Shown one piece after another: positions 1-42,481 of a stretch of 42,481 nt of DNA. This stretch comes from Clostridia bacterium. Its GTDB lineage: Bacteria; Bacillota; Clostridia; Oscillospirales; Acutalibacteraceae. Position numbers and translations under genes: made by a program. Each line of letters begins with the position of its first letter. Positions within the stretch are counted from its first letter, which is position 1. Location: contig JAFUPA010000025.1 of NCBI GenBank assembly GCA_017481575.1, positions 1 to 42,481 on the forward strand. Reading direction: 5' to 3'. The notes below the pieces were generated by a model that saw nothing but the letters and a program-made list of their open reading frames with translations, had not been told where the DNA came from and ran no database searches.

Positions 1-2
1 AA

Positions 3-3000
3 TATAATTGTTCAGTTTGCGAAATGACTTATAAAGATGATTATGTCAATTCGCTTGGTCATACATATGAGGTTATCGAAACCATTCAGCCAACATGTAC
101 TCAATCTGGTTACACAAAATACTTATGTACGGTTTGTAATTTAGAAAAGAATTCTGATTACACTTCTGAATTAGGACACAATTTTATAAATAATATATGT
201 GTTAATTGTTCAAAAGAAATTAATTCGCTCACTCTAAATGACAGTGCTAAGGTAACAATAACTGAGTTGGGTGAAATAGTATGTTACTCATTTGTTCCTG
301 AGAACAGCGGAAAATATTATTTCTTCTCAGATGCACAGAGTGATACATACGGTTATGTTTATGACGAGACTTTTAGCCAATTGGCATCAGACGACGACTC
401 AGGAGAGGGAAACACTTTCCTTGTGTCGTATGATTTTGTTGCAGGTGAACAGTATTATCTTGGGGCAAGATACTATTCTTCAAGTAATACGGGCGAATTC
501 TATGTTGTACTATCAGATACATATACATCATCACATCAATATGTTGCTGTAAACAATGTGGCACCTACATGTATCGATCAAGGTTATACCGAGTATGAAT
601 GCTCGCTTTGTGGAAACTCCCATTACGACAATTATGTTGATGCAATTGGACATACATTTGAAACAGTAAACACTATAGCCCCAACTTGCACACAGCAAGG
701 GTATACAGAAAGTTACTGTTCTGTTTGTGAAAACACCTATTACGATGATTATGTTGATGCAATTGGACATACATTTGAAACAGTAAACACTATAGCCCCA
801 ACTTGCACACAGCAAGGGTATACGGAAAGTTACTGTTCTGTTTGTGAAAACACCTATCGTGATGACTATATTGATGCCCTTGGACACAATTTGACGGATT
901 GGGTAATAACTCTTGAACCCACGGAAGCAACTCAAGGAAAGAAGGAACAAAGTTGCTTGCGCTGCGGTACAAAATACGAAGAGGTAATTCCTGTTTTGGG
1001 TGGTGCTTTAGCTGATGTACAGTTGTCGCTTAATTTGGTAGAAGAAACTGATTCAACTGTATCAATTTCTGTTAACATTGACTATCCAGGAGGTTTAGTC
1101 GCTGCTATTGATCTTCAAATGAATACATCTGATACAATAGGAAATTGTTTGGAAATAATAGGTGGATACTCTAGTATAGAGACAAAAAGCTTCTCAGAAA
1201 TTTGCATGGATGGATTTAGTGCAGGATGTATCGCTGTATTTAAGTTCAATAAATTATCAAGCAAACTTATTACTTCTGAAGACTTTACTCTGAGTGTAGA
1301 AAATTTGACTTCCAAAGACTTTGAAGATTTATCCTATATAATTGTTTCTAATTTACATATTCATGAATATGTTTCATTGGATATAAATGAACCTACATGT
1401 ACCGAGGGAGGATATACATATTACGAATGTACCGGATGCAAAGATACCTATAAGGATAATTACACCTCTGCATTAGGACATAATTTTGTTGATGGTCAAT
1501 GTGCTCGCTGTTTATTAAAAGAGCCAGATGATTCGATTAAATTTATCTTAAATTTAATTAGTGAGTCTGACACAGAAGTAGTTGTTTCAATCAACTTAGA
1601 GGACCCGAACGAGTTGGTGTCAGTAGTTGAGTTGCAAATGATTGCTTCCGAGACGATTGGAAAATGCATAAGTATTACTCAGGGAAATTTAAATTATTAT
1701 TCGTTTTATTCAAATGTTGATAATAAAATGATTTCTGCTGTTAATCTTGATGGTTTCAGTTCGGGGACATTTGCGTTGTTTACATTTTACAAAACTTCAA
1801 ATACAGTTGTAACGAATGATGATTTCTCTTTGAGCGTTTCAGTAGTAGGGAATTTAGATGGGGATAATTTATCTTTTGGAGTTGTTAATAACATTCATCA
1901 ATATGTAAGAATAAATACTATTGATCCTACTTGCACGGAACGAGGCTATACTGAGTATCGTTGTTCTGTGTGTCAAAAAATTTATCTTGCTGATTATGTT
2001 GATATAATCGAACATACATTCGAAACAGTTAATACTATAATGCCAACATGTACACAGCAAGGCTATACAGAATATTGCTGCGCTGTCTGCGGCGAATCTT
2101 ATACTGAATACGCTGAAGCAACCGGGCATATTGCTTCAGATGATATTACGGTAGTGGCGCCGACTTGTACACAGGATGGATATACGGAGTATACTTGTGA
2201 AAACTGTGAAGAAGTAATTCGGGAGAATTACACAAACAGACTAGGGCACAACTTCATGGAAAATACGTGTATTAACTGCAATATGTTTATAAAAACGCTG
2301 ACTGTTTGTGATAGCTCAAAGGTCACGATAGCAGAACCCGGAATGTTGGTTTATTTTGAATTTGTGCCTGATACCAGCGGAAATTATTGTTTCTTCTCAG
2401 ATGCACAACAAGATACATATGGTTATATTTACGATGAGAGTTTCAACCAACTGGCTTCAGATGACGATTCAGGAGATGGTAATACATTTCTTTTATCTTA
2501 CGATTTTGTAGCAGGGGTGAAGTATTATCTGGGGGCTGAATTCTGGTCTTCAAGTGATACTGGTGAATTCTATGTTGTACTTTCCGATTCATATGTTTCA
2601 TCGCACAATTATGTAGCTACTGAAGTTGTAGAGCCGACTTGTAATGAAGAAGGTTATACGATATATACTTGTTCATATTGTGGTGACACATATATGGATG
2701 ATTATACTGAAACACATCATGCTTTATCGTCAATCCTGAAAGTTGTTGAACCTGTATGTGGTGAAAGTGAGGGTTATACAGTTTATTATTGCACTGAGTG
2801 TAATGAAGAGTATTATGATGATTGGGTCTGGATTGATCATATTGCAGGTGATAAGATTGAGGTTGTTGAACCGGTTTGTGGTAAAGTAGAGGGATATACG
2901 GTATACAACTGTTCTTACTGTGGTGAAAAATTTTATTCTGATTGGGTATGGTTAGAACATAATAAAAACCAAGTTATGAAGGTTGTAGACCCGATTTGCG

Positions 3001-4421
3001 GAACATCAGAAGGTTTTACTAAGTATAGATGTACTTGTGGCACTATCTTTAACGAAGATTATATTTGGAAAGACCATACTGGCGAATTTATTGAAACGAC
3101 AGAAGCGACTTGTGTACAGCCATCATATAATATATACGAGTGTATTGATTGTGGCGAAGAGTACAAGGAATGGTGTTCTGACGCACTTGGTCATTATTTT
3201 AAGGATGGTCAGTGTTCGCGTTGCGAGTTTATATTAACCGAAATTCAATTTAATGAGTTGATGGATGTTAATATTACTTTTGAAGGTGAGCTGGTGTATT
3301 TTTCTTTTACACCTGAGACAGATGGTGTATATTACTTCTATTCTGATTCCTCAACTGACACATATGGCTATCTGTATGATTCCGACATGAACTTACTTTC
3401 TTCGTGTGATGATTATGAAGATAATAATTTTGTTATTGAACATGAGTTGATAGCAGGTCAAAAGTATTACATAGCCGCAAGTTATTATTCATCGAATTGT
3501 ATTGGTAGTTTTAAAATTAAAGTTTCTGATGAATTTACATCAAATCATTGTTATGAACTGATTGAAACAATACAAGCGACTTGTCACAGTGAAGGATACA
3601 AACGCTATAAATGTAGTGTTTGCGAACAAGAATATTGGGATAATTATGTTGATCCTACAGGACATAATTATGTCGATGGTTTATGTGATAATTGTGGTTG
3701 CCACGAAAACAATCATTTACTCGATGTGAATCCTGCGGAAGATACGGCGACAGTTATTGATAAAGAAAACAAAATAATTTATGGCATTCCTTCTGGTTTA
3801 GATCGATACGAGTTTAGGGAAAACTATTTATCTGTTTGTGATGATGTTTATGTAAAAACAAACACAGAGGTGGTTGGTACCGGAACTATTGTTTCTTTTA
3901 TGAATGAAGATATACCTTTAGCACAATACACTGTTCTTATTTTTGGAGATGTCAACGGTGACGGTTGGTATGACGGTACTGATGCGGTTCTTGTTTCCTG
4001 CCTTGCAAACGGAATGCTTACCAAAGATGATGTAAGAGAAGCTGTTTATATGGCGGCTGACTGTAACCACGATGGTGTTATCGACCAGCTTGATGTTGAG
4101 TTGCTCAATCAGGCAGGTACACTTCTTGCTAATGTTGACCAGACAAAATCTGCAGAAGTTCTTCTTGAAACATCATCTGCTTATGTGGAATATCTCGACC
4201 TCATAGACCAGACTCCTGAAATCGAAGTTGAAGATGAAACAGATACAGAAATCTACACAGAGGTTTCCGATGTTGAAGATAACAATGAACCAACAGATGA
4301 ATTAGAGAACAATAATGATGAGATTCAGCAAAACACAGAAATAAGCTTGGTTGAATTTATTATTAGGTTATTCGAACTGGTACTCAAGTACTTTCGTTCA
4401 TTATTATCAATTTCCGTTTAA
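3..4421 (+). CDS. Large secreted CxxC-repeat protein with C-terminal dockerin (5' end outside window)
   Basis: The reading frame is open to the window edge and codes for repeat sequence before the first ATG at 24, so the gene is 5'-partial with about 1,470 codons visible. About 15 modules follow the pattern P-T-C-x(3)-G-Y-T-x-Y-x-C-x-x-C-x(3)-Y-x-D-Y-x(4)-G-H, with shorter GHNF-x(4)-C-x-x-C knuckles between them. Three PPC-like beta modules lie at about 220-525, 2290-2590 and 3233-3537. Two cohesin-like beta modules (weak call) lie at about 1010-1330 and 1528-1880. A type I dockerin at about 3945-4130 has two calcium-loop motifs (DVNGDG and DCNHDG). The C-terminus is an acidic linker followed by a hydrophobic or amphipathic tail. 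The dockerin suggests attachment to a cohesin scaffold or the cell surface; the repeats probably form a stalk or bind a surface ligand. The modular plan is clear but the ligand is unknown. Confidence 0.85.
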   Translation, partial: YNCSVCEMTYKDDYVNSLGHTYEVIETIQPTCTQSGYTKYLCTVCNLEKNSDYTSELGHNFINNICVNCSKEINSLTLNDSAKVTITELGEIVCYSFVPENSGKYYFFSDAQSDTYGYVYDETFSQLASDDDSGEGNTFLVSYDFVAGEQYYLGARYYSSSNTGEFYVVLSDTYTSSHQYVAVNNVAPTCIDQGYTEYECSLCGNSHYDNYVDAIGHTFETVNTIAPTCTQQGYTESYCSVCENTYYDDYVDAIGHTFETVNTIAPTCTQQGYTESYCSVCENTYRDDYIDALGHNLTDWVITLEPTEATQGKKEQSCLRCGTKYEEVIPVLGGALADVQLSLNLVEETDSTVSISVNIDYPGGLVAAIDLQMNTSDTIGNCLEIIGGYSSIETKSFSEICMDGFSAGCIAVFKFNKLSSKLITSEDFTLSVENLTSKDFEDLSYIIVSNLHIHEYVSLDINEPTCTEGGYTYYECTGCKDTYKDNYTSALGHNFVDGQCARCLLKEPDDSIKFILNLISESDTEVVVSINLEDPNELVSVVELQMIASETIGKCISITQGNLNYYSFYSNVDNKMISAVNLDGFSSGTFALFTFYKTSNTVVTNDDFSLSVSVVGNLDGDNLSFGVVNNIHQYVRINTIDPTCTERGYTEYRCSVCQKIYLADYVDIIEHTFETVNTIMPTCTQQGYTEYCCAVCGESYTEYAEATGHIASDDITVVAPTCTQDGYTEYTCENCEEVIRENYTNRLGHNFMENTCINCNMFIKTLTVCDSSKVTIAEPGMLVYFEFVPDTSGNYCFFSDAQQDTYGYIYDESFNQLASDDDSGDGNTFLLSYDFVAGVKYYLGAEFWSSSDTGEFYVVLSDSYVSSHNYVATEVVEPTCNEEGYTIYTCSYCGDTYMDDYTETHHALSSILKVVEPVCGESEGYTVYYCTECNEEYYDDWVWIDHIAGDKIEVVEPVCGKVEGYTVYNCSYCGEKFYSDWVWLEHNKNQVMKVVDPICGTSEGFTKYRCTCGTIFNEDYIWKDHTGEFIETTEATCVQPSYNIYECIDCGEEYKEWCSDALGHYFKDGQCSRCEFILTEIQFNELMDVNITFEGELVYFSFTPETDGVYYFYSDSSTDTYGYLYDSDMNLLSSCDDYEDNNFVIEHELIAGQKYYIAASYYSSNCIGSFKIKVSDEFTSNHCYELIETIQATCHSEGYKRYKCSVCEQEYWDNYVDPTGHNYVDGLCDNCGCHENNHLLDVNPAEDTATVIDKENKIIYGIPSGLDRYEFRENYLSVCDDVYVKTNTEVVGTGTIVSFMNEDIPLAQYTVLIFGDVNGDGWYDGTDAVLVSCLANGMLTKDDVREAVYMAADCNHDGVIDQLDVELLNQAGTLLANVDQTKSAEVLLETSSAYVEYLDLIDQTPEIEVEDETDTEIYTEVSDVEDNNEPTDELENNNDEIQQNTEISLVEFIIRLFELVLKYFRSLLSISV
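631..864 (+). repeat. Near-identical 117-bp tandem duplication inside the repeat protein gene
   Basis: Units 631-747 and 748-864 each encode one 39-residue CxxC module. They match over about 110 bp with a single mismatch that I can find, whereas the other modules of the gene have diverged strongly. This indicates a recent in-frame duplication by slippage or unequal recombination. Confidence 0.9.
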
Positions 4422-4449
4422 TTTTTTGCAAAATAATATCGTTTCAAGC

Positions 4450-4480
4450 GAAAGCACCCATCTTGGGTGCTTTCTTTTCG
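4450..4480 (+). terminator. Intrinsic terminator after the dockerin protein
   Basis: An 11-bp stem (4450-4460 with 4464-4474) with a 3-nt loop is followed by a T-rich run. It lies 29 nt after the stop codon. Confidence 0.85.
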
Positions 4481-4564
4481 TCTATAACGGCATTGGAAGA
4501 AGGTCACATTTGCCGTTACTGTTGCAAATATATCTGTAACAAATATATTGAAAGGATTTTTTAA

Positions 4565-5179
4565 ATGAGTATTGTTAACAAAATCAGAGCATTCTTCACC
4601 TATAAAGGCGAGGGAAAAGAAATGGAGTTATCCTCCGCAGAAGTCAGACCCAACGGTGTTTTCTTTCACCCAATCAATGATCCAAAGCGTATGTTTTTTG
4701 TCAAATCCGAATCCGTTGATATTTTTATCAACCCGGATACGGAAATTTTGGAAGAAGATATAATGGAAATCGACAAAGAAACCATCCCCACATCGCCCTC
4801 AACAGATAATTCCAATATTATTCCTAAGCCTGGATTTACTCAGGATGCAGATAAACCTGGTGAGAAGTATGGCAACATCCGACCGTTGGCACTGTCTAAA
4901 TTTATGCCGTCTAAAAAACGATTCTCCGTACTCTTGTACCCAGATGAATATGATATGCTAATCAAACATATCAATGACAACGGCTATAAAAAGGCTGAAT
5001 ACTTTATGGTGTGTATGACCTCTGCTAAAAAGCAAAGCATGGATGCTACCTATAAGAAATACACCCAGGAGCATAAACAGCGCCATAGGTCAGATCTAAA
5101 TGAAGCAAAGCGTGCGCAAGCCGAAGACTACTTCAACCGTAAATCTGCCGCACAAAACACTGATAATACAACTGAATAA
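4565..5179 (+). CDS. Hypothetical 204-aa protein
   Basis: The start ATG follows a GAAAGGA ribosome site at about 4550. I do not recognise the family. The first 70 residues look like a small folded domain, then comes a low-complexity Ser/Thr/Pro/Asn linker (about residues 75-105). After that is a region containing a YPDEYDML stretch and a Lys/Arg-rich, helical C-terminal third ending in a polar tail. The basic helical end would suit nucleic-acid or protein binding, and the gene stands at the left edge of an accessory island, so a mobile-element role is possible; neither is shown. It is a single gene between two terminators. Confidence 0.7.
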   Translation: MSIVNKIRAFFTYKGEGKEMELSSAEVRPNGVFFHPINDPKRMFFVKSESVDIFINPDTEILEEDIMEIDKETIPTSPSTDNSNIIPKPGFTQDADKPGEKYGNIRPLALSKFMPSKKRFSVLLYPDEYDMLIKHINDNGYKKAEYFMVCMTSAKKQSMDATYKKYTQEHKQRHRSDLNEAKRAQAEDYFNRKSAAQNTDNTTE

Positions 5180-5186
5180 TAAAAAC

Positions 5187-5220
5187 GCCGTAGCAGGAGA
5201 ATTCTTGCTACGGCACTTTT
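5187..5220 (+). terminator. Intrinsic terminator after the 204-aa gene
   Basis: A perfect 9-bp stem (5187-5195 with 5206-5214) with a 10-nt loop is followed by ACTTTT, just after the stop at 5179. Confidence 0.85.
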
Positions 5221-5474
5221 ATATCAATTTACTATTACAGCCACTTGAAATACTGTTTTAAATTGCCACAAAATAATTATCAATTTTTCACGTTTTTAGC
5301 GTTATATTGTATCGCAAAAGACACAATGTTGAAAATACCACTGCATAAATATTCAAGTATATCCACGTTTTTTAAGTTTTCACCTTCAAAAAACACCAAA
5401 TCCACACAAAATTAGAATAGAGCCTTAAAAACGGACTTTGTGTGAATTCTGCTATATAATGTCGTTGACTTCTA

Positions 5475-5504
5475 TTGACACAATAAAATCTTATATGCTA
5501 CAAT
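5475..5504 (+). promoter_or_regulatory. Sigma-A promoter of the riboswitch transcript
   Basis: TTGACA at 5475-5480 and TACAAT at 5499-5504 are 18 bp apart. The predicted transcription start (about 5511) falls very close to the 5' side of the aptamer's P1, so either P1 is short or another start is used. A TATAAT at 5455-5460 has no good -35. The rest of 5221-5474 shows only AT-rich DNA with an imperfect CACACAAA/TTTGTGTG inverted pair. Confidence 0.7.
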
Positions 5505-5506
5505 TA

Positions 5507-5599
5507 TTTCACCATAAAGAGTGCGTGAGGGACAAGCCCGTTGACCGCACAGCAACCTGCGATATGTAAGGTGCTAAAGCTTGAGTGATGGGTGATAAG
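5507..5599 (+). promoter_or_regulatory. SAM-I/SAM-IV-clan (S-box-like) riboswitch aptamer
   Basis: The order of conserved elements matches the S-box core. P1 is TCACC (5509-5513) with GGTGA (5591-5595). Then come AAGAG, P2 GTGCG with CGCAC, GAGGGAC, GCCC, TTGA, AGCAACC, a short P3 (ACCT with AGGT) and GGTGCTAA. Almost no sequence is left for P4 between GCTAA and P1', which is unlike standard SAM-I and closer to SAM-IV or SAM-I/IV variants. SAM is the expected ligand from family knowledge; the P4 loss leaves room for a variant. A terminator follows, so control is most likely by premature termination. Confidence 0.8.
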
Positions 5600-5605
5600 A
5601 ATTTT

Positions 5606-5632
5606 ACTCCCGTCATGACGATGGGAGTTTTT
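5606..5632 (+). terminator. Expression-platform terminator of the riboswitch
   Basis: ACTCCC (5606-5611) pairs with GGGAGT (5623-5628). An inner CGTC/GACG adds pairs, and TTTTT follows. It lies between the aptamer and the start codon at 5675, as expected for a transcriptional OFF switch. Confidence 0.8.
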
Positions 5633-5674
5633 CATTTGTCTCTTTGTGGAATATTTTTATAAAGAGGTTTTAAA

Positions 5675-6274
5675 ATGGAAAGGAAAAATTTGACAGGATG
5701 CAGATTTACTGATAACAGCGGAGCTGAATATCAGGTGCTTTCAGGTTGTGAAGGTGCAGAGATAATTTATGAAGTGTGCGGTAAAAGCGAGCCGCTGCTT
5801 TTCTGCTGCGATGCTGAAATTGTTGATGGCAGGCTTAAAGGTTCTTACTGTGTAAGTTATACTGTAACAAAAGAAGAATTCTTCGCTGCAATCGAAACTT
5901 TAAGCGAAGATAACAAAATAAATACAGACGCAATATCGGCTGCTTTGAGAGAAAAGTATTATAAAATACCGACTGTGTTTTTGAGATTAGTCAGTGAAGC
6001 ATATATAAAAGGAGCACAAGCTATGGATGATATTATTAACGCTCATAAATTTTCTTCTGATAATTATGATACACTAAATAACGACACTACCTGCGGTTGT
6101 TTTTACTGCACAAAAATATTCAATCCGGTAGAAATAGAAGAGTGGCTTACGGCGCCTGACGGCAAAAAAACAGCGGTTTGTCCCTATTGCGGAATTGACT
6201 CTGTAATAGGTAAGAATTCGGGGTATCCGATTACGGAGGGATTCCTTGAAGAAATGAGAAAATATTGGTTTTGA
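5675..6274 (+). CDS. Zinc-ribbon-type protein of unknown function under riboswitch control
   Basis: The 199-aa protein starts at an ATG preceded by AAAGAGG. The C-terminal 65 residues carry a CGCFYC motif (about residues 136-141) and a CPYCG motif (about residues 168-172), then a conserved-looking segment ending in MRKYWF. The two CxxC pairs should bind one zinc ion. This C-terminal module is common in uncharacterised cytoplasmic bacterial proteins. The N-terminal 90 residues look like a small beta domain that I do not recognise. Nothing indicates a methionine or SAM enzyme, so its place behind an S-box-like switch is unexpected. Confidence 0.8.
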   Translation: MERKNLTGCRFTDNSGAEYQVLSGCEGAEIIYEVCGKSEPLLFCCDAEIVDGRLKGSYCVSYTVTKEEFFAAIETLSEDNKINTDAISAALREKYYKIPTVFLRLVSEAYIKGAQAMDDIINAHKFSSDNYDTLNNDTTCGCFYCTKIFNPVEIEEWLTAPDGKKTAVCPYCGIDSVIGKNSGYPITEGFLEEMRKYWF

Positions 6275-6306
6275 TATACAGAAATTATTTAAAGGGGTCA
6301 GTTATT

Positions 6307-6795
6307 ATGGAAATGCACGACGGAAATTTATTTTTTAAACACAAATATCCCACTATATCAATTGAACACGCAGTTGAAAGATTTAACACATTTGAGGAGT
6401 TTGAAAAGTTTTTTACAGACGATTTAATGGATGAAAATCTTTTATTAGCGGATTATTTATATCACTTACTCGATCGATATAATGTCAGCCCGAATAAAGC
6501 GGCATTAATGATAGGAAAATCACACAGTTATGTCAGAAAGATAGTAAATGGTGATGAGACCAATCCTTCAAGAGATGTACTTTTAGCTATTTGTGTTTAC
6601 ATAGGGGCTACAGTAGAAGAAACTCAGATACTTCTCAGATATGCAGGCAAATCACCTTTGTATGCCCGCAGAAAGCGTGATGTCATTGTGTGGTTCGCTT
6701 TGAGAAAGCATCAGAGTTTGGATGACCTGAATATTTATCTTGATAATAATGGCTATCCATCTCTCTCAAAACTAATAGAAAAGAAGGATAAGTAA
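6307..6795 (+). CDS. XRE-like helix-turn-helix protein
   Basis: I chose the ATG at 6307 because AAAGGGG lies about 10 nt upstream; an earlier in-frame start has no ribosome site. The protein is 162 aa. Residues about 50-105 resemble a lambda-repressor-like fold, with two helices around SPNKAALMIGKS and SYVRKIVNG followed by SRDVLLAICVYIG. The C-terminal 50 residues are basic and helical and contain a repeated aromatic/leucine pattern. It follows the zinc-ribbon gene by 32 nt and may be co-transcribed with it from the riboswitch promoter. A DNA-binding regulator is likely; its target is unknown. Confidence 0.75.
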   Translation: MEMHDGNLFFKHKYPTISIEHAVERFNTFEEFEKFFTDDLMDENLLLADYLYHLLDRYNVSPNKAALMIGKSHSYVRKIVNGDETNPSRDVLLAICVYIGATVEETQILLRYAGKSPLYARRKRDVIVWFALRKHQSLDDLNIYLDNNGYPSLSKLIEKKDK

Positions 6796-6828
6796 AATCG
6801 CTACTGACAGTAGCACATTAAAGAGCAA

Positions 6829-6886
6829 ACTCCTTATATAATTAAGTCACAACAGCGGAAGCTGAAAACAAATTATATAAGGAGTT
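6829..6886 (+). promoter_or_regulatory. SD-sequestering 5'-UTR hairpin
   Basis: A perfect 16-bp inverted repeat (6829-6844 with 6871-6886) contains the AAGGAG Shine-Dalgarno of the next gene in its 3' arm. The 26-nt apical region holds a second small stem, CAGC-GGAA-GCTG, closed by a GNRA tetraloop. There is no T-run after the stem, so it is not a terminator. The fold would block translation initiation at 6896 unless melted, bound or processed. Confidence 0.8.
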
Positions 6887-6895
6887 GTATTTATT

Positions 6896-7621
6896 ATGAC
6901 TAAAAAAGATTTATTGACAGGTGACATTATTGTAAACAGAAGCGGTTATCTTGGTGTAGTACTAAAAGATGAAGATACCGTTCTTTATCAGCTCATTGGT
7001 TCTGATTCACTTTCCGAATTCAATGATGACCTCACATTTGATGATGAAGATTACAGAGACGGAGACATTATGCAGGTTTACAGAGATAGTAGTTTTTTTG
7101 ATGTTGATAACAATGAAGACTGTCCGATTTTTCAGAGGGATTATTTGTGGCACCGTCCCTCAAAAGAGGAAAGAGAAGCTCACGAAAAAGCAATCGAGGA
7201 AGAAAGACAGAAGAAACTTGCCGAAATGAGAGCTTCAGAGCAGTCTGAGCAAGATAATAAAATCTTTATTGTTGCACAGTGCTTTTACGGCAACAGAACA
7301 GGACTTGAAATCAAAAGAAATGATGTAGATTTTTTCTTGTTAGGCTACACTGCTTCAGTAGATTTGTCGCTTGCAGGTGAAACTGTTGACAGAAAGATTG
7401 TAAAAGTTCCCGGTGCAGATAACATTGTAATTGTATATGACCAAAAACAGGAAAAAGAATATATTGCCGAAGGCTGTACAAAATCTGTTTCCTGCAAAAT
7501 TCCAGAAATTGACTTTGAAATACACACCCGTTGTTTTGCTTGCAGGATTGATAGAAACGGTGAATTGCAGAGTTTGGAGAATGGCGACGGAGAGAAGTTT
7601 ATGGAGTATTTTGTTGTTTAA
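6896..7621 (+). CDS. Hypothetical 241-aa acidic protein
   Basis: The start ATG lies 11 nt after an AAGGAG that is buried in a perfect hairpin. The N-terminal 85 residues are acidic and rich in Asp/Glu and aromatics, beginning with a KxGD-type beta segment. Residues about 87-125 form a charged helix rich in Glu, Lys and Arg. The C-terminal half looks like a beta-rich domain. I do not recognise a family. It lies 88 nt upstream of mcrB on the same strand, so it may belong to the same island or transcript. There is no signal peptide or membrane segment. Confidence 0.7.
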   Translation: MTKKDLLTGDIIVNRSGYLGVVLKDEDTVLYQLIGSDSLSEFNDDLTFDDEDYRDGDIMQVYRDSSFFDVDNNEDCPIFQRDYLWHRPSKEEREAHEKAIEEERQKKLAEMRASEQSEQDNKIFIVAQCFYGNRTGLEIKRNDVDFFLLGYTASVDLSLAGETVDRKIVKVPGADNIVIVYDQKQEKEYIAEGCTKSVSCKIPEIDFEIHTRCFACRIDRNGELQSLENGDGEKFMEYFVV

Positions 7622-7709
7622 TTGAGTAAATTGATTTTTGCACAAGAAAAGAGTATAATATTGTTTAATTAAATATGTTTTTATTGAAAAATAATTGTGG
7701 AGGGATTTT

Positions 7710-10034
7710 ATGTCTTATCAAAAACAAAAATTTATGAATCATTTGCATAACAATAATTATGCAAACCCCGGAGTATATTGTAATGCTCTTGATAATGTTG
7801 AAAAGCATTTTTTTGCAGATATCGATGCAGAATTTGAAAAAGACCAATGTGAATCCCTTTACAATAAGATTCAGCAAATCCGTAAGAATCCCGAACAAAT
7901 AGGTAAAAGCGAGCATGATGTCAGAACATATGCTTCAAGATTAAAAAAATATATAGAGTTTCGTCAAGGGCAATTTGTTGGCAATGCTACTTTTACATGG
8001 ATACCCTTTTATGAAGAATTTGCAACCAAGCTTTTGGCTTATAAAAACAAACGTGAAGAATTGCTCGAAATCATAAAGCTTTGTTTTGAGGATTTGCCTT
8101 TTGAATATCCTTTTAAAGAACAGGGCCGAGATGATTATGATGATATTGACCCGTTTACGGTATTCGGCTCTTTCAATAAAGGTATGAAAGACGAAAACAG
8201 AATAGCAATTATCAGACAATATAAAGAGGCTTTTTCTGTAAACGCAGATGTTCCAAAAGACTTTGCAGGTATTCCTATACTTATGAATATGTCAGCTTGG
8301 TTTTTCGCCTACAAAGCCAACCGAGAAGAAAACGATATTGATAATTTATGGCACCTCTTTGAAATTGCCCTTGCATTGGCTGATGGTGACATTTCTAAGA
8401 AACAAGAGTTTATTGATACTTACAATCAAGTTATAACTCAACGACAAGTTAAGTGGAACATCACTATCGGTCTTTATTGGGTACGACCTAAGTCGTTTTT
8501 AAGTTTGGATTCTGTAAGTAGAGCCTATTTACCTGAATTCAATCCACCCGTTGGCGGTGTTGTATCTGTTCGTGACCTTCCTGAAGGGAAAAAATATCTT
8601 TGGGATATAGAAGAATTAAAAAGAACCTTTACTCACGAAAATACAATGGCAACAAGTTTTTACGAACTTTCACAAAAAGCTTTTGAATTTGCAGATGGCG
8701 AAGACGATATTGTAACAGCTTCTGAAACAAATGATGGCTGGTGGCCTTCGCTTGAAGAATATAATCCTAATCTTACAAAAGAAGATTGGAAAAAGTATAT
8801 TTTTGAAATAGAACTCCCCGAGCATCCTTGTCCTATGCAGATGTTAAAGGCTATGCTGGAACTTGGTGGTACAGCAAGCTGCAAGCAACTCTCTCGGAAA
8901 TTTGGCGGTACAACCGCTTATTATGTAGGCTGCACAATGAATTTAGGCAGACGGGTTAAGAAGTATTTCGATTTGCCTCCTTGTATGGATGGTGAACAAG
9001 AAAGATATTTCCCATTTCCGTTTTTAGGTAAAGCTTCGGATGACAAAGAAGGACATCAGTATCTTTACAAAATACGCCCGGAACTTTTAGAAGCCCTTAA
9101 TGAAATTGATTTATCAGAGATTTCGTCTTATTATGATAGCGGAGATGAAAAAATTGATGTTTCAAACACTGCTTTTGAATCTTACACAAAGGCTAATTTC
9201 CTTAATGATGTATATATATCTGAAGAAAAATATGAAACATGTGTATCTCGTTTGAAACATAAGAAAAATCTCATTCTCCAAGGTGCTCCCGGTGTTGGTA
9301 AAACCTTTGCTGCACGTAGACTCGCTTGGTCTGTAATGGGTGTTAAGGATGATAATAGAATTAAATTTGTTCAGTTCCATCAGAGCTATTCTTATGAAGA
9401 TTTTATAATGGGTTATAAGCCTGACGGCAACGGCTTTAGTTTGGAAAAAGGAATTTTCTACGATTTCTGTATTAAAGCTAAGGAAGACCCTGACAATGAT
9501 TATTTCTTTATCATCGATGAAATCAACCGTGGTAATATGAGCAAAATCTTCGGTGAGCTTCTTATGCTTATTGAAAACGATTATAGAGGTATGGAAATCA
9601 CACTCGCTTATGACAAAAAGCCGTTCAGTGTTCCTAAAAACCTTTATATTATCGGTATGATGAATACTGCCGACAGAAGTCTTGCAATGATTGACTATGC
9701 ATTGAGAAGACGTTTCAGCTTTGTTGAAATGACACCGGGATTTGATTCCGAAGGATTTGAAACATACCAAAGCACCATTAACAATCATAACTTTGGCAAA
9801 CTGATTGGCAGAATAAAAGCACTCAATGCTGATATTGAAAACGATGCTTCTTTAGGCAAAGGTTTCTGTATAGGTCACAGTTATTTCTGTAACCTTGATG
9901 CAGATTGTTCTGATACAGTTTTAAAAGAAATTGTTGAATATGATATTGTTCCTATGTTAGAAGAATATTGGTTCGATGATGAAGCTAATGCCAAAAATTG
10001 GAGTAAAGATTTGAGTGATGTATTCAATGGCTAA
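7710..10034 (+). CDS. mcrB: McrB-type AAA+ GTPase, type IV restriction
   Basis: The start is the ATG at 7710 behind GGAGGGA. The 774-aa protein has a C-terminal McrB motor: Walker A GAPGVGKT at about residues 525-532, Walker B IIDEINRG at about 600, and the McrB signature MNTADRS at about 651-657 followed by an arginine-rich DYALRRRF. Residues about 370-465 resemble a winged-helix-like module often seen in McrB proteins. The N-terminal 300 residues should carry the DNA-recognition part, which varies between families, so the modified base recognised cannot be read from sequence. McrB uses GTP to translocate DNA and activates the McrC nuclease. It overlaps mcrC by 8 nt, which indicates translational coupling. 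Confidence 0.92.
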   Translation: MSYQKQKFMNHLHNNNYANPGVYCNALDNVEKHFFADIDAEFEKDQCESLYNKIQQIRKNPEQIGKSEHDVRTYASRLKKYIEFRQGQFVGNATFTWIPFYEEFATKLLAYKNKREELLEIIKLCFEDLPFEYPFKEQGRDDYDDIDPFTVFGSFNKGMKDENRIAIIRQYKEAFSVNADVPKDFAGIPILMNMSAWFFAYKANREENDIDNLWHLFEIALALADGDISKKQEFIDTYNQVITQRQVKWNITIGLYWVRPKSFLSLDSVSRAYLPEFNPPVGGVVSVRDLPEGKKYLWDIEELKRTFTHENTMATSFYELSQKAFEFADGEDDIVTASETNDGWWPSLEEYNPNLTKEDWKKYIFEIELPEHPCPMQMLKAMLELGGTASCKQLSRKFGGTTAYYVGCTMNLGRRVKKYFDLPPCMDGEQERYFPFPFLGKASDDKEGHQYLYKIRPELLEALNEIDLSEISSYYDSGDEKIDVSNTAFESYTKANFLNDVYISEEKYETCVSRLKHKKNLILQGAPGVGKTFAARRLAWSVMGVKDDNRIKFVQFHQSYSYEDFIMGYKPDGNGFSLEKGIFYDFCIKAKEDPDNDYFFIIDEINRGNMSKIFGELLMLIENDYRGMEITLAYDKKPFSVPKNLYIIGMMNTADRSLAMIDYALRRRFSFVEMTPGFDSEGFETYQSTINNHNFGKLIGRIKALNADIENDASLGKGFCIGHSYFCNLDADCSDTVLKEIVEYDIVPMLEEYWFDDEANAKNWSKDLSDVFNG

Positions 10035-11079
10035 TTCAAACGTTTTAATCAGGAATATTTATCATATGCTCGCTTATGCTTTCAGAGTCTTGAAGCAATC
10101 TAATTACAGTCAGGTTGCAACAGAAGATTTTGAAAATATACATAATCTGTTGGCTGCTATACTGTCAAAGGGTGTTTCGCAACAGTTAAAGCAAGGCTTG
10201 TACAGGGAGTATGTTGATAAATACGATGACCTTACTGTTCTTCGTGGAAAACTGAATATTCAAGGTACAATTAAAAACCGTGTTCAGAATAAACAAAGAC
10301 TTTCTTGTGAGTTTGATGAATTGTCGGAAGACAATATCTTCAATCAGATTCTTAAACTTACTGCAACTATACTTATTAAAAATCATAATGTGGAGCCTGA
10401 ATATAAATCTGAACTCAAAAAGTCATTATTGTATCTTGGTAATGTCAGCGATATTTCAGTTTCGGCAATAAAATGGTCAACATTAAGATTTCAGCGTAAC
10501 AATCAAAGCTACAAAATGCTGATGAATATCTGCTATCTCGTCATAGACGGTTTATTGTTCTCTACTCAAAATGGAGAATACAACATGGCAACTTTCATCG
10601 ATGACCAGCATATGCACAGTCTTTATGAAAGTTTTATTAGGGAATATTATCGCTATCATTACGGTAATGAGGTTAGTGTTTCTGCCTCGTTTGTTGATTG
10701 GGATGTACCTGAAGGCTCCGAGGGTATAGAACTGTTGCCTAAAATGAAAACTGACATAACCTTGCAGAAAGGTGAAAAGACTTTGATAATTGATGCCAAG
10801 TATTATAGTCACACTATGCAGCATCACTTTGATTCAAATACTTTTCACTCGGCAAATATGTATCAGATTTTTACCTATGTCAAGAATTTTGATAAGGAAC
10901 AGACTGGCAATGTTTCAGGTATGCTTCTTTATGCTCGCACCAATGAAGCTATACAACCTGATAATGATTATGTTATCGGTGGCAATAAAATCAGCGTAAA
11001 AACGCTTGATTTGAATTGTGATTTTAATGTTATCAGAGGTCAGCTTGATGCCATAATAAATCAAGTTTTCATATTATAA
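10027..11079 (+). CDS. mcrC: McrC-type nuclease subunit, type IV restriction
   Basis: About 350 aa. The N-terminus has the family segment IRNIYHMLAYAF. The C-terminal nuclease shows a PD-(D/E)xK pattern, with D243 in MKTDIT and D256-A-K258 in IIDAKYY. I used the ATG at 10027, which puts the conserved segment near residue 8 as in relatives; GTG 10015 or ATG 10018 in the same frame are closer to a GGAG and are possible. The start overlaps the mcrB stop. The family cuts DNA when activated by the McrB ring. Confidence 0.92.
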   Translation: MANSNVLIRNIYHMLAYAFRVLKQSNYSQVATEDFENIHNLLAAILSKGVSQQLKQGLYREYVDKYDDLTVLRGKLNIQGTIKNRVQNKQRLSCEFDELSEDNIFNQILKLTATILIKNHNVEPEYKSELKKSLLYLGNVSDISVSAIKWSTLRFQRNNQSYKMLMNICYLVIDGLLFSTQNGEYNMATFIDDQHMHSLYESFIREYYRYHYGNEVSVSASFVDWDVPEGSEGIELLPKMKTDITLQKGEKTLIIDAKYYSHTMQHHFDSNTFHSANMYQIFTYVKNFDKEQTGNVSGMLLYARTNEAIQPDNDYVIGGNKISVKTLDLNCDFNVIRGQLDAIINQVFIL

Positions 11080-11104
11080 TTACAAAATGTTTTGAGGTGT
11101 TGAA

Positions 11105-11545
11105 ATGGAAGAAATTTTTGAATATAAAGGATATAATTTTAAGGCGATAAAATCAATCAATAAACAACGCCCATATAGAGTACGCTGTATTGAGACCAAC
11201 ACAGAAAACGACAGTGTTCTTAGTTATATTGATGCAGCAAGTTTATTGATTACACCTATTATAAGTGCTAAAGAAAAATTGCTATCAGACAGTAAAAATG
11301 CTGAATACGTACACAATGTTTTTGAGAAATTATTAATAGGTAAAACTCAATCAGAAAGTGACGAGCTTGTTAAAAATGAAATAGTCTACCGCAACTTAAT
11401 CAATGGCAAAATCACCCGTTTGACAGATACTGAAAGATTTCCTGAGTATATTATTTATTGTACAGAATATTTTAGAGTTAGGGTTATTTTTCAAAGTCGT
11501 ATTCCTAGAAAAGCAATCAAAATTGAAGTTGAAGATATACAATAA
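11105..11545 (+). CDS. Hypothetical 146-aa protein downstream of mcrBC
   Basis: The ATG follows a GAGGTG site and lies 25 nt after mcrC; a terminator follows at 11551, so it is the last gene of the mcrBC transcript. I do not recognise the family. It starts with a beta-rich segment (FEYKGYNFKAI), has a central helical part with many Ser/Glu/Lys, and ends in beta strands. There are no catalytic motifs, membrane segments or cysteine pairs. It could be an accessory or regulatory subunit of the restriction system, but position is the only evidence. Confidence 0.7.
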   Translation: MEEIFEYKGYNFKAIKSINKQRPYRVRCIETNTENDSVLSYIDAASLLITPIISAKEKLLSDSKNAEYVHNVFEKLLIGKTQSESDELVKNEIVYRNLINGKITRLTDTERFPEYIIYCTEYFRVRVIFQSRIPRKAIKIEVEDIQ

Positions 11546-11550
11546 AAATG

Positions 11551-11580
11551 GGCTGTTGCTTTCGCAACAGCCTCGACTTT
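11551..11580 (+). terminator. Intrinsic terminator at end of the mcrBC unit
   Basis: A perfect 9-bp stem (11551-11559 with 11564-11572) with a TTTC loop is followed by a short T-rich stretch. It reaches the 3' end of the convergent tnpV and may serve both strands. Confidence 0.85.
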
Positions 11581-11951
11581 TAATTAAATACTATTTCTTT
11601 TTCAACAATTTCTCTTGCCCTTGCTTCAATATTCTGCATACGGCATACCCACTCAAGCTGATTTTCTTCTTTTAACTTTTCAGTTATACTTTCGTTTTCT
11701 TTCATCTGATCAATGAGAGTATCAAACATATCCCTTGCCTGATTTTCCACCTTAGCACAGTGCTGATAAAGTTTACCTTCGGCGAGCAGAGTTGTAAAAA
11801 GCACTTTCTTGTGTTTGAGAAGATAATCCTTGTAAAGCATACCCCACTTGCCAAGAGTTACCCTTGCTTCTTCGGTCGGTATTGTAAGGTTAGGTATGTT
11901 AAAATCTCCAACCTGTCTATATTGAATATTTGTATTATTTTTCATAGTCAT
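11580..11951 (-). CDS. tnpV: TnpV-like transposon-encoded protein
   Basis: About 123 aa, mostly helical. The sequence YRQVGDFNIPNL near the N-terminus, the central KWGMLYKDYLLKHKKVLFTTL, and the C-terminal ENQLEWVCRMQNI match my memory of the TnpV family carried by Clostridia mobilizable transposons and ICEs. Its biochemical role is not established. I chose the ATG at 11951 because AAAGG lies 6 nt upstream; two more ATGs in frame are close by. The start follows the stop of the upstream minus-strand gene within 5 nt, so the two are coupled. No transposase or relaxase is nearby, so this is probably an element remnant. Confidence 0.8.
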   Translation of the reverse strand: MTMKNNTNIQYRQVGDFNIPNLTIPTEEARVTLGKWGMLYKDYLLKHKKVLFTTLLAEGKLYQHCAKVENQARDMFDTLIDQMKENESITEKLKEENQLEWVCRMQNIEARAREIVEKEIVFN

Positions 11952-11953
11952 AT

Positions 11954-12232
11954 TCATCCTTTCGTATTTCTGATAAAAGTGTCGTATATAAATTTTGCCC
12001 CGAGTCTGAAGCCTGATATAAAACTATCTGCATTACCCATAGTTGAAAACTCGGTATAAGCACTTACATAACTGAGAAACAATTCTTTTTCTTCATCGGT
12101 TAGTTTTGCAGTAAGTTGTTCTTCTTTTTCCGCAAGGCGACTCAATTTATTTTTGAGTTTAGGTGTTAATTCAGAATTGACCTCTTGTGGCTCAATGTTG
12201 CCGTAGTATAATTCTTCAATAAAATTTGACAT
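11954..12232 (-). CDS. DUF6809-like small protein
   Basis: About 92 aa, mostly helical: it begins SNFIEELYYGNI and ends with GFRLGAKFIYDTF. This matches the plan of the small DUF6809 proteins found beside TnpV in Clostridia mobile elements (from memory). The ATG at 12232 has GAGGA upstream; an in-frame ATG five codons earlier lacks a site. It is translationally coupled to tnpV. The function is unknown. Confidence 0.7.
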   Translation of the reverse strand: MSNFIEELYYGNIEPQEVNSELTPKLKNKLSRLAEKEEQLTAKLTDEEKELFLSYVSAYTEFSTMGNADSFISGFRLGAKFIYDTFIRNTKG

Positions 12233-12363
12233 ATCGTTTCCTCGCAATCTGTATTTGATTTGTTGAAGAAACTACAAAATCCTCTGATACAAGCAAGAAT
12301 ATGCGTCTGACTGTCGGTTAATTGATATTAAAAATTGAATCCGTTATCAACACTCGTACCAGC

Positions 12364-12397
12364 AAAAAGAGCCTTGTCTTTTGACAAGGCTCTTTTT
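12364..12397. terminator. Strong bidirectional terminator
   Basis: A long perfect stem (12364-12378 with 12383-12397) with a TTTT loop has A-runs on the left and T-runs on the right, so it can work in both directions. It marks the right end of the tnpV segment. Confidence 0.85.
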
Positions 12398-12404
12398 GCA
12401 ACTA

Positions 12405-12520
12405 AATCCACCCTTGCGGGTGGGTGAAATATTGCTATGTAATGTGAAATTCTCGCTACGTTCGGGTGAAATCGCTGCGGCGGTGAGCGTAAGCGAACGA
12501 TTTCACTAAAATTACCATCA
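12405..12520. repeat. Cluster of small palindromes with GTGAAAT spacers
   Basis: Several short inverted repeats occur (for example CCACCC/GGGTGG), joined by TGAAAT-type spacers and ending in a palindromic GATTTCAC. The pattern resembles the mini-hairpin array at 42178-42337. Nothing in it codes for protein. The rest of 12248-12640 is AT-rich DNA leading to the RDD gene, with a TATAAT at 12607 and no convincing -35. Confidence 0.5.
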
Positions 12521-12643
12521 AGATAGACTCGAACGATCGAAAAAATAGTAAATGGGTTATATATTGAAAGAGAAAATTGATATTCAATAAAGATTGTGTT
12601 GCGTTATATAATGTGTTAAAATGAAAAAGAAGAAGGTGTTTAC

Positions 12644-13447
12644 ATGAGTATTCGTTTTAAAAGATTAATGGCTTTTGCGATAGACTGGACTATTACCTTG
12701 TTTCCATTCATAGTTATATTTTCTTTTCTAACAGCTTTTTTGCGACAACAGTCCGAAATAAATACTTTAATCGCACTTTTACTTTTTTTAATAGTTATCT
12801 TTGCCTTTGTTGCATTTATATTAAGAGATGTTATTTTTAAAGGTCGTAGTTTAGGAAAACGAATTTTCGGTTTGTATATTTATGAAAAAAGTTCCTTAAA
12901 ACAAGCAAGTGTAAAACAATGTTTTTTTCGAAATATATTTTTCTTTTTATACATTATTGATGGCATAATATTGCTTGCTACAGGACAAACAATAGGAGAC
13001 CGAGCAGCCGGTACGTTGGTAACATCCAAACAAGGCATGGAATCGTACAATAAAGATATACAAGCCGATTCAACAATGTATAATCCGCCTGTTTCAAATA
13101 AGAGAAAAATAAAAAGGGCAATAGAAGTATTTACATTAATTGTCGGGTGTTTAATTATTTTTATGGGACTAATTCAGATTGCTTTAAATACTCGAAAGAA
13201 TACAGATGAATACAAAATTGCTTATAGTTATTTTATCGAAAGTCATGCTTTTGAAGAACTGAATGTTGAAGAAGCAAAAATTCGTTTTAATCAATATTCT
13301 TGGCATACATATACAACAGAAAAAGAGCATTCAGCTATTCAAACTGTTGAAATAGGATTTATGGTGAATTTCAAATCTTTTGAAGTTGTGTGTCACAAAG
13401 AAAATGATAAATGGCAAGTATGTAAAGAATGCACTCTTTTTGAGTAA
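12644..13447 (+). CDS. RDD-family membrane protein with extra C-terminal domain
   Basis: 267 aa. The RDD domain (about residues 1-130) has Arg at the start and the ID pair in RFKRLMAFAIDW, then hydrophobic segments at about 15-35, 42-65 and 103-120, with GRSLGKRIFG between them. After a polar linker there is another transmembrane segment (about 162-182) and an 80-residue soluble C-terminal domain that I do not recognise; it may lie outside the membrane. RDD proteins are membrane proteins of mixed or unknown function, sometimes in ion transport. An AAGGTG site precedes the ATG. Confidence 0.8.
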   Translation: MSIRFKRLMAFAIDWTITLFPFIVIFSFLTAFLRQQSEINTLIALLLFLIVIFAFVAFILRDVIFKGRSLGKRIFGLYIYEKSSLKQASVKQCFFRNIFFFLYIIDGIILLATGQTIGDRAAGTLVTSKQGMESYNKDIQADSTMYNPPVSNKRKIKRAIEVFTLIVGCLIIFMGLIQIALNTRKNTDEYKIAYSYFIESHAFEELNVEEAKIRFNQYSWHTYTTEKEHSAIQTVEIGFMVNFKSFEVVCHKENDKWQVCKECTLFE

Positions 13448-13580
13448 AACATTCCGCTTCAAGTGGCATCTGAATTGTTCGTAACAGCTCCAAAATCCTC
13501 AAAAATTGTTAGGATAATTATATACTATTTCTTACAAGCCGGGTTGTGGCTTACAAAAAATCGTCAGAGGGGGAATAGGC

Positions 13581-14093
13581 TTGAAATATTCAGAATTAAA
13601 TACTATGCTTATGGAACACTTTGGCGACCTTGAAAAACTTTGCAACCAGATTTATGGTGAACATCATGGTGTTACTCTTTATATTGATGAAATGGATTCT
13701 TTGTATTCAAAGGGTGTAGAGTTAGTTACTGATTGGAAATATTATTTAAAGAGTCTGAAAAGAGTTAGACACAAACGCAATAAACTTTCTCACGGTGAAG
13801 TTTTGTTTCAGGAGTCATTTGTGGACGAAGAAGATATTGATTTTTTAGTTGATTTCAGGGCAAGCATTATGAGTCGGACCGACCCACTTTCTTTGTATCG
13901 TGAATATACGAAGTCTAAAAAACGTATCCCGGATGTAAAAGAAATAAATTTGATTAGCGAAACAACGAGCATGGAAAATGACATGAATAAAAGAGATGAA
14001 ACCACTTCACACGGGTGTGCTAACGCTATTTTGCTGATTTTGGCTCTGCTCACAGCAGGGTTTGCTGTGTATTATTTTTTTATTGCAGCTTAA
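13581..14093 (+). CDS. HEPN-like protein with C-terminal membrane anchor (DUF6548-like)
   Basis: 170 aa, starting at a TTG behind GAGGGGG. The N-terminal 100 residues are helical and contain RNKLSH (R66 to H71), which fits the R-x(4)-H motif of HEPN folds with the usual Asn after Arg. A polar linker follows, then one transmembrane helix (about residues 148-168) ends the protein. HEPN proteins are often RNases in toxin, defence or abortive systems, but many are inactive. The layout resembles proteins I recall as DUF6548. It stands alone, between an AT-rich gap and a terminator, with no antitoxin-like partner adjacent. Confidence 0.7.
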   Translation: MKYSELNTMLMEHFGDLEKLCNQIYGEHHGVTLYIDEMDSLYSKGVELVTDWKYYLKSLKRVRHKRNKLSHGEVLFQESFVDEEDIDFLVDFRASIMSRTDPLSLYREYTKSKKRIPDVKEINLISETTSMENDMNKRDETTSHGCANAILLILALLTAGFAVYYFFIAA

Positions 14094-14106
14094 CAGAAAT
14101 AACCTT

Positions 14107-14140
14107 AACTCCTCGTTCATAAAACGGGGAGTTTTACTTT
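14107..14140 (+). terminator. Intrinsic terminator after the HEPN-like gene
   Basis: An 11-bp stem with one T-G pair (14107-14117 with 14123-14133) is followed by TTTTACTTTT. Confidence 0.8.
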
Positions 14141-14189
14141 TATATTTACTTTGGTTTTTGATTTCAAAGCCAAGAAAGCAAGCAAAATC

Positions 14190-14218
14190 TTGTTTTAGAG
14201 GTCGTTTTGTGATATAAT
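14190..14218 (+). promoter_or_regulatory. Promoter of the DUF1538-PII operon
   Basis: TTGTTT (14190-14195) and TATAAT (14213-14218) are 17 bp apart. More TATAAT-like runs follow at once, so the exact -10 is not certain. Confidence 0.6.
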
Positions 14219-14277
14219 AATATAATTATAATATGATGTATTGAAACATAAAAGTGTTTAAAGGTTGGTGAGAAAAC

Positions 14278-15801
14278 TTGAAAGAATTATGGGAGAAAAT
14301 TCGTGAAGCGCTGATTTCGGCATTGCCGATTACCCTGCTCGTTTATCTTGTTGCGCTTCTGCCCGGTTTTTATCTTAATCGTACAGAGCTGATAACTTTT
14401 ACCGTGGGAGCGATACTGTTGGTTTTAGGTATCGGCTTTTTTAATCTGGGTGCGGACATTGCTATGACACCTATGGGAACACAGGTTGGTGCAGGTCTTT
14501 CAAGACAGAAATCAATCGGCTTGCTGTTGGCGGTGAGCTTTGTGTTAGGCTTGCTGATTACTGTTGCGGAGCCTGACTTGCAGGTGCTTGCAAATCAGGT
14601 AAGCTCGGTTATGAACGGAAAGCTGCTGATATATACCGTAGGATTTGGCGTCGGAGCCTTTCTGGTTATTGCTATTTTGCGAATTATTTTCAAGCGCCGA
14701 CTTTCAAAAATACTAATGCTTTTTTATATGCTTTTGTTTGCGTTGGCATTAATACTGTCGATTAACGATAATATCGACCTGTTGCCCATGGCGTTTGACT
14801 CAGGCGGTGTTACCACAGGTCCTATTACAGTTCCGTTTATTATGGCACTCGGTGTAGGTATATCCAATGTTCTCGGTAACCGCCGCAGTCAGGAAAACAG
14901 CTTCGGTCTTGTAGCTCTTTGTTCAATCGGTCCGATTCTTGCGGTGCTTGTGCTTGGAATATTTGCACGCAACGACCTGAAATACACCGTGAATTACGGT
15001 GCTACGGAACAGGATATACTTGGAGCATATCTTGAAAATGCAATTCATACCGCCAAGGAAGTAGGTGCCGCCCTCGGGTTGATTGTTGTATTCTTCCTGA
15101 TTTGCCAGATTTTCTTGTTAAAGCTTAAAGCCAGACAATTGTTGAGAATAGGTGTCGGCGTTGTCTTTACTTATATCGGTCTGGTTATCTTTTTGACGGG
15201 TGTTAATGTAGGCTATATGCCAATCGGATATAAAATGGGTATGCAGCTGTCTTCCGTGCATCCTGCACTGTTGGTAGGTATCGGACTTCTGATAGGTATT
15301 ATGGTTGTTATGGCAGAGCCCGCAGTTCACGTGCTGAATGCCCAGGTTGAAGATGTTACCGGCGGATATATCAGTAAAAAATCAATGATTTTCGGTCTGT
15401 GTACCGGTGTCGGCGTTGCAATTGCATTGAGCATGATACGAATTATATTCGATTTCTCGTTGGTATACTATATAATTCCCGGATACTTTATTTCGTTGGC
15501 GCTGTCACTTTTTGTTCCGCCTGTGTATACTGCCATTGCGTTTGACTCGGGTGGCGTGGCAAGCGGACCGATGACATCAGGCTTTATTCTGCCGTTCACC
15601 ATTGGTGTGTGCGTTTCTCTGCAGGGAGAAAATGCGGTACTTCGTGACGGATTCGGCGTGGTGGCGATGGTTGCTATGGCACCGCTTATTACTATTCAGC
15701 TGTTGGGCTTCAAAGCGATTGTAACAAACAACATCAAAGAAAAGCGTGCGATGAAGCGAATTCTGAAGGCTGATGATGAGCATATCATCAATTTTATGTA
15801 A
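14278..15801 (+). CDS. DUF1538 membrane protein (putative PII-regulated transporter)
   Basis: 507 aa, about 12 hydrophobic segments. It is an internal duplication: each half has a segment like LGIGFFNLGADIAMTPMG or TGVNVGYMPIGYKMG, an AEPD/AEPAVHVL segment, and an AFDSGGVxxGP motif (near nt 14790 and 15537). This pattern is the DUF1538 family. The start is a TTG at 14278; no better ATG is in frame nearby, and a GGTGAG lies just upstream. Two PII-like genes follow at once. In several bacteria DUF1538 proteins are linked to PII-like genes, so a transporter gated by PII-type signalling is likely; the substrate is unknown. Confidence 0.85.
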   Translation: MKELWEKIREALISALPITLLVYLVALLPGFYLNRTELITFTVGAILLVLGIGFFNLGADIAMTPMGTQVGAGLSRQKSIGLLLAVSFVLGLLITVAEPDLQVLANQVSSVMNGKLLIYTVGFGVGAFLVIAILRIIFKRRLSKILMLFYMLLFALALILSINDNIDLLPMAFDSGGVTTGPITVPFIMALGVGISNVLGNRRSQENSFGLVALCSIGPILAVLVLGIFARNDLKYTVNYGATEQDILGAYLENAIHTAKEVGAALGLIVVFFLICQIFLLKLKARQLLRIGVGVVFTYIGLVIFLTGVNVGYMPIGYKMGMQLSSVHPALLVGIGLLIGIMVVMAEPAVHVLNAQVEDVTGGYISKKSMIFGLCTGVGVAIALSMIRIIFDFSLVYYIIPGYFISLALSLFVPPVYTAIAFDSGGVASGPMTSGFILPFTIGVCVSLQGENAVLRDGFGVVAMVAMAPLITIQLLGFKAIVTNNIKEKRAMKRILKADDEHIINFM

Positions 15802-15812
15802 GGAGACAGATT

Positions 15813-16181
15813 ATGGCTAACACAATAAATGAATCAGCTATAAAGAAATTAAAGCTGCTGATTACCGTAGTGGACCATTCAAAAGCGGAATTTTATCTGG
15901 ATATTCTCAGCCAGTTTGAAGTGAATTTTCAGATGGTCACGGGCGGAAAGGGTACGGCACAATCCGAAATTCTGGAGATGCTCGGACTTAATATACACAA
16001 GGCGGTAATTATGAGCGTAGTCCGTGAGGATATGGTGAGCCCGATTATCAAGTGCTTGGAAGAAAAATTTGAGAAAATCCGAAACGGCAAAGGTATTGCG
16101 TTTGCGGTACCGTTGTCGAGCGTTATCGGAGTGAATATGTATCAGTTCCTGAGCAATAACAAACAAGGCATGGAGGAGTAA
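15813..16181 (+). CDS. PII-like regulatory protein (first copy)
   Basis: 122 aa. A beta-alpha-beta ferredoxin-like plan is visible: LKLLITVVDHSKAEFYLDIL, then GGKGTAQSEILEMLGL in the place of the T-loop and first-helix region, and a C-terminal KGIAFAVPLSSVIGV strand. This fits the PII/GlnB-like superfamily. It is not a standard GlnB: the usual uridylylated tyrosine region is not recognisable. It starts 11 nt after the DUF1538 gene and ends 2 nt before the second PII-like gene, so the three genes form one operon. Confidence 0.8.
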   Translation: MANTINESAIKKLKLLITVVDHSKAEFYLDILSQFEVNFQMVTGGKGTAQSEILEMLGLNIHKAVIMSVVREDMVSPIIKCLEEKFEKIRNGKGIAFAVPLSSVIGVNMYQFLSNNKQGMEE

Positions 16182-16183
16182 TT

Positions 16184-16516
16184 ATGACTACAAATAATCA
16201 TGAAGTGATTTTTGCCGTCGTCAATGCAGGTTATGCTGAAGATGCTATGGATGTGGCTCGTCAGCACGGCGCACCGGGCGGAACTATCATCAGCGGCCGT
16301 GGTATATCAAGCGAAAAAGAATCTGCATTTTTCGGCATTGCAATTCACGCAGAAAAAGAGATATTGATGCTTGTGGTGGAAAAGGATATACGTGATAATG
16401 TGCTTCATGCGCTGTACAAGCAGATGGGTATGCAGCAGAAGGCACAGGGCATCTTTTTCTGTCTGCCTGTAACAGAAGTGGCAGGACTTTCTGACCCAAA
16501 CGACCAGAATGTGTAA
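16184..16516 (+). CDS. PII-like regulatory protein (second copy)
   Basis: 110 aa. It has HEVIFAVVNAGYAEDAMDVA at the first strand and helix, then the Gly-rich PGGTIISGRGI loop and a C-terminal GIFFCLPVTEVAGL strand, all in PII-like order. It differs strongly from the first copy, so the two are not a recent duplication and could act as a heteromer or sense different signals. No glnA or amtB is in the window, which argues against the classic nitrogen role. An intrinsic terminator follows. Confidence 0.8.
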   Translation: MTTNNHEVIFAVVNAGYAEDAMDVARQHGAPGGTIISGRGISSEKESAFFGIAIHAEKEILMLVVEKDIRDNVLHALYKQMGMQQKAQGIFFCLPVTEVAGLSDPNDQNV

Positions 16517-16527
16517 AAGACTTGCAA

Positions 16528-16560
16528 AATCCCCGGTCGCATTGAACGGGGATTATTTAT
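16528..16560 (+). terminator. Intrinsic terminator of the DUF1538-PII operon
   Basis: AATCCCCG (16528-16535) pairs with CGGGGATT (16547-16554), followed by ATTTATTT. Confidence 0.75.
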
Positions 16561-16571
16561 TTGAATAATAC

Positions 16572-16613
16572 TTGAAACTTTGATAAAAAAAGTATATGCT
16601 ATTTTTATCAAAG
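16572..16613 (+). promoter_or_regulatory. Rhamnosidase promoter with a 12-bp inverted-repeat operator
   Basis: TTGAAA (16572-16577) and TATGCT (16595-16600) are 17 bp apart. A perfect inverted repeat, CTTTGATAAAAA (16578-16589) and TTTTTATCAAAG (16602-16613), covers the spacer, -10 and likely start site. Its arms are too far upstream to fold fully in the RNA, so a DNA operator for a dimeric regulator is the better reading. Confidence 0.65.
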
Positions 16614-16628
16614 CAAGGAGTGTGTGCC

Positions 16629-18836
16629 ATGACACAGGAGCAGTTTTTTGAAAATGCAAAATGGGTGGGTGCTGAAAGCCGTACCGCCAAAGGTTTTTCT
16701 GTTTTAAGAGGTTATTTTACTATTGATACAGCTACGAAAGCCACGCTTAATGTTCTTGGACTTGGATTTTTCAAGTGCTATATTAACGGGGTATGCATCA
16801 ATCCCGACACATTTTTGCCGCTTTCTTCGGATTTTGAGGACACTTGCGACCCTATTGACGAGGTCATTTCAACCCACAGAGTGTATGTTCCGCAGTTTGA
16901 CATAACTGATTTTGTCAAAACGGGCAAGAACAGCATTGCAATCCATTACGGCGGTGGTTGGTACACCCACAGAAACCGCACGTTTGGCTTGCCGAAGGCG
17001 ATTTATTGCGTAACTGTTGAAGCCGAGGACGTTATCCAGCACTTTGTGTCTGACGAAAATTGCCGTGTGGGCGCAAGCTACGTCTGCGACTACGATTTCA
17101 CAAGAAACGAGCATCATAATTTTGCTGACGGCTGTGATTGCTTTGATGCTGATTTTGATGACTCTGCGTGGGAAAATGCAGTTCTGACAGAGTCACTCCG
17201 GACCGAATACTGTACTACGGACTGCCCGTGGGACACTCTTATCACACAGCTTCCCGTGAAGATTATCAAGCAAAACACAGACTTGGTTGTATATGATTGC
17301 GGCGAAAACACAACAGGCTATCCTGTTCTTAAAATCAGCGCAGAAAAGGGCGAAACCGTCTGTGTCAACTTTGCCGAAGAGGCTTTGCCCGACGGAAGTT
17401 TAGACCCGACACACATTCATTCACAGCAGTTTACCGTTGTGTCGGACGGTGAAATCCGCCTTGTTCAGCCAGAATTTACCTGGTTTGGTTTCAGATATTT
17501 TGAGGTTATCGGCAAAGCCGAGCCCGAGTGTGTCAAGGTTATTTATGCCGACGTGCCTGTTTCTTCAACCTTTGAGTGCGACAACGAAACACTTAACTGG
17601 ATTTACAAAACTTTTATGCACACAATGCTCTGCAATATGCACACGGGACATCCGTCCGACTGCCCGCATCTTGAAAGAAGAGGCTACACGGGTGACGGTC
17701 AGCTTACCTGCAATGCGGTGCTGACAACTCTCCATGCAAAAGCCTTTTATGAAAAATGGATGCAGGACATCGCCGACAGTCAGGACGTTTTGAGCGGTCA
17801 TATTCAGTACACCGCACCTTATATCCGTAGCGGTGGCGGTCCCGGCGGTTGGGGTTGTGCCATTGTCGAGGTGCCGTATCAGCTTTACAAGCATTACGGC
17901 GACAAGGCTGTGCTTGAAAAATATTACGGAAATATGCGCCGTTACATTGATTACCTCGAGGCACACTCGGAGTACGGTGTGGTTACAAGCGATAAAAAAG
18001 GCGAGTGGTGTCTTGGTGACTGGTGCGGTCCGAATATTCTTTACCCCGATAGGGACATAACATCCCACAACCAGCAGGTAGTTCTTCCTGCGCCTATGGT
18101 GAATACATATTTTATGGTTAAATCCTTAAAGCAGATGTGCGAAATTGCCGCTATCATCGGCAGGGAAGATGACATTGCCGAATACGAGGAGAAAATCAAT
18201 TACCGCAAGGGCGCTATAACTGCCGCTTATTTCAACACCTTTGACGACAATTTTGTTATGAATGTTCAGGGTGCAAACTCGTTTGCGGTTGATATCGGTC
18301 TCGGTAATGAAAAGACATATCAGAATATGGTCAGCTATTACGAAAAGCTCGGGCACTACGATACTGGAATTTTTGCCACGGATATTGTTACACGCTTGCT
18401 GTTTGAAAAGGGAGACGGTGAGCTGGCGGTCAGACTTCTTACAAACAACGGTGACCAGGGCTTTGAGCATTGGCGCAGAAACGGCGCAACCACTTTCCAC
18501 GAGTATTGGGACAGCAACCGCAGCCGCTCACACTCTCACCCGATGTTCGGTGCACCCGTGGCTTACCTGTTTGAGTATCTTTTGGGTATTAAGCAAGCAC
18601 AGAACACGGCGGGTTACACCTCGCTTGTGATTGCACCGCAGGCGGTGGATTGCTTTGGCAGAATGAGCGGAAGCATTACAACACCGAACGGAATTGTTGC
18701 TGTTAGCTATGAAAACAAAAACGGAACTGTAAGCTTCAAGGTTACAATTCCGCAGAACACAAAAGCAGTATTCAACTATGCAGGCAAGGAGTTTGAACTC
18801 TCAGAGGGTGAAAACGAATTTGAATTAACCAAATAA
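16629..18836 (+). CDS. GH78 alpha-L-rhamnosidase-like protein
   Basis: 735 aa, starting at an ATG behind AAGGAG. The N-terminal beta domains (about residues 1-320) include LGLGFFKCYINGV, typical of the rhamnosidase N-domain. The (alpha/alpha)6 catalytic domain begins at about residue 325. DCPHLERRGYTGDGQ (about residues 344-358) matches the DCPxxDERxGWTGD motif, giving E349 as the likely general acid. GATTFHEYW places E625 as the likely base. A short C-terminal beta domain follows. It has no signal peptide, so it probably works in the cytoplasm on imported rhamnosides. It is a single gene between two terminators, with its own operator-like promoter. Confidence 0.9.
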   Translation: MTQEQFFENAKWVGAESRTAKGFSVLRGYFTIDTATKATLNVLGLGFFKCYINGVCINPDTFLPLSSDFEDTCDPIDEVISTHRVYVPQFDITDFVKTGKNSIAIHYGGGWYTHRNRTFGLPKAIYCVTVEAEDVIQHFVSDENCRVGASYVCDYDFTRNEHHNFADGCDCFDADFDDSAWENAVLTESLRTEYCTTDCPWDTLITQLPVKIIKQNTDLVVYDCGENTTGYPVLKISAEKGETVCVNFAEEALPDGSLDPTHIHSQQFTVVSDGEIRLVQPEFTWFGFRYFEVIGKAEPECVKVIYADVPVSSTFECDNETLNWIYKTFMHTMLCNMHTGHPSDCPHLERRGYTGDGQLTCNAVLTTLHAKAFYEKWMQDIADSQDVLSGHIQYTAPYIRSGGGPGGWGCAIVEVPYQLYKHYGDKAVLEKYYGNMRRYIDYLEAHSEYGVVTSDKKGEWCLGDWCGPNILYPDRDITSHNQQVVLPAPMVNTYFMVKSLKQMCEIAAIIGREDDIAEYEEKINYRKGAITAAYFNTFDDNFVMNVQGANSFAVDIGLGNEKTYQNMVSYYEKLGHYDTGIFATDIVTRLLFEKGDGELAVRLLTNNGDQGFEHWRRNGATTFHEYWDSNRSRSHSHPMFGAPVAYLFEYLLGIKQAQNTAGYTSLVIAPQAVDCFGRMSGSITTPNGIVAVSYENKNGTVSFKVTIPQNTKAVFNYAGKEFELSEGENEFELTK

Positions 18837-18842
18837 AACAAT

Positions 18843-18881
18843 CAGCACCTGTTACCTTTAACGGTTTTAGGTGCTGTTTTT
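18843..18881 (+). terminator. Intrinsic terminator after the rhamnosidase
   Basis: CAGCACCT (18843-18850) pairs with AGGTGCTG (18869-18876), followed by TTTTTAT. Its 3' arm overlaps the last codons of the convergent XRE gene. Confidence 0.8.
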
Positions 18882-19076
18882 ATCTAATTTAATTATGTCA
18901 CTTATGTCACAATCAAGTGCAATACAAATTCTTTCAAGCACATAACTGTCGTATCGCTTTACTCTGTTTTTATAATAATTATCAATAATCTGATACTGTA
19001 TTCCCGTGCGCTTTGCAAGCTCATATCGGCTTATATTAAATCGTTGTAATGCTTCGTCAAGACAGATGCGAATCAT
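18867..19076 (-). CDS. Small XRE/Cro-type regulator
   Basis: 69 aa, a single helix-turn-helix domain: ELAKRTGIQYQIIDNYYKN supplies the two central helices, then YVLERICIALDCDISDII the family's closing helix. The ATG at 19076 has AGAGGTG upstream. It is divergent from a small membrane protein gene over 100 bp of shared control DNA, so it probably regulates itself and that gene. This size is typical of Cro-like repressors in Clostridia. Confidence 0.88.
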   Translation of the reverse strand: MIRICLDEALQRFNISRYELAKRTGIQYQIIDNYYKNRVKRYDSYVLERICIALDCDISDIIKLDKNST

Positions 19077-19087
19077 ATTCTTTCACC

Positions 19088-19150
19088 TCTTGACAATATT
19101 TTAATAAATATATATTCTCTTGACAATTTACTTAATTGGATATATACTTA
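19088..19150. promoter_or_regulatory. Divergent promoter region with tandem direct repeats
   Basis: Plus strand: TTGACA (19120-19125) and TATACT (19143-19148), 17-bp spacer. A second TTGACA lies at 19090-19095. The repeat CTCTTGACAAT occurs twice with a 30-bp period, and each copy includes a -35 box. Minus strand: TTGTCA (complement of 19120-19125) and TAAAAT are 17 bp apart and serve the XRE gene. One repressor bound at the repeats could control both directions. Confidence 0.75.
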
Positions 19151-19177
19151 TATAAAGATATAAAAGAGGTGTTTAGA

Positions 19178-19510
19178 TTGGGTACTTTTTTGATTGTTTT
19201 AGGTGTTTCGTGTTTGTATTTCTTTTTGACCACTGCGGTTTGGCTTTATATTCCATTGGGTATTGGTTTTATAGCTTGGGGAGTGCATAAAAATAAAGAA
19301 AAAAAGAGGAAAAAAACTGTCTATACAAACACCGAGGGCAGTGGTTGTAATATGGTTCATGGTATGTCTTATATCGGTGTATACGATGACGACGGTAATT
19401 TCATCAATGTAGAAAGCGGCGGTTTCACACAAGGCTTGGACGGTAGATATCGAGATAATTACGGTCATACCGTTGAACGAGACAGCGACGGTGAATATCG
19501 TTTACTTTGA
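19178..19510 (+). CDS. Small two-helix membrane protein
   Basis: 110 aa from a TTG at 19178, which has AAAGAGGTG about 8 nt upstream. An earlier in-frame TTG at 19136 lies before the promoter -10 and is ruled out. Two hydrophobic segments (about residues 2-20 and 22-36) are followed by a basic KNKEKKRKKT stretch, which places the C-terminal 65 residues in the cytoplasm. That domain is rich in Gly, Asp and Tyr, with repeated YDDDG/RDNYGH patterns. I do not recognise the family. It is divergent from the XRE gene. Confidence 0.7.
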   Translation: MGTFLIVLGVSCLYFFLTTAVWLYIPLGIGFIAWGVHKNKEKKRKKTVYTNTEGSGCNMVHGMSYIGVYDDDGNFINVESGGFTQGLDGRYRDNYGHTVERDSDGEYRLL

Positions 19511-19543
19511 TTTCTTTATATATAATTGATTTAATACAAAAAT

Positions 19544-19585
19544 CCACCCCGAGAACAGTTTGTGCTGTCCTCGGGGTGGTGCTGT
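19544..19585. terminator. Terminator between the small membrane protein and the convergent beta-helix gene
   Basis: CCACCCCGAG (19544-19553) pairs with CTCGGGGTGG (19570-19579), with an inner ACAG/CTGT extension. On the minus strand a T-run (ATTTTTG) follows the stem, so it ends the beta-helix gene; it may also act on the plus strand. Confidence 0.8.
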
Positions 19586-19590
19586 TTCTG

Positions 19591-21228
19591 TTATCTCTTA
19601 AAGCTCACGTCGCAGAAATCGCCGACGATAAAGCGCAAGCCTTTTCGTGCAACGGAAAAGCCGTTTGCTTCAATGTTTTCAAGCTTTACCTGCACGGTGT
19701 TTGTGTCGCTGTCGGTACCCGCAATTTTGGAGCGCATATATGATGAATAGGTGATGTTTTTAAATTCGATGTTCTTTATCTCAAAGCCTTCTGCTTCTTC
19801 GTCATAGACCTTGACGAGAATTGCTCTGCCTTCGTCACGGAAAATCTCAATGTTTTCAAACCGAACCCCGTCAATACTGCCCAGACATTGTTCGGCAACA
19901 ACTACCAGTGAGCCTATGCGGTCGTTGTCCCACACACCGTCACGGTAAATAACGGCACAGTCACGGAAAGTGATGTCTGAAATCTTTTTGCAAACCTCAC
20001 CTGTAACACCGAAGCATCGGGCATAGCCACCCCACGCAACACAGTTTGTAAAGGTAATGTTTTCGGTATCCATTGTGCCGCCGAGTGCCTTGACCTCAAA
20101 CTCATCGTCCGCCGTTCTTGCAAAGCAGTTGTTAATTGTTGCATTTTTGGTGTTGCATATTGCAAAAGCATCGCAGTTGCCCCTGTGTCCGAGGATGTCA
20201 ACATCTTCAATGTTCACGTCTGTGCAACCGTAAGAAATAAACGACCATTCGGGAGAATTGATAATTTTAATATCGCTGATATCTATGTTGTTACAGCTTG
20301 TGAAAACAACACCACGACGTTCTCTTCTGTCAAGTCGGGTCATATCTATTACTCCTCGACCCGTAAGGATTATGTTGTTGCAGTTATAGAAATTCAAAAA
20401 CGGATATCTTGTAAGACCTATGGCATTGTCACCGGGTGCGCTAGGCTCAAAATATTTATTTTCATCCTCGGCACAGTCAATGTCGTAAAGATGGTTTGCC
20501 ATAACGTAGGCACCTTGGCGCAGGTAAATTACAAGATTATTCATACCGACAAGATTGACGTAGTCGTATTGATACACCCCTTTATCAAGAACCCAGACGT
20601 TATCCTCTCCGTATTCCTCTATGTATGCTGCAATCTCGGCATCTTCGTCAACCTTTTCACGCACAAAAAGGGTGTAGCCGTAATGCTGGTCTGCACCGTT
20701 AAAAAGGAAGGTGTAAATTCCCGTTTTGTTGATTGAAGCGGTGACAACGCCCTTTTTACATTCAGCCTCAACACCGAGCTTCTCCGGCAGAACGACAGCG
20801 TTTTTGAGCTTTACCGAACCGCTCGTCAGTTCAATATTGAAAGAAAAATCGCTGTCGGGGTCAACATATACCTCGGAAAACGAGTGAAGTGTGCCGGTGT
20901 CGTCCGAGCGAATAAAAACCATAGAGGCATAAACGGGGATATCTCTGTCACCGATTTTTGCAGTATAATACGGCGAAACAGTAATGCCGTTTATATCGTC
21001 ATATCCGCCCGACTGCACATATTCGGCAAGCTCTGCACTTGCTCTGCCCGTGAACTCTGCTTCTGTGAGTCCCGCTTCTTCCAATGTTATAATCGCTTCT
21101 TTCGGATATTCAAGAAAAGAAATATCCAGTCCTGCCGTTTCCGGGTTTATTGTAACGGGAGAGAGGGAAGAAAGAAAAACGGAAATAACAGTAAATATGG
21201 TTGAAAAGAATTTTATAAAGCCTTGCAT
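19591..21228 (-). CDS. GH28-like right-handed beta-helix glycosidase
   Basis: 545 aa from the ATG at 21228, which has GGGAGG upstream. An N-terminal hydrophobic segment (about residues 1-25) serves as a signal or anchor, then a 180-residue beta region, then a parallel beta-helix of repeated short strands (VDILG, ITFTNC, IKIINS, IEFKNI types). Motifs resemble polygalacturonases: NNIILTGRGVIDM, GNCDAFAI near the NTDG position, and ARTADDEFEVK near the DD position. The canonical GHG and RIK are not clear, so the substrate could be a pectin-like chain other than plain homogalacturonan. It is extracellular or surface-bound. Confidence 0.75.
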   Translation of the reverse strand: MQGFIKFFSTIFTVISVFLSSLSPVTINPETAGLDISFLEYPKEAIITLEEAGLTEAEFTGRASAELAEYVQSGGYDDINGITVSPYYTAKIGDRDIPVYASMVFIRSDDTGTLHSFSEVYVDPDSDFSFNIELTSGSVKLKNAVVLPEKLGVEAECKKGVVTASINKTGIYTFLFNGADQHYGYTLFVREKVDEDAEIAAYIEEYGEDNVWVLDKGVYQYDYVNLVGMNNLVIYLRQGAYVMANHLYDIDCAEDENKYFEPSAPGDNAIGLTRYPFLNFYNCNNIILTGRGVIDMTRLDRRERRGVVFTSCNNIDISDIKIINSPEWSFISYGCTDVNIEDVDILGHRGNCDAFAICNTKNATINNCFARTADDEFEVKALGGTMDTENITFTNCVAWGGYARCFGVTGEVCKKISDITFRDCAVIYRDGVWDNDRIGSLVVVAEQCLGSIDGVRFENIEIFRDEGRAILVKVYDEEAEGFEIKNIEFKNITYSSYMRSKIAGTDSDTNTVQVKLENIEANGFSVARKGLRFIVGDFCDVSFKR

Positions 21229-21255
21229 CGTATCTGCCTCCCGATTGTTTTTGTC

Positions 21256-21284
21256 ATTATAGCAGAAAAATTGCAATCAAGCAA
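21256..21284 (-). promoter_or_regulatory. Promoter of the GH28-like gene
   Basis: On the minus strand TTGCTT (21284-21279) and TATAAT (21261-21256) are 17 bp apart, just upstream of the ribosome site. Confidence 0.6.
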
Positions 21285-21367
21285 ATATTCTTAATTTTGA
21301 GAAAAAATAACTTTAAACTTAACCGAAAAATTTTTAAAATAATTCTCACTCTTATTGAAAATAGCCA

Positions 21368-21396
21368 ATGACAAATCAATTTCTTTGTGCTATACT
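21368..21396 (+). promoter_or_regulatory. Promoter of the antiporter gene
   Basis: ATGACA (21368-21373) and TATACT (21391-21396) are 17 bp apart, and AAAGGAG follows before the ATG. Confidence 0.55.
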
Positions 21397-21422
21397 AACA
21401 GCCGCAAAGGAGATGTATTTTT

Positions 21423-22721
21423 ATGCAAGCTTTGATGAGTTTGTCTGTTTGTCTTTTTGTCGGACTTATGCTTTCACGTCTGGCAAAGCTGGTTAAATTG
21501 CCTGCCGTTACGGCTTACCTTGTTGCAGGTATTCTTGTCGGTCCTTATGTGCTCGGTGCATTGAATGTTCCGGGGCTTGGCTTCACAAGTATGGCAGACA
21601 TTAAAACTTATGAGATAATTCCTGATGTTGCTCTGGGCTTCATCGCTTTTTCAATCGGTAACGAGTTCCGTCTTGCCCAGCTCAAAAAAACGGGCAAGCA
21701 GGCTACGGTTATCGGCATTGTGCAGGCGTGCTTTGCAACACTTGTTGTTGATGCCGCACTCATCGGTCTTCACTTCCTCATTCCCGACAAGCTTCCGCTT
21801 CCGTCGGCTATCGTACTCGGTGCTGTTGCTTCGGCTACTGCACCTGCGGCAACGCTTATGGTTGTCAAGCAGTACAAGTCAAAGGGTCCCTTGACGGATA
21901 TTCTTCTTCCGATAGTTGCTCTTGACGATGCGGTCGGTCTTGTTCTCTTTGCAGTTTCTTTCGGCGTTGCAAAGGCACTCATTCACGGTGAGGTGGACGT
22001 TATCTCCGTTGTGCTTGAGCCGATTTTAGAGGTTGTGCTTTCGCTTGTTCTGGGCGCTGTTATGGGTGCTCTTTTCACATTTTTTGAAAAGTTTTTCCAC
22101 TCCCGTTCAAAGCGTCTTGCAATGTCGGTTACATTCGTTTTCCTTACGGTTGCACTCTCAATGATTGAGTTTGACATCGGCAGTGTACACGTTGCATTTT
22201 CATCACTTCTCGTTTGTATGATGCTCGGCACGGTGTTCTGCAATATGTGCGACTTTTCCGAGGAGCTTATGGACAGAGTTGACCGTTGGACCGCTCCGCT
22301 TTTCATTCTTTTCTTTGTTATCAGCGGTGCAGAGCTTGAGCTTGCGACGTTCAAGGATATCATAGTTGTTGGCATCGGTGTTGCGTACATAGTTTTCCGT
22401 TCGCTCGGTAAATATTTCGGTGCACGCTTCAGCGCAAAGGCAGTTAAGTGTGACGACCACATTGTCAAATATCTCGGCATCACCCTTTTGCCGCAGGCAG
22501 GTGTTGCTCTCGGTATGGCAATCAAGGCAGAAACTCTCGGCGCAGAGGGTACGATTGTAACAAACATCATTCTTTTCTCCGTTCTCATTTACGAGCTTAT
22601 CGGCCCGTTCTTCACAAAAGTTGCTCTTACAAAGGCAGGCGAAATCAAGCCTGACGGTGCAGTCAGCGCAAGACGTCCCGATGTTATTGAGCCTGAACTC
22701 AGAAAAAATATGCAGAAATAA
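21423..22721 (+). CDS. Cation:proton antiporter (CPA/KefB-type)
   Basis: 432 aa with about 12 transmembrane helices. Family marks are KLPAVTAYLVAGILVGPYVLG at the first helices, GFIAFSIGNEF, ASATAPAATLMVVKQY, and IVALDDAVGLVLFAV, in which the DD pair matches the ion-binding aspartates of CPA exchangers. The C-terminal half contains LFFVISGAELEL and LGITLLPQAGVALGMAI. There is no C-terminal RCK/TrkA-N domain, unlike Kef channels. The likely role is sodium or potassium/proton exchange at the cell membrane. It is preceded by AAAGGAG and followed by a long hairpin. Confidence 0.9.
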   Translation: MQALMSLSVCLFVGLMLSRLAKLVKLPAVTAYLVAGILVGPYVLGALNVPGLGFTSMADIKTYEIIPDVALGFIAFSIGNEFRLAQLKKTGKQATVIGIVQACFATLVVDAALIGLHFLIPDKLPLPSAIVLGAVASATAPAATLMVVKQYKSKGPLTDILLPIVALDDAVGLVLFAVSFGVAKALIHGEVDVISVVLEPILEVVLSLVLGAVMGALFTFFEKFFHSRSKRLAMSVTFVFLTVALSMIEFDIGSVHVAFSSLLVCMMLGTVFCNMCDFSEELMDRVDRWTAPLFILFFVISGAELELATFKDIIVVGIGVAYIVFRSLGKYFGARFSAKAVKCDDHIVKYLGITLLPQAGVALGMAIKAETLGAEGTIVTNIILFSVLIYELIGPFFTKVALTKAGEIKPDGAVSARRPDVIEPELRKNMQK

Positions 22722-22727
22722 AGTGAC

Positions 22728-22769
22728 AACCGAGGTTTACGTAACTTTTTTGTTATGTAAACTTCGGTT
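22728..22769 (+). terminator. Long imperfect hairpin after the antiporter
   Basis: About 18 nt on each side (22728-22745 with 22752-22769) pair with two or three mismatches across a 6-nt T-rich loop. The run after the stem is only weakly T-rich, so it may be a weak terminator or a stabilising 3' end. Confidence 0.5.
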
Positions 22770-22771
22770 GA

Positions 22772-22800
22772 TTGAATTTAGAGATAAAGTGTTGTATTAT
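22772..22800 (+). promoter_or_regulatory. Promoter of the 172-aa membrane protein
   Basis: TTGAAT (22772-22777) and TATTAT (22795-22800) are 17 bp apart. GAAAGGG and the ATG at 22822 follow. Confidence 0.6.
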
Positions 22801-22821
22801 AATTGTCGAAAGGGTGATAAA

Positions 22822-23340
22822 ATGGGGTTCAAAAAGATTTTTTATTTTGCACTTCTTGCGATTGCACCATATCTCGGCGTGGCGGCAATGTATTTTTTAT
22901 CAGAGGAAAAAATATTGATATTGGTTTTGCTTATCTTGCTTGAAATTTTAACGTTTGCATTAACTCTTATCTGCGTTTATAAAAGTCAGAAAAACAAATG
23001 GGATGCTTATAGCCTGATGAGAGCGGTAATGATAGTGAAATTGATACATATTCCGGCGTACATTATGAATTTTGTTTTTGCTGCAATGTGTTTTATGATG
23101 CTGTTCACAATTCCTGCAGCTCTTATTTATTTTATCACGGATTGTATTGCGCTTGTGATGAGCGGTCTTGTTGTAACGTCTGCCGTGCTTCGTGCGATGA
23201 ACGAAAAACCGAGGGTGTTTAACAAGTATATCTGGGTCATCCCATTGCAGTATATTTTCTGTGTAGATGTGTTTGCGACGGCTTTTATTTATAAAAAACT
23301 GAAGACGGAACAACTGAATAAGGTTATAAATCTCGATTAA
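22822..23340 (+). CDS. Small polytopic membrane protein, unknown
   Basis: 172 aa from the ATG at 22822, which lies behind GAAAGGG. The frame is open further upstream into the antiporter's 3' end, but a separate promoter (22772-22800) supports this start. It has four or five hydrophobic segments (about residues 5-27, 30-50, 72-100, 100-122 and 140-158) and a basic C-terminus. I cannot assign a family. It is not obviously linked to its neighbours. Confidence 0.7.
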   Translation: MGFKKIFYFALLAIAPYLGVAAMYFLSEEKILILVLLILLEILTFALTLICVYKSQKNKWDAYSLMRAVMIVKLIHIPAYIMNFVFAAMCFMMLFTIPAALIYFITDCIALVMSGLVVTSAVLRAMNEKPRVFNKYIWVIPLQYIFCVDVFATAFIYKKLKTEQLNKVINLD

Positions 23341-23368
23341 CTTCGGGATTTTCTTTTTTGAATAAGGC

Positions 23369-23397
23369 TTCACATTGTATGTGAGCTGTGATATAAT
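23369..23397 (+). promoter_or_regulatory. Promoter of the M20 peptidase-YfcC operon
   Basis: TTCACA (23369-23374) and TATAAT (23392-23397) are 17 bp apart, 34 nt before the start codon. Confidence 0.65.
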
Positions 23398-23430
23398 ACT
23401 TTGATATTATTTGTAGAAGGTGGGGTTTTG

Positions 23431-24744
23431 GTGTCAAGAAACGATGTTTATGCCGAAAGGCTTTCAAAACTGATTCAGGCTGAAACCATTTCAACATTTA
23501 ACCAAACGGACAAAACTAAATTTTATGCTTTTCACGACTTGCTTCGTCAGATGTTTCCCTCTCTTTTTGCTGTCTGCACCTTTGAGGATTTCGACGGTAG
23601 CTTCCTGATGCGCTGGCAGGGCAGAGGAAAAGGCGAGCCGATAATGCTTATGAATCACCACGATGTTGTTGAAGCATCGGGCGAGTGGAAATATCCGCCT
23701 TTTTCGGGCGAGATTGCAGAGGGTAAGGTCTGGGGCAGAGGCACGCTTGACACAAAAGGCGGTCTGTGGGCTATGCTTCAGGCGGCTGACGAGCTGGCGT
23801 CAGAGGGCTTTGTTCCCGAGCGTGATGTTTATTTTGAATCTGCCTGCACAGAGGAATGTGACGGCTCGGGTGCTGATAACATTTCAAAAATTCTCCTTGA
23901 ACGTGGCATCCGGTTTTATATGGTGCTTGACGAGGGCGGTATGATTTTGCACGAGCCTATCGGCGGCGCAAAGGGTACTTATGCAATGATTGGTGTTGGC
24001 GAAAAAGGCTGTGCTGACCTAAAATTTATCGCACGTTCTTCGGGCGGTCACGCTTCAACTCCGGGCAAAAACACTCCGCTTGTGCGCCTCGGCAGGTTTA
24101 TGGCAGAGGTCGAAAAGGGAAAGCTTTTTAAAGCAGAAATTTCAGATACGGTTGCCAAAACCTTTTCATCGGTTGCCGAGAGTATGGACGGTGCGTTAAA
24201 GGTTGTGCTTGCGAACTCAAAGCTTTTTGCACCCGTTCTCAAAAAGGCGATGCCCTTTGTTTCGGCGGCAGGTAACGCAATGCTTAAAACTACCGTTGCT
24301 TTCACAATGGCTTCGGGCTCAGAGGGCACTAACGTTTTGCCCCAGGAGGCCTGGGTTGTCGGAAATATGCGCTTTTCACCGCACCAGGGCGGAAAGTCCA
24401 GCATTGAAGAGATTACAAGGCTTGCTGAAAAGTTTGATATAGAAACCGTTATTCTTGACCCGGGAATGGACTCGTCCGTAACGGATTACCGTGGCGAGCA
24501 GTTCAGGCTCATTGAAAAAGCGGTTGCGAATGTTTTTGAAGATGTCAGAACTGCACCGTGGATAATGACGGGCGCAAGCGATTGCAGATATATGTGCCGT
24601 GTGAGCGATAACTGTATTCGTTTTGCTCCTTTCCCAATGTCGGACGAGCAGGTGGAAAGCATACACGGACTTAATGAAAATGTTGACGTTTCGTCACTTG
24701 CACCTGCGGTTGATTTTTATAAATACATAATCAAGGAGGCGTAA
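23431..24744 (+). CDS. M20-family metallopeptidase/amidohydrolase
   Basis: 437 aa. The GTG at 23431 has AGAAGG 10 nt upstream; earlier in-frame codons lie on the ribosome site. The M20 motifs are in order: NHHDVV (H76, D78), GRGTLDTKGG (bridging aspartate), TEE with the catalytic glutamate pair, LDEGG, and a C-terminal IHGLNE histidine. A dimerisation domain sits between about residues 195 and 330. The family removes an amino acid or acyl group from peptides or amino-acid conjugates using two zinc ions. It ends 2 nt before the YfcC-like transporter, so uptake and hydrolysis of the same compound are likely. Confidence 0.9.
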   Translation: MSRNDVYAERLSKLIQAETISTFNQTDKTKFYAFHDLLRQMFPSLFAVCTFEDFDGSFLMRWQGRGKGEPIMLMNHHDVVEASGEWKYPPFSGEIAEGKVWGRGTLDTKGGLWAMLQAADELASEGFVPERDVYFESACTEECDGSGADNISKILLERGIRFYMVLDEGGMILHEPIGGAKGTYAMIGVGEKGCADLKFIARSSGGHASTPGKNTPLVRLGRFMAEVEKGKLFKAEISDTVAKTFSSVAESMDGALKVVLANSKLFAPVLKKAMPFVSAAGNAMLKTTVAFTMASGSEGTNVLPQEAWVVGNMRFSPHQGGKSSIEEITRLAEKFDIETVILDPGMDSSVTDYRGEQFRLIEKAVANVFEDVRTAPWIMTGASDCRYMCRVSDNCIRFAPFPMSDEQVESIHGLNENVDVSSLAPAVDFYKYIIKEA

Positions 24745-24746
24745 AT

Positions 24747-26150
24747 ATGAGCAAAAAAGAGAAAAACGGACTTAACATAAGCGTCAAGTCCTTTATAACC
24801 GCTATTGTTGTTATTTTTGTTCTTATGGTCGCATCGTATCTTTTAACACTCTTCATTCCGAGCGGTGAATATGTCCGCTTTTTGGATTCCAACGGAAATA
24901 TGCTGATTGATGTAAACGGTGACTATTACAATGTTGAGGGCGGAATTCCGCTGTGGAAATGGGCACTTTCTCCCATTCTCGTTCTCGGCGCATCGGGGAG
25001 CGGCACGCTGTTTGCCGTTATCGTTTTCCTGCTTGTTATCGGCGGTGTTTTCAATGCCCTTGACAAGTCGGGACTTATGAAATATATGCTCGACCGAATG
25101 GTTAAACGCTTCGGTGCCGTGCGTTACCGTCTTATGGCGGTTGTAACCCTTTTCTTCATGGCAATGGGTGCAATGATAGGCTCGTTTGAAGAGGTTGTTC
25201 CTCTTGTGCCGATTGTTGTTGCACTTGCAATCAACCTCGGTTGGGACTCGCTGACAGGTGTAGGAATGAGCCTTCTTGCCGTGGGTTGCGGTTTTGCTTC
25301 GGGTGTTTGCAATCCGTTCACGGTCGGCGTCGCACAGCAGCTTGCAGGACTTCCGATGTTTTCGGGTGCGTGGCTTCGAGTTCTTGCATTTGTTCTCATT
25401 TACGCTTTGCTTATGGCTTTTTTGTATTTATATGCAAAGAAAATTGAAAAGCCGATTTCCGCAAGCGGCGAGATGACTTTATTTGCAACCGACAAGAAGA
25501 TGGACAAGGGTCTTATCTGCTTTGTTTCAATCCTCGGCGCAGGCATTCTCACAATTCTTTGCTCGGGATTTATCCCTGCTTTGCAGGACTACACAATGAT
25601 TATTGTTGCCGTGATGTTCCTTGCGGCAGGCATTGTGTCAACTCTTGTTTCGGGAATGAAAGGCAAGGAGCTTGCAAAAACCTCGTGGAACGGTGTTACA
25701 AGCATCTTCCCTGCGGTTATTATGATTTTGATGGCATCGTCAATCAAGTACACTCTTGAAGAGGCAAAGGTGCTTGACACAATTCTTCACGAGGCAGTCG
25801 GACTTGCAGAGCATATGCCGACCTGGTCAGTAATTCTGTTTATTTATCTCATTGTTCTTGTAATGAATTTCTTTATCCCGTCAGGCTCGGCAAAGGCATT
25901 TATGCTCATTCCGCTGATTGTACCGATGGCGCAGATTTTCGGACTTTCTGCCCAGCTTTGCGTTGTGGCTTTTGCCTTCGGCGACGGCTTCTCAAATGTG
26001 TTTTACCCCACAAACCCCGCCTTGCTCATAAGCCTCGGTCTGGCAGATGTAAGCTACAGCAAGTGGTTCAAATTCAGTTGGAAGTTCCAGATACTTAACC
26101 TTGTGCTTACAAGTGCGGTACTCCTCTTCGGACTTGTGGTTGGATATTAA
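24747..26150 (+). CDS. YfcC/DcuC-superfamily membrane transporter
   Basis: 467 aa, 11-13 transmembrane helices, with a cytoplasmic start of MSKKEKNG. The segment LFIPSGEYVR near the N-terminus, GSFEEVVPLVPI, ASGVCNPFTVGVAQQLAGL and the C-terminal NFFIPSGSAKAFMLIPLI and FSNVFYPTNPAL are typical of YfcC-type transporters. The family moves dicarboxylates, amino acids or peptides; E. coli YfcC itself is poorly defined. AAGGAGG precedes the ATG, and the gene is coupled to the M20 peptidase. Confidence 0.87.
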   Translation: MSKKEKNGLNISVKSFITAIVVIFVLMVASYLLTLFIPSGEYVRFLDSNGNMLIDVNGDYYNVEGGIPLWKWALSPILVLGASGSGTLFAVIVFLLVIGGVFNALDKSGLMKYMLDRMVKRFGAVRYRLMAVVTLFFMAMGAMIGSFEEVVPLVPIVVALAINLGWDSLTGVGMSLLAVGCGFASGVCNPFTVGVAQQLAGLPMFSGAWLRVLAFVLIYALLMAFLYLYAKKIEKPISASGEMTLFATDKKMDKGLICFVSILGAGILTILCSGFIPALQDYTMIIVAVMFLAAGIVSTLVSGMKGKELAKTSWNGVTSIFPAVIMILMASSIKYTLEEAKVLDTILHEAVGLAEHMPTWSVILFIYLIVLVMNFFIPSGSAKAFMLIPLIVPMAQIFGLSAQLCVVAFAFGDGFSNVFYPTNPALLISLGLADVSYSKWFKFSWKFQILNLVLTSAVLLFGLVVGY

Positions 26151-26175
26151 ACTTTATATCAAAGAGGTAATTTAA

Positions 26176-26574
26176 ATGTCATCTTTTTTTAACACTATGC
26201 CCTTCGGAATGTTTGTATTGGCTATGCTTTGCATTATGGCTGTATCTGTATACGAGATAATTAAAATAAAAAATGATGAAACAAAAGCACATAACAAATA
26301 TGTTATGTATGCACTTTTAATTCTTTCTCCTATCCTGATACTCAAACGATACATGTCAGAAAATCCCTTGGGCGATGTATTTGAAACAATAATCAACATA
26401 TTGCTCGCTTTGGGAACTGTTATATTTTTCGTTTCCTTGTTTTATGCTTGGAAAAAGTCAAGAAAATTTGTTGATTCAGCCACAGCCAATCAGCAAAAAA
26501 GTACACTGTTGACAATCGGCGTAATAATGGCTGTTCTGGTAGTTTTCATCTTGTTTGTTTATCATTTCTTATAA
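26176..26574 (+). CDS. Small membrane protein, unknown
   Basis: 132 aa, with four hydrophobic segments at about residues 8-27, 43-57, 70-92 and 112-130, separated by charged loops. It starts 25 nt after the transporter, behind AAAGAGGT, and a strong terminator follows, so it could be the third gene of that operon. I do not recognise the family. Confidence 0.65.
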   Translation: MSSFFNTMPFGMFVLAMLCIMAVSVYEIIKIKNDETKAHNKYVMYALLILSPILILKRYMSENPLGDVFETIINILLALGTVIFFVSLFYAWKKSRKFVDSATANQQKSTLLTIGVIMAVLVVFILFVYHFL

Positions 26575-26601
26575 GATAAATTGATGGTTATGAATAATTT
26601 T

Positions 26602-26632
26602 GGGCAGGGAATATCCCTGCCCTGTTTTTTTA
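26602..26632 (+). terminator. Intrinsic terminator of the M20-YfcC operon
   Basis: A perfect 9-bp stem (26602-26610 with 26614-26622) is followed by TGTTTTTTT. Confidence 0.9.
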
Positions 26633-26673
26633 TAAATTTTAATTTGTCGGGCTAACGGTTGCTTCGCAACCTA

Positions 26674-26787
26674 CACCTCATCAGTCACTTCGTGACAGCT
26701 TCCCCTCAAGGGGAAGCCTTGATTTACCGCAATCTTGATAGCCTTCCCCTCGAGGGGAAGGTGCCGAGGAACGAGGCGGATGAGGTG
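26674..26787. repeat. Palindromic repeat element, family A copy 1
   Basis: A 114-bp unit with terminal inverted repeats CACCTCATC and GATGAGGTG. Inside are GTCACTTCGTGAC and two near-identical palindromes built on CTTCCCCT/AGGGGAAG. It has the form of a MITE or REP-like element; related pieces lie at 33019-33135 and 33680-33732. The hairpins may also end transcription of the ligase gene on the minus strand. Confidence 0.75.
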
Positions 26788-26837
26788 GAAGAAAATAAAC
26801 AAATCTGCAAATATCCAACTAATCGAACAAATAAACC

Positions 26838-27854
26838 TTATTTTATCGGGTTGTTGCAAATGTATTCACATAAAGAATTGTAATCAATACCGACGGCTGC
26901 TGCTTCTTGTGGCAACAGGCTTGTTGGCGTCATTCCGGGGAGGGCGTTTGCCTCTAAACAATACGGCTTATTGGTATTTGCTTCTATGATGAAATCAATA
27001 CGTGAATAATATCCTAATCTTAAGATTTTGTGTATTTTTAAAGCTTCGTTTTTAATGTGTTCTGTAAGCTCTTTATCAATTGCCGCAGGACAAATTTCGT
27101 CAGCAAAACCTTTTTGATATTTATTCTGATAGTCATAAAAACCACTTTTGGGGACTATTTCAATGATCGGCAGAGCTTTGTCTCCAAGAATGCCAACCGA
27201 TATTTCTCGTCCGACAATACATTGTTCAATTAAAACTTTATCCTCATAAGAAAAAGCCTTTTCAAGTGCGGCACTAAATTCTTCACTGCAATTAACTATC
27301 GACACACCAACACTTGACCCGTTACTGCATGGCTTAATAACACAGGGGAAATGTACGTCAGTTGGAATTTCGGATTTTCCTTTTTCAAGAGCAAATCCGC
27401 TTGGAGTAAGAATATTGTTTGCTTTAAACAATTCTTTGGATACATCTTTTTCCATAGCTAAAAGGCAACCAATGTAGCTGCTTCCGGTATACGGTATATT
27501 GTTTATGTCTAGTATTGCTTGAAGTTTGCCGTTTTCTCCAATAGAACCGTGCAAAGCAAGAAAAACGACATCAGCTTTTTTGCATAAACATAATACGCTA
27601 TCTTCAATTAAACTGTCTATGCCTGTTGTTTTCTTTAAATCATCTAAATCAGGTTCTTTTTCGGGAAAGGAGTAACTGTATGTGGGTTCACTACGATATT
27701 GCGGTGGGAAATCTTTGTTTTGTGTACCTAAAAATAAGTCAAGCATCATTACTTCGTGACCGTTCTCAATTAAAGCATTGGCAACTAAAACACCTGAAGA
27801 AAATGATACATTACGTTCTGTGCTATATCCGCCTGATAAAACAATAATTTTCAT
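26838..27854 (-). CDS. ddl: D-alanine--D-alanine ligase
   Basis: 338 aa from the ATG at 27854, which has AAAGGA upstream. ATP-grasp enzyme with the Ddl marks: GGYSTERNVSFSSG at the N-terminus (family GGxSxExxVS), ALHGSIGENGKLQ, the central KPCSNGSSVGVS, a YDYQNKY segment typical of D-Ala-D-Ala ligases, and the C-terminal EANALPGMTPTS. It joins two D-alanines for peptidoglycan precursors. The Tyr in YDY argues for D-Ala rather than D-lactate; D-serine specificity cannot be ruled out. No murF or van genes are adjacent, so it stands as a single transcription unit. Confidence 0.9.
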   Translation of the reverse strand: MKIIVLSGGYSTERNVSFSSGVLVANALIENGHEVMMLDLFLGTQNKDFPPQYRSEPTYSYSFPEKEPDLDDLKKTTGIDSLIEDSVLCLCKKADVVFLALHGSIGENGKLQAILDINNIPYTGSSYIGCLLAMEKDVSKELFKANNILTPSGFALEKGKSEIPTDVHFPCVIKPCSNGSSVGVSIVNCSEEFSAALEKAFSYEDKVLIEQCIVGREISVGILGDKALPIIEIVPKSGFYDYQNKYQKGFADEICPAAIDKELTEHIKNEALKIHKILRLGYYSRIDFIIEANTNKPYCLEANALPGMTPTSLLPQEAAAVGIDYNSLCEYICNNPIK

Positions 27855-27891
27855 ACTGATTATCCTTTCTGTTGAAAATTTATCTACGGAA

Positions 27892-27920
27892 ATTCTACTA
27901 TATTTTTCTTTATTTATCAA
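27892..27920 (-). promoter_or_regulatory. Promoter of ddl
   Basis: On the minus strand TTGATA (27920-27915) and TAGAAT (27897-27892) are 17 bp apart. Confidence 0.65.
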
Positions 27921-27934
27921 GGCTTGTATTTTTA

Positions 27935-27963
27935 TTGTGTTAAAAATAATACTGTGTTATAAT
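27935..27963 (+). promoter_or_regulatory. Promoter of the GNAT-GH35 operon
   Basis: TTGTGT (27935-27940) and TATAAT (27958-27963) are 17 bp apart, divergent from the ddl promoter. Confidence 0.65.
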
Positions 27964-27998
27964 TGTTTCAACAATCGCAATCGAAAGGGGAACGGAAC

Positions 27999-28493
27999 AT
28001 GACTTTTGAATATATGAACAAAAACGATTTTGGTTCTCTTTCACGTCAGATTTTTGATATTCTTGCCGACAATATGTCGGTAATCGCACCGACGGATAAC
28101 AGCCGTGAGGAAGATTTTGAGTGTTGGGTTTCCGCTGTCGGTGACGGACTTTGCCGTGATGCACGGCAGATAATTCTGATAAAAAACAGCAAGGAAATAA
28201 TTGGATATTTTCAATATTACACAACCGAAGACACACTTATGATGGAAGAAATTCAGCTTGTGTCGGAATGGCACGGCAAGGCAAATATTTTCAGAAATCT
28301 TTACGGGTTTTTGTTTAAAAATATTCTGAGAAATCTTAAATACGTTAAGGCTTATGCGAGCAAGCAAAACAAAAAATCAATTTCAATTCTTCAAAGGCTG
28401 GGTTTGAAAAACGTCGGTGAAAATAAAAACGGCAACAGTTACTTTTTTACAGGTGATTTTGCGGATTTATTAAATTGGTACAAAGGAGAATAA
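27999..28493 (+). CDS. GNAT-family acetyltransferase-like protein
   Basis: 164 aa from the ATG at 27999 behind AAAGGGG. The fold order fits GNAT: IGYFQYY as the central strand, a MEEIQLVSEWHGKANIFRNLYGFL acetyl-CoA-binding region where the R/Q-x-x-G-x-G/A motif is degenerate, then KAYASKQNKKSISILQRLGLKNVG, typical of the last helix and strand. Substrate unknown; could be a sugar-amine or protein acetylase. It ends 2 nt before the GH35 gene, so the two share a transcript. Confidence 0.75.
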   Translation: MTFEYMNKNDFGSLSRQIFDILADNMSVIAPTDNSREEDFECWVSAVGDGLCRDARQIILIKNSKEIIGYFQYYTTEDTLMMEEIQLVSEWHGKANIFRNLYGFLFKNILRNLKYVKAYASKQNKKSISILQRLGLKNVGENKNGNSYFFTGDFADLLNWYKGE

Positions 28494-28495
28494 CA

Positions 28496-30235
28496 ATGAC
28501 TTTTGAAATAAAAAACGGTGACTTTATAAAGGACGGCAAGCCGATAAAGCTTATCTCGGGTGCGGTGCATTATTTCCGCAATATGCCCGACACGTGGACG
28601 GATATTTTTAAGAAAATGCGTGCAATGGGTTGCAACTGTGTGGAGACCTACTGTGCGTGGAATATGCACGAGAAACAGCCCGAGGTTTACGACTTCACGG
28701 GTAATCTCGACATTGCAAGTTTTCTTAAAGCGGCGGCAGACGAGGGACTTATGGCAATTGTCCGTCCCGGCCCGTACATCTGCTCGGAGTGGGAGTTCGG
28801 CGGTCTGCCATGGTGGTTGCAGACAGACGAAAGCCTAGAAATCCGTTGTATGAATAAGGCTTATATCCGCCATTTTGACCGCTATCTTGACCGTATGTGC
28901 GACGAAATCCGACCGCTTCTTGTGACAAATGGCGGCAATGTGATTATGGTGCAATGCGAAAATGAATACGGCTACTACGGTGACGATAAGCAGTACCTTG
29001 AATATCTGCGTGACGGCTTTATCCGCCGTGGGATTGATGTTCCTCTCTTTACTTCGGACGGAACAAGCGAAGATGACCTGCTCGACGGCACGGTGGACGG
29101 TTGCCTTGCTACGCTCAACTTCGGCAGCAGGGTAGAGGAAAACTTCAAAGCGCACGACAAGCTTTTTCCCGATATGCCGAAAATGTGTATGGAGATGTGG
29201 AACGGCTGGTTTGACGCTTGGGGTGACGGCAAGCACCACACAACCTCTGCCGAGGACTACGCACAGGTCGTTGACGATATGCTGAAACGTGGCAGTCTTA
29301 ATATGTATATGTTCATCGGCGGTACAAACTTCGGTTTTACCTCAGGTGCAAACCATTATGAAAAATTCGCCCCCGACGTTACAAGCTACGACTACGACGC
29401 AATGCTTTCCGAGTGCGGAGATGTGACACCGAAGTATTACGCCGTGCGAGAGGTTATCAAAAAGTATGTTGACGAGCCGTTGCCCGAGGTGCCTGCAAAC
29501 CGAGAGAAAAAGGCTTACGGCAAGGTGACACTCACCGAGCGAGCAGGCTTTTTTGAAAGTCTTGAAAAGCTCTGTGCACCCATTCATTCGGACGTGCCGA
29601 AGTGTATGGAGATGTACGGCACGGGCTACGGTTACATAGCATATCAGACGGTGCTTAACAGAAATTATAATGATACCGAGCTTGAATTTGCCGAGCTTGG
29701 CGACAGAGCACAGGTGTATATTAACAAGGAATTGGTCGGCATCGTTTATGTGAATGACGACGAGCTTAAACTTAAATTTTCTGCAAAGAAAGGGGACACG
29801 CTCACGATTCTTTGCGAGAATATGGGCAGAGCAAATTTCGGCTCAAAGATGATGCGCAAAAAGGGAATTGCAGGCAGATGCTTGCTTGACAGCAGAATTC
29901 ATTTCAACTGGAACGTTTATCCCTTGCCGATGGATAACCTTGAATGTCTCGGATTTTCGCAGGCAAAGCCGACAGAAAAGAGTGTGTTTTACAAGGGATA
30001 TTTGCAGGTCGATGACCCGAAGGATACCTTCCTTAAAACCGACAATTTCACAAAGGGCTTTGTAACGGTCAACGGTTTCAATATCGGCAGATATTGGGAG
30101 ATAGGCCCGCAGAAAACGCTTTATATCCCTGCCTCACTTCTGAAAAAAGGCGAAAACGAAATCATAGTTTTTGAATCCGACGGCATCAAAGGCGAACCCG
30201 AAATCGAGTTCTGTGCAGAGCCTGTGTTGGAGTGA
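28496..30235 (+). CDS. GH35 beta-galactosidase
   Basis: 579 aa from the ATG at 28496; an in-frame ATG seven codons earlier lies in the GNAT gene's end. The TIM barrel starts at the N-terminus with LISGAVHYFRNMPDTW and contains VRPGPYICSEWEFGGLPWWL. QCENEYG places E157 as acid/base, and MCMEMWNGWFDAWG places E233 as nucleophile. C-terminal beta domains follow, with GYIAYQT and FVTVNGFNIGRYW at about residues 380-560. There is no signal peptide, so it is cytoplasmic and likely cleaves imported galactosides, such as pectin galactan fragments. Confidence 0.93.
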   Translation: MTFEIKNGDFIKDGKPIKLISGAVHYFRNMPDTWTDIFKKMRAMGCNCVETYCAWNMHEKQPEVYDFTGNLDIASFLKAAADEGLMAIVRPGPYICSEWEFGGLPWWLQTDESLEIRCMNKAYIRHFDRYLDRMCDEIRPLLVTNGGNVIMVQCENEYGYYGDDKQYLEYLRDGFIRRGIDVPLFTSDGTSEDDLLDGTVDGCLATLNFGSRVEENFKAHDKLFPDMPKMCMEMWNGWFDAWGDGKHHTTSAEDYAQVVDDMLKRGSLNMYMFIGGTNFGFTSGANHYEKFAPDVTSYDYDAMLSECGDVTPKYYAVREVIKKYVDEPLPEVPANREKKAYGKVTLTERAGFFESLEKLCAPIHSDVPKCMEMYGTGYGYIAYQTVLNRNYNDTELEFAELGDRAQVYINKELVGIVYVNDDELKLKFSAKKGDTLTILCENMGRANFGSKMMRKKGIAGRCLLDSRIHFNWNVYPLPMDNLECLGFSQAKPTEKSVFYKGYLQVDDPKDTFLKTDNFTKGFVTVNGFNIGRYWEIGPQKTLYIPASLLKKGENEIIVFESDGIKGEPEIEFCAEPVLE

Positions 30236-30274
30236 GAAACTCATTTACCGTGTGCAAATAAAAGGATGGAGATT

Positions 30275-31075
30275 ATGAAAAGAATTTTAACTGTATTGGC
30301 GATAGTAGCGCTGTTATTAACTTTTTTAAATATGTCTGTTTTTGCTCAACAAGATTTATCTGTTGCAACCTTTGCGGCTGAAAGCGAAGCTGGGTTTCTT
30401 CGTGCAGGCGGCGGAGGTGGCGGAGGCGGAGGCGGCTCCGGTGGCGGTGGTGGCGGTAGTTCCGGAACTCACGCTTCCGGTGGCTACGGCACGGGATACC
30501 GCACTGTTTTGGACGACATAATTTTTGGAATACTTTTTATTTTTTCACTTTTTGGAACGGCAATAATTTTTCGGTTTAAGCTTTCAAAGTATGCCATCAA
30601 TACAAAACGCTTACTGAATCTTTTGCAAACGCAGGATAGTGCGTGGAAATATAAGGATATTCAAAAGCAGGTGCGTGAAACATATTTTATCGTTCAAAAA
30701 TCATGGACAGCTTTGGATATGAAACCGGCTCAGGATTATATGTCAGATGCGTTGTATGAAAAATTTTGCACTAAACTTGATTGGATGAAATACCGTGAAG
30801 AAAGGAATGTTTTGAAACGCATAAAATTGTACGAGGCTGTACCTGTTTCTGTCTATGATGACAACGATGATTCACGTGATTATGTGTGGTTTTACATAAG
30901 CGGCAGTATGGTTGACTATATGATTGACACGACAACAAACTTAAAAATCAGCGGAACTACCGTGCCGGAAGTTTTTGGCGAGTATTGGCAATTTGTCAGA
31001 AAGAACAATGGGCGTTGGGTGCTGAACAAGATTTTACAGAAAGATGAGTCGGATCAGATAATTTTTACAGAGTAG
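30275..31075 (+). CDS. Secreted/membrane Tim44-like protein with Gly-rich linker
   Basis: 266 aa from the ATG at 30275, which has GGAG in position; an ATG at 30266 sits too near it. A signal peptide runs to about residue 24 (SVFA-QQ). Residues about 45-70 are a Gly/Ser run, then a transmembrane segment lies at about 77-98. The C-terminal 170 residues resemble the bacterial Tim44-like domain: WKYKDIQKQVRETYFIVQKSW, MSDALYEKF, and the closing FGEYWQFVRKNNGRWVLNKI. Such proteins are membrane-linked and of unknown role; the Gly-rich stretch is typical of this group. Confidence 0.82.
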   Translation: MKRILTVLAIVALLLTFLNMSVFAQQDLSVATFAAESEAGFLRAGGGGGGGGGGSGGGGGGSSGTHASGGYGTGYRTVLDDIIFGILFIFSLFGTAIIFRFKLSKYAINTKRLLNLLQTQDSAWKYKDIQKQVRETYFIVQKSWTALDMKPAQDYMSDALYEKFCTKLDWMKYREERNVLKRIKLYEAVPVSVYDDNDDSRDYVWFYISGSMVDYMIDTTTNLKISGTTVPEVFGEYWQFVRKNNGRWVLNKILQKDESDQIIFTE

Positions 31076-31094
31076 TTTAAAAGGCGGTGTAGAA

Positions 31095-32117
31095 ATGAAA
31101 ATAATCAAATGTGCAAACTGTGTTATTGAGGTTGACATTGAAAAGACAAAAGAATACTACCGCAATTTTAAGGTATTGGATACACAGGGCAACAGAAACT
31201 ATCAGAAATACTGTGAAACTATGAGCGCAGAAGAAAGAGATTTTTTCGATACCTTTGGTATTGACCCTGCTTGCTGTAATGTTGTTCATTTTGGAATTTC
31301 AAGAAAAAAGACCTTGTGCTGTGACGGTGAATATGTAATATGCGGAAGGTATCTTGAATATCCGCCGCACGAAGAGATGACTATTGAAGATTTTGTCGCA
31401 AACGGTCTTGAATTTGACACACCCGTGCCGACTGAATATGTAGGAGGATTTTGGTTCAGCTTTAAGGACAAAGAGGAAGATTGGGAAGCAGAAGACCCCG
31501 ACGAGAGTTATGTAAAAATTCCTGAAGGATTTATAAAGTTTAGTTTTGAATATGAGCAGCTGCCGTGGCTACTGAAAGAAAAGTGCGAGAAAAAAGAATG
31601 GGAGCCGCCGCACTTTTGGGAACTTCACAAAAAGTTGAAAGAAAAAATGGAAGAAAAACGGAACCTTGAAAAATTGGCAGAGGAAACAGCTACGAAATTT
31701 GAAAAATCTTTTGCTGAAAATTCAATCAAAGCGGAGCGGCTGACGAAAAAAGAAACGGATAAATTCAAAAGAAGCTGGATTGAAGCTTTCTCACCTGCGG
31801 ATGCAAATAAGAAAGAAATTAAAGCGAACTGTTATACAAGTAGGAAATACAGTACATATTTGTGGCATCTTTTCAGTTTCGGCTATGTGAGACCTGAAGA
31901 AGAGAAGGCGAGAGAACTGTATAACGAGCAGATAAAAGATACTTGTTATATTTTGGGTGGTTATGAAGATGTAGCATACAGATTAAACAACGCAGATAAG
32001 TTGAATGCGGATGTTGCAGACAGCTTTTACGATGTGGTTATAACGGCAACAGATTTTTCGTGGACTTATGCTAAAACTCACGAAGAGCATTTAGGTCCGT
32101 ATTTTTATAAAAAGTAA
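31095..32117 (+). CDS. Protein with C-terminal DUF4275-like domain
   Basis: 340 aa, starting 19 nt after the Tim44-like gene. The N-terminal 140 residues include several cysteines (CANC, ACC, LCC, CGRYLEY), though not in a clear zinc-binding pattern, and acidic loops. Residues about 175-215 form a charged coiled-coil-like helix. The C-terminal 120 residues (KRSWIEAF, YLWHLFSFGY, DTCYILGG, DFSWTYAKTHEEHLGPYF) match the DUF4275 pattern as I recall it. No enzyme activity is known. It is soluble and cytoplasmic. Confidence 0.75.
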   Translation: MKIIKCANCVIEVDIEKTKEYYRNFKVLDTQGNRNYQKYCETMSAEERDFFDTFGIDPACCNVVHFGISRKKTLCCDGEYVICGRYLEYPPHEEMTIEDFVANGLEFDTPVPTEYVGGFWFSFKDKEEDWEAEDPDESYVKIPEGFIKFSFEYEQLPWLLKEKCEKKEWEPPHFWELHKKLKEKMEEKRNLEKLAEETATKFEKSFAENSIKAERLTKKETDKFKRSWIEAFSPADANKKEIKANCYTSRKYSTYLWHLFSFGYVRPEEEKARELYNEQIKDTCYILGGYEDVAYRLNNADKLNADVADSFYDVVITATDFSWTYAKTHEEHLGPYFYKK

Positions 32118-32138
32118 TTCCCCAAGGAGTAGATTTTT

Positions 32139-32990
32139 TTGTATTACGGAATGGTTATGGCGGCGGTCGTGATGTTTGGGTTGCAGTTTTTCTGCAACCA
32201 GCAGTACGAGCGTGAATGTAAAAGCGGACTTTCGTCCTCAATGATGTTTATTTTCGGCGGTGCGGTGGCTGGACTTGTTGTCCTGCTGGCGGTCAACGGC
32301 TTTAAGTGGGAGTTCACACCGTTCACCGTTTTTATGGCGTCACTTGCGGCTGTTGACGGTATGGTTTTCAGTCTCTGCAGTCTTAAGGCGTTGGGCAAAA
32401 TCAACCTTTCGCTGTATTCGCTGTTTTCAATGCTCGGCGGTATGGTACTGCCGTTTTGTCTCGGCGTGTTATTTTTCGACGAGCAGTTCACCCTCGGCAA
32501 GGCAATTTGCCTTGTTGCAGTTATTGTTGCATTGAGCCTGAGTGTCGAACGTGGCACGGGCAAGGGCGGAACGATTTATTACATAGGTGTGTTTGTATTC
32601 AATGGTCTTTCAGGCGTGATTTCAAAGTTTTTTCAGGCGAGCGAACTGCCAAAAACAAGCGAGGCGGCATATTCCGTATGGACAGCCGTTATGACAGCGT
32701 TGTTCTCGGGTGTGATTTTGCTTTTTGCTTTGAAAAAATCACCGCTTAAATTAAATGCAAAAGCTGTTGCCAGTATGGCGGGTAACGGAATACTCAACAG
32801 AGTTGCAAACTTTTTGTTGCTTCTTTCACTTGCGTATCTGCCTGCATCCGTGCAGTACCCGATGATAACGGGCGGAGTGATGATTGTATCAACGCTCCTC
32901 GGATATTTTTCGTCAAACAAGCCGAAGGCAAGGGAATGGATTGCACTTGCACTTTCGTTTGCAGGAATTATGGCACTTGTGCTGGTGTGA
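32139..32990 (+). CDS. EamA/DMT-superfamily transporter
   Basis: 283 aa, 9-10 transmembrane helices in two similar halves, ending in FAGIMALVLV. The TTG at 32139 has AAGGAG 9 nt upstream; ATG codons at 32151 and 32157 would give shorter products with less good spacing. DMT transporters export or import metabolites such as amino acids or nucleosides; the substrate cannot be read. It starts 21 nt after the DUF4275-like gene, so may be co-transcribed. Confidence 0.82.
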   Translation: MYYGMVMAAVVMFGLQFFCNQQYERECKSGLSSSMMFIFGGAVAGLVVLLAVNGFKWEFTPFTVFMASLAAVDGMVFSLCSLKALGKINLSLYSLFSMLGGMVLPFCLGVLFFDEQFTLGKAICLVAVIVALSLSVERGTGKGGTIYYIGVFVFNGLSGVISKFFQASELPKTSEAAYSVWTAVMTALFSGVILLFALKKSPLKLNAKAVASMAGNGILNRVANFLLLLSLAYLPASVQYPMITGGVMIVSTLLGYFSSNKPKAREWIALALSFAGIMALVLV

Positions 32991-33018
32991 TTTTATTGGA
33001 TGATGAAACCGAAAATTA

Positions 33019-33135
33019 CAGGCTCCTTTGGAAAGGAGCTGTCCGAAGGACTGAGGATTGACATAAAGAAATTAACCTTTACCCATCAATCATCCGTCTT
33101 TTGCTTCGCAAAATCCACCTTCTTTCAAAAGAAGG
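33019..33135. repeat. Palindromic repeat element, family A copy 2 (two facing halves)
   Basis: The left half has GGCTCCTTT/AAAGGAGC, then GTCCGAAGGAC and TGAGGATTGA. The right half, read on the minus strand, has CCTTCTTTT/AAAGAAGG, then GTGG, a TTTTGCGAAGCAAAA stem and ACGGATGATTGA. The order hairpin-GTGGc-stem-ACGGATG is shared with the copy at 33680-33732. The ribosome site of the phosphatase gene begins just after it. Confidence 0.65.
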
Positions 33136-33156
33136 CTGAAAGGAGTGGCTGTTGAA

Positions 33157-33678
33157 ATGGATTTATACATAATAAGACACGGTGAATCGCAGGGGAATGT
33201 GGGGCAGAATGTTGACGACCCACAGCTGACCGAATTGGGGCAAAAGCAGGCGGAGCTTCTCGCTCTTCGCTTGCGGAATATAAAGTTTGATGCAATTCTT
33301 TCAAGCCCTCTGACCCGTGCGGTGCAGACGGCAACACCACTTGCCGAGCTTCGTAGCACACCGATAACGGTTATGGACGACATTTACGAGGTCGGCACTT
33401 ACGGTGATGAGACTCTTTCAAAAGTGCAGGAAAGGGCGAAAAATGCGGTTGCAAAAATCCGTGAGAAATATGGCGACAAAGAGAATGTAATTGCTTTCGC
33501 TCACGGCACTTTCAACAATCATTTCATCAAAGCCGCCTGCGGTATTACAAGCGGCGAGGATTTCAACTTCTGCCAGGAAAACACAGGTGTGACAATTGTG
33601 CGGTTTATCCTCGATAACGGCAAGCCCCGTGTTAAACTCGAACTTGCAAATTGCGGCAAGCATCTGGAAAATTTATAA
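33157..33678 (+). CDS. Histidine phosphatase family protein
   Basis: 173 aa from the ATG at 33157 (GGAG 11 nt upstream; a GTG at 33145 overlaps the ribosome site). RHGESQGN near the N-terminus holds the catalytic histidine, SSPLTRAVQTA the second arginine, and FAHGTFNNHF the second histidine. It belongs to the phosphoglycerate-mutase-like branch, acting on small phosphates such as sugar phosphates or phosphoserine. It has neither the length nor the motifs of true GpmA. The gene is flanked by two palindromic repeats. Confidence 0.88.
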   Translation: MDLYIIRHGESQGNVGQNVDDPQLTELGQKQAELLALRLRNIKFDAILSSPLTRAVQTATPLAELRSTPITVMDDIYEVGTYGDETLSKVQERAKNAVAKIREKYGDKENVIAFAHGTFNNHFIKAACGITSGEDFNFCQENTGVTIVRFILDNGKPRVKLELANCGKHLENL

Positions 33679-33679
33679 A

Positions 33680-33732
33680 AACCTTCCCTGAAAGGGAAGG
33701 TGGCACGGCACAGCCGTGACGGATGGGTGAGG
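33680..33732. repeat. Palindromic repeat element, family A copy 3 (half unit)
   Basis: CCTTCCCT/AGGGAAGG, then GTGGC, CACGGCacaGCCGTG, and ACGGATGGGTGAGG. It matches the right half of copies 1 and 2. It directly follows the phosphatase stop and may act as its transcript end. Confidence 0.7.
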
Positions 33733-33804
33733 AACAGGCGTGATTATACTGATTGAATTATATAATGATTTGTGATAGAATGATAAACAAGGGAGGAAAA
33801 TGAA

Positions 33805-34443
33805 ATGTTTAAAGAGCTAAAAAATATGGACAGTCAAAATCTAAAATCATATGTGAATTTTGATAATTCAAATCTTGATGACACAAGAGTGTATAGTTCG
33901 ATGTTTTTTAACATAGCGGTTTTTCTGATTGGTGGTGTTTATATCAATTCTGTTATAGTCAGATTTATTGCAATTGTTTTAATTTTAGCTTGTATTGTCT
34001 CTATGATTTGCTTTAAGTTTAAGGTTAATAAAACGCCAAAAAACATTAACCTTTTTTATGCTTGTTTTATGTCGGTTATGGCTGTGAATTTATGCTATAA
34101 CTCTTGTCTGTTTTTTGGAAAGACTAATGCCGGTGGTCTGATTCCTATAGTGATTTATTTGATTGCGTTGCCGATAATTGCATTTTCTACGATAAAATCG
34201 GAGAGCAAAAAAATAATTAACGGTAGTTTTGTTGGTAAAACTGCACCTCCCGTAATTACTGCTGTTGTATCCGCCGGAGCAATGTTAGGAATAAGTCTTT
34301 CAAGATTGATGCAAGATAAAATAAGTGAAGAAATAGTTTTTGGATTTGGGCTGGGTTTTCTGGGCATTGTCTTGGGTGCAGCATCACGCTTCTTTGTCAA
34401 ATGGTACTGCCACAAATTATTAGAACAAAGAGAAACTGAATAA
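33805..34443 (+). CDS. Polytopic membrane protein, unknown
   Basis: 212 aa behind GGAGG. After a polar 30-residue start there are about five or six hydrophobic segments (near residues 32-48, 50-70, 84-100, 108-128, 148-165 and 175-195) and a basic C-terminus. I do not recognise a family. It stands alone, between a repeat and a strong terminator. Confidence 0.7.
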   Translation: MFKELKNMDSQNLKSYVNFDNSNLDDTRVYSSMFFNIAVFLIGGVYINSVIVRFIAIVLILACIVSMICFKFKVNKTPKNINLFYACFMSVMAVNLCYNSCLFFGKTNAGGLIPIVIYLIALPIIAFSTIKSESKKIINGSFVGKTAPPVITAVVSAGAMLGISLSRLMQDKISEEIVFGFGLGFLGIVLGAASRFFVKWYCHKLLEQRETE

Positions 34444-34459
34444 TTCTTATATAAGCAAA

Positions 34460-34493
34460 ACCACCGATTTCGCTGTGAAATCGGTGGTAATTT
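34460..34493. terminator. Strong bidirectional terminator between the membrane protein and hydF
   Basis: A perfect 12-bp stem (34460-34471 with 34477-34488) with a 5-nt loop is flanked by an A-run on the left and TTTTATTT on the right. It serves both convergent genes. Confidence 0.9.
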
Positions 34494-35698
34494 TATTTAT
34501 CAAGAATTTCCAAAATCTCGGGGAAGGGTTCGAGGCTTCGGCGGAGGATTGAATGCATCTGTGCGATTGCGATACCGTAATTTACAATCGGCACGCTTGC
34601 CGCCTGTGCGGCTGCAATTCTTCTCTGCATTTCCTTTTCGTTGAGCATACAGCCGCCGCAATGGACTATGAGCTTAAACTCCGAAAGGTCGTCGGGGAAG
34701 TCCCCGCCCGAGGTGAAGTGAAATTCGGGCTCGGCTTTTGAGTAATTCTTTATCCAGCCGGGCATCTTCACCGTGCCGATGTCGTTACATTGGCGGTGGT
34801 GGGTGCAACCCTCGCTTATCAGCACCTTGTCACCGTCCGTGAGCTTGCCGAGCTGTGCCGCACCGCTGACGAGTGCTTCAAGGTCACCCTTGTAGCGTGC
34901 AAAAAGAATTGAAAACGATGTCAGCATTATGTCGTCGGGTGTGTCTTTGGAAATTCTGCCGAATGCTTGCGAGTCGGTGATAACGAGCTTTGGCTTGACT
35001 GCAAGTGCCTTTAGCGTTGCGGTAAGCTCCGTGTCCTGACAGCACACGACCGCACAATTCGCATCAAGAATGTCACGGATAGTCTGCTGTTGGGGGAGTA
35101 TAAGTCTGCCCTTGGGTGCGGACTCGTCAATCGGGATAACAAGCACAACCAGATCGCCGTCTTCAATAAGGTCGGCAACGATTTGCTTTTTGTTTTCCAC
35201 ACCTTTGGAAAGCTGACCGATTTTTTCTTTGAGTTCATTTATATTTGCATTTGTGATTGCACTTATATAAATTGATTTCTCGTCCGTGTCGGGGATTTTG
35301 TCGAGCAAATCGGACTTGTTGAAAGCAACGATATACGGGATTTTTCTTTCCTCAAAAAGCTTTATCAGCTCGTTGTCGGTTTCGTCAAGACCCTTTGTGC
35401 CGTCAACAACAAGCACGGCAATGTCGGTTTTTGCAAGCACCTGCTTTGTCTTTTTGACACGCATTTCACCGAGCGTTCCCTCGTCGTCAATGCCGGGTGT
35501 GTCGATTATTACAACAGGACCGATGGGCAAAAGCTCCATTGCCTTTTTAACGGGGTCGGTCGTTGTGCCCTTGACGGATGAAACGACGGCTAACTCCTGA
35601 CCCGTTACGGCATTCACAACGCTTGACTTGCCTGCGTTTCGTTTGCCGAAAAAGCCGATATGAACTCGCTCTGCTGTTACGGTGTCGTTAAGTCCCAT
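34493..35698 (-). CDS. hydF: [FeFe]-hydrogenase H-cluster maturation GTPase HydF
   Basis: 401 aa. The GTPase domain (about residues 1-170) has GKRNAGKSS as P-loop, DTPGID as G3 and NKSDLL as G4. The C-terminal domain carries the iron-sulfur ligands: CTHH (near residue 300) and HCGGC (near residue 350), matching the CxHx(46-53)HCxxC pattern of HydF. HydF is the scaffold on which HydE and HydG build the 2Fe subcluster. It is the last gene of the hyd operon, 12 nt after hydG. Confidence 0.95.
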   Translation of the reverse strand: MGLNDTVTAERVHIGFFGKRNAGKSSVVNAVTGQELAVVSSVKGTTTDPVKKAMELLPIGPVVIIDTPGIDDEGTLGEMRVKKTKQVLAKTDIAVLVVDGTKGLDETDNELIKLFEERKIPYIVAFNKSDLLDKIPDTDEKSIYISAITNANINELKEKIGQLSKGVENKKQIVADLIEDGDLVVLVIPIDESAPKGRLILPQQQTIRDILDANCAVVCCQDTELTATLKALAVKPKLVITDSQAFGRISKDTPDDIMLTSFSILFARYKGDLEALVSGAAQLGKLTDGDKVLISEGCTHHRQCNDIGTVKMPGWIKNYSKAEPEFHFTSGGDFPDDLSEFKLIVHCGGCMLNEKEMQRRIAAAQAASVPIVNYGIAIAQMHSILRRSLEPFPEILEILDK

Positions 35699-35710
35699 AT
35701 TGAGTTCTCC

Positions 35711-37159
35711 TTAAAATCTGAAATCTCTGCGGTTAGAGTTTTTGATATCTCTGATGTTATCTTCCGCAATTTTTCTTACCTTTTCTTTCGGGATTCGTGT
35801 AAGCTCTTTTTCAATAACCTCAAATCCGGTTTTCTTAGTCTCGTCGGAGGCATAGTCCGTAAGGTATTCGGTAAGTGTCATAAGTGCGTTCGGGTGACAG
35901 CAGTTAAGAATCTGTCCGCTCTTGCAAAGGCTCATAAAGCGGTCGCCCGTTCTGCCCTCACGGTAGCAAGCCGTGCAGAAAGAGGGGATGTGACCGTTTT
36001 GCATAAGCCAATGAACAACCTCGTCAAGGGTACGCTGGTCGGAAACGTCAAACTGCTCTGTGTCGTGCGGACGTTCCTCCTGTGTGTAACCGCCGACAGA
36101 TGTTCTTGAACCGCCGCTTACCTGTGAAACACCAAGACGAAGAAGCTTTGAACGTACCTCTTCGCTCTCTCTTGTTGAAATAATAATTCCCGTGTACGGA
36201 ACAGCAAGGCGGATACAAGCGGTAATTTTTGCAAAAATCTCGTCAGAGATTGAATTGTCAAAAGCATTCGGGTCAATGTCGTCAGCGTGCTTTATTCTCG
36301 GAACGCTGATTGTGTGCGGGCCTACACCGTGAACAGCCTCAAGGTGTTCTGCGTGCATAATAAGACCGGCAAACTCGTACTTGTAAAGCTCAAGTCCGAA
36401 CAGAACGCCGAGACCGACGTCATCAATTCCGCCCTCCATAGCTCTGTCCATAGCCTCGGTATGGTAAGCGTAGTCGTGCTTCGGACCTGTCGGGTGAAGC
36501 TGAAGATAGCTTTCCTTATGATAAGTCTCCTGGAAAAGGATATATGTGCCGATGCCTGCATCCTTCAACTTGCGGTAGTTTTCAACTGTTGTTGCGGCAA
36601 TGTTTACGTTAACACGGCGGATTGCACCGTTCTTGTGGTTAACGCTGTAAATTGTATTGATACATTCAAGAATGTACTCAATCGGGTTATTTTTCGGGTC
36701 TTCGCCTGCTTCAATTGCAAGACGCTTGTGTCCCATATCCTGCAAAGCGATAACCTCTGCCTTAACCTCTTCCTGTGTGAGCTTTTTACGTGCAATGCAC
36801 TTATTCTGTCTGTGATACGGGCAGTAAACACAGCCGTTTATGCAGTAGTTGGAAAGGTAAAGCGGTGCAAAAATTACGATACGGTTGCCGTAAAATGCAA
36901 GCTTGATTTCCTCTGCAATTTTATAGATTTCTTCAATCTTTTCGGGAATGTCGCAAGCAAGAAGCACGGAAGCCTCACGGTGGGTAAGACCTGCGCATAC
37001 ATAGCCTGTTTCTGTCTTTTTCGGACGAGCTTTTTCGAGGATTTCATCAATCAGTTCAATATTATTCTTGTTTGCCTCGGCATATTCAAGAGTTGCAAGG
37101 ATTTCGCCGTCATTGATGAATTCTTCGGCTTTTAATGATTTCGGATTGTATTGAGCCAT
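35711..37159 (-). CDS. hydG: [FeFe]-hydrogenase maturase HydG (radical SAM tyrosine lyase)
   Basis: 482 aa. The radical SAM site is CINGCVYC (CxxxCxxC, near residue 110). The C-terminal cluster site is CTACYREGRTGDRFMSLC (near residue 395), which fits the C-x2-C-x(22)-C type of HydG together with a later Cys. Conserved segments such as VSGGSRTSVGGY support the call. It splits tyrosine to give the CO and CN ligands of the H-cluster. The stop lies 12 nt before hydF, and the start abuts the hydE stop. Confidence 0.95.
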   Translation of the reverse strand: MAQYNPKSLKAEEFINDGEILATLEYAEANKNNIELIDEILEKARPKKTETGYVCAGLTHREASVLLACDIPEKIEEIYKIAEEIKLAFYGNRIVIFAPLYLSNYCINGCVYCPYHRQNKCIARKKLTQEEVKAEVIALQDMGHKRLAIEAGEDPKNNPIEYILECINTIYSVNHKNGAIRRVNVNIAATTVENYRKLKDAGIGTYILFQETYHKESYLQLHPTGPKHDYAYHTEAMDRAMEGGIDDVGLGVLFGLELYKYEFAGLIMHAEHLEAVHGVGPHTISVPRIKHADDIDPNAFDNSISDEIFAKITACIRLAVPYTGIIISTRESEEVRSKLLRLGVSQVSGGSRTSVGGYTQEERPHDTEQFDVSDQRTLDEVVHWLMQNGHIPSFCTACYREGRTGDRFMSLCKSGQILNCCHPNALMTLTEYLTDYASDETKKTGFEVIEKELTRIPKEKVRKIAEDNIRDIKNSNRRDFRF

Positions 37160-38224
37160 TTATATTCCTTCTTTCTTTTTACTCTTAACATCACCACGGT
37201 CGGTCACGATTTCGTAGCCGATTGACTGCATTCTTTTTGCAAGGTTTTCCTTGCGCTGTGCAGACTCGTCACCGTCGGAGAGCTTGTTGTTGTAAAGTTC
37301 ATATTTTTTGCGGACGATACTCGGCGAAAGGTTCGGCATAACAACATTTGCTCCTGCAAGAATTCCTTTCTCACGTCCGTTCGGGTCAATTGTACCGAGT
37401 GCCGTTGTTGACGGCAAAAGCACCTCGGGGTGAATTAAGCGGATTATCGACAGCAGGTAGCAGGTAAGCTCTGCCGTGCCGCCTGTTTTGTCGGCAAATG
37501 GGGTGTCCTTATGGGGGACAAACGGGCCTATCCCACACATATCGGGCTTGAATTCCTCGACGAATTTCAAGTCCTTGGCGAGCATTGCCGTTGTCTGAAA
37601 GGGTGAGCCGACCATAAAACCGCAACCCGTTTGGAAACCTATTTTTTTGAGGGTTTTAAGGCAGTTTATTCTGTCTTCAAAGGACAGCTCCTTCGGGTGA
37701 AGCATTGCGTAGTGCTCGCTGTCAGCGGTTTCGTGCCGTAAAAGATAGCGGTCTGCACCTGTATCAAAAAGCTTTTGATAGCTTTCCTCGCTACGCTCTC
37801 CCATCGAAAGAGTAACGGCACAGTCGGGGTATCTTTGCTTGATGTCTGCAACAATTGAGCAAAGCACCTCGTCGGTGAAAAATCCGTCCTCGCCGCCCTG
37901 CATAACAAAGGTGCGGAAGCCGAGGCGATAACCCTCGTCACAGCAATCAAGAATTTGCTCGGGGGTCAGCCTGTAACGCTCGCAGTTGCGGTTGGATTTG
38001 CGTATGCCGCAGTAGTAGCAATCGTTTTTGCAGATGTTGCTGACTTCGATAAGTCCACGGATAAAAACTGCGTTGCCGTAAATCTGACGGCGGACTTTAT
38101 CTGCTTTTTCTGCAAGGATTTTTGCCGCTTCGGGAGTGCGGTTATCGATTAAATACACGTACTCTTCGACAGTCAGCGAATGGTTTTGCTCGAGCTTATC
38201 AATCAGAGATAAAAGTTTAGTCAT
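37160..38224 (-). CDS. hydE: [FeFe]-hydrogenase maturase HydE (radical SAM)
   Basis: 354 aa from the ATG at 38224, which overlaps the end of the upstream regulator gene by 8 nt. The radical SAM motif CKNDCYYC lies near residue 65, followed by a typical barrel with FVMQGGEDG, TLSMGER, and GCGFMVGSPFQT. The end of the protein, with NLSPSIVRKKYELYNNK, matches HydE. It works with HydG and HydF in building the bridging dithiomethylamine group. Confidence 0.93.
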   Translation of the reverse strand: MTKLLSLIDKLEQNHSLTVEEYVYLIDNRTPEAAKILAEKADKVRRQIYGNAVFIRGLIEVSNICKNDCYYCGIRKSNRNCERYRLTPEQILDCCDEGYRLGFRTFVMQGGEDGFFTDEVLCSIVADIKQRYPDCAVTLSMGERSEESYQKLFDTGADRYLLRHETADSEHYAMLHPKELSFEDRINCLKTLKKIGFQTGCGFMVGSPFQTTAMLAKDLKFVEEFKPDMCGIGPFVPHKDTPFADKTGGTAELTCYLLSIIRLIHPEVLLPSTTALGTIDPNGREKGILAGANVVMPNLSPSIVRKKYELYNNKLSDGDESAQRKENLAKRMQSIGYEIVTDRGDVKSKKKEGI

Positions 38225-38474
38225 TTGAAACCACACCCGAAAATGCAGTTTTAACGCTCACTCCGTCAAGTCTTCCGATTTTGCCCGAAAGAGCAGAAAT
38301 CATATCCTGCGGAGCATCGATTGCAATGCTTATTATATTGATGTTTCTTGCACGGTAGGGGATGCCCATTCTGCCGATTATATATTCGCCGTAGTCGTGC
38401 AAAATTGCGTTGAGTTTTTCAACGGTGTCGTTTTTTTCAACGATAATGCTCATAACAGCAACTCTTGTTTCCAT
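38217..38474 (-). CDS. TM1266-type hydrogenase-system regulator
   Basis: 85 aa from the ATG at 38474, which follows GGAGG. The small ferredoxin-like (ACT/NikR-C-like) fold shows as RVAVMSIIVEKNDTVEKLNAIL, YIIGRMGIPYRARNINIISIAID and the closing SALSGKIGRLDGVSVKTAF. It is the TM1266 family, usually found with hydEFG and named a putative iron-only hydrogenase regulator; its real mechanism is unknown. It is the first gene of the hyd operon, with a structured leader before it. Confidence 0.88.
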   Translation of the reverse strand: METRVAVMSIIVEKNDTVEKLNAILHDYGEYIIGRMGIPYRARNINIISIAIDAPQDMISALSGKIGRLDGVSVKTAFSGVVSND

Positions 38475-38483
38475 AATTACCTC

Positions 38484-38547
38484 CAAAAAAATTACCGCAC
38501 CCGATAAAAAGGGTGCGGCAATACCAATACAAATTTCAGCCGTCACC
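38484..38547 (-). promoter_or_regulatory. Hyd operon leader: terminator with mutually exclusive antiterminator
   Basis: On the minus strand CCGCACCC (38518-38511) pairs with GGGTGCGG (38502-38495) and seven T follow, which is a full intrinsic terminator placed before the GGAGG site. Upstream, GGTGACGGC (38547-38539) can pair with GCCGCACC (38519-38512) with one bulged A, which would remove the terminator's 5' arm. This is the classic form of an attenuator or riboswitch platform. What decides between the folds is not visible. Confidence 0.75.
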
Positions 38548-38593
38548 TTTCACTCAGAATAACTTTATGTCAGGTACAAACTTTTGTATATGT

Positions 38594-38622
38594 ATTATAC
38601 TATAATAAATTTAAAAGGTCAA
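38594..38622 (-). promoter_or_regulatory. Promoter of the hyd operon
   Basis: On the minus strand TTGACC (38622-38617) and TATAAT (38599-38594) are 17 bp apart. The transcript would start near 38587 and give a leader of about 113 nt. Confidence 0.8.
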
Positions 38623-38643
38623 TATGAAATTGTTTATTTTTTA

Positions 38644-39312
38644 TCAATCTTCTTTCCATTTGAAGTAAGCGTCACCTGCACCTACCTCAAAATGATATTT
38701 TGCAATGCCTAAATCTATCTTGGAATAAAAGCCGAAAAGCGTTTTTGCCTCGACTTCGTTGCCGTTCAGCGTAAAAAGAAATTTCTGCTGGTTGACGGCA
38801 GTAGGTGCAAGCATAACCGCAACCATTGCAGACTTGAACCAGTCGGGCATTTCGCCGTTTGTTACCTTGCACAGCTCGTCCATCGGCTTGCTGGGTCGGG
38901 TTTTACCCTGAGTTTGTCCATATCCGAGCGCAATTACAATCATCAGCTTTTCACCGTCGTTTGCAACATAAGTTGCCTTTGCCTTGTTAAAGGTGAGGGC
39001 AACCCAACAGGTGTTCAGTCCCAACTGCTGTGCGTGCAAAACAATCTTTTCGCCGTAATATCCGCACTTTTCGTCGTCGCCCTTTTTGCCGACTATTGCT
39101 ATGTAATTTTTACAGTTTTCAAAGTTGCCGTATTTAGCCATACCTGACCCGAAAGCCTCGGGCTCATTCAGAACAAGCTGAATGTTAAGTCCGCTTTTGC
39201 GGTTGCATTCGTCAATTGTATTCTGCAGTTCGGCGGCAGTTGCCTCGTCAATTACTTTGTCCGTAAACTTGCGGACGGAATGTCTTTCAACTATTGCTTC
39301 TCTAAGGGTCAT
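38644..39312 (-). CDS. Nitroreductase-family protein
   Basis: 222 aa from the ATG at 39312 behind AGAGGTG. FMN-binding marks are ERHSVRKF near the N-terminus, the central GEKIVLHAQQLGLNTCWVAL, and MIVIALGYGQ followed by RPSKPMDEL. It resembles the longer nitroreductase-type NAD(P)H oxidoreductases of Clostridia that act on unknown substrates. It is upstream of and separate from the hyd operon, with its own promoter. Confidence 0.88.
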   Translation of the reverse strand: MTLREAIVERHSVRKFTDKVIDEATAAELQNTIDECNRKSGLNIQLVLNEPEAFGSGMAKYGNFENCKNYIAIVGKKGDDEKCGYYGEKIVLHAQQLGLNTCWVALTFNKAKATYVANDGEKLMIVIALGYGQTQGKTRPSKPMDELCKVTNGEMPDWFKSAMVAVMLAPTAVNQQKFLFTLNGNEVEAKTLFGFYSKIDLGIAKYHFEVGAGDAYFKWKED

Positions 39313-39355
39313 TTTTTCACACCTCTTCAAGAGTAATTGCTTTGAATTTTATTTC

Positions 39356-39383
39356 ATTATAGCATATAGCTATGTAAAATCAA
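39356..39383 (-). promoter_or_regulatory. Promoter of the nitroreductase gene
   Basis: On the minus strand TTGATT (39383-39378) and TATAAT (39361-39356) are 16 bp apart. Confidence 0.6.
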
Positions 39384-39418
39384 CTCGAATTTTGCAAAAA
39401 AGAAAAATAATTTTTCGG

Positions 39419-39447
39419 TTGCAAGAAAAGTGGCTGTTTGATATAAT
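39419..39447 (+). promoter_or_regulatory. Promoter of the clan GH-A-like gene
   Basis: TTGCAA (39419-39424) and TATAAT (39442-39447) are 17 bp apart. A CTGTTT/AAACAG inverted pair flanks the -10. Confidence 0.65.
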
Positions 39448-39479
39448 AAAAACAGATTTTCCGAAAGGGGAATATCCGA

Positions 39480-41153
39480 ATGAGTATTTTTAAGTCAATA
39501 ATAGCGGTTTTTACTGCGATGGTAACATTTTTCAGCGGAGTGTGGGATGCAGGCGTTGAGATTTTTAACAATTATAAGTTCACGGTTGACACCTCCGAGG
39601 TTGGCGAGGTGCTTGTGAATCCTGCAAGCAACGTGAATATCTGGTCGATTCAGGGTAATCCCTTTGTCGGTGCAAAGGTGAATGAGGAAAACAATATTTT
39701 TGAGTTTGTTGAGTATGTTCAGTTTATGCAATGCACGGGCGGTAATGCTGACCGTGACCTCTTCAAAGACCCTTACGATATGACGGTGCTTGACGATTAC
39801 GATTTCACCGTGCTTATCGAAAATTGCCGTGGTGTTCTTGAACTCGGTGCAAAACCGATGCTTAAGCTCGGCAGTGTTCCTCTTAAATATTCACAAAAAG
39901 CGTCTGCGGATACGACTTTCGGCACAAACCTCTATCCGCCCGACGATTACGATGTATATTACAACTACATTGCCGCTATAGCACAGGCACTTGTTGACGA
40001 GTTCGGCAGGGAAGAGGTGCTTTCGTGGCGATTTGGTGTTATGACGGAGTTTGAAAACGATGACTGGTTTGTGGCAAACAGCGGCAAACCCGAGGATGCT
40101 GCAGTCGAATACTGCAAGCTTTACGACTACACGGTAGCGGCACTTATGGACGTTATCGGAGACGAGGTCTTTGTCGGCGCACACGCAATGGTTGTTACCG
40201 AGGGGCATTGGGACGAGCGTATTTTTATAAACCACTGTGCAAGCGGAACAAACTACAAAACAGGCGAAAAGGGTAGTCGAATCTGCTACCTTGCCGCTTC
40301 GTTCTACGACCATTCGGCAGGCGAAGAAACAAGCGGAATGAACTTTGAAAAGACGATGAAGCACCTTAAAAAAGCCGCAGACGAGGCAGGGCTCAAAGAT
40401 CTTATTTTCGGCGTTGATGAGGGCAGATTGCTTGTAGGTCTGAGTTCGGGTGCAAACGATAATCAGCTTCATACACGCACCGTCGGCTATACATATCAGG
40501 CGGCTTATGATGCAAGAATTTTCCGTACGATGTTCAATAACGGTATAAATTATTTCTCGGCTTGGTCATACCTTTCAAACGGATTTCTTGACGGTAACCC
40601 GACGGTCAGTTATCACGTCGCAAAGAATGCGGCAAAGTTTGCAGGTGCAAACCTTGTTTCGACAAAGAAAACTCTGCGTGCGCTTCTACCGTGCATTGAG
40701 GTTGATGCAGTTTCAGCCTATAACCGGGAAACCGAAACGGTACACATTATGGCATACAACTTCAAAAATGATGTTGAATACAAGCGTTGCGCAAACCTGG
40801 ATTTCAAGGTTAAGGTGCCGCAGTTTGACTGCGAAAAGGTCAAGGTCACAGCTTATGTTATTGACGACGACTGCAACTATTTTGACGAGTGGGTAGAGGA
40901 CAGAGAAAAGTACGGAATTGGCGATGATTGCTTCAACTGGTCTCCCGATGACCCCGCAATCGAAAACCCGACGACACTTATGGATGCAGAGGCAAGAGAA
41001 ATCTACTTCACCGAGCTTAAGGAGAAGTACAGGGAATGTTCACGTCTTGAATCCGTAACCACCGAGGCAGAGGTTAAAAACGTCAAGGTAAACCTTGAAA
41101 TAACACTTGACCCGAACGCAGTTGTGTTTTATGAAATCACACCTGTTAAATAA
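39480..41153 (+). CDS. Secreted/anchored clan GH-A-like glycosidase (GH39-like)
   Basis: 557 aa behind GAAAGGGG. The first 25 residues form a hydrophobic signal or anchor. A TIM barrel follows: RFGVMTEFEND, at the position of the WNEPN motif, gives E190 as likely acid/base, and IFGVDEGRLL gives E314 as likely nucleophile, in the spacing of clan GH-A enzymes. GH39 (xylosidase/iduronidase type) is the best guess, but the usual NEP motif is replaced by TEF, so a distant or unnamed family is possible. A C-terminal beta region (about 430-557) contains an acidic loop. It is flanked by a good promoter and a terminator. Confidence 0.7.
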   Translation: MSIFKSIIAVFTAMVTFFSGVWDAGVEIFNNYKFTVDTSEVGEVLVNPASNVNIWSIQGNPFVGAKVNEENNIFEFVEYVQFMQCTGGNADRDLFKDPYDMTVLDDYDFTVLIENCRGVLELGAKPMLKLGSVPLKYSQKASADTTFGTNLYPPDDYDVYYNYIAAIAQALVDEFGREEVLSWRFGVMTEFENDDWFVANSGKPEDAAVEYCKLYDYTVAALMDVIGDEVFVGAHAMVVTEGHWDERIFINHCASGTNYKTGEKGSRICYLAASFYDHSAGEETSGMNFEKTMKHLKKAADEAGLKDLIFGVDEGRLLVGLSSGANDNQLHTRTVGYTYQAAYDARIFRTMFNNGINYFSAWSYLSNGFLDGNPTVSYHVAKNAAKFAGANLVSTKKTLRALLPCIEVDAVSAYNRETETVHIMAYNFKNDVEYKRCANLDFKVKVPQFDCEKVKVTAYVIDDDCNYFDEWVEDREKYGIGDDCFNWSPDDPAIENPTTLMDAEAREIYFTELKEKYRECSRLESVTTEAEVKNVKVNLEITLDPNAVVFYEITPVK

Positions 41154-41157
41154 ACGA

Positions 41158-41196
41158 AAACCGCTGTCAGCGAAAACTGACGGCGGTTTATTTTTA
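41158..41196. terminator. Bidirectional terminator between the glycosidase and dCMP deaminase
   Basis: AACCGCTGTCAG (41159-41170) pairs with CTGACGGCGGTT (41178-41189) with one mismatch, flanked by A-run and TTATTTTT. Confidence 0.8.
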
Positions 41197-41679
41197 CTCC
41201 TGAAGCCATTTGAGCTCATTAGCAGGGATTACAATGTAATTATCCGCACCGTCACCGACACGGAGGTAAACATTTCGGATACCTGCCTGAATAATCTGCC
41301 TTGCACAGACGGGACAGGGCTTTGCCTTGTGAACGGAATTATCCGACGGGTTGATGCCGGCAAGGTAGAGGTCAGCACCGATAGTCTGCTGACGAGAGCA
41401 GTTTAAAAGAGCGTTCATTTCAGCGTGAACTGCACGGCAGATTCCGTAGCCCTCACCTTGATGCATATCTTTTTCAATTCTCGGGCAAAAGCCGATTTCA
41501 CAGCAGTTCTCAAAGCCTCTCGGTGAGCCGTTGTAGCCGGTTGAAATAACGGCATCATCCTTGACGATAACCGCACCGTATTTTCTCTTAAGGCAGGTGC
41601 TTCGGTAAGCAAAAACCTCCGCACAGTTTAAATATGTATCAATTTTTGAAACAAGTTGATTTTTTTCAGGATAGACCAT
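41194..41679 (-). CDS. Deoxycytidylate/cytidine deaminase-family protein
   Basis: 161 aa from an ATG behind GAGGTG. The zinc site is complete: HAEMNAL (His and catalytic Glu) and PCPVC (two Cys). The STCLKRKYGAVIVKDDAVISTGYNGSPRG segment and the extra Cys/His loop (CCEIGFC) match ComEB/dCMP-deaminase-type proteins, which turn dCMP into dUMP for thymidylate synthesis. The gene is single, with a terminator at its end. Confidence 0.92.
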   Translation of the reverse strand: MVYPEKNQLVSKIDTYLNCAEVFAYRSTCLKRKYGAVIVKDDAVISTGYNGSPRGFENCCEIGFCPRIEKDMHQGEGYGICRAVHAEMNALLNCSRQQTIGADLYLAGINPSDNSVHKAKPCPVCARQIIQAGIRNVYLRVGDGADNYIVIPANELKWLQE

Positions 41680-41780
41680 AGTTTCACCTCGTGTTATTTA
41701 TAATGATATTTTAGGCAATCGGTGGATTGAAAGAAGAAAAGGAATATCAGCGTCTCTTGTTGATGTTATTTGAATGTATT

Positions 41781-42128
41781 TCATTTGTTGATACCCTTCG
41801 CAGTGTTAATGGAGGCGATGAGCATTCTGCGTATGGAACCGCAATCATGCAGAATATCCTTTACTGAATCTGAAGAAACAATATCTGATTTTTGTGCAAT
41901 TTCAATCCAATACTCCGTTTCATAGCATTCCTTCAGAGCGATCTGCAATTTCGCAATGAAATCGGGACGGCTGTGTGCATATTTTGACTCACGAATATTT
42001 GCACCGATACTGGTACCGCTTCGTTCGAGCTGATTGGATAGGGAATAATGTCCCTTGATTCCATCAGTTAGTTTTAATATCCGTATTGCAAACGCTGTAG
42101 ATAAATCCGCAAGTTTATTTTCCGACAT
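41781..42128 (-). CDS. Four-helix-bundle protein (S23/IVP-like)
   Basis: 115 aa from the ATG at 42128 (AGAGG 9 nt upstream; a GTG at 42137 overlaps that site). It is fully helical. LADLSTAFAIRILKL, the QLERSGTSIGANIRES segment, and the KLQIALKECYETEYWIEIA helix are hallmarks of the four-helix-bundle family first seen in 23S rRNA intervening sequences. The function is unknown. There is no rRNA here, so it is a free-standing copy; the adjoining hairpin array suggests a recombination-prone site. Confidence 0.9.
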   Translation of the reverse strand: MSENKLADLSTAFAIRILKLTDGIKGHYSLSNQLERSGTSIGANIRESKYAHSRPDFIAKLQIALKECYETEYWIEIAQKSDIVSSDSVKDILHDCGSIRRMLIASINTAKGINK

Positions 42129-42177
42129 TGAAATCACCTCTTTGGCTAGTATACTACAGTTTTACAAATTTTTCAAT

Positions 42178-42337
42178 GAAATCACGCTGTGCGTGATTAA
42201 ATCCTCACTCCGTACGGATGAAATCTGCTACGCAGATGAAATTAAATCCGCCCTTCTCCCGACGAAGTCGGATTTCATCACGAAGTGATTTCATCCCACG
42301 TAAGTGGGATTTATTCCGTCAAAATGGACGGATTTAA
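42178..42337. repeat. Tandem array of six or so mini-hairpins
   Basis: Short palindromes of 13-19 bp, most starting with ATC and ending with GAT (42181-42197, 42223-42237, 42278-42290 and others), are separated by GAAAT/ATTTC-type spacers. Each palindrome differs in sequence but keeps the frame of ATC...GAT. The last unit is TCCGTC/GACGGA at 42315-42332. Nothing codes for protein. It resembles the cluster at 12405-12520. Confidence 0.65.
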
Positions 42338-42374
42338 CTGAAAAAAGGGGCTGTAAAAAAACAGCCTGAAAAAG

Positions 42375-42418
42375 AAAAGGACTACAAACTTACCGAAAGG
42401 TAGGAATGTAGTCCTTTT
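42375..42418 (+). terminator. Strong hairpin with GAAA tetraloop near the window end
   Basis: AAAAGGACTACA (42375-42386) pairs with TGTAGTCCTTTT (42407-42418). An inner stem TACC-GAAA-GGTA sits in the loop, and a T-run follows. A smaller GGCTGT/ACAGCC hairpin precedes it at 42349-42366. This is the form of a protective terminator at the edge of an insertion sequence, or a normal terminator. Confidence 0.65.
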
Positions 42419-42438
42419 TGTGATATAATTTACTTGCA

Positions 42439-42481
42439 ATGAAAAAGAATATCACAAGAAAATATAATACACCATATCAAT
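42439..42481 (+). CDS. Start of an ORF cut by the window end (possible transposase)
   Basis: The ATG at 42439 opens a frame of 14 codons (MKKNITRKYNTPYQ) with no stop before the edge. A TATAAT at 42424-42429 lies just upstream, and no clear ribosome site is visible. The basic start and the strong hairpin before it would suit an insertion-sequence transposase, but this is a guess from position. Confidence 0.25.
   Translation, partial: MKKNITRKYNTPYQ

Follow-up and report, generated by a model that had tools for sequence, protein, structure and literature searches.

The leader of the hydrogenase maturation operon in the window, i.e. the complete stretch of 42,481 nucleotides analysed here, carries a conserved hairpin element of ca. 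36 nt which recurs upstream of these genes in many other genomes and overlaps the antiterminator strand of the leader. We are highly confident that it defines a genuine family of attenuator RNAs serving H-cluster assembly, which to the extent of our search is new. The literature covered, which includes few subscription papers, yielded no account of [FeFe]-hydrogenase maturation being controlled at the RNA level. A more specific reading, to which we give an even chance, is that the family switches its operons OFF when the hairpin is formed and serves as a riboswitch for a metabolite of the H-cluster pathway.

The leader of the TM1266-hydEGF operon

The operon is encoded on the minus strand in the order TM1266-hydE-hydG-hydF, as assigned by curated NCBIfam cut-offs. 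The first gene codes for a TM1266-family protein annotated as a putative regulator (38217–38474, ATG at 38474; TIGR03959, 118.9 bits; PF21699) and is followed by those for the radical SAM maturases HydE (37160–38224; TIGR03956, 580.3 bits) and HydG (35711–37159; TIGR03955, 914.5 bits) and for the maturation GTPase HydF (34493–35698; TIGR03918, 565.4 bits). The promoter is closely preceded by a gene for a TM1586-type putative nitroreductase (38644–39315), likewise on the minus strand. The window also contains a Gut-1 RNA (RF01706, 12399–12477, plus strand, 67.9 bits) and a SAM riboswitch (RF00162, 5509–5595, plus strand, 52.1 bits).

An earlier note on this DNA had described the leader as an attenuator behind a TTGACC-17-TATAAT promoter. 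This promoter exists on the minus strand (-35 hexamer at 38617–38622, -10 hexamer at 38594–38599, spacer of 17 nt), matches the consensus in 11 of 12 positions and ranks highest among 16 promoter-like sites between 36000 and 42481. The transcription start deduced from it lies near 38587 and defines an untranslated leader of ca. 113 nt (38475–38587), in agreement with the length given before. A full intrinsic terminator, likewise predicted, is found ahead of the ribosome binding site GGAGG (38480–38484, recognized by eye) and consists of a stem-loop of 12 pairs, seven of them G-C, at 38522–38491 and a subsequent T-run. Promoter, leader and terminator are thereby arranged in the window as in an attenuator. 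A leader peptide was considered and dismissed, since inspection of the window leader by eye revealed, ahead of the terminator, no start codon that could plausibly be served by a ribosome site.

As proposed in that note, the 5′ arm of the terminator can also pair with the upstream sequence GGTGACGGC (38547–38539), which makes the two folds mutually exclusive. The pairing runs on to GAAAGGUGACGGC; the 5′ strand of the antiterminator, GAAAGGTGACGGC, extends over 38539–38551 and the duplex is calculated at -14.4 kcal/mol. The whole leader folds better than 200 of 200 dinucleotide shuffles (z = -3.59). After removal of the 3′ half of the terminator the optimal fold contains a 5′ hairpin and the antiterminator, and its stability is ordinary (z = -0.32, 66 of 200 shuffles being as good).

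The 5′ hairpin, TACAAAAGTTTGTA (38575–38588), corresponds to the TACAAA/TTTGTA hairpin for which the note had described an alternative pairing. Both this hairpin and the second TTTGTA (38528–38533), which according to sequence and fold is able to pair with the 5′ TACAAA, are indeed present, and in close relatives having the 5′ element they are kept in some form, as judged by eye within the genus. They are absent from the family-wide consensus. As a candidate for the core of the element the TACAAA/TTTGTA switch was rejected; being seen only among close relatives, it looks like a lineage-specific add-on and not like a central part.

Anatomy, covariation and alternative pairing of the core hairpin

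The core of the element is a different hairpin (38575–38545, minus strand) which had been overlooked in the earlier note. It is composed of the helices P1 (38575–38572/38548–38545), P2 (38569–38567/38553–38551) and P3 (38564–38563/38557–38556), reads CUGA-CAU-AAAG-loop-CUGA-GUG-AAAG and, like its counterparts in other leaders, is positioned just upstream of the terminator. Its 3′ strand doubles as the antiterminator strand, which overlaps the 3′ strand of P1; as both structures draw on this strand, they are mutually exclusive. In the consensus of 50 instances aligned with MAFFT, the three short helices are separated by GA-type internal loops. Comparison of the 5′ strand CUGA CAU AAAG (38563–38573) with the 3′ strand CUGA GUG AAAG (38547–38557) reveals a pronounced symmetry: both strands read YUGA-N3/4-RAAR, and the hairpin is built from a single half-site (Y-R, U-A or C-G, G·A, A·R) that is present twice in inverted orientation, with a helix of 3–4 bp between the copies. 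All six features of the first half-site are realized in 98 of 104 instances and at least five of the six features of the second in 83 of 104, compared to 6% with shuffled cores. P2 is fully paired in 79 of the 104 instances, in combinations including CAU/GUG, CAC/GUG, CACC/GGUG, CAUC/GAUG, CGCC/GGCG, CGUC/GACG, CGGA/UCCG and CAAA/UUUG, and by our own scoring incompletely paired in the other 25. The symmetry is the strongest anatomical clue to the sensor and hints at a protein or ligand that is itself symmetric, or at a ligand bound as two molecules. Tandem copies of the element inside one leader were also noticed by eye, e.g. in loci L028, L038 and L055.

The sequences were collected from regions upstream of TM1266 genes in the genus (13 of 18 genomes with TM1266), in the family (70 of 150) and on 80 named contigs, the latter being the best 80 among the matches listed. 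A strict sequence pattern matched 62 of these 161 loci, some of which represent one genome present in two collections. Members of alignment A2 were chosen with a pattern in which some letters of P1, P2 and P3 are prescribed, those of alignment A3 mostly with the search model, whose agreement with the 50 sequences used to train it is built in. When 50 sequences were aligned by sequence alone, RNAalifold, which was given no structure, predicted eight of our 11 pairs and added none. The covariation score of this set is 0.316 against 0.174 ± 0.014 for shuffled alignments (reached by 0 of 500) and falls in every slid register; for 99 sequences it amounts to 0.359 against 0.179 ± 0.010 (0 of 500), the shuffles in both cases taking no account of relatedness among the sequences. 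Among the 99 sequences, pair 20–31 is GC in 62, AU in 36, GU in one and never unpaired, and pair 21–30 occurs in four Watson-Crick types. Changes on both sides were found in 10 of 12 pairs, a number attained by 15 of 500 shuffles. Additional pair types are no more numerous in this larger set than in shuffles (29 versus 28.5, 248 of 500), and at the outer end of P1 two pairs do not form in 51 and 62 of the 99 sequences. The element thus possesses a conserved structured domain with covariation, as expected for a riboswitch.

Downstream of the hairpin, strong terminators are present in 74 of 104 leaders, whereas dinucleotide shuffles yield 1.6 per 104; of the 33 TM1266 loci devoid of the element among the best 80 named ones listed, 10 have such a terminator. 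A loose count of the terminator finder, 99 of 104 versus 66 in shuffles, carries no information. The hairpin 3′ strand and the terminator arm of the same leader form duplexes of -12.48 kcal/mol on average, compared to -9.88 ± 0.26 kcal/mol with permuted partners (0 of 5000), as calculated from 94 of the 104 leaders after omission of 10 whose terminator was not found or doubtful. As own-partner duplexes surpass exchanged ones, the exclusive pairing is kept while both partners drift. An alternative pairing that excludes the terminator is therefore conserved as a hallmark of attenuators. Homologous leaders, which the earlier note had asked to be gathered and checked for covariance, exist, covary and keep the mutually exclusive pairings; the lack of any conserved pairing, by which the note would have let its proposal fall, was not encountered, and the assignment as an attenuator-type leader is strongly supported.

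The riboswitch-like coupling to an expression platform is apparently not confined to terminators. In L202 and L212 no terminator was found, and the hairpin 3′ strand, AAAGGTGG, is situated directly before hydG at the position expected for the ribosome site. If this strand doubles as the hydG ribosome site, the same logic would repress translation, and to judge from the sequences both platforms would be OFF when the hairpin is stabilised.

Occurrence and target genes

In its own genome (72.9% complete) the window leader is the sole match of model R1 at E ≤ 10 (38540–38581, E = 1.5e-7), as a member of the training set of this model. Within the genus, nine of 18 genomes were matched at E ≤ 4e-4, all nine belonging to the 13 with TM1266. 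Among the best 80 named TM1266 loci listed (458 kb, both strands, E ≤ 1), 47 have the element, 27 of them inside and 20 outside the training set, and it invariably lies on the coding strand ahead of TM1266. L101 and L150, from the culturable hosts Sporobacter termitidis and Mobilitalea sibirica, are among the loci with the element. Behind TM1266, hyd genes are found in 40 of these 47 loci versus 15 of the 33 others (Fisher p = 2e-4). A search of 150 family genomes gave 24 matches (E ≤ 0.01), 23 of them accompanied by TM1266 or hyd genes within the retrieved locus (seven of eight after exclusion of training members), and in 391 class genomes the same context surrounds 25 of 28 matches, one more preceding aspA (23 of 26 plus the aspA one without training members). 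A broader model applied to 398 phylum genomes yielded 11 matches in nine genomes at E ≤ 0.01, some of them outside the class; nine of the 11, and six of eight without training members, have a TM1266, hyd or FecCD context. Two of these genomes carry two copies each (L220 and L226 in G904, L222 and L227 in G601), ca. 0.43–0.46 kb apart, one before TM1266 and the other before hydG or a FecCD gene. The presence of hyd genes in 15 of the 33 matchless loci and the strong match of only nine of the 13 genus genomes with TM1266 imply that the element is non-universal or diverged.

Ten matches devoid of hyd context (L185–L189, L215, L217, L218 of G546, L224 and L225) were judged from the surrounding sequence to be due to chance, most of the matches so judged lying in or across open reading frames; L190 and L191 are further model matches at which no hyd genes were found. 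TM1266 is missing from G298, G438, G465 and G546 (E = 0.011–0.034), i.e. from four of the 41 class genomes matched at E ≤ 0.05.

TM1266 was rejected as the only target, as the element also directly precedes hydE (L178, L204, L211), hydG (L201, L202, L209, L212, L226), hydF (L216), the aspartate ammonia-lyase gene aspA (L200) and a FecCD permease gene (L222); the target identity was profile-checked for L200, L204, L209, L216, L222 and L226. According to PMC11736057, aspA is known to occur next to hyd operons; its product can provide the ammonium needed for the dithiomethylamine ligand.

In a further group of loci, element and TM1266 precede transporter genes. These encode a FecCD permease with an ABC ATPase, an ECF substrate component (detected by Pfam in L085, L115 and L131; in L110 and L114, where Pfam gave no match, assigned by sequence likeness) or a permease together with an NMT1-like binding protein (L152). 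The ABC ATPases beside the FecCD permeases carry a TM1266-like C-terminal domain (PF21699) of their own in L145 (4265–5380) and L255 (6269–7321), and not in L257; these fusions suggest that TM1266 is a ligand-sensing domain. In the 12 genomes selected for this arrangement HydG was not detected above the cut-off (0 of 12); weaker matches to its profile in six of them were taken by us as ThiH-like. Three of the 12 genomes are 96–99% complete, and the absence of HydG carries less weight in the named ones, as their completeness is not given. HydF scores above its cut-off in six of the 12, all of the FecCD type, and the Fe_hyd_lg_C domain was found in 11; all three H-cluster motifs occur in seven of 15 fetched hydrogenase-domain loci.

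The six genomes with HydF and no HydG above the cut-off are those of L255, L256 and L257 (G307, G530 and G060), L104, L145 and L142, and five of them encode an [FeFe]-hydrogenase domain, none having been found for the genome of L145. The operon in L255, L256 and L257 comprises TM1266, FecCD, the ABC ATPase, NifH-like and nitrogenase-component-1-like proteins and a Peripla_BP_2 protein, some members being named by position or likeness. In the genomes of L085, L110, L114, L115, L131 and L152, whose completeness is not stated, neither HydG nor HydF exceeds the cut-off (0 of 6). An H-cluster supply independent of HydG might be possible in the genomes with HydF and no HydG above the cut-off, and the element looks as if it reports the level of one metabolite, either made by HydEGF or obtained otherwise. 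The literature searched contained no description of this pattern of HydG and nitrogenase-like enzymes.

Possible signals and relation to known systems

On this basis a scenario for the regulation can be sketched. Without signal, the hairpin 3′ strand (RAAGGU...) would pair with the 5′ arm of the terminator and transcription would continue; a signal which stabilises the hairpin would release the terminator to form and turn the operon off. Most likely, the signal might be a metabolite that is produced by the HydEGF pathway or acquired in its stead, and is bound directly by the RNA. SAM, the Fe-S state or a metal, put forward in the earlier note, may also be candidates. The set of targets, biosynthesis and transport genes, is counted in favour of such a riboswitch. 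Direct sensing of a small molecule seems likelier to us, with binding of TM1266 close behind. Tentatively, and at a clearly lower chance than an even one, the hairpin may be the binding site of TM1266, alone or liganded, which would then regulate its own operon and act in trans on other hyd leaders. Two like half-sites in a two-fold symmetric duplex are expected for a symmetric protein, and with this symmetry a protein dimer is no less fitting than a small ligand. TM1266 is moreover annotated as a putative regulator, and the TM1266-like domains joined to the ABC ATPases mentioned above suggest a ligand sensor. In 18 of the 26 class matches with hyd, TM1266 or aspA context the element is followed first by TM1266, which is encoded in 26 of 26 of the respective genomes; this co-occurrence cannot discriminate between the two readings, because TM1266 tends to accompany hyd genes anyway. 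Against TM1266 as the binding partner stands its far wider distribution in the class (240 of 391 genomes) than that of the detectable element (41 of 391, E ≤ 0.05), as well as the position of the element downstream of TM1266 in L178, L201 and L216, where TM1266 is consequently not its target. To our knowledge, no RNA binding has been reported for TM1266. The hairpin, being compact and symmetric and having internal loops rich in purines, would also be an adequate site for another RNA-binding protein, e.g. an iron or redox sensor, but TM1266, hyd, transporter and aspA genes follow the element and no other candidate regulator is found among the loci examined, which renders this option improbable. 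Very improbable, finally, is an ordinary constitutive terminator or processing hairpin devoid of regulation, whose likeness among genomes would be due to descent only. Long identical stretches are indeed common to close relatives, but the changes on both sides of most pairs, a covariation score reached by no shuffle, an exclusive pairing kept while both partners change and the placement before hydE, hydG, hydF, aspA and FecCD genes argue against it.

Within the riboswitch reading, a bolder and rather unlikely proposal concerns the ligand. The half-sites might bind a symmetric di-iron precursor of the H-cluster or two mono-iron synthons; such an organometallic precursor would shut off hydEGF and aspA and, in genomes lacking HydG, control importers and a nitrogenase-like enzyme that supply it. 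If so, parts of the H-cluster may be salvaged between bacteria. The short, defined element provides a handle on what cells sense while they assemble the H-cluster, on what the unexplained TM1266 protein does and on those genomes which combine a hydrogenase and HydF with no recognisable HydG and with the element before transporter operons. Control at the DNA level may operate in addition; for C. thermocellum, Rex sites at hydG and TM1266 are reported in PMC8457756.

The earlier note had recognised no known riboswitch class in the leader, and scans with Rfam release 15 bear this out, no family attaining its gathering threshold at the element in the window or in 40 further loci. Overlaps below threshold with PyrR (22.3 bits), STnc240 (17.5 bits) and GibS (17.2 bits) in the window leader and with L10_leader (24.8 bits) in that of L055 were rejected as chance. 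PyrR, HutP and BglG-type proteins act on the leaders of their operons, and the PyrR site is an anti-antiterminator hairpin upstream of a terminator, as is the present element. However, the PyrR site (RF00515) matches the window leader with E = 0.52, far under its gathering score of 54, has no match in the 40 other loci (E ≤ 1 or E ≤ 0.1), and the context here is hydrogenase maturation. RAT sites of the BglG/SacY/LicT antiterminators are likewise imperfect hairpins with pseudo-two-fold internal loops that overlap the terminator region; they differ from the present hairpin, which overlaps the antiterminator and thus favours termination. The Moco family has no match in the scanned leaders, whereas Moco and Wco riboswitch candidates resemble the element as leaders for complex metal cofactors, and PMC9481103 reports tandem Wco copies near a ferredoxin hydrogenase. 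In comparison with vitamin-type OFF and single-hairpin riboswitches, the symmetric hairpin of two half-sites with no Rfam match at threshold is distinctive; common to both are the position as a cis-acting leader before biosynthesis or transport genes and an aptamer strand shared with the antiterminator or the ribosome site.
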